Notes under the pieces: model-generated
What the model saw: only the letters and a program-made list of their open reading frames with translations
The model's database searches: none
What the model was told of the DNA's origin: nothing
Source of the DNA: Gemmataceae bacterium
Lineage (GTDB): Bacteria; Planctomycetota; Planctomycetia; Gemmatales; Gemmataceae
DNA: 64,000 nt
Assembly: GCA_901538445.1 (NCBI GenBank)
Contig: LR594584.1
Location: 900,655-964,654, forward strand
Direction of reading: 5' to 3'
Part shown: positions 1-64,000 of the stretch, piece by piece
Layout: each line of letters begins with the position of its first letter
Position numbering within the stretch: position 1 is the stretch's first letter
Position numbers and translations under genes: made by a program

Positions 1-51
1 GGGCGGCCCGCCCGACACCCTGGGGTGCCAGCGGACCGGTGAGGTGCGGCT

Positions 52-468
52 TTAGATGAGGACCGTCTCGACCTCGATGTTCCCGCGGGTGGCCTTGGAG
101 TACGGGCAGATCTGGTGGGCGGCGTCCACGATCGCCCGTGCGGTCTCGGGGTCGAGCCCCGGGAGGCTGACGTTGAGCCGGGCGCGGAGGACGAACCCGC
201 CGTCGTTCGTGCCGAGGTCCACCTCGGCATCGACGGCCCGGTCGGCCGGGAGCGTGACCTTCAATTTCTGGGCCGCCACGCCCATCGCACCGAGGTAGCA
301 CGCCGACCAGCCGGCGGCGAACAGTTGCTCCGGGTTGGTCCCGGTCCGGGACGCACCGGGGGACGTGAGCTTCACTTCGAGGCGGCCGTCGGAACTGCGG
401 GCCGCGCCGTCGCGGCCGCCGGTGGTGTGGGTCTTCGCGGTGTACAGCACCTTGGTGATCGTGTCCAT
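52..468 (-). CDS. ohr: Ohr-type organic hydroperoxide resistance peroxiredoxin
   Basis: A 138-residue thiol peroxidase of the OsmC/Ohr superfamily, which reduces organic hydroperoxides in the cytoplasm. The two redox cysteines are visible: Cys57 in FAAGWSACYLGAM and Cys121 in HQICPYSKATRGN. The GGRDG motif around Arg19 is the Ohr signature that orients the catalytic Arg, which favours Ohr over OsmC. The usual length of the family is about 140 residues. A longer frame extends upstream, but the start at 468 (MDTITKVLYTAKTH) matches the family N-terminus. It reads on the minus strand away from its neighbour and appears monocistronic. No MarR-type OhrR regulator gene is adjacent. Confidence 0.93.
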   Translation of the reverse strand: MDTITKVLYTAKTHTTGGRDGAARSSDGRLEVKLTSPGASRTGTNPEQLFAAGWSACYLGAMGVAAQKLKVTLPADRAVDAEVDLGTNDGGFVLRARLNVSLPGLDPETARAIVDAAHQICPYSKATRGNIEVETVLI

Positions 469-575
469 CGTCGGCTCCCGTTCGAGGCTCTGCGGATCGG
501 AACTGCCCGAGGATACCAGGCACCCGGTTGCACTTTGGAACCAATCCGAAGATTTCGCGAACCGGGCGGCGCTCG

Positions 576-1325
576 TCACCGCTTCGCGGGCTCAGCGTTC
601 CACACCTTGATGTCGTCGAAGTACCCGTCTTTTCCGGCGACGCCGAGTTCGATCTTCGATTTCGTCGCGTGGCCGATGCCGGACGATTTCAGGTACGCCA
701 CGGCCGTGCCGTCGATCGACACCCGCATCTCCTCGCCGACCGTCTCCACGACCACCGCGTACCACTTCCCCTGCTCCAGCTTCACCGGGAACGTCGCGCT
801 GCGGCCGGCGAGCAACTTCGCGACCTCGGCCTTCTTCGCCGGGTCGTTCCGCATCTCGCGGATCTCGTTCTTCATGTTGCCGTCGCGCTCGTCGATGATC
901 GTGACGCCGGTCGGCCGCACCTGGGCGCGGCAGATGTGCCCGTAGTGCGCCCCGGTGTACTTGCGGTCGTCGAACTCGACGTCGATCATCGTCGCGCCGT
1001 CGAACTTGATCTTCACCTCGACCACGCTGTCCTTCGTGGGGATCTCGAGCCCGTGAACTGCGGCGTGGGCGGTGACCGCGGGCTTGCCGTCGGCCGCGGG
1101 GACGGTCTTGTCGCGGGTCTGCGTCCCCTTCAGCGTGCCCTTCTCGAACGCGAACGTCGGCACCACCTTGTGCCACTCCTTGACCGGCGTGGCGGCCTCG
1201 AAGTCGTCGGAGAACAGCAGTTCCTTCTTCACCGCGATCGGCGACGCGGGAACCGCCGGCGGGTCGGCGGCCGGGGCGGAGGCGGCGAGGAGCGCGAGCG
1301 GGACCAGGAGCGCGAGCGGCTTCAT
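576..1325 (-). CDS. Secreted concanavalin-A-like (LamG/DUF1080-type) protein
   Basis: A 249-residue exported protein with an N-terminal signal peptide (MKPLALLVPLALLAASAPA) and a likely cleavage after AAD or APA. The body resembles the jelly-roll fold of planctomycete DUF1080/LamG-like proteins: LLFSDDFE near the start, a VEVKIKFDG strand, KWYAVVVETVGEEMRVSIDG and a terminal DGYFDDIKVWN strand. Such domains usually bind or cleave glycans, but no catalytic residues can be assigned here, so no activity is claimed. It lies just upstream of ohr and downstream of the DPP IV-like gene on the same strand, with gaps of about 100 bases and 80 bases. The functional assignment stays at fold level. Confidence 0.75.
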   Translation of the reverse strand: MKPLALLVPLALLAASAPAADPPAVPASPIAVKKELLFSDDFEAATPVKEWHKVVPTFAFEKGTLKGTQTRDKTVPAADGKPAVTAHAAVHGLEIPTKDSVVEVKIKFDGATMIDVEFDDRKYTGAHYGHICRAQVRPTGVTIIDERDGNMKNEIREMRNDPAKKAEVAKLLAGRSATFPVKLEQGKWYAVVVETVGEEMRVSIDGTAVAYLKSSGIGHATKSKIELGVAGKDGYFDDIKVWNAEPAKR

Positions 1326-1402
1326 GTGCGACTCGGAAACGGGGATGTGGGCAGCGACACGGCGTCGTCATGGTACGGCGCGCCGTGCCGCGGCGACACG
1401 CC

Positions 1403-3658
1403 TCACCGCGGGCCGGCCGGGAGGTTCTCGGCGAAGTACCGGGTGAACAGCGCGTGCAGGTGCCGCGTGGTGTTCTTCCCCTCGTGCACCGAGTGGCCAC
1501 GGTTGGGGTACGCCATCAAAGTGAACGGCTTGTTCAGCTCGATCAACTTGTTCACGAGTAGTTCGGACCCCTGGTAGTGGCAGTTGTCGTCGCCGGTGCC
1601 GTGGACGAGCAACAGGTTCCCCTTCAGCCCCGCGGCGTGCGTGATCGGCGACCCCCGCTCGTAGTCGGCCGCGTTCGTCTGGGGCAGGCCCATGTACCGC
1701 TCCTGGTAGACCGTGTCGTACAGCTTCTGGTCCGGCACGGGCGCGATCGCGACCCCGGTGCGGTACAGGTCCGGGTGGCGGAACATCAGGTTCAGCGTCA
1801 GCGATCCGCCGCCGCTCCAGCCCCACACGCCGACGCGGGCCGGGTCCAGGTACGGCCGGTGCTTGAGCAGGTACTTCGCGGCCGCCGACTGGTCCTCGGA
1901 CGCGATCGTGCCGACCCGGCGGTACGCGGCCTTGCGCCACTCGCGGCCGCGGGGCACGGGCGTCCCTCGGTTGTCGAGGCACGCCACCGCGTACCCGTGC
2001 TGGGTGAGCATCAGGTGCCACAGGTAGCGGTCGCCGCCCCACCGGTCCACGACCGACTGGTCGGCCGGCTCGCCGTAGACGTGGAAGATCACCGGGTACT
2101 TCTTCGCGGGGTCGAAGGGCACCGGCTTCATCAGCCAGCCGTCGAGTTCGACGCCGCCGCCGATGTCGGCCCGGACGAACTCGGCCGGGGTGCGGGCGAG
2201 CTTCGCGAGCGCCCCGCGGAGCTTGTCGTTGGTGACCAGCGTTCGCACCACCTTGTGGTCGGGCAGCGAGACGAGTTCGACGCGCGGCGGCGTGCCGAAC
2301 GAAGAGTGCGTGTGGACCGCGAGCCCGCCGCCGGGCGCGATGTCGTAGTCGTGCCACCCCGGCTGGTTCGCGGGCGTGAGCCGCTCCGGCGCGCCGCTGC
2401 CGTCGAGGGCGGACCGGTACAGGTAGTGCTGCGTGGCGTTCTCGGGCGACGCGATGAAGTACACGTGCCCGGCCTTCTCGTCGATGAGCAGCACCTTGAT
2501 CACGTCGAACGCGCCGCGGGTGACGCGCCTCACGGTCCCGCCGTCGCGGCTCACGAGGTACAGGTGCCGCCAGCCGTCGCGCTCGCTGACCCACGACAGC
2601 GCCGCCCCGTTCTCGACCCACTCACAGGCGTCGTCGTTCACGTCCACCCATGCGCCGTCGCGCTCGGTCAGAACGGTCCGCACCTTACCCGTGTGAACGT
2701 CGGCGAGCATCACGTCCACGGCATTCTGGAGCCGGTTGACGCGCTGGAGGAGTAGTTCGCGGGCGCTGCCGGCCCACTCCATCCGCGGGACGTAGAAGTC
2801 GGTGCGGGTGTCGCCGGGGACGTCGATCCACCTGGTCTCGCCGCCGGCCGCGGGGACGACGCCCACGCGGCACGCCGAGTTCCGCTCGCCGGTCTTCGGG
2901 TACGCGAACGTCTTGAGTACCGGGTACGAGCCCTGCGTGTTGTCCACGAGGGTGAACGTCTTCACCCCGCGGGTGTCGAGCTGCCAGTACGCGACCGCCT
3001 TGCCGTCCGGGCTCCACCGCCACCCGTCGCGGCAGAAGAACTCCTCCTCGTACACCCAGTCGAAGGTGCCGTTGACGACCTGATCGGAGCCGTCGGTGGT
3101 GAGCCGCACCGCGGGGCCGCCCCCGACCGGCTCGGCGTACAGGTTGTTCTCGCGGACGTACCCGACGCGGGTGCCGTCGGGCGACAGCTTGGCGAACTGG
3201 AGCGTCGCAGGCTTGGCGTCGCCGCCGAGCTTCGCGAGCTTCCCCGTGGACCTCTGATAGGTCCAGTAGTCGCCCCGGGTGTTCTGCCGCCACACGCGGG
3301 CCGAGTTGGTGTAGATCAGTGCGACGTCGAGGTCTTTCGAGAGCGCGTACCCGTGGACCGGGAGCGGCTCCTTCTCACCGGCCGGGACGAGCTTCTCGGC
3401 GGCGACCAGCACTTCGGCCTTCCCCGTCGCGGCGTCCACGCGGACGATGTCGGCCCACCCCTTCGGCTGCTTCCGCGGCTGGACCGTGGTGTACGCCGAC
3501 CCGTCGAGCCACTTCACTGAGGGGGCGCGCTCGGCCTTGAAGTCGTCCGACGCGAAGATGCGGTCGATGGTGAGTTGGGCCGGGTCACCCGCGGCCGGTT
3601 GTTCCGCGCGAACGGGTCCGGCGAGCAGTACCAACAGCAGGAGCGAGCGGCCGCGCAT
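1403..3658 (-). CDS. Secreted dipeptidyl peptidase IV-type serine peptidase (S9 family)
   Basis: A 751-residue S9 prolyl-oligopeptidase family enzyme that should remove X-Pro or X-Ala dipeptides from peptide N-termini outside the cytoplasm. Signal peptide MRGRSLLLLVLLAGPVRA is followed by a beta-propeller (DPPIV_N) and a C-terminal alpha/beta hydrolase. The catalytic triad is visible as Ser615 in GWSGGGS, Asp691 in HGTGDDNCH and His722 in NRGHSVHEG. The propeller contains DWVYEEEFF, the double-Glu motif that DPP IV enzymes use to hold the substrate amino terminus, which supports DPP IV over other S9 members. The ATG at 3658 is preceded by a clear GGAGGA at about 7 bases, so it is preferred over the longer frame beginning at 3712. 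Confidence 0.92.
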   Translation of the reverse strand: MRGRSLLLLVLLAGPVRAEQPAAGDPAQLTIDRIFASDDFKAERAPSVKWLDGSAYTTVQPRKQPKGWADIVRVDAATGKAEVLVAAEKLVPAGEKEPLPVHGYALSKDLDVALIYTNSARVWRQNTRGDYWTYQRSTGKLAKLGGDAKPATLQFAKLSPDGTRVGYVRENNLYAEPVGGGPAVRLTTDGSDQVVNGTFDWVYEEEFFCRDGWRWSPDGKAVAYWQLDTRGVKTFTLVDNTQGSYPVLKTFAYPKTGERNSACRVGVVPAAGGETRWIDVPGDTRTDFYVPRMEWAGSARELLLQRVNRLQNAVDVMLADVHTGKVRTVLTERDGAWVDVNDDACEWVENGAALSWVSERDGWRHLYLVSRDGGTVRRVTRGAFDVIKVLLIDEKAGHVYFIASPENATQHYLYRSALDGSGAPERLTPANQPGWHDYDIAPGGGLAVHTHSSFGTPPRVELVSLPDHKVVRTLVTNDKLRGALAKLARTPAEFVRADIGGGVELDGWLMKPVPFDPAKKYPVIFHVYGEPADQSVVDRWGGDRYLWHLMLTQHGYAVACLDNRGTPVPRGREWRKAAYRRVGTIASEDQSAAAKYLLKHRPYLDPARVGVWGWSGGGSLTLNLMFRHPDLYRTGVAIAPVPDQKLYDTVYQERYMGLPQTNAADYERGSPITHAAGLKGNLLLVHGTGDDNCHYQGSELLVNKLIELNKPFTLMAYPNRGHSVHEGKNTTRHLHALFTRYFAENLPAGPR

Positions 3659-3825
3659 GGGGTTCCTCCGGGGTGCCTCGCTCAGCTTGTCCCGGGGAGC
3701 CTGCGCCGGCAATCACGATTGGGCGTTCTGCGAAGAATTTGCGGCCCGGCGGGGGCGCACAACCGGACGGTGTGCGCGGACGCGAGGGCGGGACGGCCGC
3801 CGCGCACGGCCGCCCCGACCCGGTG

Positions 3826-5700
3826 TCACTGGTACTCGTAGCCGATGTGGAAGGTGACCCAGCCGTTGGGCAGGCGGCGGATGTTCGTGAGGTGGACCGG
3901 GAGCCCGCCGCCGAGCTGGCTCTTGCTGCTGGGCGTTGTGTACGGGGTGAACGACGTGTTCGCGGCGCTGGGGTACGGCACCGAGCCGAGGAACACCCGC
4001 GGGCCGGTCGCGCCGTCGACGCCGTGCGACTCCTCGAGGATCGGCCGGTTGTTCACCACGCGCCAGATCAGCAGCCCCTCGGCCGGGAGCGCCTCGTCGA
4101 ACCCCTTCCTGCGGCGGTTCTCCAGCAGGAAGTACTCGCTCCCGTCGGCCCGCACCATCACCTTGTAGCACTGGGTCGGGTCGTCCTCGATCGGGGCGAG
4201 GATCAGCTTCTGCTTGACCCGCGGGTCGAGCACGGTCGGCTTCACCCACCCGAGTTGCTCCTTGCTCCACGCGCAGAAGTGTTGGGGCTTGCCGCCGCCG
4301 TTCTGGTTCGACATCGCGCACCACACCCCGGCCCCCTCCGACCCCGGCAGCTCGGGCCGCGCGTACAGGTCCGGGAGCCCGAGCATGTGGCCGAACTCGT
4401 GGCAGAACACGCTGATGTCGTTCATCCGGGTGCCGCCCTCCTGCACGATGAAGTACGGCCACCGCTTGCCGCCGAACGAGACGCTCGCCCGGTGCGGCCA
4501 GTACAGGCCGCCGCGGGTGGTCTGCACCCGGCCCCCGGCGTAGATGAAGAACACGCCGTCCATGTCCTTCAGCGCGTCCTTGTTCTTGTCGGTCAACTTG
4601 GTTAGCGCCTCGGTGAGCAGGGCCGTCTTCTCCCGCGTGTCGGTGCCGCTGCCGGTGGTGTAGTCCATCCGCTTCTTCGACACCTCAACCCAGCCCACGA
4701 ACGCGCCCTCGATCTTGAACGCGCCGTTGCTCAGCTCGCGGTAGTAGTCGTTCATGCTGCCGTGGACGGGCTCGCCCGTGGCCGACTTGCCCTGGTAGCG
4801 GCCGAGGCTGAACATGGACTCTTCCCAGTCCGCGTCCTTGATCTTCGGGTTGTGCTTCACGTCCGGGTACTCGACGCCGATGATCGCGAGCCGGTACGTG
4901 GGCTTCCGCCAGGCGTTCGGGATGCGGTCGTCCCACCCGCCGGACCGGCCGCCCTTCGGGGCATCCTCGGCGGCCAGCACGAGGCTCGCCTCGACGCGCT
5001 TGCCGTCCCGCTCCAGCAGTAGTTCCAGGCGGTCGCCGGGCCGCTTCTCGGCGACCACGGCCCGGAACCCGTCCGGCCCGTCGGTGTCCTTCCCGTCGGC
5101 CTTGAGCAGCACGTCACCGGCCCTGACCCTGGCCTGCTCGGCCGGGCCGCCCGCGGTCACCGCGTCGATCAGCACGCCGATCTTCCCCTTTGGCTTGTCG
5201 CCGAGGGTGACGCCGACGATCGCCCGGCCCGCGGTCGCGCTCATCGGCTTCGAGGCGGGCCGGAGCGTCGCGGTGAGCGTCACCGGTTTCCCCTGCCGCT
5301 CGACCGTCACGCTCAGTTGGTCGCCCGCGAGGCGGCTCCGGAGGGCGTCCCGCACCGACGCCGCGGTCGCGTGCCCGACCGCGTCGAGCTTCAGGAGAAC
5401 GTCACCGGCGGCCAAACCGGACGTCTCGGCGGGCGACTCGGGTTCCACGGCCTCGACCACCGGCTTCCCGTTCCGGTCCTCGACCAGAATGCCCAGGTAC
5501 CCGGCCCCGGTCTGGGACGCGGCGGACACGGTCGTCTTGAACAGCTTGGGATCGGCCGCGACCGCCTCGGCCGCTGTCCGGTACCCGCGGAGGTCGCCGA
5601 TGAGTCGCGGTGGCGGAGCGGCGACCGGGGCCGCTCCGGCGGCAGCGGCGCAGAGGGCCGTGGGGAAGAACGCCGCCGCGATCCAGCGCGTGTACGTCAT
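3826..5700 (-). CDS. Secreted M6-like metalloprotease with two PDZ domains
   Basis: A 624-residue exported protein. After a signal peptide (MTYTRWIAAAFFPTALCAAAAGA) come two PDZ domains (about residues 65-145 and 150-245, with GYLGILVEDRNGKP and GDVLLKAD-type loops). A zinc metallopeptidase domain follows with HEFGHMLGLPD at residues 434-444, matching HExxHxxGxxD. That motif and the downstream QLGWVKP and LLIWRV strands resemble M6 (immune inhibitor A-like) peptidases. PDZ domains probably place substrate C-termini or regulate access. It is followed on the same strand by the DPP IV-like gene about 170 bases downstream, so the pair may cooperate in extracellular protein digestion, which is an inference from proximity. 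Confidence 0.88.
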   Translation of the reverse strand: MTYTRWIAAAFFPTALCAAAAGAAPVAAPPPRLIGDLRGYRTAAEAVAADPKLFKTTVSAASQTGAGYLGILVEDRNGKPVVEAVEPESPAETSGLAAGDVLLKLDAVGHATAASVRDALRSRLAGDQLSVTVERQGKPVTLTATLRPASKPMSATAGRAIVGVTLGDKPKGKIGVLIDAVTAGGPAEQARVRAGDVLLKADGKDTDGPDGFRAVVAEKRPGDRLELLLERDGKRVEASLVLAAEDAPKGGRSGGWDDRIPNAWRKPTYRLAIIGVEYPDVKHNPKIKDADWEESMFSLGRYQGKSATGEPVHGSMNDYYRELSNGAFKIEGAFVGWVEVSKKRMDYTTGSGTDTREKTALLTEALTKLTDKNKDALKDMDGVFFIYAGGRVQTTRGGLYWPHRASVSFGGKRWPYFIVQEGGTRMNDISVFCHEFGHMLGLPDLYARPELPGSEGAGVWCAMSNQNGGGKPQHFCAWSKEQLGWVKPTVLDPRVKQKLILAPIEDDPTQCYKVMVRADGSEYFLLENRRRKGFDEALPAEGLLIWRVVNNRPILEESHGVDGATGPRVFLGSVPYPSAANTSFTPYTTPSSKSQLGGGLPVHLTNIRRLPNGWVTFHIGYEYQ

Positions 5701-5887
5701 GGCAGCACGGGGTGAGTGAGAAGTGTGAGAATCGGGATACTAGCGTTGTAGCCTGCTGCGCGTGAAAGTTTGATGAGTGGGCGGACGCGCGGCTCCTCCG
5801 GGTGGGATTCCGGGTCGCCCCGGTGTGAACCCACCGTCACAGGCACGCCTCCCTGCGGTAACCGACCGCACCAGCGAGGGTCCGACC

Positions 5888-6637
5888 GTGATTGAACGGG
5901 TGCTGATCCAGAAGAAGAACGGCGAGTTCCCGACCGTCAACGGGTGGGTCGCGTGGTGCGGGTTCGACCGCAAGGCGTACCCGATCTCGTTCTTCGAGTG
6001 GCCGGACCTCCGCGACGGCCGCGTCGCGGTGTCCCCGACAACCCTGGTCGTTGGGGGCGTCGCGACGGTGCTACACGCGCTCCGTCTTCTCGGTGCGGCC
6101 CCCGAAACAATCGACTTCCCCGAGTTGCTCCGCCCGTACCTCGGCCGTAGGGTGTGGCCCGCGACGCTGGGCGAGGTACGGGCTCGGTTCACGGGCGACG
6201 CCGCGGAGCCGGTGTTCGTGAAGCCGCGGGAGGTTCATAAGGCGTTCGACGGGGCGGTGTGGTCCGCGTTCCGCGACCTGATCCCGACGGCACACCACCC
6301 GGACGAATTAGCGGTGTGGGCGTCCGACGTGGTGTCGTTCGTGTCCGAGTGGCGGTACTTTGTGCGGCGGCACGAGGTCATCGGCGTCGGGCACTACAAC
6401 GGCGACCCGTTCACCGCCCCCGACCGGGACACAGTCCGCGGGGCCGTTGCCGCGTACCGGCCCGCCGCCCCGGCCGCTTACGGGATCGACTTCGGCGTTA
6501 CGACCGACGGGCGCACGGTGCTGGTCGAGGTGAACGACGCCTACTCGCTCGGGCACATGGGGCTGCGCCCGGTGCCCTACGCGAACATGCTCGAAGACCG
6601 CTGGGTGGAACTCGTGAGCCGAGCCCACACCGCCTGA
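5888..6637 (+). CDS. ATP-grasp domain protein (R2K/DUF4343-like)
   Basis: A 249-residue protein resembling the small ATP-grasp family of the R2K/DUF4343 type. Supporting sequence includes VFVKPREVHKAFDG (ATP-binding lysine strand), SEWRYFVRRHEVIGVGHYNGD, and the metal-binding C-terminal strand TVLVEVNDAYSLGHMGL. Members join a carboxylate to an amine using ATP, but their substrates are mostly unknown. A GTG at 5888 is preferred as start because GAGGG lies about seven bases upstream and the family homology begins there; the open frame runs back to 5777. It is transcribed away from the M6-like gene. No partner gene suggests a substrate. Confidence 0.72.
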   Translation: MIERVLIQKKNGEFPTVNGWVAWCGFDRKAYPISFFEWPDLRDGRVAVSPTTLVVGGVATVLHALRLLGAAPETIDFPELLRPYLGRRVWPATLGEVRARFTGDAAEPVFVKPREVHKAFDGAVWSAFRDLIPTAHHPDELAVWASDVVSFVSEWRYFVRRHEVIGVGHYNGDPFTAPDRDTVRGAVAAYRPAAPAAYGIDFGVTTDGRTVLVEVNDAYSLGHMGLRPVPYANMLEDRWVELVSRAHTA

Positions 6638-6812
6638 CACCAAGAATCGGTGTGGGATGAGGCGACGTCGCGGGGGCGAGGTGGAGGTGGTCGCCCCTCA
6701 CCCTCCGCCACCGGTTCCGAGTCATGTTGATCGCTAACTGGAGCCGGCCTCACAAGCCGACTCCAGAACGGATGCCAACCACCGCGATGCGGTCCGAGAC
6801 CCGAGCGGGGCC

Positions 6813-7520
6813 TCACTTCCCCTGGAGCGGAAGGCAGAAGAACAGGTCCACGGTGTTACCGCTTCCGAAGTTGAGCGTGAACTCGCCGAGCACGGTCACC
6901 GTTTGGCCGACCTCGTACCCCGCGGCCGCGTCCTTGTCGAACGCCGTGAACGAGCAGTTGATCGCGGTCGCGTTCCCGGTCTTCAGGCCCAGCGTCACCG
7001 CGCCCACGTCGTTCGCGGACTTCGACGTGACCTCGCCGGTGACGACCAGGTGCTTCTTGTCGTACTTCTTCACCGTGGCCTCGCGGTCGGCCTCGTACTC
7101 CTTGGCGAGGTCCGCGGCGGAGATCCGCACGGCCGCGTACTCGCCCGGCTCCACGACCACGCACCAGAGCAGCCGGGGCGCGACGAACGTCGGTGCCCAC
7201 AGCCCCTTGATCCGCACCTTCTGCCCCTGCGCGACGGTGGCCCACGGCTCGGGGTCGGTGGTGAAGCACATGACCCCGACCAGCCCCTGGGCCTTGAGCG
7301 TCACGTAGGACTCGCCGCTGATGTTCCGCCCGACCCCGGAGACGGTCCCGGTGAGTTCGATCACCTGCCCGTTGAACTTCGCGTCCCCGGCCTGCGACTG
7401 GTACTCCTCGGCCGTCAGGCGGAACGCCGGCTCGACGCTCGCGACGGGGTCCTCTGCGGCCTGCTTCTTCCCGCACCCGGCGAGTGCCAGCACCGCGACA
7501 ACCGGAAGGAGGGTTCGCAT
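6813..7520 (-). CDS. Lipoprotein with two OB-fold (tRNA_anti-like) domains
   Basis: A 235-residue predicted lipoprotein: MRTLLPVVAVLALAGCGKK has a lipobox LAGC with Cys at residue 16. The mature part carries two tandem OB-fold-like units of the tRNA_anti-like type. One is around QVIELTGTVSGVGR to VRIKGLW, the second around KYDKKHLVVTGEVTSK to VTVLGEF. The intervening AADLAKEYEADREATVKKYDKK helix is typical of that family. Despite the domain name, a surface-anchored lipoprotein is unlikely to act on tRNA; the folds may bind other ligands. The gene sits upstream of the pilT-like gene on the same strand with a gap of about 50 bases. Confidence 0.7.
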   Translation of the reverse strand: MRTLLPVVAVLALAGCGKKQAAEDPVASVEPAFRLTAEEYQSQAGDAKFNGQVIELTGTVSGVGRNISGESYVTLKAQGLVGVMCFTTDPEPWATVAQGQKVRIKGLWAPTFVAPRLLWCVVVEPGEYAAVRISAADLAKEYEADREATVKKYDKKHLVVTGEVTSKSANDVGAVTLGLKTGNATAINCSFTAFDKDAAAGYEVGQTVTVLGEFTLNFGSGNTVDLFFCLPLQGK

Positions 7521-7574
7521 GCGGGGTCCCCGGGGCGGGGCCGGCCGCAGCGGCGCGGCCCACGAGTTACGGCG

Positions 7575-8744
7575 TCACACGAGGCCGGAGGCGGCGACCT
7601 TGATGCCCTTGAGGGCCATCTTGAGCTGCTCGGGGTTCGGCGAGAACTCCAGTGCGGTGGCGCGGTCGATGTCGCCGCGCTCGCACAGGATGCGGATGTT
7701 CTCGTTGAAGTCCATCATGCCCTCGTTGTAGAAGGCCCGGATCGCGTCCAGCAGCTTCTCGTCCTTGTGCTTGAGGATGAGGTCGCGGATCGTCGGGTTC
7801 ACGATCATGATCTCGTTCGACGGCACCCGCGACACGCCCGGCTTGCAGCTCGGGAGCAGCTTCTGCGCCACCACGGCCCGCAGGTTGAACACCATGCTCT
7901 GCCGCACCGCCCCGTGCTGGCTCGGCGGGAACAGCCCGAGGATGCGGTCGATGGTGCTGAAGGCGTTCGAGGCGTGGATCGTCCCGAGCACGACGTGCCC
8001 GGTCTCGGCCGCGTGGACGGCCGACTCGAACGTCTCCGAGTCCCGCATCTCGCCGACCAGGATCACGTCCGGGTCCTCGCGGACCGCGTGCTTGAGGCCG
8101 GTCTTCCAGTCGCACACGTCGAGGAAGATCTCGCGCTGGTTCACGATCGACATCTTGTCGGTGAACATGAACTCGATCGGGTCCTCCAGGGTGAGGATGT
8201 GCAGCGCCTCGGTCGAGTTCATGTAGTCGATCATCGACGCGATCGTGGTCGACTTGCCCGACCCGGTCACGCCCGCGAGGAGCACCATGCCCTGCTCGTA
8301 GTGGCACAGCTTCTCGATGGTCGCGGGCAGCCCGAGCTTCTCGAACGACGGGATGCTCTGGTTCACGAGCCGGGCGACCATCGCGAACTTGCCGCGCTGC
8401 TTGAACAGGTTGACGCGGTACCGGGCCTCGTCGTTGCCGATGACGTGCGCGTAGTCGGCCCCGCCGGTGTCCTCCAGGACCTTTTTGTCCTTCTCCTTCA
8501 TGATCGGCAGGATCAGCTTCTCGAGCGTCTCCTGCGTCAGCACCGGGGTGTTCATCTTCTGGATGACGCCGCGGAGCCGCATCATGCCGGGGAGCCCGGC
8601 CTTCAGGTGCAGGTCCGACCCCTTGTGGAGCATGACCGTGCGGAAGAGCTGGTTGATCTGCGGCTCGCCGGGCACGGGCGCGGCGACCTTCAGGCCCGGC
8701 TCGGACGAGTTCAGGGCGTTCGGCGTGGGCGGCGGCGACGACAT
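7575..8744 (-). CDS. pilT: PilT-family twitching motility retraction ATPase
   Basis: A 389-residue hexameric secretion-type ATPase of the PilT/PilU group, expected to power type IV pilus retraction at the inner membrane. Walker A is GVTGSGKST at residues 158-166; the Asp-box and Walker B region is seen as EDPDVILVGEMRDSETF, and the His-box as ETGHVVLGTIHA. The N-terminal PAS-like domain begins KGSDLHLKAGLPGMMRL. GGAG lies eight bases before the ATG. No pilin or other pil genes are nearby, so it is an isolated copy, as in many planctomycetes. PilU-like or GspE-like function cannot be fully excluded, but the length and boxes fit PilT best. Confidence 0.9.
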   Translation of the reverse strand: MSSPPPTPNALNSSEPGLKVAAPVPGEPQINQLFRTVMLHKGSDLHLKAGLPGMMRLRGVIQKMNTPVLTQETLEKLILPIMKEKDKKVLEDTGGADYAHVIGNDEARYRVNLFKQRGKFAMVARLVNQSIPSFEKLGLPATIEKLCHYEQGMVLLAGVTGSGKSTTIASMIDYMNSTEALHILTLEDPIEFMFTDKMSIVNQREIFLDVCDWKTGLKHAVREDPDVILVGEMRDSETFESAVHAAETGHVVLGTIHASNAFSTIDRILGLFPPSQHGAVRQSMVFNLRAVVAQKLLPSCKPGVSRVPSNEIMIVNPTIRDLILKHKDEKLLDAIRAFYNEGMMDFNENIRILCERGDIDRATALEFSPNPEQLKMALKGIKVAASGLV

Positions 8745-8780
8745 GCGAGGGGCTCCCGTGGTGCGGCGACGTGAGACGGA

Positions 8781-9545
8781 TCAGACCCGGACGGCGACCC
8801 CGCGGGCGGCGAGGTACGCCTTGGTGTCGGGGATCGAGAACTCGTTGTAGTGGAAGATGCTCGCGGCCAGGGCCGCGTCGGCCCCGGCCTCGAAGGCGAG
8901 CCGCAGGTGCTCCGGGTGGCCGGCCCCGCCGCTCGCGACCACCGGGATGTTGACGGCCCGGGTCACCGCCTCCAGGACCGGCAGGTCGTACCCGTTCTTG
9001 GTGCCGTCGGCGTCCATCGAGGTGAGGACGATCTCGCCGGCCCCCAGCTCCTCGACCCGCTTCGCCCACGCGACCGCTTCCAGGCCCGTCGGCTTCCGGC
9101 CGCCGTTGATGAACACCTCCCACACCTCCCGGCCGTCCCGCTGCACCCGCTTGGGGTCGATGTTGACGACGGTGGCGCAGGTGCCGAATTTGCGGGAAAC
9201 TTCGGCGATCAGTTCGGGCGTCTTGACGGCTGCGGAGTTTAGGCTGACTTTTTCGGCCCCGGCCTGGATAAGCTGGGTGGCGTCGTCGAGCGTGCGGATG
9301 CCGCCGCCGACGGTGAACGGCATGAAGATCTGCTCGGCGACCTTGCGGACCATGTCGAGCAGGATCGCCCGGCCCTCGTGGCTCGCCGAGATGTCGAGGA
9401 ACACGAGTTCGTCGGCCCCCTGCTCGTCGTACCGGCGGGCGACCTCGACGGGGTCACCGGCGTCGCGAAGGCCGACGAAGTTCGTCCCCTTCACCACCCG
9501 GCCGCGGTCCACGTCGAGGCAGGGAATGATCCGCTTGTTCAGCAT
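8781..9545 (-). CDS. hisF: Imidazole glycerol phosphate synthase cyclase subunit HisF
   Basis: A 254-residue TIM-barrel enzyme that, with the glutaminase HisH, converts PRFAR and ammonia to imidazole glycerol phosphate and AICAR in histidine synthesis. The catalytic aspartates fall at the canonical positions, Asp11 in [15 protein letters not shown] and Asp130 in VVNIDPKRV. The phosphate-binding loops [10 protein letters not shown] and [11 protein letters not shown] are intact. The length matches the family. No other his genes are present in the window, so the pathway is dispersed. The next gene downstream on this strand is the pilT-like ATPase, 36 bases away, with no functional link apparent. 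Confidence 0.97.
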
Positions 9546-9648
9546 GAGTGGTGGGAGCGGGTATCGCGTCGGGACGGGTTAAGAGATTGATGGTAGCGGG
9601 GGTTGCGGGCGGGGTCAACCGTCCAGCCCACCGATCGGAGGGGGCACC

Positions 9649-10452
9649 ATGCGGCGGGATCTGACGGGCAAGCGTGCGATCCTAACGGGGGCGAGCGGCG
9701 GCATCGGCCGCGCGATCGCCGCCGGACTCGTCAAGGCCGGGGCGCGGGTCGCGCTCGCCGGTCGCAACGCCGACGCGCTGAACCAACTCGCGACTGACCT
9801 CCGCGCCACCGGCGGCAACGCGCTCGTCGTGCCGACCGACGTGACGAAGCCCGAGGACCGGCAGCAGCTGGTCGATCGCGCCGTGGAGGCGTTCGGCGGC
9901 CTCGACCTGCTCGTGAACAACGCCGGCATCGGCAGCCACGGGCACTTCGCGACGTCCACGCCCGAGATCATGCGGCAGGTGATGGAGGTGAACTTCTTCG
10001 CCCCGATCGAGCTGACGCGGGCCGCGATGCCGGACCTGATGAACGGCTACCAGCCGGCCGTCGTGAACCTGACCTCGATGTGCGGGCGGAAGGGGATGCC
10101 GGCGTGGCCCGAGTACTCCGCGAGCAAGTTCGCCCTGGTCGGGATGTCGGAGGCGTGGCGCGGCGAGTTCGCCCGGTTCGGCGTGGACGTGATCACGCTC
10201 GTCCCAGGGCTCACGAACAGCGGGTTCGGCAACCACCTCCTCCGCACCGACGGCCGCGTCGAGATCCGGTTCCACGAGGGCATGAAGCCGGACGAACTCG
10301 CGGCCGGGGTCGTCGCGGCCATCGAGCGGAACCGGCGCGAGGTGGTGTTCGGGGGCGAGGCCCGGCGGCTCCTGCGGTTCAACAAGTTCTTCCCGCGGCT
10401 CACCAACTGGCTCATCGCCCGCAAGGTGAAGCAGGCCTACGCGAAGGCGTGA
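9649..10452 (+). CDS. Short-chain dehydrogenase/reductase
   Basis: A 267-residue classical SDR. The cofactor motif TGASGGIG is at residues 13-20, NNAG at 90-93, and the catalytic Ser143, Tyr156 and Lys160 are in LTSMCGRKGMPAWPEYSASK. Arg39 after the second strand (AGRN) suggests NADP(H) preference. The C-terminal half (GEARRLLRFNKFFPRLTNWLIARKVKQAY) resembles the membrane-associated SDRs such as SDR7C, but no substrate can be named. The ATG is preceded by GGAGGGGG. It is divergent from hisF, about 100 bases away, and converges on a secreted protein gene on the opposite strand. Confidence 0.9.
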   Translation: MRRDLTGKRAILTGASGGIGRAIAAGLVKAGARVALAGRNADALNQLATDLRATGGNALVVPTDVTKPEDRQQLVDRAVEAFGGLDLLVNNAGIGSHGHFATSTPEIMRQVMEVNFFAPIELTRAAMPDLMNGYQPAVVNLTSMCGRKGMPAWPEYSASKFALVGMSEAWRGEFARFGVDVITLVPGLTNSGFGNHLLRTDGRVEIRFHEGMKPDELAAGVVAAIERNRREVVFGGEARRLLRFNKFFPRLTNWLIARKVKQAYAKA

Positions 10453-10465
10453 CCCCTGAGCAGAG

Positions 10466-11143
10466 TCAGTACCGGCCGAGGAACGAGCGGAACGCCGCGG
10501 CGTGGCTGGGCCAGTAGTCGTGGCTGCGCCGCACGAGCGGCTCCTGATCGACGCCCACGACCTTCAAAATATCGTCGTGGGTGGTCTCGGGGCAGATGAT
10601 CCACTCGCGGAAAAGGTGGACGGTCTTGCCGCCGGTCGCGTCGCCGCTCGTGAACGGGCCGACGAACTTCCGCATCGGGTGCGACACGTTCCAGATGGCG
10701 TGGTAGCAGTTCATCGCGACCGGCGACGGGTACAGGTTGTCGGTCCCCTTGTACTTGATCTTCCCCTCGCCGAGCCGGTCGATTTGGTTGCTGAGCCGGC
10801 AGTAGAGTTCCGGCTTGATCTGGTACGGCCCCCACACCGACACCCGCATGCAGTCGCGGCGGCACACGTTCAACGTGTCGGCCACGGAGAGGTTCACCCC
10901 GGTCTCCGCCCGCAGCGCCACGCCGCGAACCTTGAGCGTCGCGGGCAACCAGCTCATCTCGCGGTTCTCGACCGCAGCCCCGTCCTTGGGCACCTTGGTG
11001 ATCGCCAGGAACGTGTGGGTCTTCTCGGGCCGGTACGGGGTCGCCTCGGCGGTGAACAGCGTGAGGTAGTACGCGTCGTCCGCCGCCGCGGCAACGGGAC
11101 CGGTCGTACAGGCGATCACGATGACCAGCAACACCCGGCTCAT
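10466..11143 (-). CDS. Secreted protein of unknown function
   Basis: A 225-residue exported protein with signal peptide MSRVLLVIVIACTTGPVAAAA. The mature sequence (DAYYLTLFTAEATPYRPEKTHTFLAITK) resembles planctomycete secreted proteins annotated only as hypothetical. It contains an internal CRRDCMRVSVWGPYQIKPEL segment and a GKTVHLFREWIICPETTHDD segment. The ATG at 11143 is chosen because GGAGG lies five bases upstream; a GTG twelve bases further upstream is also in frame. It ends 14 bases from the convergent SDR gene. No function is proposed. Confidence 0.7.
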   Translation of the reverse strand: MSRVLLVIVIACTTGPVAAAADDAYYLTLFTAEATPYRPEKTHTFLAITKVPKDGAAVENREMSWLPATLKVRGVALRAETGVNLSVADTLNVCRRDCMRVSVWGPYQIKPELYCRLSNQIDRLGEGKIKYKGTDNLYPSPVAMNCYHAIWNVSHPMRKFVGPFTSGDATGGKTVHLFREWIICPETTHDDILKVVGVDQEPLVRRSHDYWPSHAAAFRSFLGRY

Positions 11144-11379
11144 GATGTCCTCCACGGTGCGTTCATTGTGAAATCGGCTCGGGAGTCACGGACAGCGCAC
11201 CCGAACCCCGGGCGCTGGCACCTCCGATCCGCCCATCGGCCGCACAACCCGCGGGACCGCACCGGCCCCACGAGTGGACCCGTCCGATTCGACAACCGGC
11301 CGAACGGTGGACTACTGATGTCGGAACAGGAGATGACGGACCTCGCCGCGACGGGCCGCCGAACCAGGACTGACCCGCG

Positions 11380-12834
11380 ATGCCGACCGCCGCCCTCGTT
11401 TACCCGCACCAACTGTTCGACCCGCACCCGGCGGTCGCCGGGGCCGACGCGGTCCTTCTGGTGGAAGACCCGCTGTTCTTCCGGCAGTACGCCTTCCACC
11501 GGCAGAAGTTGATGCTCCACCGGGCGACCATGAAGCGGTACGCCCGCGAGGTGCTCCCGAAAGCCCGCTACGTTGACGCCCACCAACTCGCGCACACCGG
11601 CGAGGTCGTTCCCCTTGTGAGGAAGACGAAGTGCGACGCGGTCCGCGTCGTCGATCCGAACGACGACTGGCTCCTCGCCCGGCTCACGGCCGCCTGTTCC
11701 GCCGCCGGGATCAAACTCACCGTCCTGACGGACCCGCACTTCCTCACCCCGCAAACCGAGATCGAGGCGTTCACCGCCGGCAACAGCAAGCTCTTCTTCA
11801 CCGACTTCTACATCCGCCAGCGGAAGCGGCTCAAGGTGCTGCTGACCCCGGACGGCAAACCGGTCGGCGGCAAGTGGAGCTTCGACACCGACAACCGCAA
11901 GAAACTCCCGAAGGCCGTCCACCCGCCGGCCCCCGAGCGACCGCTGGAGAACGCGTTCGTCCGCGAGGCCCGCGAGTACGTGCGGGCCAACTTCCCCGAC
12001 GCCCCCGGAGCGGACACCCCGTTCCCCTACCCCACCTCGGCCGCCGAGGCGCGAGCGTGGCTGACCGACTTCGTCGCTCACCGCTTCGCCGATTTCGGGC
12101 TCTACGAGGACGCGATCTCGACCCGCGAGCGGGTGCTGTTCCACTCCGTTCTCACGCCCGCGCTGAACGTCGGCCTGTTGTCGCCCCAAGAAGTGGTAGA
12201 CGCGGCCCTGGCCCATGCTGACCGGGTGCCGCTCAATTCGCTCGAAGGGTTCGTCCGGCAGGTGATCGGCTGGCGGGAGTTCGTGCGACTGGTGTACCGC
12301 ACCCGCGGCCGGCGGCAGCGGACCCGCAACTACTGGGGGCACACCCGCCCGGTGCCGGCCGCGTTCTACACCGGCACCACCGGCATCGACCCGGTCGACC
12401 ACGTCGTCCGCGGGGTGCTCGGCACCGCGTACTGCCACCACATCGAGCGGCTGATGGTCCTCGGCAACTTCATGCTGCTGTGCGACCTCGCCCCGGACGC
12501 CGTGTACCGGTGGTTCATGGAACTGTTCATCGACGCCTACGACTGGGTGATGGTGCCGAACGTGTACGGCATGAGCCAGTTCGCCGACGGCGGCGGGATG
12601 ACCACCAAGCCGTACATCAGCGGCAGCAGCTACGTGCTGAAGATGAGCGACTTCCCCAGGGGGGACTGGTGCCGCGTGTGGGACGCCCTGTACTGGCGGT
12701 TCATCGACCGGCACGCCGACTTCTTCCGCTCGAACCCGCGAATGGCGGTGATGGTCGGGATGCGGGACAAGCTGGGGGCGAAACTGAAGGAGCACCACCG
12801 GACCGCCGACGCGTTCCTGGCGCAGCTCGGGTAG
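11380..12834 (+). CDS. Cryptochrome/photolyase-related protein (DPRP type) lacking the usual Fe-S cysteines
   Basis: A 484-residue flavoprotein of the deoxyribodipyrimidine photolyase-related family. The N-terminal antenna-like Rossmann domain (ALVYPHQLFDPHP, LLVEDPLFFRQYAFH) is followed by the FAD-binding helical domain (FVRQVIGWREFVRLVY, HHIERLMVLGNFMLL, MSQFADGGGMTTKPYISG). Members repair UV lesions or sense blue light. In the iron-sulfur (FeS-BCP) branch four cysteines bind a 4Fe-4S cluster. Here the segment after KMSDF is shortened to PRGDWCRVWDALYWRF, with a single Cys, and the earlier ligand position is not Cys. The enzyme therefore seems to belong to a cluster-less branch. It stands alone on the plus strand. 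Confidence 0.88.
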   Translation: MPTAALVYPHQLFDPHPAVAGADAVLLVEDPLFFRQYAFHRQKLMLHRATMKRYAREVLPKARYVDAHQLAHTGEVVPLVRKTKCDAVRVVDPNDDWLLARLTAACSAAGIKLTVLTDPHFLTPQTEIEAFTAGNSKLFFTDFYIRQRKRLKVLLTPDGKPVGGKWSFDTDNRKKLPKAVHPPAPERPLENAFVREAREYVRANFPDAPGADTPFPYPTSAAEARAWLTDFVAHRFADFGLYEDAISTRERVLFHSVLTPALNVGLLSPQEVVDAALAHADRVPLNSLEGFVRQVIGWREFVRLVYRTRGRRQRTRNYWGHTRPVPAAFYTGTTGIDPVDHVVRGVLGTAYCHHIERLMVLGNFMLLCDLAPDAVYRWFMELFIDAYDWVMVPNVYGMSQFADGGGMTTKPYISGSSYVLKMSDFPRGDWCRVWDALYWRFIDRHADFFRSNPRMAVMVGMRDKLGAKLKEHHRTADAFLAQLG

Positions 12835-12939
12835 CGTTCCCGGGGCCCGCCCAAAATCCCGGTCCGCCCCCGGCCGGGCATTGACTCTCGCGGCCGAACG
12901 TCTCACGATGTACACCAACGCACACCCGGAGGCTCCGCC

Positions 12940-14742
12940 ATGGTACGGTACGCGCTCGCGGCACTCGCCCTGACCCTGGCGGCCCCATTCGCCGCGGCCG
13001 CGCCGGTGCCCGCCGACGGCAAGGGGGTGACGTTCCCGTTCCCCGCGAAGGCCCCGATCGCCGTCTCCGTCAACGGGTACGACACGGCCCGGGAGCGGCT
13101 CAAGAAGCTCATCGCCACCGCCCTTCCCAAGGAAGGGGCCGGGATCGCCAAGGAACTCGACAAGGGCTTCGACAAGCTGTTCGAGGGCCGCGCGCTCACC
13201 GCCGTCCGCAAGGACGCCCGCGGGTTCCTGGTCCTGAACGACCTCGCATCGCTCATCCAGGAGACGCCCGCGGTCGCCGTGCTCGTGCCGGTCACGTCGC
13301 ACAAGGAGTTCCTCAAGACGTTCCTCACCAAGGACGAGGCCAAGACCCTGGAGAACGGCCGCGACGGGGTGGACACCGTCAAGACCGAGGCGTTCGGCGA
13401 CGAGAAGGCGGTCCACCTCGTGGACCTCAAGGAGTACACCGCGGTCACGCTCGACCGGGCCACGGCCGACGCGCACGCGGCCAAGTTCGCGCCGGCCACG
13501 GCCGAGCAGATGGGCACCGACCTCGCCGAGACGTTCCTCAAGGGCGACGTCGCACTGTACGTGAACCTCGACGCGATCAACGACCAGTTCGGCGACCAGA
13601 TCCGCGGGTTCAAGGGGCTCATCGACTTCGCGCTCCAGCAGGCCGCCCAGCAGGGCGCGTTCGGGGCGATGAGCAAGAAGCAGATCGAGGCGATCAAGGT
13701 CGTCCTCAAGGGGCTGATCCAGGGCGTGGAGGACAGCCGCGGGCTCGTCGCGGCCGCCGAGTTCCGGCCCGAGGGCGTGTACGCCAAGCTCCAGGTCCGG
13801 TTCACCGAGAACTCGCCCAGCGCGAAGCTCCTCGCGAGCGAGGCCCCCGAGGCGATGGCCGGCGTCGGCAACCTCCCGGCCGGCCTGGGGACGTACACCG
13901 CGGTCCGGTTCGGGAAGCAGATCGGCGACATCGTCCGCGACATGGGCCAGGAGTTCGCCACGACCGAGGACGACGCCCGCGGGGCCGAGTTGCTGGACGC
14001 GCACCTGAAGGCCGTGGCCGACGCCGGGCCGGGGGTCGAGTACAGCGCGTCGGCCCTGCCCGGCGTGTCGCTCAGCGTGACCGCGTACAAGGACGCGAAG
14101 AAGGCCGCGACCGGGCTGACCAAGGCGTACAAGGCGGTCGCGGCCGGCGGGCGGGTCAACGGGGTCGTGGTGAAGGCCGCCCCGCGGGTCGGCGACGACG
14201 CGGAGAAGTACAAGGACTTCACGTTCGCGTCGGTGAACGTCACGTTCGACTTCGAAGCCAGCGTCGCGGCCCTGCCCGAGATGGTCCGCGAGGCGACGCT
14301 GGAGGCGTTCAAGCGGGCCGTTCCCGAGAAGGCCGCGATGTGGGTCGGGACCGACGGGAAGGTCGTCGCGCGTGTCATGGCCAAGGACTGGGACGCGGCC
14401 AAGAAGCTCCTCGACCAGTACCTCGCGGCCAAGGAAACGGTCGGGGCCAGCGGCGGGTTCAAGCGGGTCCGGGAGCAGCTCCCCGCCGAGGCGAACCTGG
14501 TGGTCATCGCCGAGATGGAGGCGGCCGTCAACGGGCTCGTGAACTCGATGCGGCCCGCGGCCGACGCGATCCCCGGGTTCCCGCAACTGGGCGTCGTCAA
14601 GAAGGCCGACGGGCCGCCCGCCTACCTGGGCCTCGCGGTCACCCTCAAGGGCGAGACCGCGACCGTGATCGGGTTCGTCCCGGTCCAGTCGATCGAGGCC
14701 GCCGGCAAGATGCTCGAGTCGCTGTTCAAGAGGGTCGAGTAG
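12940..14742 (+). CDS. Large secreted protein, DUF3352-like
   Basis: A 600-residue exported protein. A signal peptide (MVRYALAALALTLAAPFAAAA) precedes a long alpha/beta sequence with repeated 'YDTARERLKKLI', 'DVALYVNLDAINDQFGDQ' and 'YLGLAVTLKGETATVIGFVP' segments. These recall planctomycete DUF3352-like proteins of unknown role, and the product at 23451-25889 has similar features (LFYYVNFPDFCAKLD, phrases built on AVAVLV). Lysine is unusually frequent, as in other exported proteins here. GGAGG lies upstream of the ATG. The lipoprotein gene 63 bases downstream may be cotranscribed. No catalytic residues can be named. Confidence 0.68.
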   Translation: MVRYALAALALTLAAPFAAAAPVPADGKGVTFPFPAKAPIAVSVNGYDTARERLKKLIATALPKEGAGIAKELDKGFDKLFEGRALTAVRKDARGFLVLNDLASLIQETPAVAVLVPVTSHKEFLKTFLTKDEAKTLENGRDGVDTVKTEAFGDEKAVHLVDLKEYTAVTLDRATADAHAAKFAPATAEQMGTDLAETFLKGDVALYVNLDAINDQFGDQIRGFKGLIDFALQQAAQQGAFGAMSKKQIEAIKVVLKGLIQGVEDSRGLVAAAEFRPEGVYAKLQVRFTENSPSAKLLASEAPEAMAGVGNLPAGLGTYTAVRFGKQIGDIVRDMGQEFATTEDDARGAELLDAHLKAVADAGPGVEYSASALPGVSLSVTAYKDAKKAATGLTKAYKAVAAGGRVNGVVVKAAPRVGDDAEKYKDFTFASVNVTFDFEASVAALPEMVREATLEAFKRAVPEKAAMWVGTDGKVVARVMAKDWDAAKKLLDQYLAAKETVGASGGFKRVREQLPAEANLVVIAEMEAAVNGLVNSMRPAADAIPGFPQLGVVKKADGPPAYLGLAVTLKGETATVIGFVPVQSIEAAGKMLESLFKRVE

Positions 14743-14805
14743 CCTCGGCCCGGGGCGGCTCCGTGCCCGCCGCCCGTCACCTCTTCCCCGTTCAGGAGCG
14801 CGTTC

Positions 14806-15201
14806 ATGTCCCCCCGTCTCGTGTCCGCGGTGGTGCTGGTCGCCGGGTTCGCGTTCGCCGCCGGGTGCGACCGCAACGCCCGCCTCGAAGTGAAGAACAG
14901 CTACGAGATCGCGCCGCAGGAGGCCCGGTCGATGATCCTCGACCCGCAGCCGAAGCCGCAGAAGTTCACCATCGACTTCAAGGCCGACAACGACGTGACG
15001 GTGCTCGTGTTCAAGGACGGCGACATCCCGGCCGGCGAGGAGGGCATCGAGAAGGCCGACGCGAAGAAGGCGCTGGCCCAGAAGAAGGGCAAGGCCGAGT
15101 CGTTCACCGTGGACGTGCCCGAAAAGACCGGCACCCAGATCGTGATGCGCGAGGCGGCCAAGAAGACCAAGGTCGAGCTGACGGTCACCAACCGGAAGTA
15201 G
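14806..15201 (+). CDS. Small predicted lipoprotein
   Basis: A 131-residue protein with a lipoprotein signal (VLVAGFAFAAGCDRN; lipobox Cys at residue 21). The mature part is short and rich in Lys and Glu (EKADAKKALAQKKGKAESF), with beta-strand-like ends (KFTIDFKADNDVTVLVFKDG; KVELTVTNRK). It follows the DUF3352-like gene on the same strand. A palindromic repeat separates it from cmk. It resembles nothing with known function. Confidence 0.65.
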   Translation: MSPRLVSAVVLVAGFAFAAGCDRNARLEVKNSYEIAPQEARSMILDPQPKPQKFTIDFKADNDVTVLVFKDGDIPAGEEGIEKADAKKALAQKKGKAESFTVDVPEKTGTQIVMREAAKKTKVELTVTNRK

Positions 15202-15216
15202 AGCCTCAGGTTCGCG

Positions 15217-15297
15217 TTTCGAGTTTAAAGTTCCAAGTCGGGCGTGCAGCGGGTCGATCGCAAAGCGGGCTGTGAACTTTCAACTTTGAACTCGAAA
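15217..15297. repeat. Palindromic element, TTTCGAGTT family, copy 1
   Basis: Arms TTTCGAGTTTAAAGTT (15217-15232) and AACTTTGAACTCGAAA (15282-15297) are inverted with one mismatch, around a loop of about 49 bases. The right arm contains the short unit ACTTT twice. Related elements lie at 58081-58149 and 61174-61232. This copy occupies the gap between the lipoprotein gene and cmk. Confidence 0.75.
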
Positions 15298-15310
15298 CCC
15301 GAAATTGTCC

Positions 15311-15970
15311 ATGATCGTGACCATCGACGGGCCGGCGGCATCGGGAAAGGGCACGGTGGCCCGGGGGATCGCCGACCGGCTCGGGTTCGCGTACCTCGAC
15401 ACCGGCGCGATGTACCGCGCGGTCGCGCTCGCCGCGCTGCGGGCCGGCGCCGATTGCTCCGACGCCGCGGCCGTCGAGCGGCTCCTCCCCGACGTTCACA
15501 TCGAGATGCCGCCGGACCGCGTGCTGCTCAACGGCGGCGACGTGACCGAGGCGATCCGCGCGCCGGAGGTGTCGCAGGGCGCGAGCAGGGTCGCGGCCGT
15601 GCCGTCCGTTCGGGCGTTCCTCGTCCCGCAGCAGCGGCGGATCGGGGCCGGCCGCGACATGGTGAGCGAGGGCCGGGACCAGGGGACCGTGGTGTTCCCG
15701 GACGCGGCCGTCAAGTTCTACGTCACCGCCGACCCGCGGGTCCGCGCCGAGCGGCGGCACCTGGAACTCGTGCGCCGCGGCGTCGCGACGACGGTGGAGC
15801 GCGAGCTGGCCGAGCTGCTCGAGCGGGACCGCCGCGACAGCGACCGGGCCGACGGCCCGCTCCGGCGGCCGCCCGACGCGCACCTGATCGACACCTCGCA
15901 CCGGACGGTCGAGGCGGTCCTGGACGAGATGGAGGGGGTGGTCCGCCGATGCACGACCGACCGGGCCTGA
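15311..15970 (+). CDS. cmk: Cytidylate kinase
   Basis: A 219-residue (d)CMP kinase that phosphorylates CMP and dCMP to the diphosphates with ATP. The P-loop GPAASGKGT is at residues 7-15; DTGAMYRAVAL marks the NMP-binding region, and VSEGRDQGTVVFPDA and RAERRHLEL match the family's later motifs. The ATG at 15311 is chosen over an in-frame TTG six bases upstream. The C-terminus overlaps the start of the plsC-like gene by 22 bases, so translation of the two is probably coupled; cmk-plsC pairs are common in bacteria. A palindromic repeat ends about ten bases before the start codon and leaves no evident Shine-Dalgarno sequence. Confidence 0.95.
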   Translation: MIVTIDGPAASGKGTVARGIADRLGFAYLDTGAMYRAVALAALRAGADCSDAAAVERLLPDVHIEMPPDRVLLNGGDVTEAIRAPEVSQGASRVAAVPSVRAFLVPQQRRIGAGRDMVSEGRDQGTVVFPDAAVKFYVTADPRVRAERRHLELVRRGVATTVERELAELLERDRRDSDRADGPLRRPPDAHLIDTSHRTVEAVLDEMEGVVRRCTTDRA

Positions 15971-16617
15971 TCGGCCGCATGTGGTACGACGCCGCGTACT
16001 GGGCGTCGTGGGGCGGGTTCACGTTCGGGTTCAGCTACCGGGGGACCGGCCGGTGGAACGTCCCGAAGCGCGGCCCGGCGCTGGTCGTCGCCAACCACCA
16101 GTCGATGTTCGACCCGATGCTCGTGGGCCTGTCGTGCCCGCGGTACCTCACGTTCCTCGCCCGCAACACCCTGTTCGACGTGCCGCTCCTCGGCCCGCTC
16201 ATCAGGAGCCTCGGCTCGGTCCCGATCGACCGCGGGATGGCGAAGGACGGGATCCGGGCGGTGCTCGACCGGCTCTCGCACGGCCGCGCCGTGCTCGTGT
16301 TCCCCGAGGGCGAGCGCACGTTCTCGGGCGACCTCCAGCCGCTCAAGCCCGGGATCGCGCTGCTCGTCCAGCGGTTGAACTGCCCGGTGGTGCCGGTGGG
16401 GATCGCGGGGGCGTTCGACGCGTGGAACCGCCACACGACGATCCCGCGGCCCTCTCCGCTGTTCCTGCCGCCGGGCGCCAGCACGATCGGGGTCTCGGTG
16501 GGCGAGCCGATCCCGGCGTCACGCTACAAGGAACTCGGCCGCGACGCGATGCTCGCCGACCTGCACGCCGAGATCGCCCGGCAGGTGGCGAAGGCCGAGG
16601 CGCTGCGCCGGCGGTGA
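15949..16617 (+). CDS. plsC: 1-acyl-sn-glycerol-3-phosphate acyltransferase (PlsC family)
   Basis: A 222-residue membrane-associated acyltransferase expected to turn lysophosphatidate into phosphatidate. Motif I is NHQSMFD (H-x4-D), motif III is FPEGERTFSGD, and VPVGIAGAF matches motif IV. The N-terminal AYWASWGGFTFGFSYR segment is hydrophobic and may dip into the membrane. GGAGGGGG precedes the ATG, inside the end of cmk, with a 22-base overlap. The substrate chain is unknown. The coding frame extends upstream to 15244 but that part lies in cmk and a repeat. Confidence 0.92.
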   Translation: MHDRPGLIGRMWYDAAYWASWGGFTFGFSYRGTGRWNVPKRGPALVVANHQSMFDPMLVGLSCPRYLTFLARNTLFDVPLLGPLIRSLGSVPIDRGMAKDGIRAVLDRLSHGRAVLVFPEGERTFSGDLQPLKPGIALLVQRLNCPVVPVGIAGAFDAWNRHTTIPRPSPLFLPPGASTIGVSVGEPIPASRYKELGRDAMLADLHAEIARQVAKAEALRRR

Positions 16618-16627
16618 CGGCCCGCTG

Positions 16628-19090
16628 TCACTTCTTCCCGAGCCTCGCGCGGGTCGCCTTCACCGCGTCGGCCCCCGGGCCGGTCTCCAGCGCGTCGCGC
16701 GCCAGTTCGCGGGCCTCCGTCGTGCCGATGTCGTCCAGCACCTCCAGGGCGCGGTAGAGCCGCAGCGCGTCGCCCGCGAGGCCGTCGGTGGGGCGGACGC
16801 CCCGCGCCCCGAGTTGGGTCACGACGTCCGCGGCGCGCTTGCGGACCTCGGCCGAGTCGGACGTCGCGGCCGCCTGCTGCACCGCCGCCAGGGACGGCGC
16901 GCCGATCCGAACCAGGTCCCGCGCCGCCGCTTCGCGCACGTTGAAGTCGTCCGAGCCCAGTTCCTTCACCCGCTGCGCGACGCGGGCGCGCGTGGCCCGC
17001 ATGGCCGCCACGCCGGTCGCGATGGTCGACACGCTCTTGTCGCCGCCGGCGGCGAGCACCTGCGCCGCCGCGTGCCCCGCGGCGTCGGGCGAGCCGAGCG
17101 AGCCCCACGCGGTGGTCAGGTCCGGGGCCGCCGGTGCGGACCGGCCGTGCCGGCCGGTCATGTCCCAGACGGTGATCGCCTCCTCGGCCCCGGCCGAGGC
17201 GACCCGGGTGCCGTCGCCGAACACCCCGAGCCGGTAGATGGTGCCGTACCCCGTGGCGAACGTCCGCACCAGCGACTGCGTCGCCAGCTCCCACACCCGC
17301 ACGCCCCCCTCGGCCCCCTCGGACGCGGCGAGCAGGAGCCGGCCGTTCGGGCTGAACGCGACCTGCTGCACCAGCCCGTTCTCGAACAGGCCGCCGACGG
17401 TGAGCACCTCGGCCCCGTCGGCGGCGCTGACGACCTTGATCTGCCCCGACGACGACGACGCGATCAGCTTGCCGTCCGGGCTGAACGCGACCGTGCCCTT
17501 CTGGCCGCGTTGCACCCGCACCTTCCAGAGGTCCGCGTTGAGCGGGTCGCCGGCCGGGAACAGGCGCAGGTAGCCGTCGCGGCCGAGCACCGCGAGCGTG
17601 TCGCCGGTGGGGCTGAACGCCAGCGAGAGGGCGACGGTCCGCACCGGGAGCGTCCGCAGCGTCTTCCCCGTGGCGGCCTCGACGACCACCGTCTGGGCCG
17701 CGTCGCCGCAGTACGCGACCCTCGAACCGTCGGGCGACACGGCGAGCGACCGGCACCCGGCGGCGGTTTCGGTGAGCGTGCGGCTCGGCTTCGCGGCGAG
17801 CGGCTTGCTCGGGTCGAAGTCGTCGTACACCGCGACGCCCTCGGCCGTGGCGACGGCGAGCCGGCCCTTCCCGGCCGCCGCCAGGACGGCCTTCGCGGGC
17901 AGCGTCCCGGCCGGGGCCGCGGCCCGCTGGTCGAGCGGCCACGCGAACGCCTGGTCGCCGGCGAGCAGGAACACGGCCCTCCCGTCGGGTGCGGGCAGGA
18001 CCAGCGCCGGCTCCGGGAACGTGTCGTTCTCGGCGAGCAACTGGTTCCCGGTGGTCAGGTCCCACAAGCGAACCCGCAGGCCGGTCCCGCCGGTCGCGGC
18101 GACGCGGGTGCCGTCGGGCGACACAGCCCACGCGCCGCTGACGCCCCGCGCCCGGCCAGCCCACTTGCCGGCGGCGAGGTCGTACACGCCCGCGGCCGCG
18201 GCGTCGCCCGCGGTGAGGCGGTTGTTGTCGAGCCACTCGCCGACGCGCCCGGCGTCCTTGACCTCGACGGCCACCTTCGCGGCCTTCGGGGCGGACAGGT
18301 CCCACACCTTCGCGACGGTGCCGACGCCGCACGCGAGCCGCTTGCCGTCGGGGCTGAACGCCATGCCGGTGAGCGGGCCGCCGTTGTCGAGCGTGGCGAG
18401 CGGCTTGCCGCCGGCGAGCTGGTAGAGGGTCACCACCCCCTTCGCGTCGGCGACCGCGACGGACTTGTGGTCGGGCCGGAGCCGGACCGGCGACCCGGCG
18501 GGCACTTCGAGCCGGGCCAACTCGGTCTCCACGTCCGTGACCTGGAGGCCGTCGGCGGCGGCGTGCGCGATCAGGCGGCCGTCGCCGGACATCGAGAACT
18601 CGCCGCCCACCGGGACCGGGTACTGGCCGATCTCCTTGAGGTCGTCTGGGTTCAAGAACCGGAGCCGGCCGCCGCCGAGGAGCGCGGCGACCCGCGTCCC
18701 GCCGTGGGTGAACTGGACCTGCTGGACCGAACCTTCGGGCATCTGGACCACGTTCACCGCCTCGCCCGTGGCGGCGTCCCAGACGCGCACCGTCCCGTCC
18801 TCGCCGCCCGAGACGACCCGCTTGCCGTCGGGCGAGAACGTGAGGCACAGCGGCCGCCCGGCGTGCCGGAGCCGGGAGTCCCCGAGGCGGGCGACGGCCC
18901 CGGGCGGCCCGACCGCGGCCCCGGGCCGGCCCGCCTTCCCGGGTGCCCCCTGCTGGTTGAGGATGCCCACCAGCTTCCGGCGCAGGGCCTCGTCGTCGCC
19001 GGTGTCGGGTTGTGCGGGGGCCGCGGCGGCCGCGCCGAGCGAGAGCCCGAGGACCGCGGCCGACGCCCGGAAGAATCGCTTTGCTGCCAT
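16628..19090 (-). CDS. Secreted WD40-repeat protein with HEAT-like C-terminus
   Basis: An 820-residue exported protein. After signal peptide MAAKRFFRASAAVLGLSLGAAA it has many WD40 blades built on 'FSPDGKRVVSGGEDGTVRVWD'-like units, in two groups between about residues 70 and 650. A helical region near the C-terminus (KELGSDDFNVREAAARDLV) resembles a HEAT repeat. This architecture matches the interrupted gene at 25922-28435. Gemmata-type genomes carry many such proteins; they are thought to be protein-interaction scaffolds, and no enzyme activity is visible. It converges on plsC, ending 10 bases from it. Confidence 0.85.
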   Translation of the reverse strand: MAAKRFFRASAAVLGLSLGAAAAAPAQPDTGDDEALRRKLVGILNQQGAPGKAGRPGAAVGPPGAVARLGDSRLRHAGRPLCLTFSPDGKRVVSGGEDGTVRVWDAATGEAVNVVQMPEGSVQQVQFTHGGTRVAALLGGGRLRFLNPDDLKEIGQYPVPVGGEFSMSGDGRLIAHAAADGLQVTDVETELARLEVPAGSPVRLRPDHKSVAVADAKGVVTLYQLAGGKPLATLDNGGPLTGMAFSPDGKRLACGVGTVAKVWDLSAPKAAKVAVEVKDAGRVGEWLDNNRLTAGDAAAAGVYDLAAGKWAGRARGVSGAWAVSPDGTRVAATGGTGLRVRLWDLTTGNQLLAENDTFPEPALVLPAPDGRAVFLLAGDQAFAWPLDQRAAAPAGTLPAKAVLAAAGKGRLAVATAEGVAVYDDFDPSKPLAAKPSRTLTETAAGCRSLAVSPDGSRVAYCGDAAQTVVVEAATGKTLRTLPVRTVALSLAFSPTGDTLAVLGRDGYLRLFPAGDPLNADLWKVRVQRGQKGTVAFSPDGKLIASSSSGQIKVVSAADGAEVLTVGGLFENGLVQQVAFSPNGRLLLAASEGAEGGVRVWELATQSLVRTFATGYGTIYRLGVFGDGTRVASAGAEEAITVWDMTGRHGRSAPAAPDLTTAWGSLGSPDAAGHAAAQVLAAGGDKSVSTIATGVAAMRATRARVAQRVKELGSDDFNVREAAARDLVRIGAPSLAAVQQAAATSDSAEVRKRAADVVTQLGARGVRPTDGLAGDALRLYRALEVLDDIGTTEARELARDALETGPGADAVKATRARLGKK

Positions 19091-19264
19091 GCCGGTGCCC
19101 TCGCGCGTGGAACCGCCAACGACGTGCCCGCAGAGTAGACGCGGGAGCCCGAAGAGACTCACACCCGAACCCTGGAACGGCCGCGACCTTTTCCTGCGGC
19201 ACGCGCCCCCGGAACCCGTACTCTTCCTCAAGCAGACCGCCGGTCCACGCCCGGGACAACGCCG

Positions 19265-20647
19265 ATGACGTACGACGAACAGGTCGAGTTGCTGGGCCGC
19301 GTCAACGCCCTCGAGGCCGAGGGGAGGCACCGCGAGGCCGTCGCGCTGTGCGAGGGGGCGCTCGACGGGGCCGAGATCCCCGAGTTCAACCTCGCGCTCG
19401 CCCGGAACCACTACGCGATCGCGGTCCGGGGGAACGAGGTCCACGCGTGGCCGGCGATGCTGGCCGCGTTCGACGGGATCGCGAAGCGGTGCGAGCAGCA
19501 GCCCGACGTGGTCCACGCGCTGGGCATCTGCCGGTGGGTGCTGGGCCTGTTCGCCGACCCGCACCGGCTCGACGCCAAGGGGTTCTCGCACCGCCACGCG
19601 ACCGCGGTCCCGGCGGGCCGGTGGTGGGAGGCGTGGTCCGAGCCGACGAGCCGCGACGTGGGGCCGCCGGCGCTCGTCGATCTCGGCGCGGTCGAGCAAC
19701 TCCTCGCCGACGGGCAGCACGTGCGGGCCGCGAACGCGCTGCTGGCCGCCGCGCCGCCGGCCGTGCGGCACGCCCGCGAGCCCGAGGGGGTCGCCCGCGA
19801 GGCCCGGTACCTGCTCGCCACGCTGCTCTCGTCGCTCGACGGCGACAAGGTCGCCGGCCTGCTCTCGGCCGACGAGTACCCGCCGCCCGGGGACCACGAC
19901 GCCCAGCACTACGACCGGTACCTGCTCACCGCGGCCGGCATCCGCCGCGAGCAGCTCCGCGCCCGTGCCGCCGGCGTGCCCGGAATCGTCATCGCGTCGC
20001 TCCCGAAGTCGGCCAGCGAGTTCCTGTCGTACACGCTCGCCGAAACGCTCCGGGCCCCGGTCCTGCGGGTGACCATCGGGCCGCCGCTACTGGGCACGGT
20101 CCACAGCAAGTGGGTCGCGGCCGTGCTGGAGGGTGGTGCTGTCACGCACGACCACTTCGCGGCCACCCCGGCCAACCTCGCGGCACTGAAGGAAGGCGGG
20201 CTCAACGAGATCTGGGTGCTGGTCCGCGACCCCCGGGCCGCGTTCTGGAGCTACCAGCGGATGCAGTCGGAGTACGACGGGGTCGCCGCCGCGGCCCGCA
20301 TGGACCGGGCCCGGGTGCTGCACAGCGTCAAGCTGTTCGGGAACTGGATCGCGACGTGGGTGAAGGCCCGGGACGAGGGGTTCCCGGTGCGGTTCGTGTT
20401 CTTCCGCGACCTGACCGAGAGCCCCGGGCCGGTGATGGGCCGCATCCTGCAGTCGCGGGGCGGGGGCCGGTTCGTTCCGGCGCTGAACGACGTGCTTCAA
20501 CTCCGGGCCGAGCAGGGCCGGGTCAGCAGCAACTTCCGCCAGGGCGACGACGAGGCGTGGCGGGCCGGGGTGCCGGCCGAGTTGCACGCGGCGATCTGGG
20601 ACGCCATCGACGAGCGCACGAGGCAGTTGCTCGGCCTCAAGCAGTAA
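19265..20647 (+). CDS. Sulfotransferase-like protein with N-terminal helical domain
   Basis: A 460-residue protein. The N-terminal 200 residues are helical and TPR-like (NALEAEGRHREAVALCEGAL). The C-terminal half is a PAPS-type sulfotransferase fold: IVIASLPKSASEFLSYTLA holds the 5'-phosphosulfate loop with Lys248; WVLVRDPRAAFWSYQRM matches the 3'-phosphate motif; NFRQGDDEAWRAGVP resembles the C-terminal cofactor loop. The acceptor cannot be predicted. It is divergent from the WD40 gene and overlaps selD tail to tail by 11 bases. Confidence 0.75.
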   Translation: MTYDEQVELLGRVNALEAEGRHREAVALCEGALDGAEIPEFNLALARNHYAIAVRGNEVHAWPAMLAAFDGIAKRCEQQPDVVHALGICRWVLGLFADPHRLDAKGFSHRHATAVPAGRWWEAWSEPTSRDVGPPALVDLGAVEQLLADGQHVRAANALLAAAPPAVRHAREPEGVAREARYLLATLLSSLDGDKVAGLLSADEYPPPGDHDAQHYDRYLLTAAGIRREQLRARAAGVPGIVIASLPKSASEFLSYTLAETLRAPVLRVTIGPPLLGTVHSKWVAAVLEGGAVTHDHFAATPANLAALKEGGLNEIWVLVRDPRAAFWSYQRMQSEYDGVAAAARMDRARVLHSVKLFGNWIATWVKARDEGFPVRFVFFRDLTESPGPVMGRILQSRGGGRFVPALNDVLQLRAEQGRVSSNFRQGDDEAWRAGVPAELHAAIWDAIDERTRQLLGLKQ

Positions 20648-21704
20648 CGGGGCCGGTGCCCGGGACGACGCGGATGCGGCCGGTGCCCGGGTCCGTGACG
20701 CGCCCCACGACCGCGGCGGCCAGCGTTCCGGCGGAGGTCAGCGCCGCGACGGCGTCCTGCGCCTGGGCCGCCGGGACCGCGGCGAGCAGTCCGCCGGACG
20801 TCTGCGCGTCGCACAGCAGGAGTTGCTGTTCGGGCGTGACGTCCGCGTCCCAGTCCACCCAGTCGTTGAGGAACCGCAGGTTCGCCCGGGTGCCGCCGGG
20901 AACGATGGACGCCGCCGCGTACTCCCGGGCGGCCTCGATCACCGGGACCGCATCGGCCCACACCTCGGCCGTCACCCCACTGGCCGCGGTCACGTTCCGC
21001 AGGTGCCCGAGCAGCCCGAACCCGGTCACGTCGGTCAGCGCGTGGACGTCGAACTGCGCGAGTGCCTCGGCGGCCCCGCGGTTGAGCGCGACCATGACGC
21101 GGACCGCCTCGCCGATCGCGCCGCGGGCGTCGAGGTCGTTCTTCGCCGCGGTCGTGACGAGCCCGAGCCCGAGCGGCTTCGTCAGGAGCAGCACGTCGCC
21201 GGGCCGCGCGCCCGCGTTCGTCAGCACCTTCTCGGGGTGAACGGTGCCGACGACCGCGAGCCCGAAGATCGGCTCCTCGCTCTTGATCGTGTGCCCGCCG
21301 GCGATGGCGCACCCGGCCTCGGCGGCCGCCTCGGCGGCACCCGCGAGCACGTCGCCCAAGACCGCGGCCGGGAGCGAGTCCGGGAACCCGACGATGCTCA
21401 GTGCGGTCAGCGGCCGGCCGCCCATCGCGTACACGTCGGACAGCGCGTTGGCCGCCGCGACCCGCCCGAAGTCGCGGGGGTCGTCCACGATCGGGGTGAA
21501 GAAGTCGGTCGTCAGCACCAGCGCCAGGTCGTCGGAGAGCCGGTACACCGCGGCGTCGTCGGCCGTCGCGCTGCCGACGAGGACGTTCGGATCGGTGACC
21601 CGCGGGAGCAGGCCCAGGAGCGGGAGGAGGAACCCGGGCGGGTGCTTCGCGGCGCACCCGGCCCGTTTGGCGTACTTGGTGAGGCGGACGGGAGGGGTCG
21701 TCAT
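20637..21704 (-). CDS. selD: Selenide, water dikinase (selenophosphate synthase)
   Basis: A 355-residue PurM-like ATPase that makes selenophosphate for selenocysteine or 2-selenouridine synthesis. Cys17 and Lys20 in KRAGCAAK occupy the positions of the E. coli catalytic residues; Cys19 is replaced by Ala. The first residue is encoded by a Cys codon, not UGA, so it is not itself a selenoprotein. GSATADDAAVYRL, LSDVYAMGGRP and GGHTIKSEEPIFG are the nucleotide and metal motifs. The start at 21704 gives the family length. No selA, selB or selU is in the window. Its upstream region shares a 14-base motif with the leuA promoter region. Confidence 0.93.
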   Translation of the reverse strand: MTTPPVRLTKYAKRAGCAAKHPPGFLLPLLGLLPRVTDPNVLVGSATADDAAVYRLSDDLALVLTTDFFTPIVDDPRDFGRVAAANALSDVYAMGGRPLTALSIVGFPDSLPAAVLGDVLAGAAEAAAEAGCAIAGGHTIKSEEPIFGLAVVGTVHPEKVLTNAGARPGDVLLLTKPLGLGLVTTAAKNDLDARGAIGEAVRVMVALNRGAAEALAQFDVHALTDVTGFGLLGHLRNVTAASGVTAEVWADAVPVIEAAREYAAASIVPGGTRANLRFLNDWVDWDADVTPEQQLLLCDAQTSGGLLAAVPAAQAQDAVAALTSAGTLAAAVVGRVTDPGTGRIRVVPGTGPVTA

Positions 21705-21734
21705 GGGTGCGGCGGTCCTGTACCGGGGAGACGG

Positions 21735-21748
21735 GAGTAGTGTACACC
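21735..21748 (-). promoter_or_regulatory. Promoter-like 14-mer upstream of selD
   Basis: On the minus strand this reads GGTGTACACTACTC, 31 bases before the selD ATG. The identical 14-mer occurs at 23553-23566 ahead of the leuA leader. TACACT within it resembles a -10 hexamer; a convincing -35 is less clear for selD. It could equally be an operator. Confidence 0.4.
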
Positions 21749-21763
21749 CTCCGCCGCGACCGG

Positions 21764-23350
21764 TCACGGCCCCGGCACGACCTCGGTGGGGACGTGGTCG
21801 GTCGGCTTGAGCCGGTCCCGCGACTTCCGGGACGCCACCCGGTTGATGACCTCCAGGTACGCCAGCGCGCTGGCCTCGATCACGTCCACGCTCACGGCCC
21901 GGCCCTTCGACCGCTTGCCCTCGTGGTCGATCTCGACCTGGGCCTCGCCCATCGCGTCCATGTCCTGGGTCACCGACCGGACCCGGTAGTCGATCACCTT
22001 GACCGGGACGCCGGTGACGCGGTCGATGGCCTTGAACAGCGCGTCGATCGGCCCGTTGCCGACGGCCGCGTCGCGCCGCACGGTGCCGTCCTGGTGCCTG
22101 AGCGACACCGCCGCCGAGGTCTGCGACCCGGTGCCGGCCGTGCTCGTGAACCCGACCAGGGTCCACACGTTGCGGGTGCCGGCCTGGAGCTGGTTCTCGG
22201 CCAGCGCCTCGATGTCCGCGTCGTACACCTCCTTCTTGAGGTCGGCGAGCTTCTTGAACTCGTCGAACACGCGGTTCAGTTGCTCGTCGGTCAGGTGGTA
22301 CCCCAGGTCGGTGACCCGCTGCTTGAGCGCGTGCCGGCCGCTGTGCTTGCCCAGCACCAGTTCGGTCCGCAGGATGCCCACGTCCTCGGGCCGCATGATC
22401 TCGTAGGTGCTCCGCTCCTTGAGCATCCCGTCCTGGTGGATGCCGGCCTCGTGCGCGAAGGCGTTCTGCCCGACGATGGCCTTGTTCCGCTGGACCGCCA
22501 TGCCGGTGATGTGCGACAGCTTGCGGCTCACCGGGTACAGGTGCCGGGTGTTGATGCCGGTCGCCAGCTTGAAGAAGTCGCGGCGGGTGTGCAGGGCCAT
22601 CACGACCTCTTCGAGCGAGGTGTTCCCGGCCCGCTCGCCGATGCCGTTGACGGTACACTCGACCTGCCGCGCGCCCTCGCCCAGCGCCGCGAGGCTGTTG
22701 GCGACCGCCATGCCCAGGTCGTCGTGGCAGTGGACCGACAGCACGCACTTGTCGATGCCGCGGACGTTCTTCTTCAGGTGCCGGATGATCGAGGCGTAGT
22801 GGCTCGGGACCGCGTACCCGACGGTGTCCGGGATGTTGAGCGTGGTCGCGCCGGCCTCGATGGCCTTCTCCACCACCTCGGAGAGGAAGTCGAGCTCGGT
22901 GCGGGCCGCGTCCTCGGGGGAGAACTCCACGTCCTCGACCCGGTCGCGGGCGCGCTTGACGCCCTCGACGGCCTTGGCCGCGACCTCGGCCGGCGTCATC
23001 CGGAGCTTGAACTCGCGGTGGATCGCGCTGGTGGCGAGGAACACGTGGATGCGGGGCCGGGCCGCGTCCCTCACGGCGTCGGCGGCCCGGTCGATGTCGG
23101 CCGGGTTGCACCGGGCGAGGCCGCAGATGACCGGCCCGTGGATCTGCCGGGCGATGGCCTGGACGCTCTCGAAGTCGCCGGGCGACGCGATCGGGAACCC
23201 GGCCTCGATGACGTCCACCCCCAGAGCCGCCAGGGCGTGGGCCATCTCGAGCTTCTCGCCGAGGTTCATGCTGCACCCCGGGCTCTGCTCGCCGTCCCGC
23301 AGGGTGGTGTCAAAAATGATGACCCGGTTCGGGTCGGTCGGCGGGGGCAT
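21764..23350 (-). CDS. leuA: 2-isopropylmalate synthase
   Basis: A 528-residue enzyme committing 2-ketoisovalerate and acetyl-CoA to leucine synthesis. The catalytic domain shows DTTLRDGEQSPG (residues 14-25, Arg18 and Asp19), GLARC, NIPDTVGY and the metal-binding SVHCHDDLGMAVANS. The helical linker and C-terminal regulatory LeuA dimer domain (ATVRRDAAVGNGPIDALF-like) are present, so leucine feedback inhibition is likely. GGAG lies 11 bases before the ATG. An upstream small frame ends with a TAATG overlap at this start, and a candidate leader attenuator occupies 23379-23566. Other leu genes are not in the window. Confidence 0.96.
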   Translation of the reverse strand: MPPPTDPNRVIIFDTTLRDGEQSPGCSMNLGEKLEMAHALAALGVDVIEAGFPIASPGDFESVQAIARQIHGPVICGLARCNPADIDRAADAVRDAARPRIHVFLATSAIHREFKLRMTPAEVAAKAVEGVKRARDRVEDVEFSPEDAARTELDFLSEVVEKAIEAGATTLNIPDTVGYAVPSHYASIIRHLKKNVRGIDKCVLSVHCHDDLGMAVANSLAALGEGARQVECTVNGIGERAGNTSLEEVVMALHTRRDFFKLATGINTRHLYPVSRKLSHITGMAVQRNKAIVGQNAFAHEAGIHQDGMLKERSTYEIMRPEDVGILRTELVLGKHSGRHALKQRVTDLGYHLTDEQLNRVFDEFKKLADLKKEVYDADIEALAENQLQAGTRNVWTLVGFTSTAGTGSQTSAAVSLRHQDGTVRRDAAVGNGPIDALFKAIDRVTGVPVKVIDYRVRSVTQDMDAMGEAQVEIDHEGKRSKGRAVSVDVIEASALAYLEVINRVASRKSRDRLKPTDHVPTEVVPGP

Positions 23351-23378
23351 TACGAGAACTCCGATCGTGGGGGTGCGG

Positions 23379-23482
23379 GAGAGTTCCTGAAACGCGAACG
23401 GCCCCGGAACTCTCGATGGTTCCGGGGCCGCGGGTACTTCGTGGTTCGGGTCATCCGACGCGCGAAGAGAACCTGCCCCGGA
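23379..23482 (-). promoter_or_regulatory. Candidate leucine attenuator of leuA
   Basis: Four segments on the minus-strand RNA can pair in competing ways. Segment 1 TCCGGGGC (23475-23482, within the leader peptide, just after its Leu codons) can pair with the 5' arm of a perfect 12-bp hairpin, CGGCCCCGGAAC (segment 2, 23419-23430). Segment 3 (23399-23414) holds the 3' arm and GAGAGTTCC. Segment 4 GGAACTCTC (23379-23387) pairs with GAGAGTTCC. Thus 1:2 plus 3:4 excludes 2:3. There is no U-run after 3:4, so termination may be Rho-dependent or the control may be translational. A 34-residue frame (23350-23454) runs between the leader stop and leuA, with ATGA and TAATG overlaps at its ends. Confidence 0.6.
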
Positions 23483-23531
23483 CGTACCGGAGAAGTCGAA
23501 GGTTCTCGGCGAGGAGCGCGGTGCGCGGCAT
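23451..23531 (-). CDS. Putative leuA leader peptide (26 residues, five Leu)
   Basis: Reads MPRTALLAENLRLL then RYVRGRFSSRVG. Leucines are at residues 6, 7, 11, 13 and 14, two encoded by CTT, which should be uncommon at this GC content. AGGGA lies eight bases before the ATG. The position between a promoter-like sequence and competing RNA hairpins upstream of leuA fits a leader peptide on which ribosomes stall when Leu-tRNA is scarce. The same frame is also the tail of the long DUF3352-like ORF, so the leader is an interpretation, not a certainty. Confidence 0.55.
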   Translation of the reverse strand: MPRTALLAENLRLLRYVRGRFSSRVG

Positions 23532-25889
23532 CGGACGGGTCCCTGTGAATTTGAGTAGTGTACACCGGCGCGGGCGCGTCAGCAACTGGGACCGGGAAAG
23601 TCGGTGTGGCACCGAACTCGTGAATCGCGAACGGTAGCCGGCCGGTGCGACCCACGGGGTTCGGTACCGCCTCCCCTCTCGCCTCGCCCAAGGTCCTCGA
23701 AGCATCCGACATGGCATCGTGCCACGCCGGGCGGTACTGTGGGGTTGGAGCTGAGCGAGTCTTGGTTCTGGCGAGCTGCGTTTGGTTCTGGAGAGTTGGG
23801 CTTGGTTCTGGAGAGTTTCGGGTCTTTCTGAGAGTTTGGGCTGGTTCTGGAGAGTTTTCGTTGGTTCTGGAGACCCCACCCCCCACTTCCCCCAGAACCA
23901 TTTCCCACCACCCCCCCTCCCAACTAACGCGCCGTCACCCGCACCGGCTACGGCTCGAACTGGACCGGTTCCGGCCGCCCGCCCTGATAGCGCGCCGGCC
24001 TTGTCCGCCCAGTTCGCGAGCGCGTCGATCGCCGCCTTGAGCCCGCCGTTCTGCACCTTCGGCTGGAACACCTCGACCCGCAGTTCGGTCCCGACCCGCC
24101 GCGCCGTCACGGTCGCCGGCTGGAGCGCCGCCAGCGCGTCGGCGAGCGCCTTGCGGGACTTCTTCACGTCCTCCAGGAAGTTCTCCGGCAGCGGGTTCCC
24201 GTTCGGCAGGACGATCGGCTCCTCCTCCTTCGGCACCACCGGCCCGTCGGGCCGCGGCCTCTCGGCCTGCGGCACCAGCAGGTCGCCGAGCGACACGACG
24301 CCGAAGGCGACCGCGTCCGCCGGGGGCGAGCCCGCGACCCCGCCCGCCGCCGACGCGGGGGCGTCGGCGAGCGCCGCCTGCGCCACGAGTTTGCGGTCCA
24401 GCCCCACCACCACCGCGGCCCCGTTGCGGGCGTAGTGGACGGGGGCGTTCCACGCCAGCCCGGTCCCCGGGAGCGACAGCACCTTCACGCCAGTGATCGT
24501 CTCGGAGGCCGCCTGCGGCGGGGCCGCCGCGCCGGACAGGTCGCCGATCAGCTTCGGGAAGAACTCCTCGATCGCGGTCGCGGCCGCGGCGTCCTCGGCG
24601 TGGAGCACGAGCATCGGCAGCGGCTTCGCGTCCTTGGGCAGTTCCTGCTTCGTCGGCAGGAACACCGTGACCGCCCGGGTCTTGCCGAGCAGCCCCTCGA
24701 CCACCGGCACCTTGTACTTCTGCTCCATCTCGCGGGCCGCCTCGCTCGGGAGCCGGCCGAGTTCGCCGTTGGACTTTGCGATACCGTCGAGGAACCCGAG
24801 CAGCGCCGGGGCCCGGTTCTTCTCGGGGAGCGTGACGCCCAGGGCGAACGCAGCCGGCCGGCGGGCGTGGTGCAGCAACTCGACCTTCGCCCCCGGCCCG
24901 GAGAGCAGGTCGAGCAGCGGGCTCTTCTGCGCCGGGTCGAACGCCGCCGACATCGTCGCCGACAGGCCGCCGTCGCGGAACCGGACGGACCCGGCCAGCG
25001 ACTTCACCGCCCGCGCGTTGGCGGTCATCTTGAACCACGCGAGCAGGTCGAAGTCGCCGGCCGCGCCGCCCACGAGTTCCTCGAGGCCGCGGGGGGTACC
25101 GCGGGCCTTGTTGGCCGCGTCGAGCTTCGCGCAGAAGTCGGGGAAGTTGACGTAGTAGAACAGCCCGGTCTTGCGGTGGGCGGCCGCGGCGTCCCTGAAC
25201 GCCGCGACGCCGCCGAGGCCGGCCGCCTTGTCCTCGCCCAGGAACCGCTTCACCGCGTGCCCGACGGCCGCCTTGCTCGACCCGGCCACGAACAGCCCGG
25301 GGGTGTACGCGAACGTGGTCTCGTGCGGCCCGTCCGACAGCGGCTTGTCCTGGTTGATTGTCGGCACCCCGTTGTTGTCGTAGTTGACGTTCGGGGCGCG
25401 GTACTGGAACACCGGCACCTTCGACACGTCCCCGACCTTCCGCAACCCGGGCGACATGGTCAGCAGCGCGCGGGCGGCGAGGCCGGCGGCCGGGCTGTCG
25501 TGGGTCAGCACCGCGACCGCGACCTCGGGGTCGCCCTGGTCGGTGAACCCGACGAGGCCGGCGGCGACGCGGAGCTTCTTCGCCTCGCCGAGCATCTCGG
25601 GGGACGCGAACAGGCCGAGCGCCGCGAGCGAGCGCTTCCCGTTCAGGTCGATGAGGTTCTTGGCGGCGTCCTTCTTGGCGTGGACGAACGGGATGCTGTC
25701 CTCCAGCGCGGTCCCCTTGAACACCGCGACGACCTCGGGGGCCAGGTCGGCGAGGTTCACCAGTTCGGCGTAGGCCAGCGTCCCGGCCGGGAACAGGTCG
25801 GCGAGATCGGCCGGCGGTTCGGCCGCCCGTACGGGGCTCGCGGCAGCGACGAGAACGACCGCCGCAATCAATCGGGTGCAGGTCCGCAC
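23451..25889 (-). CDS. Secreted DUF3352-like protein, C-terminus running into a repeat
   Basis: The frame encodes up to 812 residues with signal peptide RLIAAVVLVAAASPVRA. The first 660 residues look genuine: alpha/beta segments such as AVAVLTHDSPAAGLAARALL, FVAGSSKAAVGHAVKRFL and RTGLFYYVNFPDF-like text resemble the secreted protein at 12940-14742. About the last 150 residues, from GGGGKWFWGKWG on, are encoded by repeat copy A and then by the leuA promoter and leader region, and look non-native (SPEPTKTLQNQ). The original stop has probably been lost or shifted. GTG at 25889 has GGAG seven bases upstream; another GTG at 25925 overlaps the upstream gene's stop. Function unknown. Confidence 0.65.
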   Translation of the reverse strand: MRTCTRLIAAVVLVAAASPVRAAEPPADLADLFPAGTLAYAELVNLADLAPEVVAVFKGTALEDSIPFVHAKKDAAKNLIDLNGKRSLAALGLFASPEMLGEAKKLRVAAGLVGFTDQGDPEVAVAVLTHDSPAAGLAARALLTMSPGLRKVGDVSKVPVFQYRAPNVNYDNNGVPTINQDKPLSDGPHETTFAYTPGLFVAGSSKAAVGHAVKRFLGEDKAAGLGGVAAFRDAAAAHRKTGLFYYVNFPDFCAKLDAANKARGTPRGLEELVGGAAGDFDLLAWFKMTANARAVKSLAGSVRFRDGGLSATMSAAFDPAQKSPLLDLLSGPGAKVELLHHARRPAAFALGVTLPEKNRAPALLGFLDGIAKSNGELGRLPSEAAREMEQKYKVPVVEGLLGKTRAVTVFLPTKQELPKDAKPLPMLVLHAEDAAAATAIEEFFPKLIGDLSGAAAPPQAASETITGVKVLSLPGTGLAWNAPVHYARNGAAVVVGLDRKLVAQAALADAPASAAGGVAGSPPADAVAFGVVSLGDLLVPQAERPRPDGPVVPKEEEPIVLPNGNPLPENFLEDVKKSRKALADALAALQPATVTARRVGTELRVEVFQPKVQNGGLKAAIDALANWADKAGALSGRAAGTGPVRAVAGAGDGALVGRGGGGKWFWGKWGVGSPEPTKTLQNQPKLSERPETLQNQAQLSRTKRSSPEPRLAQLQPHSTARRGTMPCRMLRGPWARREGRRYRTPWVAPAGYRSRFTSSVPHRLSRSQLLTRPRRCTLLKFTGTRPMPRTALLAENLRLLRYVRGRFSSRVG
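23557..23585 (-). promoter_or_regulatory. Sigma-70-like promoter of the leuA leader
   Basis: On the minus strand TTGCTG (23580-23585), a 17-base spacer, then TACACT (23557-23562). Transcription would start near 23550, about 20 bases before the leader ATG. The -10 region is part of the 14-mer shared with selD. Confidence 0.45.
23640..23945 (-). repeat. 300-bp modular element, CCAGAACC family, copy A
   Basis: Six degenerate units with core CCAGAACC (on the minus strand) recur every 19-20 bases; on the plus strand GGTTCTGG falls at 23764, 23784, 23804, a mutated one near 23824, 23843 and 23863. One inverted core lies at 23892-23899, so the tandem units can fold on it. Conserved flanks (TGACGGCGC on one side, CCATGTCGGATG and further on the other) match copy B at 57661-57960, giving about 300 bp of homology. 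The element overlaps the 3' end of the DUF3352-like ORF. Confidence 0.85.
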
Positions 25890-25921
25890 GGGTGCGCTCC
25901 AGTCGGGGGCCGGGTTCGCGT

Positions 25922-28435
25922 TCACTTCTCGCTCGCCTTGAGGCGGGTCAGCGCCGCGGCGGCCTCGGTCGTGAGGCGGTGGCCGGGCGGGCCGGCGGCC
26001 CAGGCGGCCAGCACCGCCTTCGCCTCGGGGGTGCCGATCCCCTCGAGCACCTCAATGGCCCGGAGGGAGCGGACGTCGTCGGCCCGCGGGACGCCGGCCT
26101 CGATGCGCGTCGCGACCTCGCCCGCCAACTTCCGCACCTCGGCGCTGCCCGACGAAGCGGCGACCTTCTTCAGCGCCGGGACCGCCTCGCCTCCGATCGC
26201 CTCCAGTTCCTTGGTCGCGGCGGCGCGGACCGGGAACTCCTCGTCGTCGAGGTCCGCGATCAGCATGGCGATCCGGCCGGGGGCCGCGGCGGCCGGCACC
26301 GGGACGCGGTCCCGGCACTGCTTCGCGGCCTCGACCGGGTTGCGGTACAGCAGTTCCATGCCCCGCTGCGCGGCGGCGGCGTCGGGCGAGCCGAGGAGCC
26401 GGAAGGCCTCGTCGAACCCGGCGACCACGGCCCCGGGCGGCGCGCCGCCCTTCTCCGGGACGGCCCACACCAGGACCGTGCCGTCGGTCGCGGCCGACGC
26501 GACCCGGGTGCCGTCCGGGCTCCAGGCCAGCCCGGTGACGGACCCGTCGTGCCGGTCGAACGTGGCGACCGGGTCGCCGGTTCCCACGTCCCACACCGCG
26601 ACGCGGCCGTCGTGCCCGCCGACGGCGAGCCGCGTGCCGTCCGGGGAGAACGCGACCGAGATCCCCTCGCCCCCCAGCCCGTCGATGGTGATGCGCCGGG
26701 CGACGGTGCCGAACCGGAGGTCGAACACGACCAGGTTGCCGCCCGGGTCCCACCCGACGAGCTTGCGGCCGTCGGCCGAGAACGCGGCCCCGACGGCCCC
26801 GTTGGTGAGCGTGCCGAGGTCGAACCGCTTCTTGCCGGTCGCCAGTTCCCACACGCTCAGGTTCCCGCCCGAGGCCGCGGCGACCAGCCGGCCGTCGGGC
26901 GAGATGGCCCCGTTTGACGGGGGCGACTCCTCGGGCTTCCCGAGGTGGACCGCGTGGAGCGTCTTGCCGGTCGCGACGTTGCACACCAGGACCGACCCCT
27001 GGAGGAACAGGGCGACGCGGTTGCGGTCGGTCGGGCAGAACGCCGGCACCGGGAGCCCGGCGTTCTGCGGCACCGAGAGCTTGCCGAGGGTCTTTCGGGT
27101 GTCCGCGTCGATCACGTGGAGGACGAACTCGTCCCCGCCGAGGACGGACGTGACCCGGCGGGCGGCCGGGTCCTAGTTCACGCCGATGTCCTCGGCCACC
27201 GGGAGGTCGGTGGCCTTCCCGGGCCGGCCGGTCGCGGCCTCGAACGAGTGGAGGCCGCCCTCGGTCGCCAGCGCCCACACCGTCTTGCCGTCGGGCGAGA
27301 ACCCGGGCCGGACGAGGACCGGGAGCCGCTCGGCCTCCGGCCCCTTCCCGGTCGCCGGGTTCCAGATGCGGATGCCGCCGCTCTGGTCCACGGCGGCGAC
27401 GAACGCCCCCTCGGGCGCGACGGCCAGCGGCGGGCGGACCCCCGCGCCCTCCGGGGCCGGGCGCGGCTCGTCGGCCTCGCCGGTCTCGGCGTTGACCCGC
27501 ACGAAGTCGCCGCCGTTGGTGACCGCGAACACCCACTTGCCGTCGCCGCTGAACCGCGGGGACAGGAACTCGCCCTCGGGGGCCTTGTACCCGTCGATCG
27601 GCTCCTCGGCGTCGGTCGGGAACACGCGGAGCCGCTCCCCGGCGACCGCCAGCCGGGTGCCGTCGGTGCTGAACGCGAGGTCCGGCATGTTGCGGTCGGT
27701 CTGGTACGTGCGGACCCGCTTGAAGGTCCGGAGGTCCCACAGGAACACGGCGTTGTTCTGGCCCGCCCCGGCGAGCCACCGGCCGTCGGACGAGTACACG
27801 AGGCGGGTCACCGGCTGGTCGCCGAGGAACTTCAGTTCGTGGGTGTGCTTGCCCGTCTGGAGATCGACGAGCACGACCTTCTGCGGGGTGCCGACCGCGA
27901 ACGACCGCAGGTTGGGGTTCACCGCGAGGCACTGCCCGCCCTCGGGGAGCGCCTTCTCGGGCAGGTCGCGGATCGCGTTGGTCGACGGCACCCAGTGCCG
28001 GCACCGGCCCTCGTCCACGAACACGACGGACCCGTCGCGGGCCAGCGCCGCGAACTGCACGGGCGAGTTCAGCCGGCCCGCCTCCTTGCCGGTCGCGGGG
28101 TCCCAGGTGCGGACCCCGTCGAGGGTGTTGGAGAGGCTCCCGAGGGTCTTCCCGTCCTGGGTGAACGCCAGCGCGATGGGCTCGGCCCCGTGCCGCAGGC
28201 GGACGGTGCCGTACCGCGCGACGGCCCCGGCCGGAAGTGGGTCACCGTGGCGGTCGAACTTCGGGGAGGCGGTCGGGGTGCCGCCGAGGACCGGGCCGAC
28301 CGGCCGGGGCGGGCGGAACTGCGGCGGGGCCGGCGCGAAGCCGGGCGGCGGCAGTGGGGGTGCGGGCACCGGCTGCGCGCCGACCGTGGGCACCGCGAAA
28401 AGTACCAGCAGACCACCGCATACCCACCGTGTCAT
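25922..28435 (-). pseudogene. Secreted WD40/HEAT protein gene interrupted by an in-frame TAG
   Basis: Two halves in the same frame are separated only by TAG at 27173-27175: the first (27173-28435, 420 residues, signal peptide MTRWVCGGLLVLFAVPTVGA) ends EDIGVN, and the second continues DPAARRVTSVLGG. The combined 837 codons match the 820-residue paralogue at 16628-19090 in architecture: signal peptide, WD40 blades (FSPDGTRLAVGGHDGRVAVWD), and a HEAT-like end (LDDEEFPVRAAATKELEAIGG). Expected TGG (Trp) would become TAG by one change. It may be a recent nonsense mutation, a sequencing error, or a read-through site. It ends just at the start of the DUF3352-like gene. Confidence 0.8.
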
Positions 28436-28465
28436 GGTCCGCCCCTTGGTTGTGTGTGCGAACGG

Positions 28466-31400
28466 CTACTTCGCCGCCTTCAACTCGGTCTTCGTCGCCC
28501 AGGCCAGTGCGTTGACGACGAACCGGGTGAAGTTTTCGTCCTTGAAGTCGCCGGGGTGCCCGAGAGAGGTGTAGACCACCCGGCGACCGTCCTTCTCGCG
28601 GACCCACGCGACGGGCTCCGACTCCTTGCCGAAGCTCCCCCGCAGCAGAACGGTGACATCGGCCGCAACGTTGGGGTTCTTGTACAGGCTCCCGCTCGTC
28701 TTGAACGCCGCCACGCCCTTGAGAACGGGGTGGTCCTTCTGCGCCTCGACGACCGACACGTCCGACACGCCCTGACCGAAGTGCCCTTTATAATCGCCCC
28801 CGAACACGTCCTTGTCCATCTCCAGCCACTTCTGGAACCCGTGGCTCGCGGTCCGCAGGCCGAGCAGCGGCTTACCGGACTTGACGAACGACTTCACCGC
28901 GTACAACGATTCGCCCTCGATCTGGAGCCGCCGGGTGAAGAAGATCGCGGCGTCGCACTTCGCCAGTTCCTCGATACCGGCGAGGGCGGCGTCCTTCTCG
29001 GCCTTTGCGGAAATCAGCACGCACTCGATGGGGTAACTCGCTTCGAGGAGCTTCTTGAGCCCGGCAAGCGACTCGTCCGACTTGTATTCGAACGACCCGG
29101 ACACGAGCGCGACCTTCAGCTTCTTCTGTTCGGCTACCCCCGGGTTTACACCCGGGGCTTGCCCCGATCCCGGCGAGCCGGGGGTGTCAACCCCCGGGTT
29201 CTTGAGCGCGTCGCTCGCGAGGTACGCGAACAGGTCGGCGACCTCGGGGTCCGTGAGGGTTGGGGTGTCACCCCCCGGGTTCTTGAGCGCGTCGCTCGCG
29301 AGGTACGCGAACAGGTCGGCGACCTCGGGGTCCGTGAGGGTGTCGAGCAACTTCTCCGGCATGAGCGAAACCGCGGACGGCCGGACGTCCGCAACGTCCT
29401 TCTTGGGGATGACCGTGGTGACGACTTTATTGTCCACGAAGTTCGACAGTTCGATGGTCTCGCCCACCTCCTTCGCGACGCCCGAGAGCTTGCGCTCGTC
29501 GGTGGTCAGCACCGTTTGCACCACGAACTCGGGGCGGATGTAGCCCGACGGGTCCACGATCTGCGCGAGCATGTACCCGCGGTTCTTGCGGTCGGCGGTG
29601 GTGAGGTCCGGGCCGACCTTGCCGCCCTCGCCGTGGAAGACGTGGCACGCGGCGCAGTGCTTCGCGAACAGCGCCTTCCCGCGAACCGCGTCGGCGGCCT
29701 TCTCGCGGGGGATCTGTGCGTTGAGCCACGAGATGCGGGCCTGCTTCTCGCCGGCGGTCGCGGGCGCGACCTTGCCGAAGTGCTTCTCGACGAGCGCCGT
29801 GAGGTCTTTGTCGGCGAGCGACACGGCGACACGGGCCTGATCGACGCTCACGTCCGTCTTGGGGAACGTCCCGGCGTCGAGCGCCTTGAACAGCGCGACG
29901 GCCCACGCCGGCCGCGACAGCAGCAGTTGCACGCTCCGCTTCTTCACCGCCGCGGAGGAGCCCGGATACGCCGCGAGAACCGTCTGGCCGATCTTCGGGT
30001 CCGGGTACGCCTCCAACACGTTGAGCAACCCGACCCGCAGCGCGTCCGACGTACTGTTCTCGAACTCCCTCAAGAAGACGGCCTCGGCCATCGTCGGTCG
30101 GAGTTGCTTCATCAAATTCATGGCCCCGAGCCGTTCGGCGTCCGGCAACTCCGCGTTCGCCACCCTCACCAGGAATGTCTCGATCGCGGTCTCGTCGTTG
30201 AGCCTCGCCAAGATCTCCAAGGCGAGTTCAGCGCTCGGTTGTGGCTGCCTTTTGTGAATTGAGCGGAGTGTGTTCATCACCTTCGCAGGGAATGCCTTCA
30301 TGGCCCCGCCTTCGAGGCCCTTGACGATTCCGCGGAGCACCGGTGCGGGATCGCGTTGGGACCGCATCTGCATCACCTCGAGGAGCTGGCCGTCCCACCC
30401 CTTGACGTCGCCTGCGCTAAGTCTTCGGGCGATTCGCTCGGTAATCAGGTCGAGCGCCGGATCGATCTCGGACCTGAGCTCGAACCGCTCGAACCAGGTA
30501 TCGCTACCCCGCGTAATCGCCGACTCCAGCGCCCACCAGCACAGAAGTTGGAGCGCGGGGTCGTCCCGCACAACGGGGTTCGAGAGAAGCTGTATCGCGG
30601 TCATCCCAGCTTCGTGCGGACGGACCCGTTTCGCGGAGCACGCGAGTTGAGCCAGCACAATCGAGCTGCGCTCTTGAGAGAGGGCCGCGTGAGCAAGCAG
30701 CCGACCAACGTCTCTCAACATTTCCGGATGGTCCGCCTTCAGCCGAATGCCCCAGGTACGAATGACCGGGTCGGAATGCCCAACTGCCTCATAGGTGATG
30801 CGTTCGGTATCGCCGCCGGCTGTGTAGAGGGTCCAGATCGCCTCAAGGCAAAGCTGCGTATTACCCTCGCTCACCCACTTCCAAAGGGTCTTCGCTGTCG
30901 GCTTGTCGAGCATCGCCGCGAGCAGTTGCCGCGCTTCGCGGCGGTACCACACGTTCGGGTGCTTCAACAGTTCCAGCAGCTCTGCCGGTGTCTTCTTCCG
31001 CAGGTCGAGGTCGCGAGGGTAGTCTGGCCCGCCCTTGTACTCGATGCGGTAGATGCGGCCGTTGGTCTTGTCCCAGTTGTCGACCGGGTCGAGGTGGGCG
31101 GCGCGGCGGTCGTAGAAGTCCACGACGTACACGCACCCGTCCGGCCCCTGGAGCAGATCGACCGGCCGGAACCACGGGTCGTTCGCCTCGATCAGTTCGC
31201 CGCCGTGGCTCGCGACGAACGACGATTTCACCGGCTCCAGCTTGTGCCAGTAGATCGCGTTCGAGAGCAGGTTCGCGGCGATGTACTGGTCGCGGAACTC
31301 CTTCGGGTACGCGTCGCCCTGGTAGACGATGCCGCCGCAGGTGACGTGCCCGCCCTTGAAGTTCTTGTACGGGACGTGCTCGAAGTAGCCGTAAGTGTGC

Positions 31401-32257
31401 GGGTTGTGCAGCGGGCCGTGCTTGCTGAACCCTTTGACGTAGTACGCCCCCTGCAGCTGGTGCAGGCACGCGAACCCGCCGTAGTTGGTGCCGACGATCG
31501 CCTGGCCGTTCTTGTCGAAGTCGAGCCCGTAGGGGTTCCCGCCGCCCTCGCTGAACAGCTCGAACTTCTTGGTCTTCGGGTGGAACCGCCAGACGCCCTG
31601 CTGGAACTCAACGACCGGGTCGGCCGGGTGCGTGAGGTTCTTGATCTTGCTCGTGCTGGTGCTGCCGGCCGCGCCGTACAGCCAGCCGTCCGGCCCGATC
31701 TGGAGCGAGTTGGCGAGCGAGTGCGTGTCGTCCATGCCGAAGCCGGAGAGCAGCACCTCGGGGTCGCCGTCGGGGGCGTCGTCCTCGTCCTTGTCGGCGT
31801 AGAAGAGCAGGTACGGCGGCTGCGCGACGTAGACGCCGCCGCGCACGAGGCAGAACCCGCTCGCGATGTTCAGCCCGGTGAGGAAGTCCTTCGACTTGCG
31901 GAAGACGCCGTGCTCGTCGGGGTCGAAGAGGATCGTGATCTTGTCGGCCCCCTTCGGGCCGCGGGGCGGCGGCTCGGGGGTCTTGTCCCAGACGGTGCGG
32001 AGGTACTGGTCCTGCTTGAGCGCCTTGAGGCCGGCGTAGTTGGGGTACTGGAGGTACTGGAGCACCCACATGCGGCCGCGGGTGTCGAAGCTGATGCTGA
32101 CCGGCTGGCGGACCATCGGCTCGTGCGCCACGCACCGGGCCGAGAACCCGTCCGGCAGCTTCATCCGCTTCACCGCCTCGTCCGGGGAATACCCCTGGGC
32201 GGACGCGGTCGCGGCGAGCGCGAGGAGCAGCGGCAGTGCGAGTGCGCGTGGGAGCAT
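28466..32257 (-). CDS. PVC-type membrane-bound dehydrogenase with haem domain fused to ThuA-like domain
   Basis: A 1263-residue exported protein. After signal peptide MLPRALALPLLLALAATASA comes a sugar/alcohol-dehydrogenase-like beta-propeller (planctomycete Piru_Ver type, about residues 25-420; FDTRGRMWVLQYLQYP, NPYGLDFDKNG). HEAT-like helices follow (430-840), then a cytochrome c-type haem-binding domain with CAACH at 868-872, and a C-terminal ThuA-like domain (about 1045-1263; VALVSGSFEYKSDES, GKPLLGLRTASHGFQKW). The linker before ThuA carries a palindromic repeat and an 81-bp tandem duplication (TDPEVADLFAYLASDALKNP occurs twice). It probably oxidises a sugar or alcohol outside the cytoplasm and passes electrons to a cytochrome. 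GGAG precedes the ATG. Confidence 0.88.
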   Translation of the reverse strand: MLPRALALPLLLALAATASAQGYSPDEAVKRMKLPDGFSARCVAHEPMVRQPVSISFDTRGRMWVLQYLQYPNYAGLKALKQDQYLRTVWDKTPEPPPRGPKGADKITILFDPDEHGVFRKSKDFLTGLNIASGFCLVRGGVYVAQPPYLLFYADKDEDDAPDGDPEVLLSGFGMDDTHSLANSLQIGPDGWLYGAAGSTSTSKIKNLTHPADPVVEFQQGVWRFHPKTKKFELFSEGGGNPYGLDFDKNGQAIVGTNYGGFACLHQLQGAYYVKGFSKHGPLHNPHTYGYFEHVPYKNFKGGHVTCGGIVYQGDAYPKEFRDQYIAANLLSNAIYWHKLEPVKSSFVASHGGELIEANDPWFRPVDLLQGPDGCVYVVDFYDRRAAHLDPVDNWDKTNGRIYRIEYKGGPDYPRDLDLRKKTPAELLELLKHPNVWYRREARQLLAAMLDKPTAKTLWKWVSEGNTQLCLEAIWTLYTAGGDTERITYEAVGHSDPVIRTWGIRLKADHPEMLRDVGRLLAHAALSQERSSIVLAQLACSAKRVRPHEAGMTAIQLLSNPVVRDDPALQLLCWWALESAITRGSDTWFERFELRSEIDPALDLITERIARRLSAGDVKGWDGQLLEVMQMRSQRDPAPVLRGIVKGLEGGAMKAFPAKVMNTLRSIHKRQPQPSAELALEILARLNDETAIETFLVRVANAELPDAERLGAMNLMKQLRPTMAEAVFLREFENSTSDALRVGLLNVLEAYPDPKIGQTVLAAYPGSSAAVKKRSVQLLLSRPAWAVALFKALDAGTFPKTDVSVDQARVAVSLADKDLTALVEKHFGKVAPATAGEKQARISWLNAQIPREKAADAVRGKALFAKHCAACHVFHGEGGKVGPDLTTADRKNRGYMLAQIVDPSGYIRPEFVVQTVLTTDERKLSGVAKEVGETIELSNFVDNKVVTTVIPKKDVADVRPSAVSLMPEKLLDTLTDPEVADLFAYLASDALKNPGGDTPTLTDPEVADLFAYLASDALKNPGVDTPGSPGSGQAPGVNPGVAEQKKLKVALVSGSFEYKSDESLAGLKKLLEASYPIECVLISAKAEKDAALAGIEELAKCDAAIFFTRRLQIEGESLYAVKSFVKSGKPLLGLRTASHGFQKWLEMDKDVFGGDYKGHFGQGVSDVSVVEAQKDHPVLKGVAAFKTSGSLYKNPNVAADVTVLLRGSFGKESEPVAWVREKDGRRVVYTSLGHPGDFKDENFTRFVVNALAWATKTELKAAK
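29136..29199. repeat. Palindromic element inside the dehydrogenase-ThuA gene
   Basis: Arms at 29136-29159 and 29176-29199 (24 bases each, 19 matching when inverted; cores ACCCCCGGGTTTACACC and the reverse) surround GCCCCGATCC. It is read in frame as a Gly/Pro-rich linker (DTPGSPGSGQAPGVNPG). It sits exactly between the haem domain and the ThuA-like domain. Confidence 0.7.
29185..29346. repeat. 81-bp tandem duplication in the dehydrogenase gene
   Basis: Two copies in direct tandem with a period of 81 bases (for example TGTCA at 29185-29189 and 29266-29270). Each adds 27 residues to the protein (TLTDPEVADLFAYLASDAL and so on). The copies are nearly identical, so the event looks recent; each includes part of the adjacent palindrome. 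Confidence 0.88.
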
Positions 32258-32396
32258 GGGCACGGACTCCGGGAGAGCGGCGGCGGCAGCGGGCCAGACC
32301 TGAAGGATGTTCCGCCGGTGTGCGAAAAGCAAGCACTGATGTTGTCGGCGTCCCGCGGCGGGGGTACGGTGGGGCACGACCCACGAGGGCAGTTCG

Positions 32397-32525
32397 ATGC
32401 GAGCGAAGCCGGCCGTGCAGTTCGAGATGATGGACGAGTTGCTCGCGAGCCCGGGCGTGTCCGCGAGCCGCGTCCGCCTCTTCGCAGACCTCGGCCCCGC
32501 CCCGAAGCCCAAGAAGAAGCGGTAG
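32397..32525 (+). CDS. Small basic-tailed ORF upstream of the sigma factor
   Basis: Encodes 42 residues, MRAKPAVQFEMMDELLASPG then VSASRVRLFADLGPAPKPKKKR. It has GAGGG seven bases before the ATG, an acidic centre and a KPKKKR tail. It lies in the gap between the divergent dehydrogenase gene and the ECF sigma gene and ends 68 bases before the latter. It could be a real small protein or chance; no family is recognised. Confidence 0.4.
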   Translation: MRAKPAVQFEMMDELLASPGVSASRVRLFADLGPAPKPKKKR

Positions 32526-32593
32526 GCCTTCCCGGGGCGAAGAAAATCCCCGGCGGCGCGGAAAATCTCTTCCCCCGTGTCGTCTCCCTTGCA

Positions 32594-33070
32594 ATGACCG
32601 CGCGGCAGACCGCCGACCTGATCGCCTCGCACGCGGCCGCCCTCGTGCTGTTCGCACGGCCGTGGTGCGACTGCCCCGAGGACGCCGTGCAGGAGGCGTT
32701 CTGCAAGCTCGTCCGCCTGCGGGTGCCGCCCGCCGACCCGGTCGCGTGGCTGTTCACCGTCGTCCGCACCACGGCCCTCGACCTCGGCCGCTCGGCCCGC
32801 CGCCGGGCGAAGCGCGAGGCCGCGGCGGCCCGGCCCGAGCGCTGGTTCGGCGAGCCCGAAGTGGACGGTCTCGACGCGGTCACGGCGGTCGCGGCGCTGG
32901 AGGCGCTCCCCGCCGAGTACCGCGAGGCGATCGTCGCCCGGCTCTGGGGCGGCCTGACCCTCGAACAGGTCGCGGCCGTCGCGGGGTGCTCGGTCACGAC
33001 GGCCCACCGGCGGTACGAGGCCGGGATACAAGCCCTGCGGGAAAGGCTCGGTGCGGCGTGCCCGAAATGA
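32594..33070 (+). CDS. ECF-type RNA polymerase sigma factor
   Basis: A 158-residue sigma-70 family factor. Region 2 is seen as CPEDAVQEAFCKLVRL and VAWLFTVVRTTALDL; region 4 as LEALPAEYREAIVARLWGGLTLEQVAAVAGCSVTTAHRRYEAG (helix-turn-helix). It belongs to the ECF type used for envelope or stress regulons. Its stop overlaps the start of the next gene (ATGA), so a coupled membrane protein at 33067-33471 is likely to be its regulator. No strong Shine-Dalgarno is visible. Confidence 0.9.
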   Translation: MTARQTADLIASHAAALVLFARPWCDCPEDAVQEAFCKLVRLRVPPADPVAWLFTVVRTTALDLGRSARRRAKREAAAARPERWFGEPEVDGLDAVTAVAALEALPAEYREAIVARLWGGLTLEQVAAVAGCSVTTAHRRYEAGIQALRERLGAACPK

Positions 33071-33471
33071 ACTCCGATCCGGTCGCGAAGCTCGCGAAGT
33101 TCACCCCGGCCGCGATCGACCCGGCCGCGTTGCTCTTCGCCGCCGGCCGGGCCTCGGCCCGCACGCCGTGGTCCTGGAAAGCGGCGCTCGCGGCGTCGCT
33201 GGCGGTGAACGCGGCGTCCGCCGGGTGGCTGCTGGTCCCCGCCCCCGGGCCGCGGCCGGTCGTAGTGCCGACGGAACCGCACCCGCCCGCGGTCGCGCCG
33301 CAACCCGAGCCGCCCGCGCCGGCACCCGCGGCACCGGACCCGTGGAGCTATGGCTCGCTCCACGCCCGCGGCGACCTCGACCAGTTGCCGCGGCCCGCGA
33401 CGTTTGCCGACCCCGCCACAACCCCGAAGCCCCTCTCGGTCCTCTCGGCCCGCTCGGGCGAGATCGACTGA
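33067..33471 (+). CDS. Single-pass membrane protein coupled to the ECF sigma gene
   Basis: A 134-residue protein with one transmembrane segment (WKAALAASLAVNAASAGWLLV) flanked by a short cytosolic N-terminus and a Pro-rich exported tail (TEPHPPAVAPQPEPPAPAPA). It starts within the stop codon of the sigma gene. Position and topology are those of an anti-sigma factor, but no zinc-binding or other anti-sigma motif is visible, so that role is inferred from context only. Confidence 0.65.
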   Translation: MNSDPVAKLAKFTPAAIDPAALLFAAGRASARTPWSWKAALAASLAVNAASAGWLLVPAPGPRPVVVPTEPHPPAVAPQPEPPAPAPAAPDPWSYGSLHARGDLDQLPRPATFADPATTPKPLSVLSARSGEID

Positions 33472-33511
33472 CGCCCCGTTCCCTTTACCCCGTTCCCGAA
33501 GGAGGCACGCA

Positions 33512-34912
33512 ATGCGCTGCCAGCGGTTCCTGTTTGTCCTCGCCGTGTTCGCGGCCCCGGCCGCGGCCCCCGCCCAGCCCCCGAAACCGCCCGCCGAGGG
33601 GAAGTGGGTCATCCCGATGACCGTGGACGCGACCGGCCCCGCGCGGCCGGCGCTGAAGCACCGGCTCCTGCCCGAGCTGCGCGACCTGCAACCGGGCAAT
33701 CAAGTGCAGGCGTTCTACAAGTGCTTCTTCGAGCAACAGCAGTTGTTCCACAACAAGGAGGCGAGTGACAGGCGCGACAAGTGGCTCGACGCGCCGCTCA
33801 AGGATCTGGTCGCCGAGAAGGAGCTGGTGAACTACGGCGGCTCGGCCGTGAGACAGGCCCACTACGCCGCCCGGCTCGACGCGACCGACTGGCAGATCAC
33901 CACCCAGGCCCGGGCCGAGGGGATCATGCTGCTCCTGCCCGACGTGCAGCAGATGCGGTCGCTGGCGACCGTGCTCAGGGTCCGCGTCCGCGGGGAGATC
34001 GCCCGCGGCGAGTTTGAGGCCGCTGTGCAGACCCTGCAGACGATGTTCGCCCTGGCCCGCGCGTTCAACGAGCACCCGACACTCATCGGCCACCTCGTCG
34101 GCATCGCGATCGCGTCGATGGCGCTGGGCGAGGTCGAAGAGTTGGCCCAGCAGCCGGGCGCGCCGAACCTGTTTTGGGCGCTGACCGACCTGCCGGCCCC
34201 GTTCCTCGACCTCCGCAAGGGGGGGCAGGGCGAAAGGCTCCTGCTCGCGAAGGAATTCGCGTTGCTCGCCCGCCGCACCCCCGCCGCCGACCAGGAGCTC
34301 AAGGAGTTCCTCAAGATCGCAGACCCGCTGGTCGGGATGGCCGAGGGGAAGGTGCAGGGGCCACCGAGCGTGTGGTACGCGAGCCAGGCGGGGGACAAGG
34401 ACGCCGTGGCCGCCGCCCGCGATCGGCTGCTGAAGGCCGGGTACAGGGCCGCGGAACTGGACAAGTTCTCCCCGCTCCAGATCGTGCTGACCGACGATTT
34501 CACGCAGTACGAGGTGACCCTGGACGAGTACATCAAGTGGACCAACCTCCCGTTCTGGCAGGTCCCGGGGAACCTCGACGCCGTGAAGCGGCCCCCCGGC
34601 CCGTTCGGGAACCTCGCCCCGGCGTGGTACAAGGTGATGCTCGCGCGGGTGCGGTTGCAGCAGCACCTCGCTTTGGTGACGGCGGCCGAGGGGCTCCGCG
34701 CCCACGCGGCCGAGAACGGCGGCCGGCTCCCCGCGGCGCTGGACGCGGTGAAGCTGCCGCTGCCGGTCGATCCCGTCACGGGGAAGCCGTTCGCGTACGA
34801 GCTAAAGGGCGGCACGGGCGTCCTGTCCGCGACGCCCCCGGCCGACCAGCTGAAGAACCCGGCCCACAACCGGGTGTACCACGTCACCGTTCGCGGGGGT
34901 GGGGCGAAGTAG
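33512..34912 (+). CDS. Secreted helical protein of unknown function
   Basis: A 466-residue exported protein with signal peptide MRCQRFLFVLAVFAAPAAAPA. The mature part is mostly helical (GEFEAAVQTLQTMFALARAFNEHP, LIGHLVGIAIASMALGEVEELAQQ) and resembles planctomycete proteins that are annotated only as hypothetical. The C-terminus (GGRLPAALDAVKLPLPVDPVTGKPF) recalls a short motif seen in secreted or pilin-like proteins of this phylum. GGAGG lies seven bases before the ATG. It probably belongs to the sigma-factor operon by proximity (about 40 bases). Confidence 0.72.
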   Translation: MRCQRFLFVLAVFAAPAAAPAQPPKPPAEGKWVIPMTVDATGPARPALKHRLLPELRDLQPGNQVQAFYKCFFEQQQLFHNKEASDRRDKWLDAPLKDLVAEKELVNYGGSAVRQAHYAARLDATDWQITTQARAEGIMLLLPDVQQMRSLATVLRVRVRGEIARGEFEAAVQTLQTMFALARAFNEHPTLIGHLVGIAIASMALGEVEELAQQPGAPNLFWALTDLPAPFLDLRKGGQGERLLLAKEFALLARRTPAADQELKEFLKIADPLVGMAEGKVQGPPSVWYASQAGDKDAVAAARDRLLKAGYRAAELDKFSPLQIVLTDDFTQYEVTLDEYIKWTNLPFWQVPGNLDAVKRPPGPFGNLAPAWYKVMLARVRLQQHLALVTAAEGLRAHAAENGGRLPAALDAVKLPLPVDPVTGKPFAYELKGGTGVLSATPPADQLKNPAHNRVYHVTVRGGGAK

Positions 34913-35016
34913 CGCCCCCGCCCCGGTTCGCGAAAATACCGGCGGCGGGTTGCCCGTCTACGGTGGTGCCGGCTACTACTAACTGGTGCCCTGGAACCCA
35001 CCAACCGGAGTCCGCA

Positions 35017-35601
35017 ATGAAGACGTGGCACGTCGCCGTGGCAGTCGCCGCCCTCACCGGGTGCGCGGCCGCCGGCACCGCCGAGGACGCCAAGATGAGC
35101 CCGCTCGAGTACAAGCTCAAGGACATCGACGGGAAGGAGTTCGACCTCGCCAAGCTCAAGGGCAAGGTCGTCCTGTTCGTCAACGTCGCCAGCCAGTGCG
35201 GGTACACCAAGCAGTACGAGGGGCTGCAGGACCTGTACGCCAAGCACGAGAAGGACGGCCTCGTGGTCGTCGGCGTGCCCGCCAACGAGTTCGGCAAGCA
35301 GGAGCCCGGCACCGACGAGGACATCAAGAAGTTCTGCTCCACCAAGTACAACGTCACGTTCCCGATGATGTCCAAGGTCGTCGTCAAGGGCGAGGGCCAG
35401 ACCCCGCTGTACAAGACCCTAGTCGCCGCGACCCCCGGCAAGGGCGGCAAGGTCGAGGAGGTCGGCTGGAACTTCGAGAAGTTCCTCGTCGGCCGCGACG
35501 GCAAGGTCGCCGGCCGGTTCAAGTCGGCCGTCGCCCCGAACTCGGACGAGCTGACCAAGGCCATCAAGGCCGAACTCGAGAAGCCCGCCCCGGCGAAGTG
35601 A
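35017..35601 (+). CDS. Glutathione peroxidase family lipoprotein
   Basis: A 194-residue thiol peroxidase. The N-terminus (MKTWHVAVAVAALTGC) has a lipobox with Cys16, so it is probably anchored outside the cytoplasm. The peroxidatic residue is Cys61 in NVASQCGYTKQYEG, encoded by TGC rather than by UGA, so it is not a selenoprotein. Other family motifs are PANEFGKQEPG (Gln) and EVGWNFEKFLVGRDG (Trp). A second Cys (KKFCSTKYN) may be the resolving residue, which would make thioredoxin rather than glutathione the reductant. A rho-independent terminator follows. Confidence 0.92.
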   Translation: MKTWHVAVAVAALTGCAAAGTAEDAKMSPLEYKLKDIDGKEFDLAKLKGKVVLFVNVASQCGYTKQYEGLQDLYAKHEKDGLVVVGVPANEFGKQEPGTDEDIKKFCSTKYNVTFPMMSKVVVKGEGQTPLYKTLVAATPGKGGKVEEVGWNFEKFLVGRDGKVAGRFKSAVAPNSDELTKAIKAELEKPAPAK

Positions 35602-35624
35602 GTGCGTCTCGGCGAGATCACGAG

Positions 35625-35655
35625 CGCCCGCCCGTTGCACGCGGCGGGCGTTTTT
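35625..35655 (+). terminator. Rho-independent terminator after the peroxidase gene
   Basis: Stem CGCCCGCC (35625-35632) pairs with GGCGGGCG (35643-35650) around a ten-base loop and is followed by TTTTT. It starts 24 bases after the stop codon. folP begins only 15 bases beyond, so folP needs its own promoter or read-through. Confidence 0.9.
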
Positions 35656-35669
35656 CGTTCACTGACACG

Positions 35670-36518
35670 ATGGACCCGCTCCGCTGGCACCTCCGCGACC
35701 GCGCCCTCGACCTCGGCCCCCGGCCGCTCGTCATGGGGATCGTGAACGTCACCCCGGACAGCTTCTCCGACGGCGGGCACTTCCTCGACACGGCCGCGGC
35801 GGTCGAGCACGGGCTGAAGCTCGTCGCGGAGGGTGCCGACATCCTCGACGTCGGCGGCGAGTCCACCCGGCCAGGGGCCGAGCCGGTTCCGGTTGACGAG
35901 GAGCTTCGCCGCGTCGTACCCGTTGTCGCCGAACTCGCGCGCCGCACTCAGGTGCCGGTGTCGGTTGACACGATGAAGCCGCACGTCGCCCGGCGGTGCC
36001 TCGAAGCCGGTGCGGCGGTCGTCAACGACGTGGCCGGGTTCCGCGACCCGGAGATGATCCGCGCCGCCGCCGACCACCGAGCCGGCGTGGTCGTGATGCA
36101 CATGCGCGGGACGCCGCAGACGATGCAGGTGAACCCGTGGTACGCCGACGTGGTCCGTGAGGTGCGCGCGTTCTTCGAGGAGCGGTTGCGAGTTCTGGCC
36201 GAATCGGGTATTCCCCCGGGTGCGGTGTGCCTCGATCCCGGTATCGGGTTCGGCAAGGCGCTCGATCACAACCTCGACTTGCTCGCGAACCTGGGCGAGT
36301 TCGCGGCGCTCGGGCGGCCGGTGTGCCTCGGCGTCTCCCGCAAGGGGTTCATCGGGAAACTGTGCGGCCGCGAGAAGCACGAGCGGCTGGCCGGGTCGCT
36401 CGCGGTCGCGTGCATCGCCGCCGCCCGCGGCGCGGCACACGTGTTGCGGGTCCACGACGTCGCCGCCACGCGGGACGCGGCCGTGCTCCTCGGCGCGATC
36501 AACCGCTCTCGGCGCTGA
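35670..36518 (+). CDS. folP: Dihydropteroate synthase
   Basis: A 282-residue TIM-barrel enzyme joining p-aminobenzoate to dihydropterin pyrophosphate for folate synthesis. Hallmarks are MGIVNVTPDSFSDGG, DILDVGGESTRPGAEPV, PVSVDTMKP, VVNDVAGFRD, PGIGFGKALDHN and LGVSRKGFIGKL. The length is normal. It lies between a terminator and proA; the 52-base gap to proA suggests cotranscription. Confidence 0.96.
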   Translation: MDPLRWHLRDRALDLGPRPLVMGIVNVTPDSFSDGGHFLDTAAAVEHGLKLVAEGADILDVGGESTRPGAEPVPVDEELRRVVPVVAELARRTQVPVSVDTMKPHVARRCLEAGAAVVNDVAGFRDPEMIRAAADHRAGVVVMHMRGTPQTMQVNPWYADVVREVRAFFEERLRVLAESGIPPGAVCLDPGIGFGKALDHNLDLLANLGEFAALGRPVCLGVSRKGFIGKLCGREKHERLAGSLAVACIAAARGAAHVLRVHDVAATRDAAVLLGAINRSRR

Positions 36519-36570
36519 CCGCCGGGTGCTGGTAGAATTCCACGACTCCGATCCACACCGCGAGACCGCC

Positions 36571-37863
36571 GTGACCGCCGCACTGCTGAACCCGCCCGAC
36601 ACCCGCGACACACTCGGCTCACAGTGCCGCGACACGGCCGCACGCGCCAGGGCCGCGTCCGAGGTGCTGGTCGGCCTGTCGACCGCCGCGAAGAACGCGT
36701 GGCTCCTTTCGGCCGCCGCCGCGCTGGAGGCGCACTCGGCCGAGGTGCTCGAAGCGAACGCCAGGGACGTTGCGGCGGCCCCGGGGTTCGGCCTGAACGC
36801 CGCCGCCGTCGACCGCCTCAAGCTGACGCCCGCCCGCATCAAGGCCGCGGCCGACGGGCTCCGCCAGGTCGCGGCGCTGCCCGACCCGGTCGGCGAGGTC
36901 CGCGAGGGCGGGCTGCGGCCCAACGGGCTCCAGGTGCTGAAGGTCGGGGTGCCGATCGGCGTCGTGTTCTTCATCTACGAGTCGCGGCCGAACGTGACCG
37001 TGGACGCCGCCGGGCTGTGCGTGAAGAGCGGCAACGCGGTGATCCTCCGCGGCGGCAAGGAAGCGATCCACTCGAACACCGCGATCCACCGCGTGCTGAG
37101 TGCCGAACTCGCGAAGTGCGGGCTCCCGACCGACGCGGTGCAACTGGTCGCGACCACCGACCGCGAGGCCGTCGGCCACTTCCTGCGAATGCCCGAGTTC
37201 GTGGACCTCGCCATCCCCCGCGGCGGCAAGGGGCTCATCGAGCGCGTCGTCGCCGAGGCCCGCATGCCGGTGATGAAGCACTTCGACGGCAACTGCCACG
37301 TGTACGTGGACGCGGCCGCCGACCTCGACATGGCCGAGCGGATCGTGGTGAACGCGAAGTGCGCCCGGCCCGGCGTGTGCAACGCCGCCGAGAGCCTGCT
37401 GGTTCACGCGGCGGTCGCGGGCACCTTCCTGCCGAAGATCGGCACGGCCCTCGCGGCCCGTGGCGTCGAGGTCCGCGGGTGCGACGCGACCCGCGAGCTG
37501 CTCCCCGCGGCGAAGCCGGCCACCGACGCCGACCACCGGGCCGAGTTCCTCGACCTGATTATCTCGGTGAAGGTGGTTGAAACGTTGGACGCGGCGGTGT
37601 CTCATATTAACGAGTACGGCTCCAAGCACACCGACGCGATCGTGACCCGCGACATCGCGGCCGCCCGGCGGTTCGCGCAGCGCGTGGACGCCGCGGCCGT
37701 GGTGGTGAACGCGAGCACCCGGTTCAACGACGGGTTCGAACTGGGCCTCGGGGCCGAGATCGGCATCAGTACCGACAAGTTCCACGCCCGCGGCCCGTGC
37801 GGGCTGCGGGAGCTGACGACGTACAAGTACGTCGTCACCGGCGACGGACAGGTCCGCGAGTGA
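36571..37863 (+). CDS. proA: Gamma-glutamyl phosphate reductase
   Basis: A 430-residue NADPH-dependent enzyme of proline synthesis that reduces glutamyl-5-phosphate. The catalytic Cys270 is in CARPGVCNAAESLLVH; cofactor and substrate motifs include FIYESRPNVTVDAAGL, VILRGGKEAIHSN and GAEIGISTDKFHARGPCGL. A GTG at 36571 gives the family N-terminus; the longer open frame upstream lies within folP. proB is not in the window. Confidence 0.96.
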   Translation: MTAALLNPPDTRDTLGSQCRDTAARARAASEVLVGLSTAAKNAWLLSAAAALEAHSAEVLEANARDVAAAPGFGLNAAAVDRLKLTPARIKAAADGLRQVAALPDPVGEVREGGLRPNGLQVLKVGVPIGVVFFIYESRPNVTVDAAGLCVKSGNAVILRGGKEAIHSNTAIHRVLSAELAKCGLPTDAVQLVATTDREAVGHFLRMPEFVDLAIPRGGKGLIERVVAEARMPVMKHFDGNCHVYVDAAADLDMAERIVVNAKCARPGVCNAAESLLVHAAVAGTFLPKIGTALAARGVEVRGCDATRELLPAAKPATDADHRAEFLDLIISVKVVETLDAAVSHINEYGSKHTDAIVTRDIAAARRFAQRVDAAAVVVNASTRFNDGFELGLGAEIGISTDKFHARGPCGLRELTTYKYVVTGDGQVRE

Positions 37864-37906
37864 CAGAAGTCGGCGAGCCGGGAGCGTGAGCGACCGGAGG
37901 GGTTCT

Positions 37907-39436
37907 ATGCTCTGGGTCTTCCTCACCGTCGCGGCGATCGGGCTGTTCTGGCTCGGGTACCGCAACCCGTACCGGCGGCGGTGGCTGCTGCCGCGGCGGG
38001 TCGCGCCGCGCTCGACCACGACGGCCGCCGTGGACCGCCAGCACCGGCACCTGCTCGCGGGCGGGCGGCTCGGCGAGACGGCCGTGACCGCGACCGCGGC
38101 CCACTTCAAGGAACTGCTCCGGGGCGGCCGCGTCCTCGAAGTCGAACGGGAGCTGCAGCCCGGCGTCGGGTTCGCGGTCCAGGTCCGGGCACTCGCGTCC
38201 GTTGGCACGCCCGAGGCCGGGAAGCTGCTCGAGCGACAACTCGCGCGCAAGCACACGCAAGACCCCGTCGAACAAACCTGGTACTGGGCCGACGTCGCCG
38301 CCGGGCTCCGGCACCTGCACCACACCGTCGCGCTGCCGGCCGTGCTGCGGTGCGTGGACGCGGCCGCGGGCCTTCCCGCCGGCGCCGTCCTCGCCGCGGA
38401 AGCGGTCGCGTTCCCGAACTTCGCCACCGCCCTGCGCGACCTGCGGAGCCCGCTCGGCCGGGCCGCGCTGCGGGCGGTTGCGACCGTGTGCCGCGGGTGC
38501 CGCGACGGCACCATCGACCCCGCGTGCATGCTCCGGGCCGGCCTCGGCGACCTGCTCGCGAACCTGAGCGAGTCGGCCCTCCCGGACCCGGACCCGTGGC
38601 TCACCGCCGCCGTGGTCGAGGTCGAGCGCGTGTTCCGCCGGCTCGGCCGCTGGGCCGAGCACCTCGGCGACGACCTCCGCGCCGCGGCCGAGAACCAGGG
38701 GGTGCGGCTGTTCCTGTCGTCGGCGCACCGGGCGGAGTGGCTCCGCGGCGCGGCCGGGCGGCTGCTCGCCCGGTTCCCCGCGGCCGCCACCGACGAGCAG
38801 GCCGCCATCCTCCGGTGCGCCTACGAGTTCAGGGCCGACGTGACGCACCTGTTCCCGCACCTGCCCGACCCCCGGAGCCCGTGGTGGGCCGACGCGGTCC
38901 GGTGCCTGACGTGGTCGAAGTCGCCTGCGGCCGGGCCGGTGCTCGCGGCGCAAGCGTCGCGCTGGCTCGGCTCGCACCGGGGCCGCGGGCGGCTCCCGCA
39001 CCTGCTCGCGGCGCTCCGCGGGCACCCCTGCGCCGAGGCCGAGTCGGTGCTGCTCCGGGCCGCGTTCGGCACCGACCCGGACACCCGCCGCGCCGCGACC
39101 GCGTCCCTGGGCTGGTGGCCCCCGCACGACCCGGCCGCCGTCATGCGTGCGCTCCGCGTCCTCCGCACCGACACCGACTCCGAGACCCGCACCGCCGCGG
39201 TCTCCGCACTCGCCCGTCTCGGGGAACGCGCCGCCCTCGCCGAGCTTTCGGCCGGCTTGTGCGCCGAGGAGCCGGCCGTGCAGCACGCGACGATCGCCCG
39301 CGTCGCCGCAGACGGGGTGAGCTGGCTCTGGCCCGACCTGCAAGAACTGGCCGAGTCCGGCGACCGCGAGACGGCCCTCGCCGCGTCCGAGGCGGCGGCC
39401 CAGCTCCGCGAGCAGGCGCTCGGCCTCACCGGCTGA
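37907..39436 (+). CDS. Membrane-anchored HEAT-repeat protein
   Basis: A 509-residue protein beginning with a transmembrane segment (MLWVFLTVAAIGLFWLGY) followed by a basic stretch, then helical repeats over the remaining 470 residues; near the C-terminus they fit HEAT units (RTAAVSALARLGERAALAELSAGL, QHATIARVAADGVSWLWPDL). GGAGGGG lies just before the ATG at 37907, so this start is chosen over a GTG at 37886. It follows proA by 43 bases. Probably an interaction scaffold; no specific role can be assigned. Confidence 0.72.
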   Translation: MLWVFLTVAAIGLFWLGYRNPYRRRWLLPRRVAPRSTTTAAVDRQHRHLLAGGRLGETAVTATAAHFKELLRGGRVLEVERELQPGVGFAVQVRALASVGTPEAGKLLERQLARKHTQDPVEQTWYWADVAAGLRHLHHTVALPAVLRCVDAAAGLPAGAVLAAEAVAFPNFATALRDLRSPLGRAALRAVATVCRGCRDGTIDPACMLRAGLGDLLANLSESALPDPDPWLTAAVVEVERVFRRLGRWAEHLGDDLRAAAENQGVRLFLSSAHRAEWLRGAAGRLLARFPAAATDEQAAILRCAYEFRADVTHLFPHLPDPRSPWWADAVRCLTWSKSPAAGPVLAAQASRWLGSHRGRGRLPHLLAALRGHPCAEAESVLLRAAFGTDPDTRRAATASLGWWPPHDPAAVMRALRVLRTDTDSETRTAAVSALARLGERAALAELSAGLCAEEPAVQHATIARVAADGVSWLWPDLQELAESGDRETALAASEAAAQLREQALGLTG

Positions 39437-39503
39437 ATCCGCTCAACCCCGCCCCCCCGCCTTGCCGATATCACGCGTGCCCCCCGGTCCCCCGGACACG
39501 CCG

Positions 39504-39752
39504 ATGGTACGGCTGCGCGAGTCACTGCTCCTGCTCGCTGCCGCTGCTGCCGCCGCAAGCGGCTGCGGGTTCTCGAAGCGGCCCTACGGCCACGACCCGC
39601 TGCTCCGCAACGGGTCCGGCGTGTGGGGGAACGCAGAGGTCGCCCGGACCCCGAACCTCTCGCCGAACACAGAGCCCGTCGCCCCGCACGCCCCGAAGCT
39701 CACCCACCTCGCGACAGCCGGTGCTAAACTCGAAGTTGCCGCACAGAAGTGA
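39504..39752 (+). CDS. Short predicted lipoprotein
   Basis: An 82-residue protein: MVRLRESLLLLAAAAAAASG is followed by Cys21, a good lipobox (ASGC). The mature 60 residues (GFSKRPYGHDPLLRNGSGVW) are Pro/Asn rich with no known domain. It follows the HEAT gene by about 70 bases. Confidence 0.6.
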   Translation: MVRLRESLLLLAAAAAAASGCGFSKRPYGHDPLLRNGSGVWGNAEVARTPNLSPNTEPVAPHAPKLTHLATAGAKLEVAAQK

Positions 39753-39764
39753 CCGAGGACCATC

Positions 39765-40481
39765 TCAACCCTTGTCCAACGCAAGGTCAACAACCCAACA
39801 ACCGCGGACGTGCGTTGCGGAGGCGTCGCGGCAGTGGTTGAGTACCCCTACGTTCTCGCACCCGGCGTCCTGGAGCGCGTCTGCGAGGACGGGCATGCGG
39901 TCGAACGCCCGCTCGTCGTAGATCCCTTGAGCGAGTGCCAGGACGTCCGAACTGAGCCACGCGGGGTTGAACGCATCCTGACAGCGGTACACCGCGTCCC
40001 CAATCATGGCGCGGACCTCAGCGACCCACGGCGCGTTTCGCTCGACTCGGCGGAACGGGTTGCCGAGGATGTCGTGAGCAAGCGCGACCATCCGCGCATC
40101 GATACCACGCTGACAGGCTCGGCTGAGTTGCCAGATTGCGTCTGACGCAGGGTCGTCCCCCGGGTTCACCACGTTGGCGATCGCAGTCGCCTCTGCCGCT
40201 CGCCGGATCTCGCGTTCGGCTTCCGCCTCAGGGTAGAGGCGGCACGCAAGGCCGTTCGCCTTGCGGTGGGCTTCGATCAATGCCTCTTGGCCCACGAGGC
40301 CGTCGGCGTACTGCTCGGCCAGGTCGAGGGCGCGTCGGTATTCAGGGTTCTGAAGCAGTCGGCGGCTGCACCGACAGCATGCTACAGCGAGCAAGCGGAG
40401 CTTACGGGGACTGGCGGGACATGCGCCGCTGGTCACCAAGTCGCGTGCATCTTTGCAGGCGAGCCACTCGGCCTCGGTCAT
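39765..40481 (-). CDS. Member of the Gemmata 'MTEAEWL' paralogous family
   Basis: A 238-residue cytosolic protein. MTEAEWLACKDARDL at the start, KLRLLAVACCRC, NPFRRVERN, AWLSSDVLALAQGIYDERAF and CRDASATHVRGCWVVDLAL at the end are the conserved blocks of a family that is multiplied in Gemmata-type genomes and has no known function. It is cysteine-rich (ACCRCSRR). It lies convergent to the lipoprotein gene, 12 bases away, and downstream of the histidine kinase gene. Confidence 0.8.
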   Translation of the reverse strand: MTEAEWLACKDARDLVTSGACPASPRKLRLLAVACCRCSRRLLQNPEYRRALDLAEQYADGLVGQEALIEAHRKANGLACRLYPEAEAEREIRRAAEATAIANVVNPGDDPASDAIWQLSRACQRGIDARMVALAHDILGNPFRRVERNAPWVAEVRAMIGDAVYRCQDAFNPAWLSSDVLALAQGIYDERAFDRMPVLADALQDAGCENVGVLNHCRDASATHVRGCWVVDLALDKG

Positions 40482-40524
40482 CGTGACACCCGCATCGAGT
40501 TCGCCCGACGGGCCGCAGGCACAC

Positions 40525-42537
40525 TCACACCCCCGCGGTGAGCGGCTCGTCGGCGGGAGCGGCGGCGTCGGGGATGGCGGCCGGCACGGGCAGCGTCACG
40601 CGGAACGTGCTCCCCTTCCCTTCCTCGCTCTCCACGGTGATCGTCCCGCCGAGCCGCGACACGTACTCCTTCACGATCGCCAGCCCGAGCCCCGCGTGGA
40701 CGCCGGTCGCGTGCCGCGACGGGTCGGCCCGGTAGAACCGCTCGAAGATCTTCTCGCGCACCTCCGCACTCATCCCGATGCCCGTGTCGCGGACCTCCAG
40801 CACCACCGCGTCGAGCGACCGCGCCGCGGTCAACTCGATCGTGCCGCCCGGCGCGTTGTACTCGACCGCGTTGTGCAGCAGGTTCATCAGCACCTCGCGG
40901 AGCTTGCCGGCGTCGGTGTCGAGTTCCAGATCGGCCGGGTCGCCGGCCCGGAGGGCGACGGTGACGTTGTTGGCGGCTGCCAGCGGGCGGATCACGCTCA
41001 CGCACCCGGCGGCGAGGTCGGCCGCGTCGGTCCGGGCGACCATCACCCGGTCGTTCCCGGCATCGAGCGACGCGAGCGTCATGATCCGCTCGACGAGTTG
41101 CCCGAGTTGCTTCGAGATGACCCGGCACTCCTCCAGGGTCGCCCGGTACTGCTCGGGGGTCCGCGGCTTGCGGAGGCTCACGTCGATGGTCGCCATGAGC
41201 GCGGCGATCGGGGTCCGCAGCTCGTGCGAGATGTCCGCCACTGCTTGCTTCTCCCGGGAGAACGCCCGCCGCAACAGGTCGAGGGTCTGGGTCAGGCGGG
41301 CGTGGATGGGGACCAGTTCGGCGGCCAGGTCGGTCCCGTCGTGGTCCAGCTTGAAGTCCTTCTCGTTCACGCGGCTGACCGCGTCGGACAGCTTGCCGAC
41401 CGGCACCAGCCCGCGGCCCACGAGGACCGGCCCGCCGACGGCGACGGCGAGGAACGCGGCCAGCCCGACGCCGGCCGCCCACGCGCGGACGCTGGACCGG
41501 GCCTCGCTGATCTCGCCGGCGAGCTGCGCCAGTTCGGCGTCGCGCTCGTCGGTGAACCGGGCGATCACGGCGTCGATGGCGCTCTGGGGCCGGGCGCACT
41601 GGACGTACAGCCGGGGCAGCGACTCCAGGCTCGGGGTCGGGGGCGGGGGCACGCCCAGCCCGCCCGGGGGCGCGCCGCCGAACCCGGTCAGCGCCCACGA
41701 CGTGAACGCCCCGACCATCGACCGCTGCGGCCCGCCGGGGCCGGGCGGGCGGTCGTCCTTGCGGTCCTCGCGGCGGTCGTCCCGCCCCGGCCCGCGGCCC
41801 CGGAACCACCCGATCCCCTGCGAGCTGTTCAGGTGCGGCATCTGGTACACGACCCGCCGCACCGGCTCCTTGTCGGGGCCGAGGTCCGCGTTGCCGATCT
41901 TCCAGTCCGGCACGCTCACGCCCTCGGGCGGCCGGGCCGGGTCCGCGGGCCGGCCGTCGATGTCCGCGGGGTCGAACGGGAGCCGGCGGGTGCCGAGCGA
42001 GCTCGACCGCCACTCGCGGCCCGCGGCCGTGTTGATCTGGAAGAACTCGATGGTGCGGTTCTCGTCGTCGAAGTGGTGCAGGTACTCGTCCGGGATCGGC
42101 AGGTTCGCGAAGTGCGTCCGGAACAGCACGAAGAAGTTCCCGTTGGTGCGGCCGAGCGGGAACGGGTTGTAGTTCGCGGTCGCGGTCCACGCGGCCTGGG
42201 CCAGCGGGTTCGAGCCGAGCCCGAGCGGCCCCAGCGCGAGCGGCACCACGCCCATCGCGGCCCGGTGCCGGCCCCGCTCGACGTCGAACCGCTCGTGCTC
42301 GCGCTCCTGCACGATCTTCCCGAGGAGCCGGGCCTGGTCGAGCAGCGCCTGGTCCACCCGGGCGCGCTCCTCGCGGCACCGGGCCTCGTGGCGGGTGCCG
42401 ATCAGCGCCCGGTCGGCCGCCTCGCGGGCGTCGAGCACCCGGGCCGTCGCCTGGTCGAGCACGACCCAGACAACGCCCAGCGCCGCAGCCAGCAGCGCGA
42501 ACAGGTACAGCGTCAGCGTGCGGCGGATGGAGCGCAT
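40525..42537 (-). CDS. Membrane sensor histidine kinase
   Basis: A 670-residue kinase. One N-terminal membrane segment (LTLYLFALLAAALGVVWVVL), a long extracytoplasmic sensor region of about 320 residues with a Gly/Pro/Arg-rich stretch (GRGPGRDDRREDRKDDRPPG), a second segment (VGLAAFLAVAVGGPVLVG), HAMP-like linker, then HisKA with His438 in DISHELRTPIAAL, and HATPase motifs NLLHNAVEYN, VRDTGIGMS and AGLGLAIVKEYVSRLGG. The response regulator lies directly upstream in the same operon; a palindromic repeat fills the 121-base gap. The signal is unknown. Confidence 0.94.
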   Translation of the reverse strand: MRSIRRTLTLYLFALLAAALGVVWVVLDQATARVLDAREAADRALIGTRHEARCREERARVDQALLDQARLLGKIVQEREHERFDVERGRHRAAMGVVPLALGPLGLGSNPLAQAAWTATANYNPFPLGRTNGNFFVLFRTHFANLPIPDEYLHHFDDENRTIEFFQINTAAGREWRSSSLGTRRLPFDPADIDGRPADPARPPEGVSVPDWKIGNADLGPDKEPVRRVVYQMPHLNSSQGIGWFRGRGPGRDDRREDRKDDRPPGPGGPQRSMVGAFTSWALTGFGGAPPGGLGVPPPPTPSLESLPRLYVQCARPQSAIDAVIARFTDERDAELAQLAGEISEARSSVRAWAAGVGLAAFLAVAVGGPVLVGRGLVPVGKLSDAVSRVNEKDFKLDHDGTDLAAELVPIHARLTQTLDLLRRAFSREKQAVADISHELRTPIAALMATIDVSLRKPRTPEQYRATLEECRVISKQLGQLVERIMTLASLDAGNDRVMVARTDAADLAAGCVSVIRPLAAANNVTVALRAGDPADLELDTDAGKLREVLMNLLHNAVEYNAPGGTIELTAARSLDAVVLEVRDTGIGMSAEVREKIFERFYRADPSRHATGVHAGLGLAIVKEYVSRLGGTITVESEEGKGSTFRVTLPVPAAIPDAAAPADEPLTAGV

Positions 42538-42538
42538 G

Positions 42539-42657
42539 GGAGTCCGGAGTGCGAAATTCGGAACGCGGAGTGCGGAATGTCAGACGGGAGAGGGGAACAA
42601 CGACGGGTTACCGGTTGTAGTTTAATCCGCACTCCGAACTCCGCACTCCCCATTTCG
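42539..42657. repeat. Palindromic element between response regulator and kinase genes
   Basis: Left arm (42539-42580) and right arm (42624-42657) both carry the unit GGAGTGCGGA and variants (CCGGAGTGCG, CGCGGAGTGCGG; inverted as CCGCACTCC twice). The arms can fold into a long imperfect hairpin with a loop of about 43 bases. It fills the whole intergenic gap of the two-component operon. Confidence 0.7.
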
Positions 42658-42658
42658 T

Positions 42659-43369
42659 TCACGCCTTCTTCGGGACCGGCGGGTCGTCGTCGCCGCGGAG
42701 CATGTACCCCTCGCCCCACCGGGTCAGGATCAGTTGCGGCTCGAAGTTCTTGTCGACCTTGTTCCGCAGGTACCGAATGTACACGTCCACGACGTTCGAC
42801 GTGTTCTCGTCGTACTCGTCGTACAGGTGCTCCCAGATCATGCTCCGGGTGACGACCTTGCCGCGGTGGAACGCGAGGAACTCGAGCAGCGCGTACTCGC
42901 GGGGGGTCAGGTAAATGGCCTGGTTCGCCCGGTTGACGGTGCGGGCCGCGGTGTCGATGGTCAGGTCGTAGCACCGCAGCACCGGGTCCTTCTGCTGGTG
43001 CCCGCGGCGGACCAGCGCCCGGACGCGGGCGAGCAACTCGGAGAACTCGAACGGCTTGGCGAGGTAGTCGTCGGCCCCGGTGTCGAGCCCGGCGACCTTG
43101 TCGGCCGTGGTGGTCTTGGCGGTGAGGACGAGGACGTGCGTGTTGATGCCGGACGCCCGCCACTTCTTCAGCAGCGACAGGCCGTCCTCCTTGTCCGGGA
43201 GCTTGGGGAGCATGCGGTCGAGGATGATGACGTCGTAGGACGTGGTCCGGGCCTTGACGTCGCCCTCCTCGCCATCGGTGGCGACGTCGACGGCGAATCC
43301 CTCTTCTTCCAGCCCCTGGCGGACGGCACGCACGATCGGGGCGGAGTCTTCGATCAGCAGTACGCGCAC
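42659..43369 (-). CDS. OmpR/PhoB-type response regulator
   Basis: A 236-residue transcription factor. Receiver domain with Asp51 in YDVIILDRMLP, acidic pocket IEDS, Thr and Lys in LVLTAKT and LAKPF; winged-helix DNA-binding domain with TPREYALLEFLAFHRGKVVTR and VVDVYIRYLRNKVD. GTG at 43369 is chosen because GGAGGA precedes it by five to six bases. Operon partner of the downstream kinase; target genes unknown. Confidence 0.94.
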   Translation of the reverse strand: MRVLLIEDSAPIVRAVRQGLEEEGFAVDVATDGEEGDVKARTTSYDVIILDRMLPKLPDKEDGLSLLKKWRASGINTHVLVLTAKTTTADKVAGLDTGADDYLAKPFEFSELLARVRALVRRGHQQKDPVLRCYDLTIDTAARTVNRANQAIYLTPREYALLEFLAFHRGKVVTRSMIWEHLYDEYDENTSNVVDVYIRYLRNKVDKNFEPQLILTRWGEGYMLRGDDDPPVPKKA

Positions 43370-43502
43370 GCCTATCCTCCCCGGGGAATGAGCCCTCCTG
43401 AAGTGTAACCCCGGGCGCATGAAGCGCGTATGAGAATGGTTCGCGTGAGACTGCGCCGGCTCACGGAGCGATGAGTTTTGCGGACCCGCAGAAGTGATTG
43501 TC

Positions 43503-43568
43503 GGGCCGCCGCGGAGGGCGGCCCCTACAAACCAAGCGGATCGTAGGGGCCGCCCTCCGCGGCGGCCC
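43503..43568. repeat. Perfect 26-bp inverted repeat
   Basis: Arms 43503-43528 and 43543-43568 are exact reverse complements (beginning GGGCCGCCGCGGAGGGCGG), with a 14-base loop AAACCAAGCGGATC. Lies downstream of the M42 gene and upstream of the response regulator. It may stop transcription or be a dispersed repeat; no U-run follows. Confidence 0.9.
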
Positions 43569-43597
43569 GCGTGAGGCCGACGAGTTCAACCGGGCAT

Positions 43598-44668
43598 TCA
43601 CGGAACCCAGTTCGTCTCCGGGCCGACGGCGGCGCAGAGCTCGGCCAGGAGCTTCGCGGCGTTGGTCAGGTCGTCGAGGTGGACGACCTCCACCGGGCTG
43701 TGCATGTACCGGTTCGGGATGCCGATGAGGCCGGTCGCGACGCCGGCACGTGCGATCTGGATGGCGTTGGCGTCGGTGCCGGTCGCCCGCGGGGTGCCCC
43801 GCACCTGGACCGGGATGCCGTGCTGCTTCGCGGTCGCTTCGAGGAGGTCGAACACCCGCGGGCTGATGTTCGGGCCGCGGTACAACACCGGCCCACCGCC
43901 GCACTTGATCTCGCCCTGCGTCTTCTTGTCGTTGCCCGGCGTGTCGGTCGCGTGGGTGACGTCCACGGCGATGCCGACCGTCGGGTTGATCGCGTAGGCC
44001 GCCGTGGTCGCGCCGCGGAGGCCGATCTCCTCGGCGACCGTCGAGACGCCGTACACCGCGGCCTTCAGCGGCCGCCCGTGGAGCAGTTTCACCGCCTCCA
44101 TGCACACCCACAGGCCGACCTTGTCGTCCATCGCGGGGCTCGCCGCGAGGCCGTTTCTCAGGGGGCGGTAGCCGAGCGAAAACGTGACCGGGTCGCCGCA
44201 CCGCACGAGCCCTTCAGCCTCCTCGCGGTTCTTCGCGCCGATGTCCACCCACACGTCGGTGAAGTCGGGCACCTTGTTGCGTTCTTCCGGCTTGAGCAGG
44301 TGAATGGCGCGGCGTGCGACAACGCCGGTGAGGGGGCCGTCCTTGGCCCAGACGGTGAGGTACTGGCCGAGCAGGATCTGCATGTCCCAGCCGCCGATGG
44401 GCTGGATGTAGAGGTATCCGTCGCCGTCGATGTACTGGACCATAAGGCCGATCTGGTCGCAGTGCCCGGCGAGCATGATGCGCGTGGCGTCGGCCGGCCG
44501 GCCCTCGGGGAACCGTGCGGCGAAGACGTTCCCGTGCGTGTCGGTCGTCACCTCGTCGCTGACCGGCCGCATCCGCTCGCGGACGACGTGCTGGATCTGC
44601 TGCTCGAACCCCGACGGACTCGGCGTCTCAAGGAGGGACTTCAAGAACTCGTGCGACGTGTGCTCCAC
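43598..44668 (-). CDS. M42 family glutamyl aminopeptidase-like metallopeptidase
   Basis: A 356-residue M42 peptidase, forming cytosolic dodecamers that trim peptides. All metal ligands are visible: His in LAGHCDQIGLMV, Asp in SPAMDDKVGL, Glu-Glu in TVAEEIGLRGA, Asp in AVDVTHATD and His in NRYMHSPVEVV. The GTG at 44668 with GGGAG about nine bases upstream is preferred over a TTG nine bases earlier. An arm of the GxxExxY inverted repeat lies 15 bases upstream of this start. Confidence 0.93.
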   Translation of the reverse strand: MEHTSHEFLKSLLETPSPSGFEQQIQHVVRERMRPVSDEVTTDTHGNVFAARFPEGRPADATRIMLAGHCDQIGLMVQYIDGDGYLYIQPIGGWDMQILLGQYLTVWAKDGPLTGVVARRAIHLLKPEERNKVPDFTDVWVDIGAKNREEAEGLVRCGDPVTFSLGYRPLRNGLAASPAMDDKVGLWVCMEAVKLLHGRPLKAAVYGVSTVAEEIGLRGATTAAYAINPTVGIAVDVTHATDTPGNDKKTQGEIKCGGGPVLYRGPNISPRVFDLLEATAKQHGIPVQVRGTPRATGTDANAIQIARAGVATGLIGIPNRYMHSPVEVVHLDDLTNAAKLLAELCAAVGPETNWVP

Positions 44669-44682
44669 TCTGAACAACTCCC

Positions 44683-45193
44683 AAGAGATTTACCCACAGA
44701 TTACACAGAAGACACAGACGGAGGGATCACGAACCGTCGGCGTCCGGCGTCAGGATGTACCGCTTCGACTGAAGCGACGTTCGACCGAAGTTGAGCAACA
44801 GCCCCGTCTCGTAGCCCGTCCCCTTCAGGTAGTTGAGGACTTGAGCCTCCTCAATCGGCCCAAGTTGGGTGAGGGCTTTCAGCTCAACCACGACATCCCC
44901 GTAGCAGAGGGCATCGGCCTTATAGTACGTCTTGAGTAACCGCCCCTTGTACCGGATCGGAATTTCGAGTTGCGGTACGAACGGGATGCCGCGCTCCGTG
45001 AGTTCGATCTCAAATGCCTCCTGGTAAACTGCTTCAAGGAAGCCGCAGCCGAGCGTGCGGTGAACCTCAATCGCCGCGCCGATGATGGCGTACGTCCGCG
45101 GATCGTTCCCCATCGGACACCCTCGTTTAACCCATATTCGCCCCTCTGTCTTTATAATCTGTGTCTTCTGTGTAATCTGTGGATAAATCTCTT
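44683..45193. repeat. Inverted repeats flanking the GxxExxY gene
   Basis: Two 36-base arms, 44683-44718 and 45158-45193, are inverted with 35 of 36 matches; the core is CCACAGATTACACAGAAG. They bracket one gene and nothing else. The left arm is just before the M42 start and the right arm starts right after purH, so the unit looks inserted between them. Confidence 0.9.
44727..45113 (-). CDS. GxxExxY family protein
   Basis: A 128-residue protein. The family signature is GCGFLEAVYQEAFEIEL, with ERGIPFVPQLEIPIRYKG, ADALCYGDVVVELKAL and NYLKGTGYETGLLLNFG; the D, E and K residues in the latter part recall a nuclease-like fold, although the family has no established function. GAGGG precedes the ATG. 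It is enclosed by near-perfect inverted repeats, as if moved as a unit; elsewhere such genes often sit in similar repeat contexts (from memory, not checked). Confidence 0.85.
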   Translation of the reverse strand: MGNDPRTYAIIGAAIEVHRTLGCGFLEAVYQEAFEIELTERGIPFVPQLEIPIRYKGRLLKTYYKADALCYGDVVVELKALTQLGPIEEAQVLNYLKGTGYETGLLLNFGRTSLQSKRYILTPDADGS

Positions 45194-45199
45194 CGTTCT

Positions 45200-46780
45200 T
45201 CAATGTCTGAAATGCCGGACACCGGTGAACAGCATGGCGATGCCGTGCTCGTCGCAGGCGGCGATGCTGTCCTTGTCCTTTACCGAGCCCCCCGGTTGGA
45301 TGATCGCCGTGACCCCGGCCGCGGCCGCCGCGTGGACGTTGTCCGGGAACGGGAAGAACGCGTCCGACGCGAGCACGCTGCCCTTCGACTTGTCGCCGGC
45401 CTTCTTCACTGCGATCTCCACTGACACCACCCGCGACATCTGCCCCGCACCCACGCCGACGAGTTGCGTGTCCTTCGCGAGCACGATCCCGTTCGACTTG
45501 ACGTGCTTGCACGCGAACCACGCGAAGTGCAGCGCGTGGAACTCGGCCTCGGTCGGCTTCCGCTTCGTGACCACCTTCCAGTCGTCGGGCTTATCGGCCC
45601 CGTAGTCGCGGGTCTGCACGAGCAGGCCACCATCGACGCGGCGGTAGTCGAGCCCCTGCGGGAAGCCGCTGAGCGGGCCGGTCTTGAGGAGGCGGACGTT
45701 CTCCTTCCACCCCTTGAGCGCGTCGAGCGCGTGCGGGTCGTAGTCCGGCGCGACGACGCACTCGACAAACCGCTTCGCCTTCGGGTCCATGATCGCCGAG
45801 GCAGTGTCGGCATCGACGGTCTGGTTGAACGCGATGATGCCGCCGAACGCCGAGAGCGGGTCGCCGTCCCACGCGAGGTTGAACGCATCGACGAGCTTCG
45901 CCGCCGTCGCCGCCCCGCACGGGTTGTTGTGCTTCACGACGACGCACGCCGGGGCCGCGTACTCGCGCGCGAGGTTCAGCGCCGAGTCGAGGTCGAGGAT
46001 GTTGTTGTAACTGAGTTCCTTGCCGTGCAGTTGCTGAGCAGTTGCAACGCACGGCCGTGCGATGCCGGGTTCGGCGTAAAACGCCGCCGGCTGGTGCGGG
46101 TTCTCGCCGTACCGAAGTTTCTGCTTGCGCTCGAAGTCTGGTTCCAAGTACCTCCTCGACTCGGGCGTCTCCGAATCGGGTATCGATGAATGGATGAAGT
46201 AGTCAGCGATAGCATCATCGTACTGGCGGATTCGGACGAATGCCCGCAGCGCAAGATGCTTCCGCAAATCGAGTGGAAGTTGCCCGCTGTCTGTTTGCAT
46301 GTGGTTCAGTACGCCTGCGTAGTCGGACGGATCGACCACAATCGCAACGCTCGCGAAGTTCTTCGCGGCCGCGCGGACCATGCACGGGCCGCCGATGTCG
46401 ATGTTCTCGATCGCTTCGGCCTCCGTCACGCCGGGCTTCGCGATTGTCTGCTCGAACGGGTACAGGTTGCACACCACGAGGTCGATTTCGGGCAGGCCGT
46501 GCTCGGCGAGCGTCGCCATGTGGTCGGCCTTGTCGCGCTTCGCCAGCAGGCCCGCGAAGATCGCCGGGTGCAGCGACTTCACGCGGCCGTCGAGCATCTC
46601 GGGGAACTTCGTGATCTCGGCGATGTCCTTCACCGGCAGGCCGGCGTCGGCGATGGCTTTACGGGTGCCGCCGGTGGCGATCAGTTCGACGCCGTACTTG
46701 GTGACGAGTTCGCGGGCGAAGTCCACGAGCCCGGTCTTGTCGGAGACGCTCAGCAACGCACGGCGGATCGGACGGAGCAT
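45200..46780 (-). CDS. purH: Bifunctional AICAR transformylase/IMP cyclohydrolase
   Basis: A 526-residue enzyme for the last two steps of IMP synthesis. N-terminal MGS-like cyclohydrolase domain (SVSDKTGLVDFARELV, EMLDGRVKSLHPAIFAGLL) and C-terminal transformylase (RYGENPHQPAAFY, VVKHNNPCGAA, RVVSVEIAVKKAGD, SDAFFPFPD). The ATG at 46780 with GAGGG upstream is preferred; the longer frame back to 46891 is only repeat-derived (SGQWAVGS). tilS lies upstream on the same strand, separated by a palindrome. Confidence 0.97.
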   Translation of the reverse strand: MLRPIRRALLSVSDKTGLVDFARELVTKYGVELIATGGTRKAIADAGLPVKDIAEITKFPEMLDGRVKSLHPAIFAGLLAKRDKADHMATLAEHGLPEIDLVVCNLYPFEQTIAKPGVTEAEAIENIDIGGPCMVRAAAKNFASVAIVVDPSDYAGVLNHMQTDSGQLPLDLRKHLALRAFVRIRQYDDAIADYFIHSSIPDSETPESRRYLEPDFERKQKLRYGENPHQPAAFYAEPGIARPCVATAQQLHGKELSYNNILDLDSALNLAREYAAPACVVVKHNNPCGAATAAKLVDAFNLAWDGDPLSAFGGIIAFNQTVDADTASAIMDPKAKRFVECVVAPDYDPHALDALKGWKENVRLLKTGPLSGFPQGLDYRRVDGGLLVQTRDYGADKPDDWKVVTKRKPTEAEFHALHFAWFACKHVKSNGIVLAKDTQLVGVGAGQMSRVVSVEIAVKKAGDKSKGSVLASDAFFPFPDNVHAAAAAGVTAIIQPGGSVKDKDSIAACDEHGIAMLFTGVRHFRH

Positions 46781-46789
46781 GGAACCCTC

Positions 46790-46892
46790 AGTGGACAGTG
46801 GGGAGTGGACAGTGGGCAGTGAAGACAAGAAGCCGGCAACCTTTGGAGCCTTTTCCTCCTGACTGCCCACTGCCCACTGTCCACTCCCCACT
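46790..46892. repeat. Modular palindrome, AGTGGGC family, between tilS and purH
   Basis: Each arm (46790-46820 and 46862-46892) has four 7-base units of the form AGTGGNN followed by AGT; the arms are inverted copies with the units in slightly different order. The loop is 41 bases. It ends three bases from the tilS stop and lies nine bases from the purH start. Confidence 0.92.
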
Positions 46893-46895
46893 TTT

Positions 46896-47951
46896 TTACG
46901 ACCGCGGCCCGATCTGAACCACCCGGCCGGTGTGCCTCATCGTGACGCGGCCGGGGAAGTCCCACGCACGTACGCTACGATCCCCCAATTCGCACGCCCG
47001 GTCCCAGGCGTCGGCGTCCATCTGCTCCTGCGGCCACCCCTCGCGGTCCCACACGAGCCTCATCACCGCACGCACCACGGCACGCGACGGCCCAAGCGCC
47101 GCGACGTCGAGGACGACCGTACCGCCCACCCGGGGGCGCTCGGCCTTCGCCAGCACCTCGGCCGCACGCTCGGTGACGATCTCGTGCGCGTCGTTGGCGA
47201 GTTCGGCGAGCTTCGCGAGCGCGCTCACAACATCGGGGTTGAAGGTGCGAAGCAGCGGCAGCAGTTCATGGCGAATGCGGTTGCGAGTGAACCGCGGGTC
47301 CGCGTTCGACGAGTCCTCGCGGAACACCTGACCGATGCTCGCGAGGTGATCGAGGACGTCGGCCCGCATGACGGCGAGGAGCGGCCGCGTGAGAGTGGGC
47401 AGTGGGCAGTGGGAAGTGGGCAGTGAAGAGAAGCCAGAACCGTAGGTAGTGGAACTGTCTTCGGTTTTCTCTGTCCACTGCCCACTGCCCACTGCCCACT
47501 CTCGCACACGGGCAATTCCCCGCAATCCCTGAATGCCGGTGCCGCGAACGATGCGGTGCAGGACCGTCTCGGCCTGGTCGTCGGCCGTGTGGCCGGTCGC
47601 GATCCACGTCGCGCCGGCGTCGCGTGCGACCTCCGCGAAGAACTCGTACCGCACCCGCCGCGCCGTCGATTCGAGATTGCCGCCGAGCGACGCCACGTCG
47701 ATCGCCTTGGTGACGCACGCGAGGTTGAGCGAAGCGGCGAAGTCGCGAACGAACGCCGCGTCGCCGTCGGACTCGACCCCGCGGAGCCCGTGGTTAACGT
47801 GCGTGACCGTGAGTGGTCCCGTGCGTGACGCCGCGAGCGCGCGAAGCAGCGCGACGCTGTCGGCTCCACCCGAGACGCCGACGACGCCCGGCCCGGCGCA
47901 CACCGGTGTCGCCGAGACGAACCGCCGAACTTCGCGCAGCACCCGCGTCAC
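46896..47951 (-). CDS. tilS: tRNA(Ile)-lysidine synthase with an in-frame palindrome insertion
   Basis: A 351-residue enzyme converting the wobble C of tRNA-Ile(CAU) to lysidine with ATP and lysine. The PP-loop is SGGADS (residues 27-32), followed by TVTHVNHGLRG, IATGHTADDQAETVLHRIVRG and FTRNRIRHELLPLL. Between GLRGIARV and TRPLLAV, about residues 150-187, the sequence REWAVGSGQWTEKTEDSS and onward is foreign: it is the translation of a modular palindrome (47391-47503). The insertion keeps the frame, so the enzyme may still work. The GTG start follows GGGGGATTGCG. Confidence 0.93.
   Translation of the reverse strand: MTRVLREVRRFVSATPVCAGPGVVGVSGGADSVALLRALAASRTGPLTVTHVNHGLRGVESDGDAAFVRDFAASLNLACVTKAIDVASLGGNLESTARRVRYEFFAEVARDAGATWIATGHTADDQAETVLHRIVRGTGIQGLRGIARVREWAVGSGQWTEKTEDSSTTYGSGFSSLPTSHCPLPTLTRPLLAVMRADVLDHLASIGQVFREDSSNADPRFTRNRIRHELLPLLRTFNPDVVSALAKLAELANDAHEIVTERAAEVLAKAERPRVGGTVVLDVAALGPSRAVVRAVMRLVWDREGWPQEQMDADAWDRACELGDRSVRAWDFPGRVTMRHTGRVVQIGPRS
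47391..47503. repeat. Modular palindrome, AGTGGGC family, inside tilS
   Basis: Arms 47394-47424 and 47471-47500 each carry four 7-base units (mostly AGTGGGC), outer ends GAGAGTGGGC and GCCCACTCTC inverted, with a loop of about 46 bases. It adds about 37 codons to tilS without breaking the frame. It belongs to the same family as 46790-46892, about 0.5 kb away. Confidence 0.92.
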
Positions 47952-48050
47952 CGCAATCCCCCGCGTCGAGTAAAATGCCCCGGCCCCATCGTCGCGGACC
48001 AGCGGCCCTGATGAAAGTCCGCTTGCATCGCATTTCAGCGGAGGCTATGC

Positions 48051-48554
48051 GTGCCACCCGAGCATACCGATATGGACAACGCACACGAATCGCCTGGGCC
48101 GAGTGCCGCGGGCGCGGCCCGAACCGGTCGCGTCGCACGGGCCGGGCTGGTGGTCATCGCCGCGGGGCTGGTGTGCGTGTTCGGGGCCGCGTTCTGGATC
48201 AACCCGTACGCGCCCGACGGCACGCCGCGGACCATGGCGACGCACACCCAACTCGGGATGCCGCCGTGCAACTTCGTGGTGATGACGGGCAAGCCGTGCC
48301 CGGCGTGCGGGATGACCACGAGCTTCGCGCTGCTCGTCCGGGGGGACGTGCTGGCGTCGATGCGGGCGAACTGGGCCGGGTCGGTGATCGCGGTGCTGTG
48401 GGCGGTCGCGCTGGTCTGGGCGGTCGCGAGCGCCGCCGCCGGGCGGTTGCTCCTGGTCCCGCGGGGCCGGGGCGAGCTGGTTCTCACGATGACGGTCGGC
48501 GCGGTCCTCGCGCTGATGCTGATACGGTGGGCGGGGGTTCTCATCAGTGGCTAG
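48051..48554 (+). CDS. DUF2752 membrane protein
   Basis: A 167-residue membrane protein: three hydrophobic segments (VARAGLVVIAAGLVCVFGAA; SVIAVLWAVALVWAVASAAA; LTMTVGAVLALMLIRWAGVL) and the DUF2752 signature KPCPACGMTTSFALL. Function unknown. GTG 48051 has GGAGG six bases before it. The GGC-TAG at its end is part of a palindromic element. Confidence 0.85.
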   Translation: MPPEHTDMDNAHESPGPSAAGAARTGRVARAGLVVIAAGLVCVFGAAFWINPYAPDGTPRTMATHTQLGMPPCNFVVMTGKPCPACGMTTSFALLVRGDVLASMRANWAGSVIAVLWAVALVWAVASAAAGRLLLVPRGRGELVLTMTVGAVLALMLIRWAGVLISG

Positions 48555-48620
48555 TGTGAGTGCGAGTGTGAGGGAGGCACGGGCCGGCGGCCCGCGTCCT
48601 CACTCGTACTCACACTAGCC
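48549..48620. repeat. Palindromic element, GGCTAGTGTGAGTG family, copy 1
   Basis: Left arm 48549-48573 begins GGCTAGTGTGAGTG; right arm 48598-48620 ends CACTCACACTAGCC-like in inverse, with a GC palindrome (GGGCCGGCGGCCC) in the loop. The TAG in the left arm is the stop codon of the DUF2752 gene. A relative lies at 50018-50098. Confidence 0.85.
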
Positions 48621-48648
48621 GCTCACACTTGCTGGGGGGCGTTCACGG

Positions 48649-49356
48649 ATGAACAAGACGTACCGGTGGGTCCGGCGGGCCGTGTGGGGGACGCTCGCGG
48701 TCGTCTGCACGATGGGGTGCAACCCGCTCACGACGATCGCGTTCCTGACGCACAAGGACGTGAAGATCCCGGCCGAGTTCCCCCTCACCTACAAGGAGGG
48801 GCCGAAGAAGGACAAGGAGGAGATCGTCGTCGCGCTGTTCGTCAGCCAGGGGACGGGCCAGAGCTACGAGTTCGCAGGGGCCGACACGGCGCTGGCCAAC
48901 GAGATCGTCAAGAAGCTCCCCGAGATGATCAAGGAAACCAAGCAGAAGCAGAAGCTGACGGTGCTCACCACCGCCCAGGTGAACAAGTTCAAGATGAAGA
49001 ACCCGAACTGGCGGCTCATGCACGCGACCGAGCGGGGCAAGCAGCTCGGGGCCGACTTCGTCCTCGACATCAGCCTGGACAAGATGAACCTGTACCAACC
49101 CGGGAGCCAGAACAGCTTTTACGAGGGCCGGGCCGACGTGACCGTGTACATGTACGACGTGGAGGACAGTGCGGGCGAAGGCGAGCCGATGAACTCGTAC
49201 TCTCAGGGGTTCGCGTACCCGAAGACCGGGTTCCTCGACGCCACCTCCAAGCCGGTCAGCGCGTTCCGCCGCGAGTTCCTGGAGAGGCTCGCCGTCGAAC
49301 TGTGCCACCGGCACGTCGAGTACAAGCCGAGCAGCGGGATCGCCGAAGGCCGGTAA
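48649..49356 (+). CDS. Predicted lipoprotein of unknown function
   Basis: A 235-residue protein with lipoprotein signal VWGTLAVVCTMGC (Cys24). The mature part is alpha/beta (IVVALFVSQGTGQSYEFAGA, KLTVLTTAQVNKFKMKNP, GADFVLDISLDKMNLYQPGS, GRADVTVYMYDVED) and resembles the ABC-type or curli-like 'DUF' lipoproteins of planctomycetes that carry GADFVLxx motifs. It lies between the DUF2752 gene and nuoI. No function is assigned. Confidence 0.72.
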   Translation: MNKTYRWVRRAVWGTLAVVCTMGCNPLTTIAFLTHKDVKIPAEFPLTYKEGPKKDKEEIVVALFVSQGTGQSYEFAGADTALANEIVKKLPEMIKETKQKQKLTVLTTAQVNKFKMKNPNWRLMHATERGKQLGADFVLDISLDKMNLYQPGSQNSFYEGRADVTVYMYDVEDSAGEGEPMNSYSQGFAYPKTGFLDATSKPVSAFRREFLERLAVELCHRHVEYKPSSGIAEGR

Positions 49357-49496
49357 CGGCCGCGGGAACCGGAACGGGGCGGCCGCGGCGGACGAGTTCC
49401 GCTGCGGCCGCCTGCGTTGTTGTGTGCGGGGTCGGGCCACAGTACAATTTGCGTGAGCCCCCGGCCCGACCTCCGACTCTCCACCCGCAACCCGCC

Positions 49497-50024
49497 ATGC
49501 GTACCTGGCTCCGCAACGTCCGCCTCGCGACGGCCACGATCGCCCGCGGGATGTACGTCACCCTGCACTACTTCGTGCAGTCGCTCCGCCGCAAGTCGTT
49601 CACGCAGTTCTTCGAGTACCCCGAGAAGCCGGTGCCGGTGCGGCCGCGGTACCGCGGGTTCCACCGGTTCGACCTGACGACGTGCATCGGGTGCGACAAG
49701 TGCGCACGCGCGTGCCCCGTCGATTGCATCTACATCGACAAGGATAAGGCCGCGCCGCCGCTCAAGGGGTTCGTCGTCACCGGGTTCAAGATCGACTACA
49801 CGAAGTGCATGTTCTGCGCGCTGTGCGTGGACCCGTGCCCGGTCGATTGCATCTTCATGGGGTCGAACCACGACCTGAGCACGTTCGGCCGCGACGGGTG
49901 CGTCGTTGACTACGCCAAACTGCCCCTGGAAGTTGCGTGGGGCCAGGCAACGCTGAACCCGACCGCCGTCCACGAGTCGAAGCGCGTGAGCCTGCCGGTG
50001 TGGACCAAGAGTGCGGGTGGCTAG
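49497..50024 (+). CDS. nuoI: NADH-quinone oxidoreductase subunit I
   Basis: A 175-residue ferredoxin-like complex I subunit carrying two 4Fe-4S clusters: CIGCDKCARACPVDC and CMFCALCVDPCPVDC. Its N-terminal helix (MYVTLHYFVQSLRRK) attaches it to the membrane arm. It usually follows nuoH, but here it comes first, ahead of nuoA. Its stop (GGC TAG) lies in a palindromic element. Confidence 0.95.
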   Translation: MRTWLRNVRLATATIARGMYVTLHYFVQSLRRKSFTQFFEYPEKPVPVRPRYRGFHRFDLTTCIGCDKCARACPVDCIYIDKDKAAPPLKGFVVTGFKIDYTKCMFCALCVDPCPVDCIFMGSNHDLSTFGRDGCVVDYAKLPLEVAWGQATLNPTAVHESKRVSLPVWTKSAGG

Positions 50025-50098
50025 TGCGAGTGGAAGACAGTAGGGGCGTCACACAGGGGTTTCGGTTTTCACTCTCACGCGCACTCACACTGACCACT
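50018..50098. repeat. Palindromic element, GGCTAGTGTGAGTG family, copy 2
   Basis: Left arm from 50018 (TGGCTAGTGCGAGTGG) and a right arm near 50070-50098 (CACTCTCACGCGCACTCAC) inverted with imperfections. It contains the nuoI stop codon and ends one base before the nuoA start. Confidence 0.65.
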
Positions 50099-50099
50099 C

Positions 50100-50618
50100 A
50101 TGACGGAACTCGTCCTCGTCATCCTGATCTTCACAGCGGCCGGGTTCACGCTACTGGCGGCGAACCTCGTGCTGGGGCTGTTCGTGCGGCCGAACCGGCC
50201 GAGCCCCGAAAAGGGCGAGGTGTACGAGTGCGGGGAGAAGCCGTTCGGCACCGCGTGGGTGCAGTTCGACGTGCGGTTCTACGTCGTCGCGCTGCTGTTC
50301 GTGATCTTCGACGTGGAGCTCGCGTTCTTCTTCCCGTGGGCAGTCGTGTTCGGCAGCGCCACCCGCGTGGCCGACGAGACGAAGCCGGCCGAGGTGCGAA
50401 TCGAATCGGCAAAGCATCTGCAACCGCAGGGCGACCCACTCGCTCCGCCAGCCACCCCGCCCGAGCCGGCCGCGGCGAAACAGATGGCCTGGGTCGCGTT
50501 CGCGGACATCATGGTGTTCTTCGGCGTGCTGCTGGTCGGGTTCGCGTACCTGTGGCGGCGCGGTGACCTCGAGTGGGTGCGCTCAACCGCAGCGCACGAG
50601 CCGACCGGCAGCGCGTGA
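50100..50618 (+). CDS. nuoA: NADH-quinone oxidoreductase subunit A
   Basis: A 172-residue membrane subunit of complex I (longer than the common 120-150). Three helices; the signature [29 protein letters not shown] and [13 protein letters not shown] are intact. A loop of about 45 residues ([17 protein letters not shown] and on) between helices 2 and 3 is an extension. Directly upstream of nuoB. Confidence 0.95.
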
Positions 50619-50638
50619 GTATCGTTCGGAGGTGCGGG

Positions 50639-51250
50639 ATGGGTCTCCTCGAAGGCGCGATGGAAGACGGGTTCGTGGTCACGTCGCTGGAGGCGGCGGT
50701 CAACTGGGCGCGCGAGTCGAGCCTGTGGCCGATGACGTTCGGGCTGGCGTGCTGCGCCATCGAGATGATGGCTACCGGCGCGCCGCGGTACGACATCGAC
50801 CGGTTCGGGGCCGGCGCGTTCCGGGCCACCCCGCGGCAGGCCGACCTGATGATCGTCGCCGGCACCGTGAACCTGAAGATGGCTGAACGGGTGCGGCGGC
50901 TCTACAACCAGATGCCCGACCCGAAGTTCGTGATCGCGATGGGAGCCTGCACCTGCGGTGGCGGGCCGTACTTTAAGTATGGGTACAACGTCGCCAAGGG
51001 CGTCGACCTCGTGGTGCCCGTCGACGTGTACGTCCCCGGGTGCCCGCCGCGGCCCGAGGCGCTGCTCGAGGGGCTCATGCGGGTGCAGGACAAGATCCGC
51101 AAGATGAGGGAGTACCACAAGGGCCAAACGGCCGAGGTGCCGCTCCCGGCCCGCACCGGCGGCGTGCTGCTCCCGGCCGAACTGGCGACTCCCGAGAAGT
51201 CGTTCGCGTTCCTGACGGAGAACAAGGAGCGGGCCAAGCCCGCGAAGTGA
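50639..51250 (+). CDS. nuoB: NADH-quinone oxidoreductase subunit B
   Basis: A 203-residue subunit carrying the N2 cluster. Ligands are visible: CC in [12 protein letters not shown], Cys in [11 protein letters not shown], and [20 protein letters not shown] lies seven bases before the ATG. Second after nuoA, as in canonical clusters; nuoC follows after an extra gene. Confidence 0.97.
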
Positions 51251-51284
51251 GGGAGACTCCCTGAGGGCAACCGGAGGATAGCCG

Positions 51285-51704
51285 ATGGTCATTCACATGA
51301 ACGACGAGCTGCTCCGGGACGCCAGCGTCCAGGACATCCAGTTAGAGTTGATTCGCCGGCACCGGTACAACGAATTCGACGGCCAGCGAGTGTACGATTT
51401 CCTCATGAAGCACCGGGAGCTTTGGCGCGGCGTCATCATGGACCGGCTCGGGTTCGTGGCAAAGGAAGAGAGCGGTGCCAACTGGGGCTTGATCAAGCTA
51501 CGCGACCTCCCCCGGAACATTTGGAACGTCGATACGCTCATCGTGATGACCGACTCAATTGAAGCGGCACATCGGCTCGCACGCCTGATCGACGAAGCCG
51601 ACCTCGGCGGGGAGAAGGCCGTGGTCGAGCCACCCGAGAAAAGCTGTGCGGCGTTGGGGGTGTACCCGTGCGATGCGGGCCTGGTATCCGTGTGGTGGGA
51701 CTGA
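51285..51704 (+). CDS. Unknown protein inside the nuo cluster
   Basis: A 139-residue protein with good Shine-Dalgarno GGAGG seven bases before its ATG. It begins MVIHMNDELLRDASVQDIQL and has no recognised domain; ANWGLIKLRDLPRNIWNVDT and LIVMTDSIEAAHRLARLIDEAD suggest a mixed alpha/beta fold. The gap to nuoC is one base, so it is cotranscribed. It may be a local insertion with no role in complex I. Confidence 0.7.
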   Translation: MVIHMNDELLRDASVQDIQLELIRRHRYNEFDGQRVYDFLMKHRELWRGVIMDRLGFVAKEESGANWGLIKLRDLPRNIWNVDTLIVMTDSIEAAHRLARLIDEADLGGEKAVVEPPEKSCAALGVYPCDAGLVSVWWD

Positions 51705-51705
51705 A

Positions 51706-52239
51706 ATGACCGTAGCCGACATCATCGCACTTCTCGAGCAACAGTTCGGCCCCGCCGTCGCCGCGAAGGGTACGGACGCACTCGACCCGTTCGTCACGGT
51801 CGATCCGGCGCGGCTCGTTGAGGTCGCCGCGTTCCTCCGCGACGACCCGCGGCTGAAGTTCGAGATCCTCAACGACGTGTCCGGCGTGGACTACCTGGAA
51901 ACCGACCCGAAGAAAGTCGCGAAGGCCGGGTTCGACCCGCACCTCGAGATCGTGTACCACCTGTCGAGCTTCTCGGTCCCCGGCCGGCGGTTCACGGTGA
52001 AGGTGGTGCTGCCGCGGTGGAAGGACGGCGTCGCCGGGCAACTCCCCGAGGTGCCGACGCTGAGCGGCGTGTGGCGCACGGCCGACTGGCAGGAGCGCGA
52101 GGTGTACGACCTGATCGGCGTGAAGTTCCTCGGCCACCCGGACCCGACCCGGATCCTGATGAACGACGACTGGGTCGGCCACCCGCTCCGCAAGGACTAC
52201 GAGTTCCCGCTGGAGTACCACGGCATCCGATGCCGGTGA
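51706..52239 (+). CDS. nuoC: NADH-quinone oxidoreductase subunit C
   Basis: A 177-residue subunit of the peripheral arm. HLEIVYHLSSFSVPGRRFTVKV, VWRTADWQEREVYDLIGVKFLGHPD and ILMNDDWVGHPLRKDYEF are the family blocks. A separate subunit here, not a NuoCD fusion; nuoD is not present downstream. It ends 2 bases from the convergent type III PKS gene. Confidence 0.96.
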   Translation: MTVADIIALLEQQFGPAVAAKGTDALDPFVTVDPARLVEVAAFLRDDPRLKFEILNDVSGVDYLETDPKKVAKAGFDPHLEIVYHLSSFSVPGRRFTVKVVLPRWKDGVAGQLPEVPTLSGVWRTADWQEREVYDLIGVKFLGHPDPTRILMNDDWVGHPLRKDYEFPLEYHGIRCR

Positions 52240-52241
52240 AC

Positions 52242-53342
52242 TCACGCGAACAGTGCAGCCTCTGCGACCAGCCCTGGGCCGAACCCGAGCGCCACGATCG
52301 GCCCGGTCGCGCCCTGCCGGCGCAGCCGGTCGAGCACGAACAGCACGGTCGGGCTCGACATGTTGCCGTGCTCCGCGAACACGCCCCGCGATGCAGCGAG
52401 GTCGGCCGCGGTCAGCCCGAGCGACTCCTCCACCGCCGACACGATCTTCGGCCCGCCCGGGTGAACCGCCCACCCCTTCACGTCGGCGGGTGACAGCCCG
52501 TTGTCACACAACCAGCCCTCGAGCCACGGGCGGAGGTTCTTCGCGATGAGACCCGGCACGCGGCGGGAGAGCGTCATCTCGAACCCGTGGTCGCCGACCG
52601 TCCACGCCATGTCTTCGTTCGACTCCGGGATCACACACGACCCCGACGCGACCAGTTCGAGGGGCGACGGAACCGCACCGGCCTGCCCGGCGACCGCGGC
52701 CGCGCCGTCGGCGAAGATCGCGTTCGAGACGAGCTTGTCGGCCGCGTTGCCGTAGTAGTAGTGCAGGCTGCACAACTCGACGGCGGCGACGAGTACGCGT
52801 GCCGCGGGGTCGGCGGTAGCGAAGGCGTTCGCGACCCGCAGTCCGTTCAGCGCCCCGTGGCACCCCATGAACCCGACGTGCGTCCGCTGCACCGTCGGCT
52901 TCAACTTCAAGCCGCCAATCAGAGCCATGTCGATGCCCGGCGCGAGGAACCCGGTACACGACACGGTGACGAGGTGCGTGATGTCGTCGGGCCGGTACTT
53001 CGCCTCGGAGAGCGCTGCGGCCGCCGCGCGCAGCGCGAGCGGCCCGGCGAACTCGGTGTACACCTTCAGCCGCTCGCCGGTCGTCGGGCCGACGCCGTCG
53101 TTCTCCCTGGTGGGGATGAACGGCGAATCGGTGAGCCGAGTGCCGTTGAGAATGTCCTGCACCACGCCGCCTGCGATGACGAGGTGGCGGCGGGCGTTCC
53201 CGGAGTTCGCGTAGACCGGTCCGAGCCATGTGGACGTGCGGACGTCGGGCCCGGCCATGAACCGGGCGACACCGAGCCCTTGTTCCGGGGTGATGTGTTC
53301 CGGCGGGACCGCAGTGCCGAGTCCGTGGATCGCGAGGCTCAT
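52242..53342 (-). CDS. Type III polyketide synthase
   Basis: A 366-residue chalcone/stilbene synthase-like enzyme. Triad Cys129 in VTVSCTGFLAPGID, His294 in WAVHPGGPKIV and Asn327 in EHGNMSSPTV; the C-terminal GFGPGL loop is conserved. It probably elongates an acyl-CoA with malonyl-CoA to an alkylpyrone or alkylresorcinol-like product; that product is inferred. Last gene of a three-gene operon with ATGA overlap to the FAD enzyme gene. Confidence 0.92.
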   Translation of the reverse strand: MSLAIHGLGTAVPPEHITPEQGLGVARFMAGPDVRTSTWLGPVYANSGNARRHLVIAGGVVQDILNGTRLTDSPFIPTRENDGVGPTTGERLKVYTEFAGPLALRAAAAALSEAKYRPDDITHLVTVSCTGFLAPGIDMALIGGLKLKPTVQRTHVGFMGCHGALNGLRVANAFATADPAARVLVAAVELCSLHYYYGNAADKLVSNAIFADGAAAVAGQAGAVPSPLELVASGSCVIPESNEDMAWTVGDHGFEMTLSRRVPGLIAKNLRPWLEGWLCDNGLSPADVKGWAVHPGGPKIVSAVEESLGLTAADLAASRGVFAEHGNMSSPTVLFVLDRLRRQGATGPIVALGFGPGLVAEAALFA

Positions 53343-54388
53343 GTCGGCAGTTGGGCTGGATGGTTCAGGGCGGACGTAAAGGGCACCGCGAGGCCGGGCA
53401 CGAGGGCGAGGGCGCGAACGGCGAGGCCGGTGAGTTGCGGGGACCGGAGCACGCGCGACACGACGCGGCACACGCGCTGCCGGCGAGCGACGACCCGCGC
53501 GTGAGCGGCTTCCCACTCGCGGGCGAGCCCCGGCTGCCAGTCGCGGGCCGCGATCGGCGCGAGGGCCGCGGCCGACATCACCGCCCACGCCATCCCCTCG
53601 CCGGTGAACGGCTCGACGTAGCCGGCCGCGTCGCCGACCGCAAAAAACCGCTCACCCGCCACCCGCACCGGCCGCCGGGTAAGTGCGGGAGTTCCCTTCC
53701 AGGCGGCACCAACCAGTTCGCTCGGCACCGGCCAGCCGGCACTACCGAGCACGTCTTCCGCTGCGGGACCGAGGCCGCCGGCCGACTTCACGAACGCCGG
53801 GTCGAACGCGGCCGCGACGTCGAGGCGACCGTCCTCCACCCGAACGAGCCCGACGTACCCACCGCGGCCGGTCGCCATGAAGATCGTGCCGTCAGTATAG
53901 AACGCCGGCACGGACGCCGCGCCGAGCACGACCCCCGCACCGATTCGCGACCCCGGCTCGGGTGCCGCACCGCCACCGGTGAGCCCGGACGCCAGGACGG
54001 TGACATTTACGTCTGTCGCGCCGCGGTCGCGTTGGAGGATCGTTGTGTTTGGCCGAAACTCGACGCCGCTGCGAACTGCCGCGTCGATCAACCGCACGTC
54101 GAGCGCCTCGCGGGACAGCGCCACGCCGCGGGGCAACCGCACCTCGGCGCTCCGGGCACCGCCCGCGATCCGCACGCGATCGAGCGGGATCGCACCCGCG
54201 AGAACGTGCCCCAAGCCGATGCGCTCGAGGGTGCGGACCGCGGCTCCGTTCAGGCAGCACCCGCACACCTTCGGCCGCGGGAACGTCGCCTTGTCGACCA
54301 GCAGCACGCGCCGGCCGCGGCGCGCCAACTCCCGGGCCGTTACGGACCCGGCCGGCCCTGCACCGATGACCAGCGTGTCGTGCGTCAC
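53339..54388 (-). CDS. FAD-dependent oxidoreductase (geranylgeranyl reductase-like)
   Basis: A 349-residue flavoprotein. FAD motif DTLVIGAGPAGSVTARELARRG at the N-terminus, and FFAVGDAAGYVEPFTGEGMAW as the second FAD site; CGCCLNGAAVRTL and the C-terminal helices match the FixC/geranylgeranyl reductase group. It overlaps both neighbours by four bases and is expected to modify the polyketide, for example by hydroxylation or reduction. GTG start at 54388 is chosen because GGAG is just upstream. Confidence 0.85.
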   Translation of the reverse strand: MTHDTLVIGAGPAGSVTARELARRGRRVLLVDKATFPRPKVCGCCLNGAAVRTLERIGLGHVLAGAIPLDRVRIAGGARSAEVRLPRGVALSREALDVRLIDAAVRSGVEFRPNTTILQRDRGATDVNVTVLASGLTGGGAAPEPGSRIGAGVVLGAASVPAFYTDGTIFMATGRGGYVGLVRVEDGRLDVAAAFDPAFVKSAGGLGPAAEDVLGSAGWPVPSELVGAAWKGTPALTRRPVRVAGERFFAVGDAAGYVEPFTGEGMAWAVMSAAALAPIAARDWQPGLAREWEAAHARVVARRQRVCRVVSRVLRSPQLTGLAVRALALVPGLAVPFTSALNHPAQLPT

Positions 54389-55083
54389 CTCCGCTCCCAC
54401 GACAACAGGAACCGGGCCGGGAACTTGCTCCGCACCACAGCCGCAGTCAGTCCGGCCCGTTCGGCGAGGGCCAGCGCCTCGCGCGGCGTGAACGCGGATC
54501 GCACCGACGCCGGACCGTCGAACCGGACGACCGGCGAGGTGGTAAGCAAATGGCACGCCAGCCACACGCCGACGAAGCTGAAGCGCGACCGCGACAAGTC
54601 GTTCACCAGCACGAGCCGGCCGACCGCGTCGCGCATCGCGGCGAGGAGTGACACCGCGTCGTCAGTGGACAAATGGTGCAAGAAGAGCGAACAGGTTACC
54701 ACATCGAAACCGGCGGGAAGTGGGTTTCGGAGCGCGTCGTGAACGAAGAACCGGCCCGCGGGGCAGTTCGCCGCGGCGGCCGCGACCGCCGTTTGGCTGA
54801 TGTCGCACCCGCTGACCTCCAGCGAAACACCGGCTCGCCGGGCCTTCCTCACCAGGCCGGCGGGCACGTCGCCGCTGCCGGTCGCCACGTCGAGCACTCG
54901 CACGGGGCGCCTCAGTTCGCGGGCGAGGCGTGCGACCGCCGGCCACAGCACCGCGGCCGATCCGCTGACGCGGTTCAGGCGCGCGAGGCCGGCGAGCGCA
55001 CGCCGGTGCTCCGCCGGCGCGAGGCCGGGGTCGTCCATCAGTTCGGGAATCCGTTCGCGGGTTCGCAGCCGAGAGAGGAACAA
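54385..55083 (-). CDS. Class I SAM-dependent methyltransferase
   Basis: A 232-residue enzyme. SAM motif VRVLDVATGSGDVP, then VSGCDISQTAVAAA and DVVTCSLFLHHLSTDDAV. It overlaps the FAD enzyme gene by four bases, so it is the first gene of the polyketide operon and likely methylates its product. The start is uncertain: TTG at 55083 has GGAG eight bases upstream and keeps the RERIPELMDDP block; ATG at 55038 or 55155 are alternatives, the last overlapping the divergent trmB-like start. Confidence 0.78.
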   Translation of the reverse strand: MFLSRLRTRERIPELMDDPGLAPAEHRRALAGLARLNRVSGSAAVLWPAVARLARELRRPVRVLDVATGSGDVPAGLVRKARRAGVSLEVSGCDISQTAVAAAAANCPAGRFFVHDALRNPLPAGFDVVTCSLFLHHLSTDDAVSLLAAMRDAVGRLVLVNDLSRSRFSFVGVWLACHLLTTSPVVRFDGPASVRSAFTPREALALAERAGLTAAVVRSKFPARFLLSWERR

Positions 55084-55153
55084 CAGCGGGCTCCGTGGTC
55101 CGACAAGTGATATTGTAGCGTCAGCACCCCGTTCCGTTTCCACCGGGTCGAAC

Positions 55154-55909
55154 ATGGCCGAGCCGAATCGGGTCGAGCGCGAGTTTGGGGTCGCGTTCCC
55201 CGGGCAGATCCTCGAGCAGTCGAAGTGGACGCAGACCGCCCTCAAGGCGATGCCCGACGGGCCGCTCAACTGGCGCGAGTTGTTCGGCCGCGACGCCCCG
55301 GTCGTCCTCGACGTCGGGTGCGGGAACGGCCGCTTCCTGATCGGCTCGGCACTGTCGCGCCCGACCCACGACCACCTCGGCGGCGACATCCTCCCCGTCG
55401 TCATCCGGTACGCCCGCAAGCGCGGGAACCAGCGCGGCCTGACGAACATCAAGTTCGCGGTACTCGGCGGCCGCGAGTTGCTCGAGCGCCACGTCGCCCC
55501 GCACTCGGTGGACGAAATCCACTGCTACCACCCGCAGCCGTACTACGACCCGGCGAAGGTCCACCTGCGGCTCGTCACCCCGGAGTTCCTCGCCAGCGCC
55601 CACCGTGCCCTCAAGCCCGGCGGGCTGTTCGTGATCCAGACCGACAACCCCGGCTACTGGAAGTACATGCGGGAGGTGGTGCCCGTGTTCTTCGACTTCC
55701 ACGAGCGGGTGGGCCGCTGGCCCGACGCACCGAAGGGCCGCACACGCCGCGAGATCATCGCGCTGAAGCAGAAGCTCCCCGTGTTCCGCGGCCACGGCAC
55801 GGCCCGCACGGAGCTGAGCGCGGACGAAGCGTTGCGGAAGGCCGAGATGCTGCCCCCGCCGACGTTCGACGCCGACCGCCGGCTCCGCGACCTCGACCGC
55901 CTCGCGTAA
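55154..55909 (+). CDS. trmB: tRNA (guanine-N7)-methyltransferase-like protein
   Basis: A 251-residue methyltransferase. SAM motif VVLDVGCGNGRFLIGSA and HCYHPQPYYDPAKVHLRLVTPEFL match the TrmB arrangement (FPDPWPK... in other species), with GGLFVIQTDNPGYWKYM after. It should make m7G46 in tRNA. It starts within the region of the divergent methyltransferase gene and is followed 19 bases later by the ubiB-like gene. Confidence 0.82.
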   Translation: MAEPNRVEREFGVAFPGQILEQSKWTQTALKAMPDGPLNWRELFGRDAPVVLDVGCGNGRFLIGSALSRPTHDHLGGDILPVVIRYARKRGNQRGLTNIKFAVLGGRELLERHVAPHSVDEIHCYHPQPYYDPAKVHLRLVTPEFLASAHRALKPGGLFVIQTDNPGYWKYMREVVPVFFDFHERVGRWPDAPKGRTRREIIALKQKLPVFRGHGTARTELSADEALRKAEMLPPPTFDADRRLRDLDRLA

Positions 55910-55928
55910 CACCCCGGGACCGCCACCG

Positions 55929-57623
55929 ATGACCGACCTCACCGCGATCCCCCGGCTCGCCCGCAGCCTCGCCCGCGTCGTCGAGATCGCCCGCACGCTC
56001 GTGAAGTACGGCCTCGGCGACGTGCTGAAGAAGCTCGACTACAACTTCGTGCGGCGGTGGACCCGCGACACCGAGGTCGCCCGCCTCTCGGAAGTGACCC
56101 GCGAGGCCCGCATCCGCCTCGCGCTCACCGAACTCGGCACCACGTTCATCAAGTTCGGGCAGGTGCTCAGCACGCGCCGCGACGTGATCGGCCCGGCGCT
56201 CGGCGAGGAGCTCGAGAAGCTCCAGTCGGGCGTACCGGCCGACCCGTTCGACGTCACCCGGGCCACGCTTGAGGCCGAGTTGAAGCGGCCGCTCGCGGAG
56301 TTGTTCGCGGAGTTCGATGAGGTGCCGCTCGCGTCGGCGTCGATCGGCCAGGTCCACCGTGCGACTCTGCGCGACGGGCGTCGCGTCGCGGTGAAGGTGC
56401 AGCACCCCGGGATCGCCCGGCGGATCGAGGACGACACCGCCATACTCGCGGAACTCGCCGCGCTCGCCGAGCGGTTCGTGCCCGAGTTGCGGACCTACCG
56501 GCCGGTGAAGCTCGTCGCCGAGTTCGAGCGGACCCTGACCCGCGAACTCGACTTCCGCCGCGAGCTGCGGCACCTGCAACTGTTCCGCCAGGCGTTCGCC
56601 AGGGACCCGTGCGTCGTGTTCCCCGAACCGCTCCCGGCGCTCTCGACCGGCCGCGTCCTGACAATGGAGCTCCTCGACGGCACGCCGTTCAACCGCCCCG
56701 ACGAGCTGCGGGCGGCCGGGGCCGACTTCGCCGCACTCGCGCAGCGTGGCGCTCGGGTGTTCCTCGACATGGTGTTCCGCGACGGGTTCTTCCACGCCGA
56801 CCCGCACCCCGGGAACGTGCTGTACCTGCGGCCCACCCTCGAGCGGCCCGGCGGCGCAATCGGCCTGCTCGACGCGGGCATGGTCGGCCGCATCGACGAG
56901 CGGCTCCGCGAGCGGATCGAGCGGGGCGTGGTCGCGGCCATCAGCAAGGACTCGGTCGCGCTTACCGAACAGGTGGTCCAGGTGGGCGAGGTGCCGGCCC
57001 ACTTCGACGCCGCGGCGCTCCAGTGCGAGGTCGCCGACCAGCTCGCGTTCTACCACGGGATGCCGCTCGAACAGTTCCAGCTCGGTCCGGCGCTGAACGA
57101 GATGACCGACGCGGTCCGCCGCTACCAGGTCGCGCTCCCGCCGACGGTCGCGCTGCTCCTGCGGATGCTGGTGATGCTCGAAGGGACGGGCCGCACGCTG
57201 TCGCCGGCGTTCAACCTGACCGAGCTGCTCGCGCCGTACCAGCGCACCCTGGTGATGAAGAAGCTGTCGCCGCGGCGGCTGCTCCGGCGGCTGGGCACGG
57301 CCGTCGAGGACTGGGACGAACTCCTCCGCAGCCTGCCGCGTCGCGCCGGGACGCTGTTCCGGATGGTGCAGCAGGACGGGGTGAGCGTGCAGTTGATCCA
57401 CCGGCACCTGGAGCCGTCGGTGAACCGGCTGGTGTTCGGGATGATGGTCAGCGCGCTGTTCGTGGGGTCGTCACTGATGTGGGCGTTCGGCGCGCCGCCG
57501 CTGGTGTGGGGCGCGTCGGCGTTCGGGGTCGCGGGGTGCGCCGCCAGTGCCGTGCTGGGCTACCGGCTGTACCGGGCGATCCAGCACACCGGCCGCCTGG
57601 AAGAACGCGACGAGGGCGAGTGA
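55929..57623 (+). CDS. ABC1/AarF/UbiB family atypical kinase
   Basis: A 564-residue protein with KxGQ motif (TFIKFGQVLSTRRD), Ala-rich loop (PLASASIGQVHRA), VAVKVQHPG, and HADPHPGNVLYL; the C-terminus has two hydrophobic segments (LVFGMMVSALFVGSSLMWAF; VWGASAFGVAGCAASAVLGY). UbiB-type proteins are ATPases needed for quinone synthesis; here menaquinone or other lipid is possible, and the adjacent polyketide genes might be relevant, although this is not shown. Repeat copy B begins about 40 bases after the stop. Confidence 0.93.
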   Translation: MTDLTAIPRLARSLARVVEIARTLVKYGLGDVLKKLDYNFVRRWTRDTEVARLSEVTREARIRLALTELGTTFIKFGQVLSTRRDVIGPALGEELEKLQSGVPADPFDVTRATLEAELKRPLAELFAEFDEVPLASASIGQVHRATLRDGRRVAVKVQHPGIARRIEDDTAILAELAALAERFVPELRTYRPVKLVAEFERTLTRELDFRRELRHLQLFRQAFARDPCVVFPEPLPALSTGRVLTMELLDGTPFNRPDELRAAGADFAALAQRGARVFLDMVFRDGFFHADPHPGNVLYLRPTLERPGGAIGLLDAGMVGRIDERLRERIERGVVAAISKDSVALTEQVVQVGEVPAHFDAAALQCEVADQLAFYHGMPLEQFQLGPALNEMTDAVRRYQVALPPTVALLLRMLVMLEGTGRTLSPAFNLTELLAPYQRTLVMKKLSPRRLLRRLGTAVEDWDELLRSLPRRAGTLFRMVQQDGVSVQLIHRHLEPSVNRLVFGMMVSALFVGSSLMWAFGAPPLVWGASAFGVAGCAASAVLGYRLYRAIQHTGRLEERDEGE

Positions 57624-57660
57624 GCCGCGGGGGCAAGCCGGACCCTCACCGGCGCTCGCC

Positions 57661-57960
57661 TGACGGCGCAGCGCTTGTGCGTGTGTTGGGAGGGAAATGG
57701 TTCTGGGGGAAGTGGGGGGTGGGGTGTCCAGAACCAACGAAAACTCTCCAGAAAGACGCGAAACTCTCCAGAATCAACGGAAACTCTCCAGAACCAAGCC
57801 CAACTCTCCAGAACCAAATTGCGATTCGCCAGAACCAAGACTCTCCCAACCCCAAACCCAGCGTACCGCCCGGCCCGGTGCGACACCATGTCGGATGTTG
57901 CCCCGCGGATTATGGGCGATGCGATCACGAACTCCGTGCGCCGCACTGACCGGCTCCGGA
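57661..57960 (+). repeat. 300-bp modular element, CCAGAACC family, copy B
   Basis: Six units with core CCAGAA(CC) at 57728, 57748, 57768, 57788, 57808 and 57829, a period of 20 bases, plus one inverted core GGTTCTGG at 57699-57706. Homologous to copy A (23640-23945) over its whole length including both flanks. It lies downstream of the ubiB-like gene. No open frame or transposase. Confidence 0.87.
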
Positions 57961-58080
57961 ACAGACGTGTGTCGAAATCCTGTCGAGATCCGCGCGAGTG
58001 GCTGGCGGGCCGCCACCCACGGAGGATTCCAACACAGCCCCGCAAGGGGAGACGGCACCACGATGCTATGGCTCCGATTC

Positions 58081-58149
58081 GTCTCAAGTTTCGAGTGGGA
58101 AGCGCTCCGGGCTCTGAACGTTGAACCTTGAACTCGGAACTCGAAACGA
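58081..58149. repeat. Palindromic element, TTTCGAGTT family, copy 2
   Basis: Arms GTTTCGAGT (58088-58096) and ACTCGAAAC (58139-58147); TTGAACCTTGAACTC precedes the right arm. Lies in the gap between copy B and the TIGR03067-like gene. The rest of the 57624-58161 interval holds no gene. Confidence 0.7.
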
Positions 58150-58161
58150 CCGGACCTGGTC

Positions 58162-58608
58162 TCACTTCGCCTTCTTCAGCTCGAAGTGGAAACCTTCCTT
58201 GCCGTCGAACCCCTTGGGCCGCTTGTCTTTCTCCATCGTGTACGCGAGCTTCACCGTGTCCTCCTTCGCCTCGATGATCCCGGCCGCCTTCGAGCCCTTG
58301 GTCCCCTCCGGCCCTTCGAGGATCTCCATGTCGATCGCCATCGGCGTCGCCTTCGGGTCGATCGTGTAGCTCATCACGAACTTGACGCCCATCCCCTCGA
58401 TGGTGATCTTGTCGGCGGTGAAGGTGTACTTGCCCTTCTTCGCCTCCTCGTCGATGGCCACGCCGTTCTTCTTGCCCGACACGAGCGTGTACTTGCCGTC
58501 GAGCTTCGGGCCGTCGCCGGCGTCCTTCTTCTTGTCCTCGGTGCGGCCGGCAAGCCCGGCGAACCCGAGCACGCCCAGCGCCAGCGCGAACGTCGCGATC
58601 GTTTTCAT
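58162..58608 (-). CDS. Secreted TIGR03067-like protein
   Basis: A 148-residue exported protein with signal peptide MKTIATFALALGVLGFAGLA. KLDGKYTLVSGKKNGVAID, GKYTFTADKITIEGMG, KATPMAIDMEILEGPEGTKG and DTVKLAYTMEKDKRPKGF fit the planctomycete TIGR03067 domain, a small beta-barrel-like family. Function unknown. GAGGG lies nine bases before the ATG. Confidence 0.8.
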   Translation of the reverse strand: MKTIATFALALGVLGFAGLAGRTEDKKKDAGDGPKLDGKYTLVSGKKNGVAIDEEAKKGKYTFTADKITIEGMGVKFVMSYTIDPKATPMAIDMEILEGPEGTKGSKAAGIIEAKEDTVKLAYTMEKDKRPKGFDGKEGFHFELKKAK

Positions 58609-58729
58609 CCTGACACCCTCACGGAGCCTCAGCGCCGCGCCGCGGAACGCCCGCGGCGCGGCGTCGGGATTCTACGCTCGCCAGGAAACGCAACAACTGT
58701 ACCAACGGCCGCACGCTCAATCTTCACGC

Positions 58730-59443
58730 TCACAGGAGCCGGCGGGACTCGCGGGCGAGGGCGTCGGCGAGGAAGCCGAACATCGACGCGAGGAGGTGGT
58801 CCGTGGTGCCGGGGGTGTCGAGGTCGGCGGTGTGCGGGACGCCGACGGCCGCGAGTTTCTCGTGCAGCCGGTCGTTGCCGCGGTGCCGCGGGTCGGTCGG
58901 CGGGCACGCGAACCAGACGTTCGCAGGCCAGTCGTGCCCATCAACGTGCAGCACCGCGGTGTCCTGTCGGGCGTACTCGCGGCTGGAGTACAGTTCATCG
59001 AGCGGCGTCCCGCGGCCGTACTGGTCGTGAAAGTCGAGGGTGCCGCACGCGCTCGCGGCCGCGGCGACGCGCTTCGGGTGCCGGAACGCGAGCCGCATCG
59101 CACCCTGCCCGCCCATGCCGATCCCGGCGACCGCCACGCCCCGTGGCCCGATTCCCCACGTCGCTTCGGCCCACGGGAGGAGGTTGTCGAGCAGGTGCCG
59201 CTCGGGGGTGAGCGCGGCGTCGAAGCTCGGCGAAACGCGATCGACCCACCACGTCGGCCCGGCGAGCGGCGCGACGCAGCGGAGCTTGTGCGTCTGGAGT
59301 TGTGCGGTGACCGCAGCCGATGCGGCCGGCGACTCGCCGGATTCGTCGTGGAGCCACACCACAACAAACGGGTGCCCGCCCGGCGGCTCGAAGACGTCCG
59401 CGGGCTTGCCGGCGATCTGGGTGCGTGACCAGCCGGGTTGCAT
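58730..59443 (-). CDS. Alpha/beta-hydrolase-fold protein lacking the nucleophile serine
   Basis: A 237-residue protein like esterase D/feruloyl esterase enzymes (FVVVWLHDESGESP; MRLAFRHPKRVAAAASACGT; YGRGTPLDELYSSREYARQDTA). The nucleophile elbow reads GIGMGGQGA where related enzymes have GxSMGG; the residue at position 109 is Gly (GGC). An AGC-to-GGC change would explain this and would abolish standard hydrolysis. ATG at 59443 has GGAG eight bases upstream. Confidence 0.78.
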   Translation of the reverse strand: MQPGWSRTQIAGKPADVFEPPGGHPFVVVWLHDESGESPAASAAVTAQLQTHKLRCVAPLAGPTWWVDRVSPSFDAALTPERHLLDNLLPWAEATWGIGPRGVAVAGIGMGGQGAMRLAFRHPKRVAAAASACGTLDFHDQYGRGTPLDELYSSREYARQDTAVLHVDGHDWPANVWFACPPTDPRHRGNDRLHEKLAAVGVPHTADLDTPGTTDHLLASMFGFLADALARESRRLL

Positions 59444-59540
59444 CGGAGGGGCTCCACAAATGGGCGAGCCCACGGTTCTCGACCCATGGGCTCGCGGGTG
59501 TCCCGCGTCATCCCGGATCGCGGTACTTCGTTTCTATCTT

Positions 59541-59606
59541 GGTGGGGCAGACATTCCTGTCTGCCTCCGGACACGACAGGAGGCAGGCAAGAATGCCTGC
59601 CCCACC
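59541..59606. repeat. Inverted repeat of the GGTGGGGCAG family
   Basis: Arms 59541-59566 and 59581-59606 are inverted with 23 of 26 matching. The loop is 14 bases. Sequences of this kind are dispersed in planctomycete genomes (from memory). It lies between the TPR gene and the hydrolase-fold gene. Confidence 0.85.
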
Positions 59607-59632
59607 GAACACAACTGTTCCACGCGATTCGG

Positions 59633-60919
59633 TCAGTCCTTGCTCGACTCGGTGCGGGCCTTCTTGAGCTTCTCGCTCACCTTGCGGCGGCGCTCGCCGT
59701 CCCGCTTCGAGATGTCGTCCATCTTCAGCGCCTTCTCCCACGCGGCGATGGCGTTCTTCTTGTCGCCCAGCGCCATGTAGCAGTCCGCGAGGTGGTCCCA
59801 GATCTCGAGGTGCGCGCCGTCGTCCTCGTCGAGGGACGCCTTCTTCAGCGGCTCCAGCGCCTCCTTGTACTTCTTCTGCTTGAAGAGCACCCACCCGAGG
59901 CTGTCGAGGTACGCGGCGTTCTCCTTCACCTCGTCGATCTTCCCCTCCTCCTTCAGCTTCTTCTTCTCCTTGACGTCGAGCTCGAGCGCCTCCTTGATGA
60001 GCTTCTCGGACTCCTCCAGGTTCAGGTCGTTGTCGGACCAGATGAACCCGAGGTCGTTCTTGTACGTCGCGCTGTCCGGGTTCCGCTTGATCAGCTCCTG
60101 GAGCTGCTTGGCGCCGTTCTCGACGTCCTTCTTCTCGACGTACAGGCCGCTGAGCGTGTACTGGACGCGGTCCTTGATCCGGCCCTTGGCGTCGCCCTTG
60201 AGGTTCTTGTCGGCGTCGATCTTCTCGAGCACGTCGGCGTAGGTGGTGATGGCGTCGTCGATCTTCCCGCCCTCGCGCTGCACCCAGCCCTTGAGCTGAA
60301 GGAAGTACCAGGCGTCGTTGGTGAGTTCGAGGAGCCCCTTGGTCATGGTCAGGGCCTCGTCGATCTTGCCCTGCTTGGCCTTGGCCTGGACGAGCCGCTC
60401 GATGATGAACGGCTTGGCGTTCTCGACCTCCATCGGCCCCTTCATGTCCACCAGCTTCTCGCACACCTCGACGACCTCGGCGTACCGCTTGGCGTCCCAG
60501 TTGAGGTCGATGAGCCCCTCGTAGGCGGCGAGGATCTTCGGCCCGCTCTTGAGCTTGGTGGCGAGCTCGACCTGGTGCTCGTAGAACCGCTCGGCGGCGG
60601 CCGTCTCGCGGAGGATGAGCGCGGTCCGGGCCAGGATGGCGGTGCCGTTGTAGTTGAACGGCTTCTCGTCCTCCTTGGCCTCCTTCATCATCTTGACCGC
60701 TTCGGCCACGGCCTTCTTCGCCTTCTCCTTGTCCTTGAGCAGCTCGCGGAGCTTGGCGGTCTGCGTGTCCTCGGTGGTCGCCCCGTTGAGCTTGAGGAGC
60801 GACTCGCGGAGCGGGCTGGCCTTCTTCGGCTCGTCGGCCCGCCCGGCCCCGGCCCCGGCGAGGAGCAGCAGCCCCGCCGCCAGAAGCCCGATCCTCGGCC
60901 ACCGTTGGTATCCTGCCAT
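59633..60919 (-). CDS. Secreted TPR protein
   Basis: A 428-residue exported protein with signal peptide RIGLLAAGLLLLAGAGAGRA. The mature part is helical with TPR units (AAYEGLIDLNWDAKRYAEVVEVCEKL, AYLDSLGWVLFKQKKYKEAL, DHLADCYMALGDKKNAIAAW). It likely scaffolds envelope proteins. Very Lys/Glu-rich. Confidence 0.85.
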   Translation of the reverse strand: MAGYQRWPRIGLLAAGLLLLAGAGAGRADEPKKASPLRESLLKLNGATTEDTQTAKLRELLKDKEKAKKAVAEAVKMMKEAKEDEKPFNYNGTAILARTALILRETAAAERFYEHQVELATKLKSGPKILAAYEGLIDLNWDAKRYAEVVEVCEKLVDMKGPMEVENAKPFIIERLVQAKAKQGKIDEALTMTKGLLELTNDAWYFLQLKGWVQREGGKIDDAITTYADVLEKIDADKNLKGDAKGRIKDRVQYTLSGLYVEKKDVENGAKQLQELIKRNPDSATYKNDLGFIWSDNDLNLEESEKLIKEALELDVKEKKKLKEEGKIDEVKENAAYLDSLGWVLFKQKKYKEALEPLKKASLDEDDGAHLEIWDHLADCYMALGDKKNAIAAWEKALKMDDISKRDGERRRKVSEKLKKARTESSKD

Positions 60920-61053
60920 GTCCGTCTCCCTGGTTCGCGAAGGTGGGTAACCTGTACCGATAGCGACGATTCTACCGCCGGAGTGTAACCGGTGCTACGC
61001 GGGATTCGGCCCGGGCAGGGTCGGTCGAGGCGAGCGGGGGACGTGATACCGAG

Positions 61054-61160
61054 ATCGATTGATCCGTGGGTGTTCTGGACCCCGCCACACAGAGGCCGGG
61101 CCTCGGGGAGTCCCCCAAGCACCATCCTCACAGCGGCCGGCGACAGGAACACATCAACCC
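61054..61160. repeat. 107-bp palindromic element, GATCCGTGGGTG family, copy 1
   Basis: Homologous to 62526-62632 in the same orientation: ends TCGATTGATCCGTGGGTG and GACAGGAACACATCAA, centre GAGGCCGGGCCTCGGGGAG. The two copies bracket the methyltransferase gene. With the family 4 repeat at 61174, it fills the 60920-61300 gap. Confidence 0.85.
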
Positions 61161-61173
61161 GACTTCAGGAGTC

Positions 61174-61232
61174 TCAAGTTTCGAGTCCAACGTGCCCGTC
61201 TTCTCACTTTGAACCTTGGACTCGAAACTTGA
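61174..61232. repeat. Palindromic element, TTTCGAGTT family, copy 3
   Basis: Perfect 17-bp inverted arms, TCAAGTTTCGAGTCCAA (61174-61190) and its complement at 61216-61232, with a 25-base loop. It is 69 bases beyond the stop of the methyltransferase gene. Confidence 0.9.
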
Positions 61233-61300
61233 ATCGACTGGACATGGTGTGGAATCGCCGCCGCAGCGCGCTCTCGCGGGGCGGGCGACCCTCTCACGGG

Positions 61301-62077
61301 TCACGCGCCGTGCGCGGCGAGCGGTTCGGAGTAGTGTTGCGGGACGGCCGCCGGGTCGGCGCGGTAGAGGGCGTAGTCGCCGTTGTGCGCCAGTTTGCGG
61401 AAGCTCGTCGCCTTGTCCCAGGCGGCGGACTCGAGCGGGTTGGCGTAGAGGACGTAGATCTCGCGCGGGTTGCGGCGGTACGACTCCTCGATCCGGGCGA
61501 CAACGCCCTCCATGATCTCCCGCCCGAACGGGTTGTAGAAGTAGCACACCAGTGGTCCGTCGGGCAGCTCGTACTCCAGCGCGTCGCCGCAGACGAGTTC
61601 GACCTCGCACCGCCGCCGCTCGGCGGGGAACTTGCCGAGGTTGTGGTGGGCGATCCGGTCGAGTTCGGGTGCGAACTCGACGCCGACGACCTTCTTGAAC
61701 GGCCGCTCCGAGGCCAGGAGGACCGCCCGCCCCTTCCCCGAGCCGTAGTCGACGAACGTGAACTCATTGTGGCGGACGGGGAGGACGCCGAGGAGCCGGG
61801 CGAAATCGTCGGGGTGGATGGCCCCGTACGGGTTGCCGAACGCCCACGCCTCGCTGGGGATCTGGAACTGGTTGAGCTGGATGAGACCGCCGGTGTCCAC
61901 GCCGAAGCGGGTGTCGAAGTCGCGGTCGGATTCTTCGCGGCGGCGCGAGAAGCGCCGCCCGGCGGGCGTCATCTCTTTGAGCGCCTGCACGGCGCGCCGC
62001 AGGGTGTTGCGGACTGTGCCGACGGCACCGCGGCGGCGGTAGGAGTTGCGGAGCTTCGTGAGAAACCGTCCGAGCAT
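61301..62077 (-). CDS. Class I SAM-dependent methyltransferase
   Basis: A 258-residue protein. SAM motif TFVDYGSGKGRAVLLASERP, then VVGVEFAPELDRIAHHNL, VELVCGDALEYELPDGP and VCYFYNPFGREIMEGVV. The acceptor is not identifiable; IQLNQFQIPSEAWAFGNPYG before motif I is characteristic of a family in planctomycetes and other bacteria. GGAG seven bases before the ATG. The gene lies between two direct copies of the 107-bp element. Confidence 0.83.
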   Translation of the reverse strand: MLGRFLTKLRNSYRRRGAVGTVRNTLRRAVQALKEMTPAGRRFSRRREESDRDFDTRFGVDTGGLIQLNQFQIPSEAWAFGNPYGAIHPDDFARLLGVLPVRHNEFTFVDYGSGKGRAVLLASERPFKKVVGVEFAPELDRIAHHNLGKFPAERRRCEVELVCGDALEYELPDGPLVCYFYNPFGREIMEGVVARIEESYRRNPREIYVLYANPLESAAWDKATSFRKLAHNGDYALYRADPAAVPQHYSEPLAAHGA

Positions 62078-62520
62078 GATGGGGCTCCGTGGGGGCGACC
62101 AACTCGCCCCGTCTGGTGCGAGTCGCACACACGATGATCGCGGTACGTTGTGAGTCACCGATGTCATTGGCGGAATCAAGGTGTAGCGGGCGGCACCCGA
62201 TGGGGTGGAACACCCGCAATCCCCTTGCCAAACGAAGTGACGATCTTGAACGACCGGTGCGGCCGGAAAATGTCGGACGCCCGCCCCCGACACTGGAGAT
62301 CGTGGGACGCACGCGGCCGACGACCGCTCGGAGTGTCGCAACGAGACGTTGCCCGGGAACCGGGTGGAAGTGGCCGTGCCCCGGTCGCACGACCAGTCTG
62401 GTGGGTGGACACGGTATCTGGACAGGCATGACAGTTCCACTCCGTGAGCAGAGGCCGACGCCGGAAGAACGCGACCGTCGCCTCGTCCTTCGAATCCCCC
62501 ATTCACTCCGGGGCTGCTCC
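62078..62520. other. Intergenic stretch without a recognisable gene
   Basis: Upstream of the methyltransferase gene. A plus-strand frame of 184 codons crosses it (62089-62643) but runs through the repeat at 62526, and no family or clear ribosome-binding site is visible. No RNA gene was recognised. It may contain the promoter of the methyltransferase gene. Confidence 0.5.
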
Positions 62521-62525
62521 CGAGT

Positions 62526-62632
62526 TCGATGGATCCGTAGGTGTTCTGTAGCCGGCCCCTGCGAGGCCGGGCCTCGGGGAGTCCTCACGGTGCCGACCGC
62601 ACAGGGGCCGGCTACAGGAATACATCAATCGA
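62526..62632. repeat. 107-bp palindromic element, GATCCGTGGGTG family, copy 2
   Basis: Left arm ends CTGTAGCCGGCCCCTG and right arm begins CAGGGGCCGGCTACAG (perfect 16-bp pairing), outer ends TCGATGGAT and ATCAATCGA. Direct homologue of 61054-61160. Confidence 0.88.
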
Positions 62633-62639
62633 ATTCGGT

Positions 62640-62686
62640 GTGAGTCCCCCGGTGAATGAGAATCGCGGTTCTACCCGGGGACTCAC
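62640..62686. repeat. Inverted repeat upstream of cobL
   Basis: Arms GTGAGTCCCCCGGT (62640-62653) and ACCCGGGGACTCAC (62673-62686) pair at 13 of 14 positions with a 19-base loop. It is about 115 bases upstream of cobL, with no U-run. Not like a cobalamin riboswitch. Confidence 0.75.
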
Positions 62687-62801
62687 GCCCCCCGCTCGCC
62701 CGGCACCTCACCCCCTCGCTGGCGCACAGGGTTCGCCCCACACCGGACCGACTTCCTACAAACAACCATCAACGGCCCACACCCAACACGCGGCACCCAC
62801 C

Positions 62802-64000
62802 ATGTCCAAGATTCCAGTGATCGGCATCGGCCCGGACGGCGCGGCGGGGCTCTCGGCCCGCTCCCGCACGCTGCTCGCGGAGGCGGAGGTGGTGTTCGGG
62901 TCCGAAGCGACGCTCCGGTTGCTCCCCGAACTCACGGGCGAGCGGGTCGCCATCGGCAGTGACCTGCCGGCGGCCGTGGCGAAGCTCCGCGGGCACCTGG
63001 GTTCTAGGCGGATCGCGGTCGTGGCCAGCGGCGACCCGCTGTTCTACGGCACCGCCCGGTACCTGTGCGAGAAGGTCGGCCCGGACAACTTCGAGGTGGT
63101 GCCGCACGTCTCCAGCATGCAGCTCGCGTTCGCCCGCATCAAGGAAACGTGGGAGGAGGCGTACCTCACCGACCTCGCCGCCCGGCCGCTCGACGACGTG
63201 CTCGACAAGGTCCGCACCGCGGAGACCGTGGGGCTGTTCACCACCGAGGAGGCGCACCCGGCGCGGATCGCCCGCGAGTTGCTGGCCCGCGGGATCGACT
63301 ACTTCACCGTGTGGGTGTGCGAGAACCTCGGCGGCAAGGACGAGCGGATCACCCGCGGCGAGCTGACCGACGTCCGCGACATGAAGTTCGACCCGCTCAA
63401 CATCATGATCCTGAAGCGGAAGGCGAACCGGCCCGACCGCCAGCGGGTCGGGGCGAAGCTGCGGCGGTTCGGCAACCCGGACGACGTGTTCGCGCAGACC
63501 CGGCCGAAGACCGGGCTCATCACGCAGAGTGAGGTGCGGGCGGTCGCGCTGGCGCAGCTCGACCTGCACACCGGCGACGTGTTCTGGGACGTGGGTGCTG
63601 GGTCGGGCTCGGTGGCGATCGAGGCGGCGGCGCTGGTGAGCCCCGGGCCGAGCTACGCGATCGAGCAGGACTCGGCCGACTACCACCTGATCGTGGCGAA
63701 CGCCGCCCTGTTCGGTGTCTCGAACGTGCGGCCGGTGTTCGGGACGGCCCCAGACGTGTTCGCGTCGCTCCCGCACCCGGACGCGATCTTCGTCGGCGGC
63801 AACGGGGGCGAGGTGGCCCGGCTGATGGAGGCGAGCTACGCGGCACTGCGGCCCGGCGGCCGGCTGGTGACGAACGTGGGCACGCTGGAGATGCTGTCGT
63901 CCACCTACGCGGCGATGAAGCGGCTCGGCGGGCACGTGGACGTGCTGCTGATGAACCTGGCCCGCGGGGTCGAGCAGTTGGAGAGCCTGCGGTTCGAGGC
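62802..64000 (+). CDS. cobL: Precorrin-6Y C5,15-methyltransferase (CbiE-CbiT fusion), truncated by the window
   Basis: The first 399 codons of a fused corrin methyltransferase for cobalamin synthesis. The N-terminal CbiE part begins MSKIPVIGIGPDGAAGLSA and has VVASGDPLFYGTA; the C-terminal CbiT part has DVFWDVGAGSGSVAIEAAAL and IFVGGNGGEVARLMEASYAAL. Both methylate C5 and C15 and decarboxylate C12 side chain of the precorrin. It runs off the window without a stop. No riboswitch was recognised upstream. Confidence 0.93.
   Translation, partial: MSKIPVIGIGPDGAAGLSARSRTLLAEAEVVFGSEATLRLLPELTGERVAIGSDLPAAVAKLRGHLGSRRIAVVASGDPLFYGTARYLCEKVGPDNFEVVPHVSSMQLAFARIKETWEEAYLTDLAARPLDDVLDKVRTAETVGLFTTEEAHPARIARELLARGIDYFTVWVCENLGGKDERITRGELTDVRDMKFDPLNIMILKRKANRPDRQRVGAKLRRFGNPDDVFAQTRPKTGLITQSEVRAVALAQLDLHTGDVFWDVGAGSGSVAIEAAALVSPGPSYAIEQDSADYHLIVANAALFGVSNVRPVFGTAPDVFASLPHPDAIFVGGNGGEVARLMEASYAALRPGGRLVTNVGTLEMLSSTYAAMKRLGGHVDVLLMNLARGVEQLESLRFE

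Follow-up and report, generated by a model that had tools for sequence, protein, structure and literature searches.

The tilS gene of a Gemmataceae bacterium contains, within its open reading frame, a palindrome whose arms are tandem 7-base units, and a second palindrome of the same build separates tilS from purH. The locus raises the question of where such structures come from and how a conserved enzyme accommodates one of them. We addressed it in the window (the whole stretch of 64,000 nucleotides that was analysed), elsewhere in the same genome and at the same gene sites in sister species.

Two heptamer palindromes at the tilS-purH locus

Direct reading of the sequence confirmed two palindromes of AGTGGNN heptamers and, as an earlier sequence-only reading had described, four units in each arm of both. 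The palindrome inside tilS (E2; inverted repeat I2 and RNA fold) spans 47391..47503 with its GAG/CTC flanks and 47394-47500 without them. Its left arm (47394..47421, plus strand, tandem period 7) consists of AGTGGGC, AGTGGGC, AGTGGGA and AGTGGGC, and its right arm (47473..47500, minus strand, period 7), read inward, of AGTGGGC, AGTGGGC, AGTGGGC and AGTGGAC. In the second palindrome (E1, 46790..46892; inverted repeats I1/I7 and RNA fold) the left arm (46790..46817, plus strand) reads AGTGGAC, AGTGGGG, AGTGGAC, AGTGGGC and the right arm (46865..46892, minus strand), again inward, AGTGGGG, AGTGGAC, AGTGGGC, AGTGGGC. Counting four units in each arm leaves loops of 51 nt in E2 (47422..47472) and 47 nt in E1 (46818..46864), and not the 41-46 bases previously given. 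The tilS strand of the E2 loop contains GAAAACCGAAGACAG, and the E1 loop has AGTGAAGACAAGAAGCCGG...; the words AAGAC and AGACA are enriched in loops genome-wide. The I2 arms are 92% complementary over 37 nt, and E1 pairs with an offset of one unit, 25 nt of it perfectly.

E2 lies in frame in tilS (46896..47951, minus strand), a 351-aa ORF assigned by sequence and fold to TilS structures in the PDB, and its insert occupies about residues 151-186 (peptide WAVGSGQWTEKTEDSSTTYGSGFSSLPTSHCPLPT). The position of E1 between the genes also held: it occupies nearly the entire 115-bp gap from the tilS stop (46896) to the ATG (46780) of purH (45200..46780, minus strand), an ORF that adjoins tilS in most congeners. 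The purH open frame extends in frame upstream across E1 to a GTG at 46891. No target-site duplication was visible at E1 or E2 when the sequence was read directly.

The predicted RNA hairpins have energies of -75.6 kcal/mol for E2 (z about -10.5) and -72.3 kcal/mol for E1 (z about -8.9). The pattern AGTGGNNx3+AGT occurs seven times in the window, against a mean of 0.0 in 100 dinucleotide shuffles. A scan of the window returned no Rfam match at gathering thresholds, and no tRNA or tmRNA genes were found in it.

A genome-wide family of heptamer palindromes

Many other copies were found when the genome was searched. AGTGGNNx3+AGT has 110 matches in the 7.86-Mb genome and the reversed pattern 2, while the looser AGTNNNNx4+AGT has 66 matches and its control 0. 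Arrays and hairpins were counted in 60 sampled stretches, about 1.1 Mb including the window, whose absolute densities are biased because they were picked around pattern matches. Tandem arrays of period 7 numbered 66 and those of the harmonic 14 numbered 35, against 1-9 for each other period; this contrast takes in families that had not been searched for (AGTGCGG, AGTGTTT, AGTTTCG, CGTTTCG, GAANNNC and AAAAGGT-like). A hairpin scan of the stretches yielded 75 palindromes with 7-periodic arms.

Four units is the commonest arm size of AGTGG elements (33/72 left arms, 36/72 right arms), and many apparent five-unit arms are four units followed by a loop start of AGTGAAG or AGTTGAA. The constrained four-unit architecture proposed earlier therefore stands as the commonest form genome-wide, alongside which other arm sizes occur. 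Within the unit, positions 1-5 are conserved at 91-99% and positions 6-7 vary. When the arms of an element were compared position by position, their units were identical in 26% of cases against 13% after permutation, a value as high being reached in 0/5000 permutations. The loop words AAGAC and AGACA are about 13-18-fold over-represented in AGTGG and other heptamer elements, and AGACA is about 10-fold over-represented in palindromes that lack heptamers as well. These common words hint at one machinery working on hairpins with differing arms.

The window holds further repeats. Palindromes of other unit families with the layout of E1 and E2 lie at 15211-15303 and 61174-61232 (both AGTTTCG-type), at 42545-42657 (GGAGTGC/GGAATTC-type) and at 48546-48623 (AGTGTG-type). 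Palindromes with no 7-nt period are found at 43502-43569, 59541-59606 and 62546-62617; among them the CTGTAGCCGGCC and CGGGCCGCC...GGGGCCGCC types are also present at other places in the genome. Other abundant palindromes, such as ATCCACAGATTACGCAGAAGACACAGATT and GGCCGCAAAAAAGCACAGAAGTCACAAA, have arms with a longer period, about 9 nt, and similar loops; they are located, for example, at L058 16744, L060 12961 and L084 4127 of the sampled stretches. Arrays of 20/40-bp units at 23761-23873 (CTTGGTTCTGGAGAGTTTCG) and 57727-57817 (TCCAGAACCAACGAAAACTC), 34 kb apart, are apparent reverse complements of one another, and an 81-bp (27-codon) unit is duplicated in tandem almost perfectly at 29181-29341. 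The stored genome also contains an 855-base run of N at L061 2718-3572 (C3, near 404 kb).

In-frame copies in conserved genes

Copies were counted as in frame where the ORF stayed open through the element and the DNA looked coding on both sides by GC at codon positions; calls of gene and non-gene DNA likewise relied on this GC measure and on open frames rather than annotation. Such a copy was found in at least 13 conserved ORFs of this genome, most of which were named through NCBIfam or through PDB matches with a gap at the insert: TilS, MnmG, Mfd, GlnE (with two), QueG, YgiQ, RsgA, HemW and UbiD, together with a Clp ATPase, an aminotransferase, a kinase and a GTPase. The peptide signature (V)GSGQWAVGS...E..K...SLPTAHSPLPT recurs in many conserved proteins. 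Scores lay above the curated NCBIfam cut-offs for MnmG (810 bits), Mfd (988), GlnE (650), YgiQ (817), QueG (333), RsgA (TIGR00157, 221) and HemW (251). Alignments to solved structures skip the insert, residues 144/178 of MnmG falling against 150/158 of 2zxh and residues 150/187 of TilS against 156/163 of 3a2k. The two in-frame palindromes of the glnE gene (L049 7498-7599 and 8451-8549) belong to different unit families.

The AGTGGGC unit has no stop on either strand, and an arm of such units encodes one cyclic heptapeptide in every frame, SGQWAVG, with AHCPLPT on the opposite strand. Since 7 and 3 have no common factor and the whole element is a palindrome, nearly the same peptide results in any frame and orientation, so that the AGTGGGC unit brings in no stop at any landing site. 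Around half of all heptamers likewise have no stop on either strand; stop-freeness therefore acts as a filter and does not set this unit apart. Stop-containing units were rarer in in-gene AGTGG elements (4/12) than in those outside genes (21/30, p 0.04). Purging of AGTGGTC units alone was not significant (p 0.31).

An AlphaFold2 model of TilS, made with 19 relatives (pLDDT 89, pTM 0.85), matches solved TilS structures (3a2k, TM 0.82). Residues 161-179 of the insert have pLDDT below 50 and sit at a hairpin tip, between strands 149-151 and 186-188. On this model the insert would most simply be a disordered, tolerated loop on an otherwise normal TilS. Since the reading frame is conserved, the insert is most likely translated as such a loop and not removed.

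The same sites in sister species

The tilS orthologues of the genus (tilS 58-73% identical) do not have the insert in common: congeners have no palindrome or a different one there. At this site we found palindromes of the CCCTCCCC type, AGAGGTC heptamers, the GCGAGCGGGGGGC type and others, or else a short linker. TilS of other phyla and groups has a short linker only, with no palindrome. The MnmG, Mfd, GlnE, QueG and YgiQ sites follow the same pattern across the genus, and the tilS-purH gap holds other palindromes in several congeners and is empty in others. Seven sites were compared in 95 cells outside this genome, G012 and G017; 58 of the 95 were palindromic beyond 40 shuffles, often from a different family, the comparison covering 16 congeners and the TilS of G051, an outgroup of another genus, with species counts being non-independent.

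Insert length was a multiple of three in 62/65 of all palindromic inserts (p 3e-26). The remaining three occur in G010 (TilS) and in G006 and G007 (MnmG), in draft or possibly frameshifted genes. A 7-periodic stretch occurred in 32/65 palindromic inserts compared with 3/47 non-palindromic linkers. The species compared are too distant for the purpose at 58-73% tilS identity, and none of the comparisons demonstrated transposition, duplication of a target or a precise empty site.

The word GAAGAC showed a strand preference in in-gene inserts, lying on the coding strand in 20/54 and on the opposite strand in 5/54. Acidic linkers may have been selected for, or the elements may insert in a preferred orientation.

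Association with Y1 transposases

Transposases of the Y1 class (HUH, IS200/RAYT-type) act on single-strand hairpins. Within the genus, species with more Y1 genes tended to have more AGT heptamer arrays (rho 0.62; partial on genome size 0.67, p 0.002, with species non-independent), whereas the DDE_Tnp_1 control showed no such relation to array number (rho -0.10, partial -0.01). The three congeners with no detected Y1 gene (G008, G012 and G017) have no arrays. Two of these, G012 and G017, have no palindrome at any of the seven sites (14 sites in the two together) and lack DDE transposases too, and their contrast is therefore confounded with small, element-poor genomes; only G008, which has many DDE genes but neither Y1 nor arrays, is free of this confounding. 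Arrays are present despite the lack of a detected Y1 gene in G024, G040 and G104. Heptamer palindromes flanked 0/20 of the Y1 loci inspected in the genus, and several of these loci have GTAG-type palindromes in their place. This genome encodes four Y1 proteins (C2:2013228, C3:982308, C3:2687395 and C3:4325406). The Y1 role in heptamer palindromes is a lead, not a result.

Y1 genes of the genus are often flanked by palindromes of the GTAG type (CACCCCTGGCTAC...GTAGCCAGGGGTG; L129, L130, L136-L138 and L146), which are a RAYT/REP-like system distinct from that of the heptamer palindromes. A simple REPtron, in which a RAYT directly owns the heptamer palindromes, was rejected, the Y1 genes being flanked by other palindromes.

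Origin of the elements

We consider it probable that E1 and E2 are copies of a dispersed element of about 100 bp, palindromic and presumably non-autonomous, an RPE-like (Rickettsia palindromic element-like) form of selfish DNA in Gemmataceae. Its plan would be four heptamers, a loop of about 50 nt with GAAGAC-like words, and four more heptamers. We infer mobility or templated copying from the dispersal, the fixed architecture and the common loops; copies would have spread by transposition or by templated copying, and those within genes would persist only at permissive surface loops where the frame is kept open. A Y1 transposase (HUH, IS200/RAYT-type) may help to spread or maintain the palindromes. 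Taken together, the elements have the look of selfish DNA with a rapid turnover, tolerated by the proteins that carry it. The sequence-only reading is supported, and neither of the two results that would have spoken against it appeared: the genome has many other copies, and the insert is not common to the tilS orthologues. The many unit families, the other housekeeping targets and the re-use of sites by unrelated palindromes in sister species had escaped it.

A possible but doubtful alternative is a single ancient insertion per site, with the arms later overwritten by the active heptamer family of each genome (concerted arm conversion) and the position, sometimes also the loop, inherited. Insert boundaries at almost the same nucleotide in many species would fit such a history. 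So would the Mfd inserts, where GGACAGATGAAGACGA of this genome and GGACAGACGAAGACGA of G005 agree at 15/16 positions between arms of AGTGGNN and CGGAAGG, respectively; however, about 5% of non-orthologous pairs reach the same score, a match that is unexceptional because GAAGAC is common in loops. Orthologous insert cores slightly outscore non-orthologous ones (p 0.002), but this excess comes largely from pairs sharing an arm family (GlnE), and the scoring may point, weakly, to loop inheritance with arm swapping. The same ambiguity is posed by RPE-4/6/7 of Rickettsia (PMC3767692). The non-heptamer palindromes at the same sites here would require separate insertions. Rather unlikely, in our judgement, is an origin in place, by which slippage expands short repeats at tolerant linkers and template switching makes the palindromes, with no transposition. 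Palindromes are known to arise by template switching, which has been discussed for the coding palindromes of nematomorph mitochondria (PMC6649704); arms that mirror one another more within an element than between elements, and perfect palindromes of many unrelated sequences at one site in different species, agree with it. Local slippage nevertheless predicts unrelated, locus-specific units and periods other than 7, whereas a single unit family is found at dozens of loci, where the arms again have four units and the loops contain words common across families. Unlikely too, and put forward as speculation, is a system, perhaps Y1-based, that would recognise hairpins and copy the current heptamer array into the arms of palindromes resident at fixed sites, keeping the loop, a satellite conversion in which the 7-nt unit would be preserved as frame- and orientation-neutral in genes.

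Selection for hairpins in mRNA, as regulatory stem-loops or as RNA intervening sequences excised before translation, is very unlikely. The predicted hairpins are very stable and stand mid-mRNA, and E1 lies immediately upstream of the purH start. Excision, however, would not need the frame that 62/65 inserts keep, many of the sites have no hairpin at all in congeners, and Rfam returned no match at gathering thresholds. Chance, low-complexity coding sequence or an assembly artefact we regard as negligible: a high-GC genome might throw up short repeats by chance, but the shuffle and reversed-pattern controls gave almost none and the pattern recurs across independent genomes.

Comparison with known systems

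To our knowledge, accounts of in-frame palindromic selfish DNA have been confined essentially to Rickettsiales, and we found no description of such elements in planctomycetes in the open-access literature. Palindromes dispersed as mobile, RPE-like elements would place it in a large-genome planctomycete lineage, where in-frame palindromes are widespread and differ between almost all congeners. Their targets are defined loops of conserved enzymes of tRNA modification, repair and nitrogen control, which amounts to a natural experiment on the protein positions that tolerate insertion. A testable idea is that 7-nt units recur in unrelated bacteria through frame- and orientation-neutral coding, and the elements offer a possible route to the enzyme responsible for heptamer repeats that have long gone unexplained.

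Among those repeats are the TAACTGA heptamers of Beggiatoaceae, cyanobacteria and Bacteroidetes (PMC4679880) and the GGGAATC repeats of Xanthomonas, some arrays of which are paired in inverted orientation (PMC4692102). The elements resemble these and the cyanobacterial STRRs in their abundant 7-nt tandem arrays, over-represented genome-wide here, and the AGTTATC arrays of one congener correspond to TAACTGA on the other strand. STRR, TAACTGA and GGGAATC repeats have been described mostly as direct and mainly intergenic and not as arms of in-frame palindromes, whereas the arrays reported here are palindrome arms with a common loop, many of them in frame in genes.

REP/REPIN (RAYT) and TIR/TIRYT systems are alike in their inverted pairs of units, about 100 bp in size, and their many copies; abundance is associated with Y1 genes, here with exceptions, and unrelated inverted repeats are known to flank RAYT-like genes (PMC3733652). 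In contrast to REP/REPIN, no GTAG or CGTC tag was read at the hairpin feet or flanks of E1 and E2, no constant tag was seen by eye at the feet of the hairpin-scan set, and heptamer palindromes flank none of the 20 Y1 genes inspected. MITEs such as ERIC and RU are small non-autonomous inverted-repeat elements, sometimes intragenic, that can form in-frame fusions (PMC2759123, PMC10969869); in the present case no parent insertion sequence was found, and no target duplication was visible at E1 or E2.

The closest kind are the palindromic elements of Rickettsia and Wolbachia. RPEs are dispersed palindromes of 100-150 bp inserted in frame at tolerated positions of housekeeping genes, and orthologues may hold different RPE groups at one locus (PMC3767692, PMC10969869). 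The resemblance to them that the sequence had first suggested holds as an analogy: dispersed palindromes of about 100 bp that sit in surface linkers and are inserted in frame, here in multiples of three in all but three of the 65 inserts. The differences are the host, Gemmataceae, from another phylum; the arms, which are tandem heptamers (4+4) of several families; and the sites, which host unrelated palindromes across a whole genus. Among named TilS matches the nearest are from Gemmataceae, and the assignment of the host to that family or close to it rests on them. We would file the elements as RPE-like rather than as RPE, by analogy, the likeness observed being one of lifestyle.
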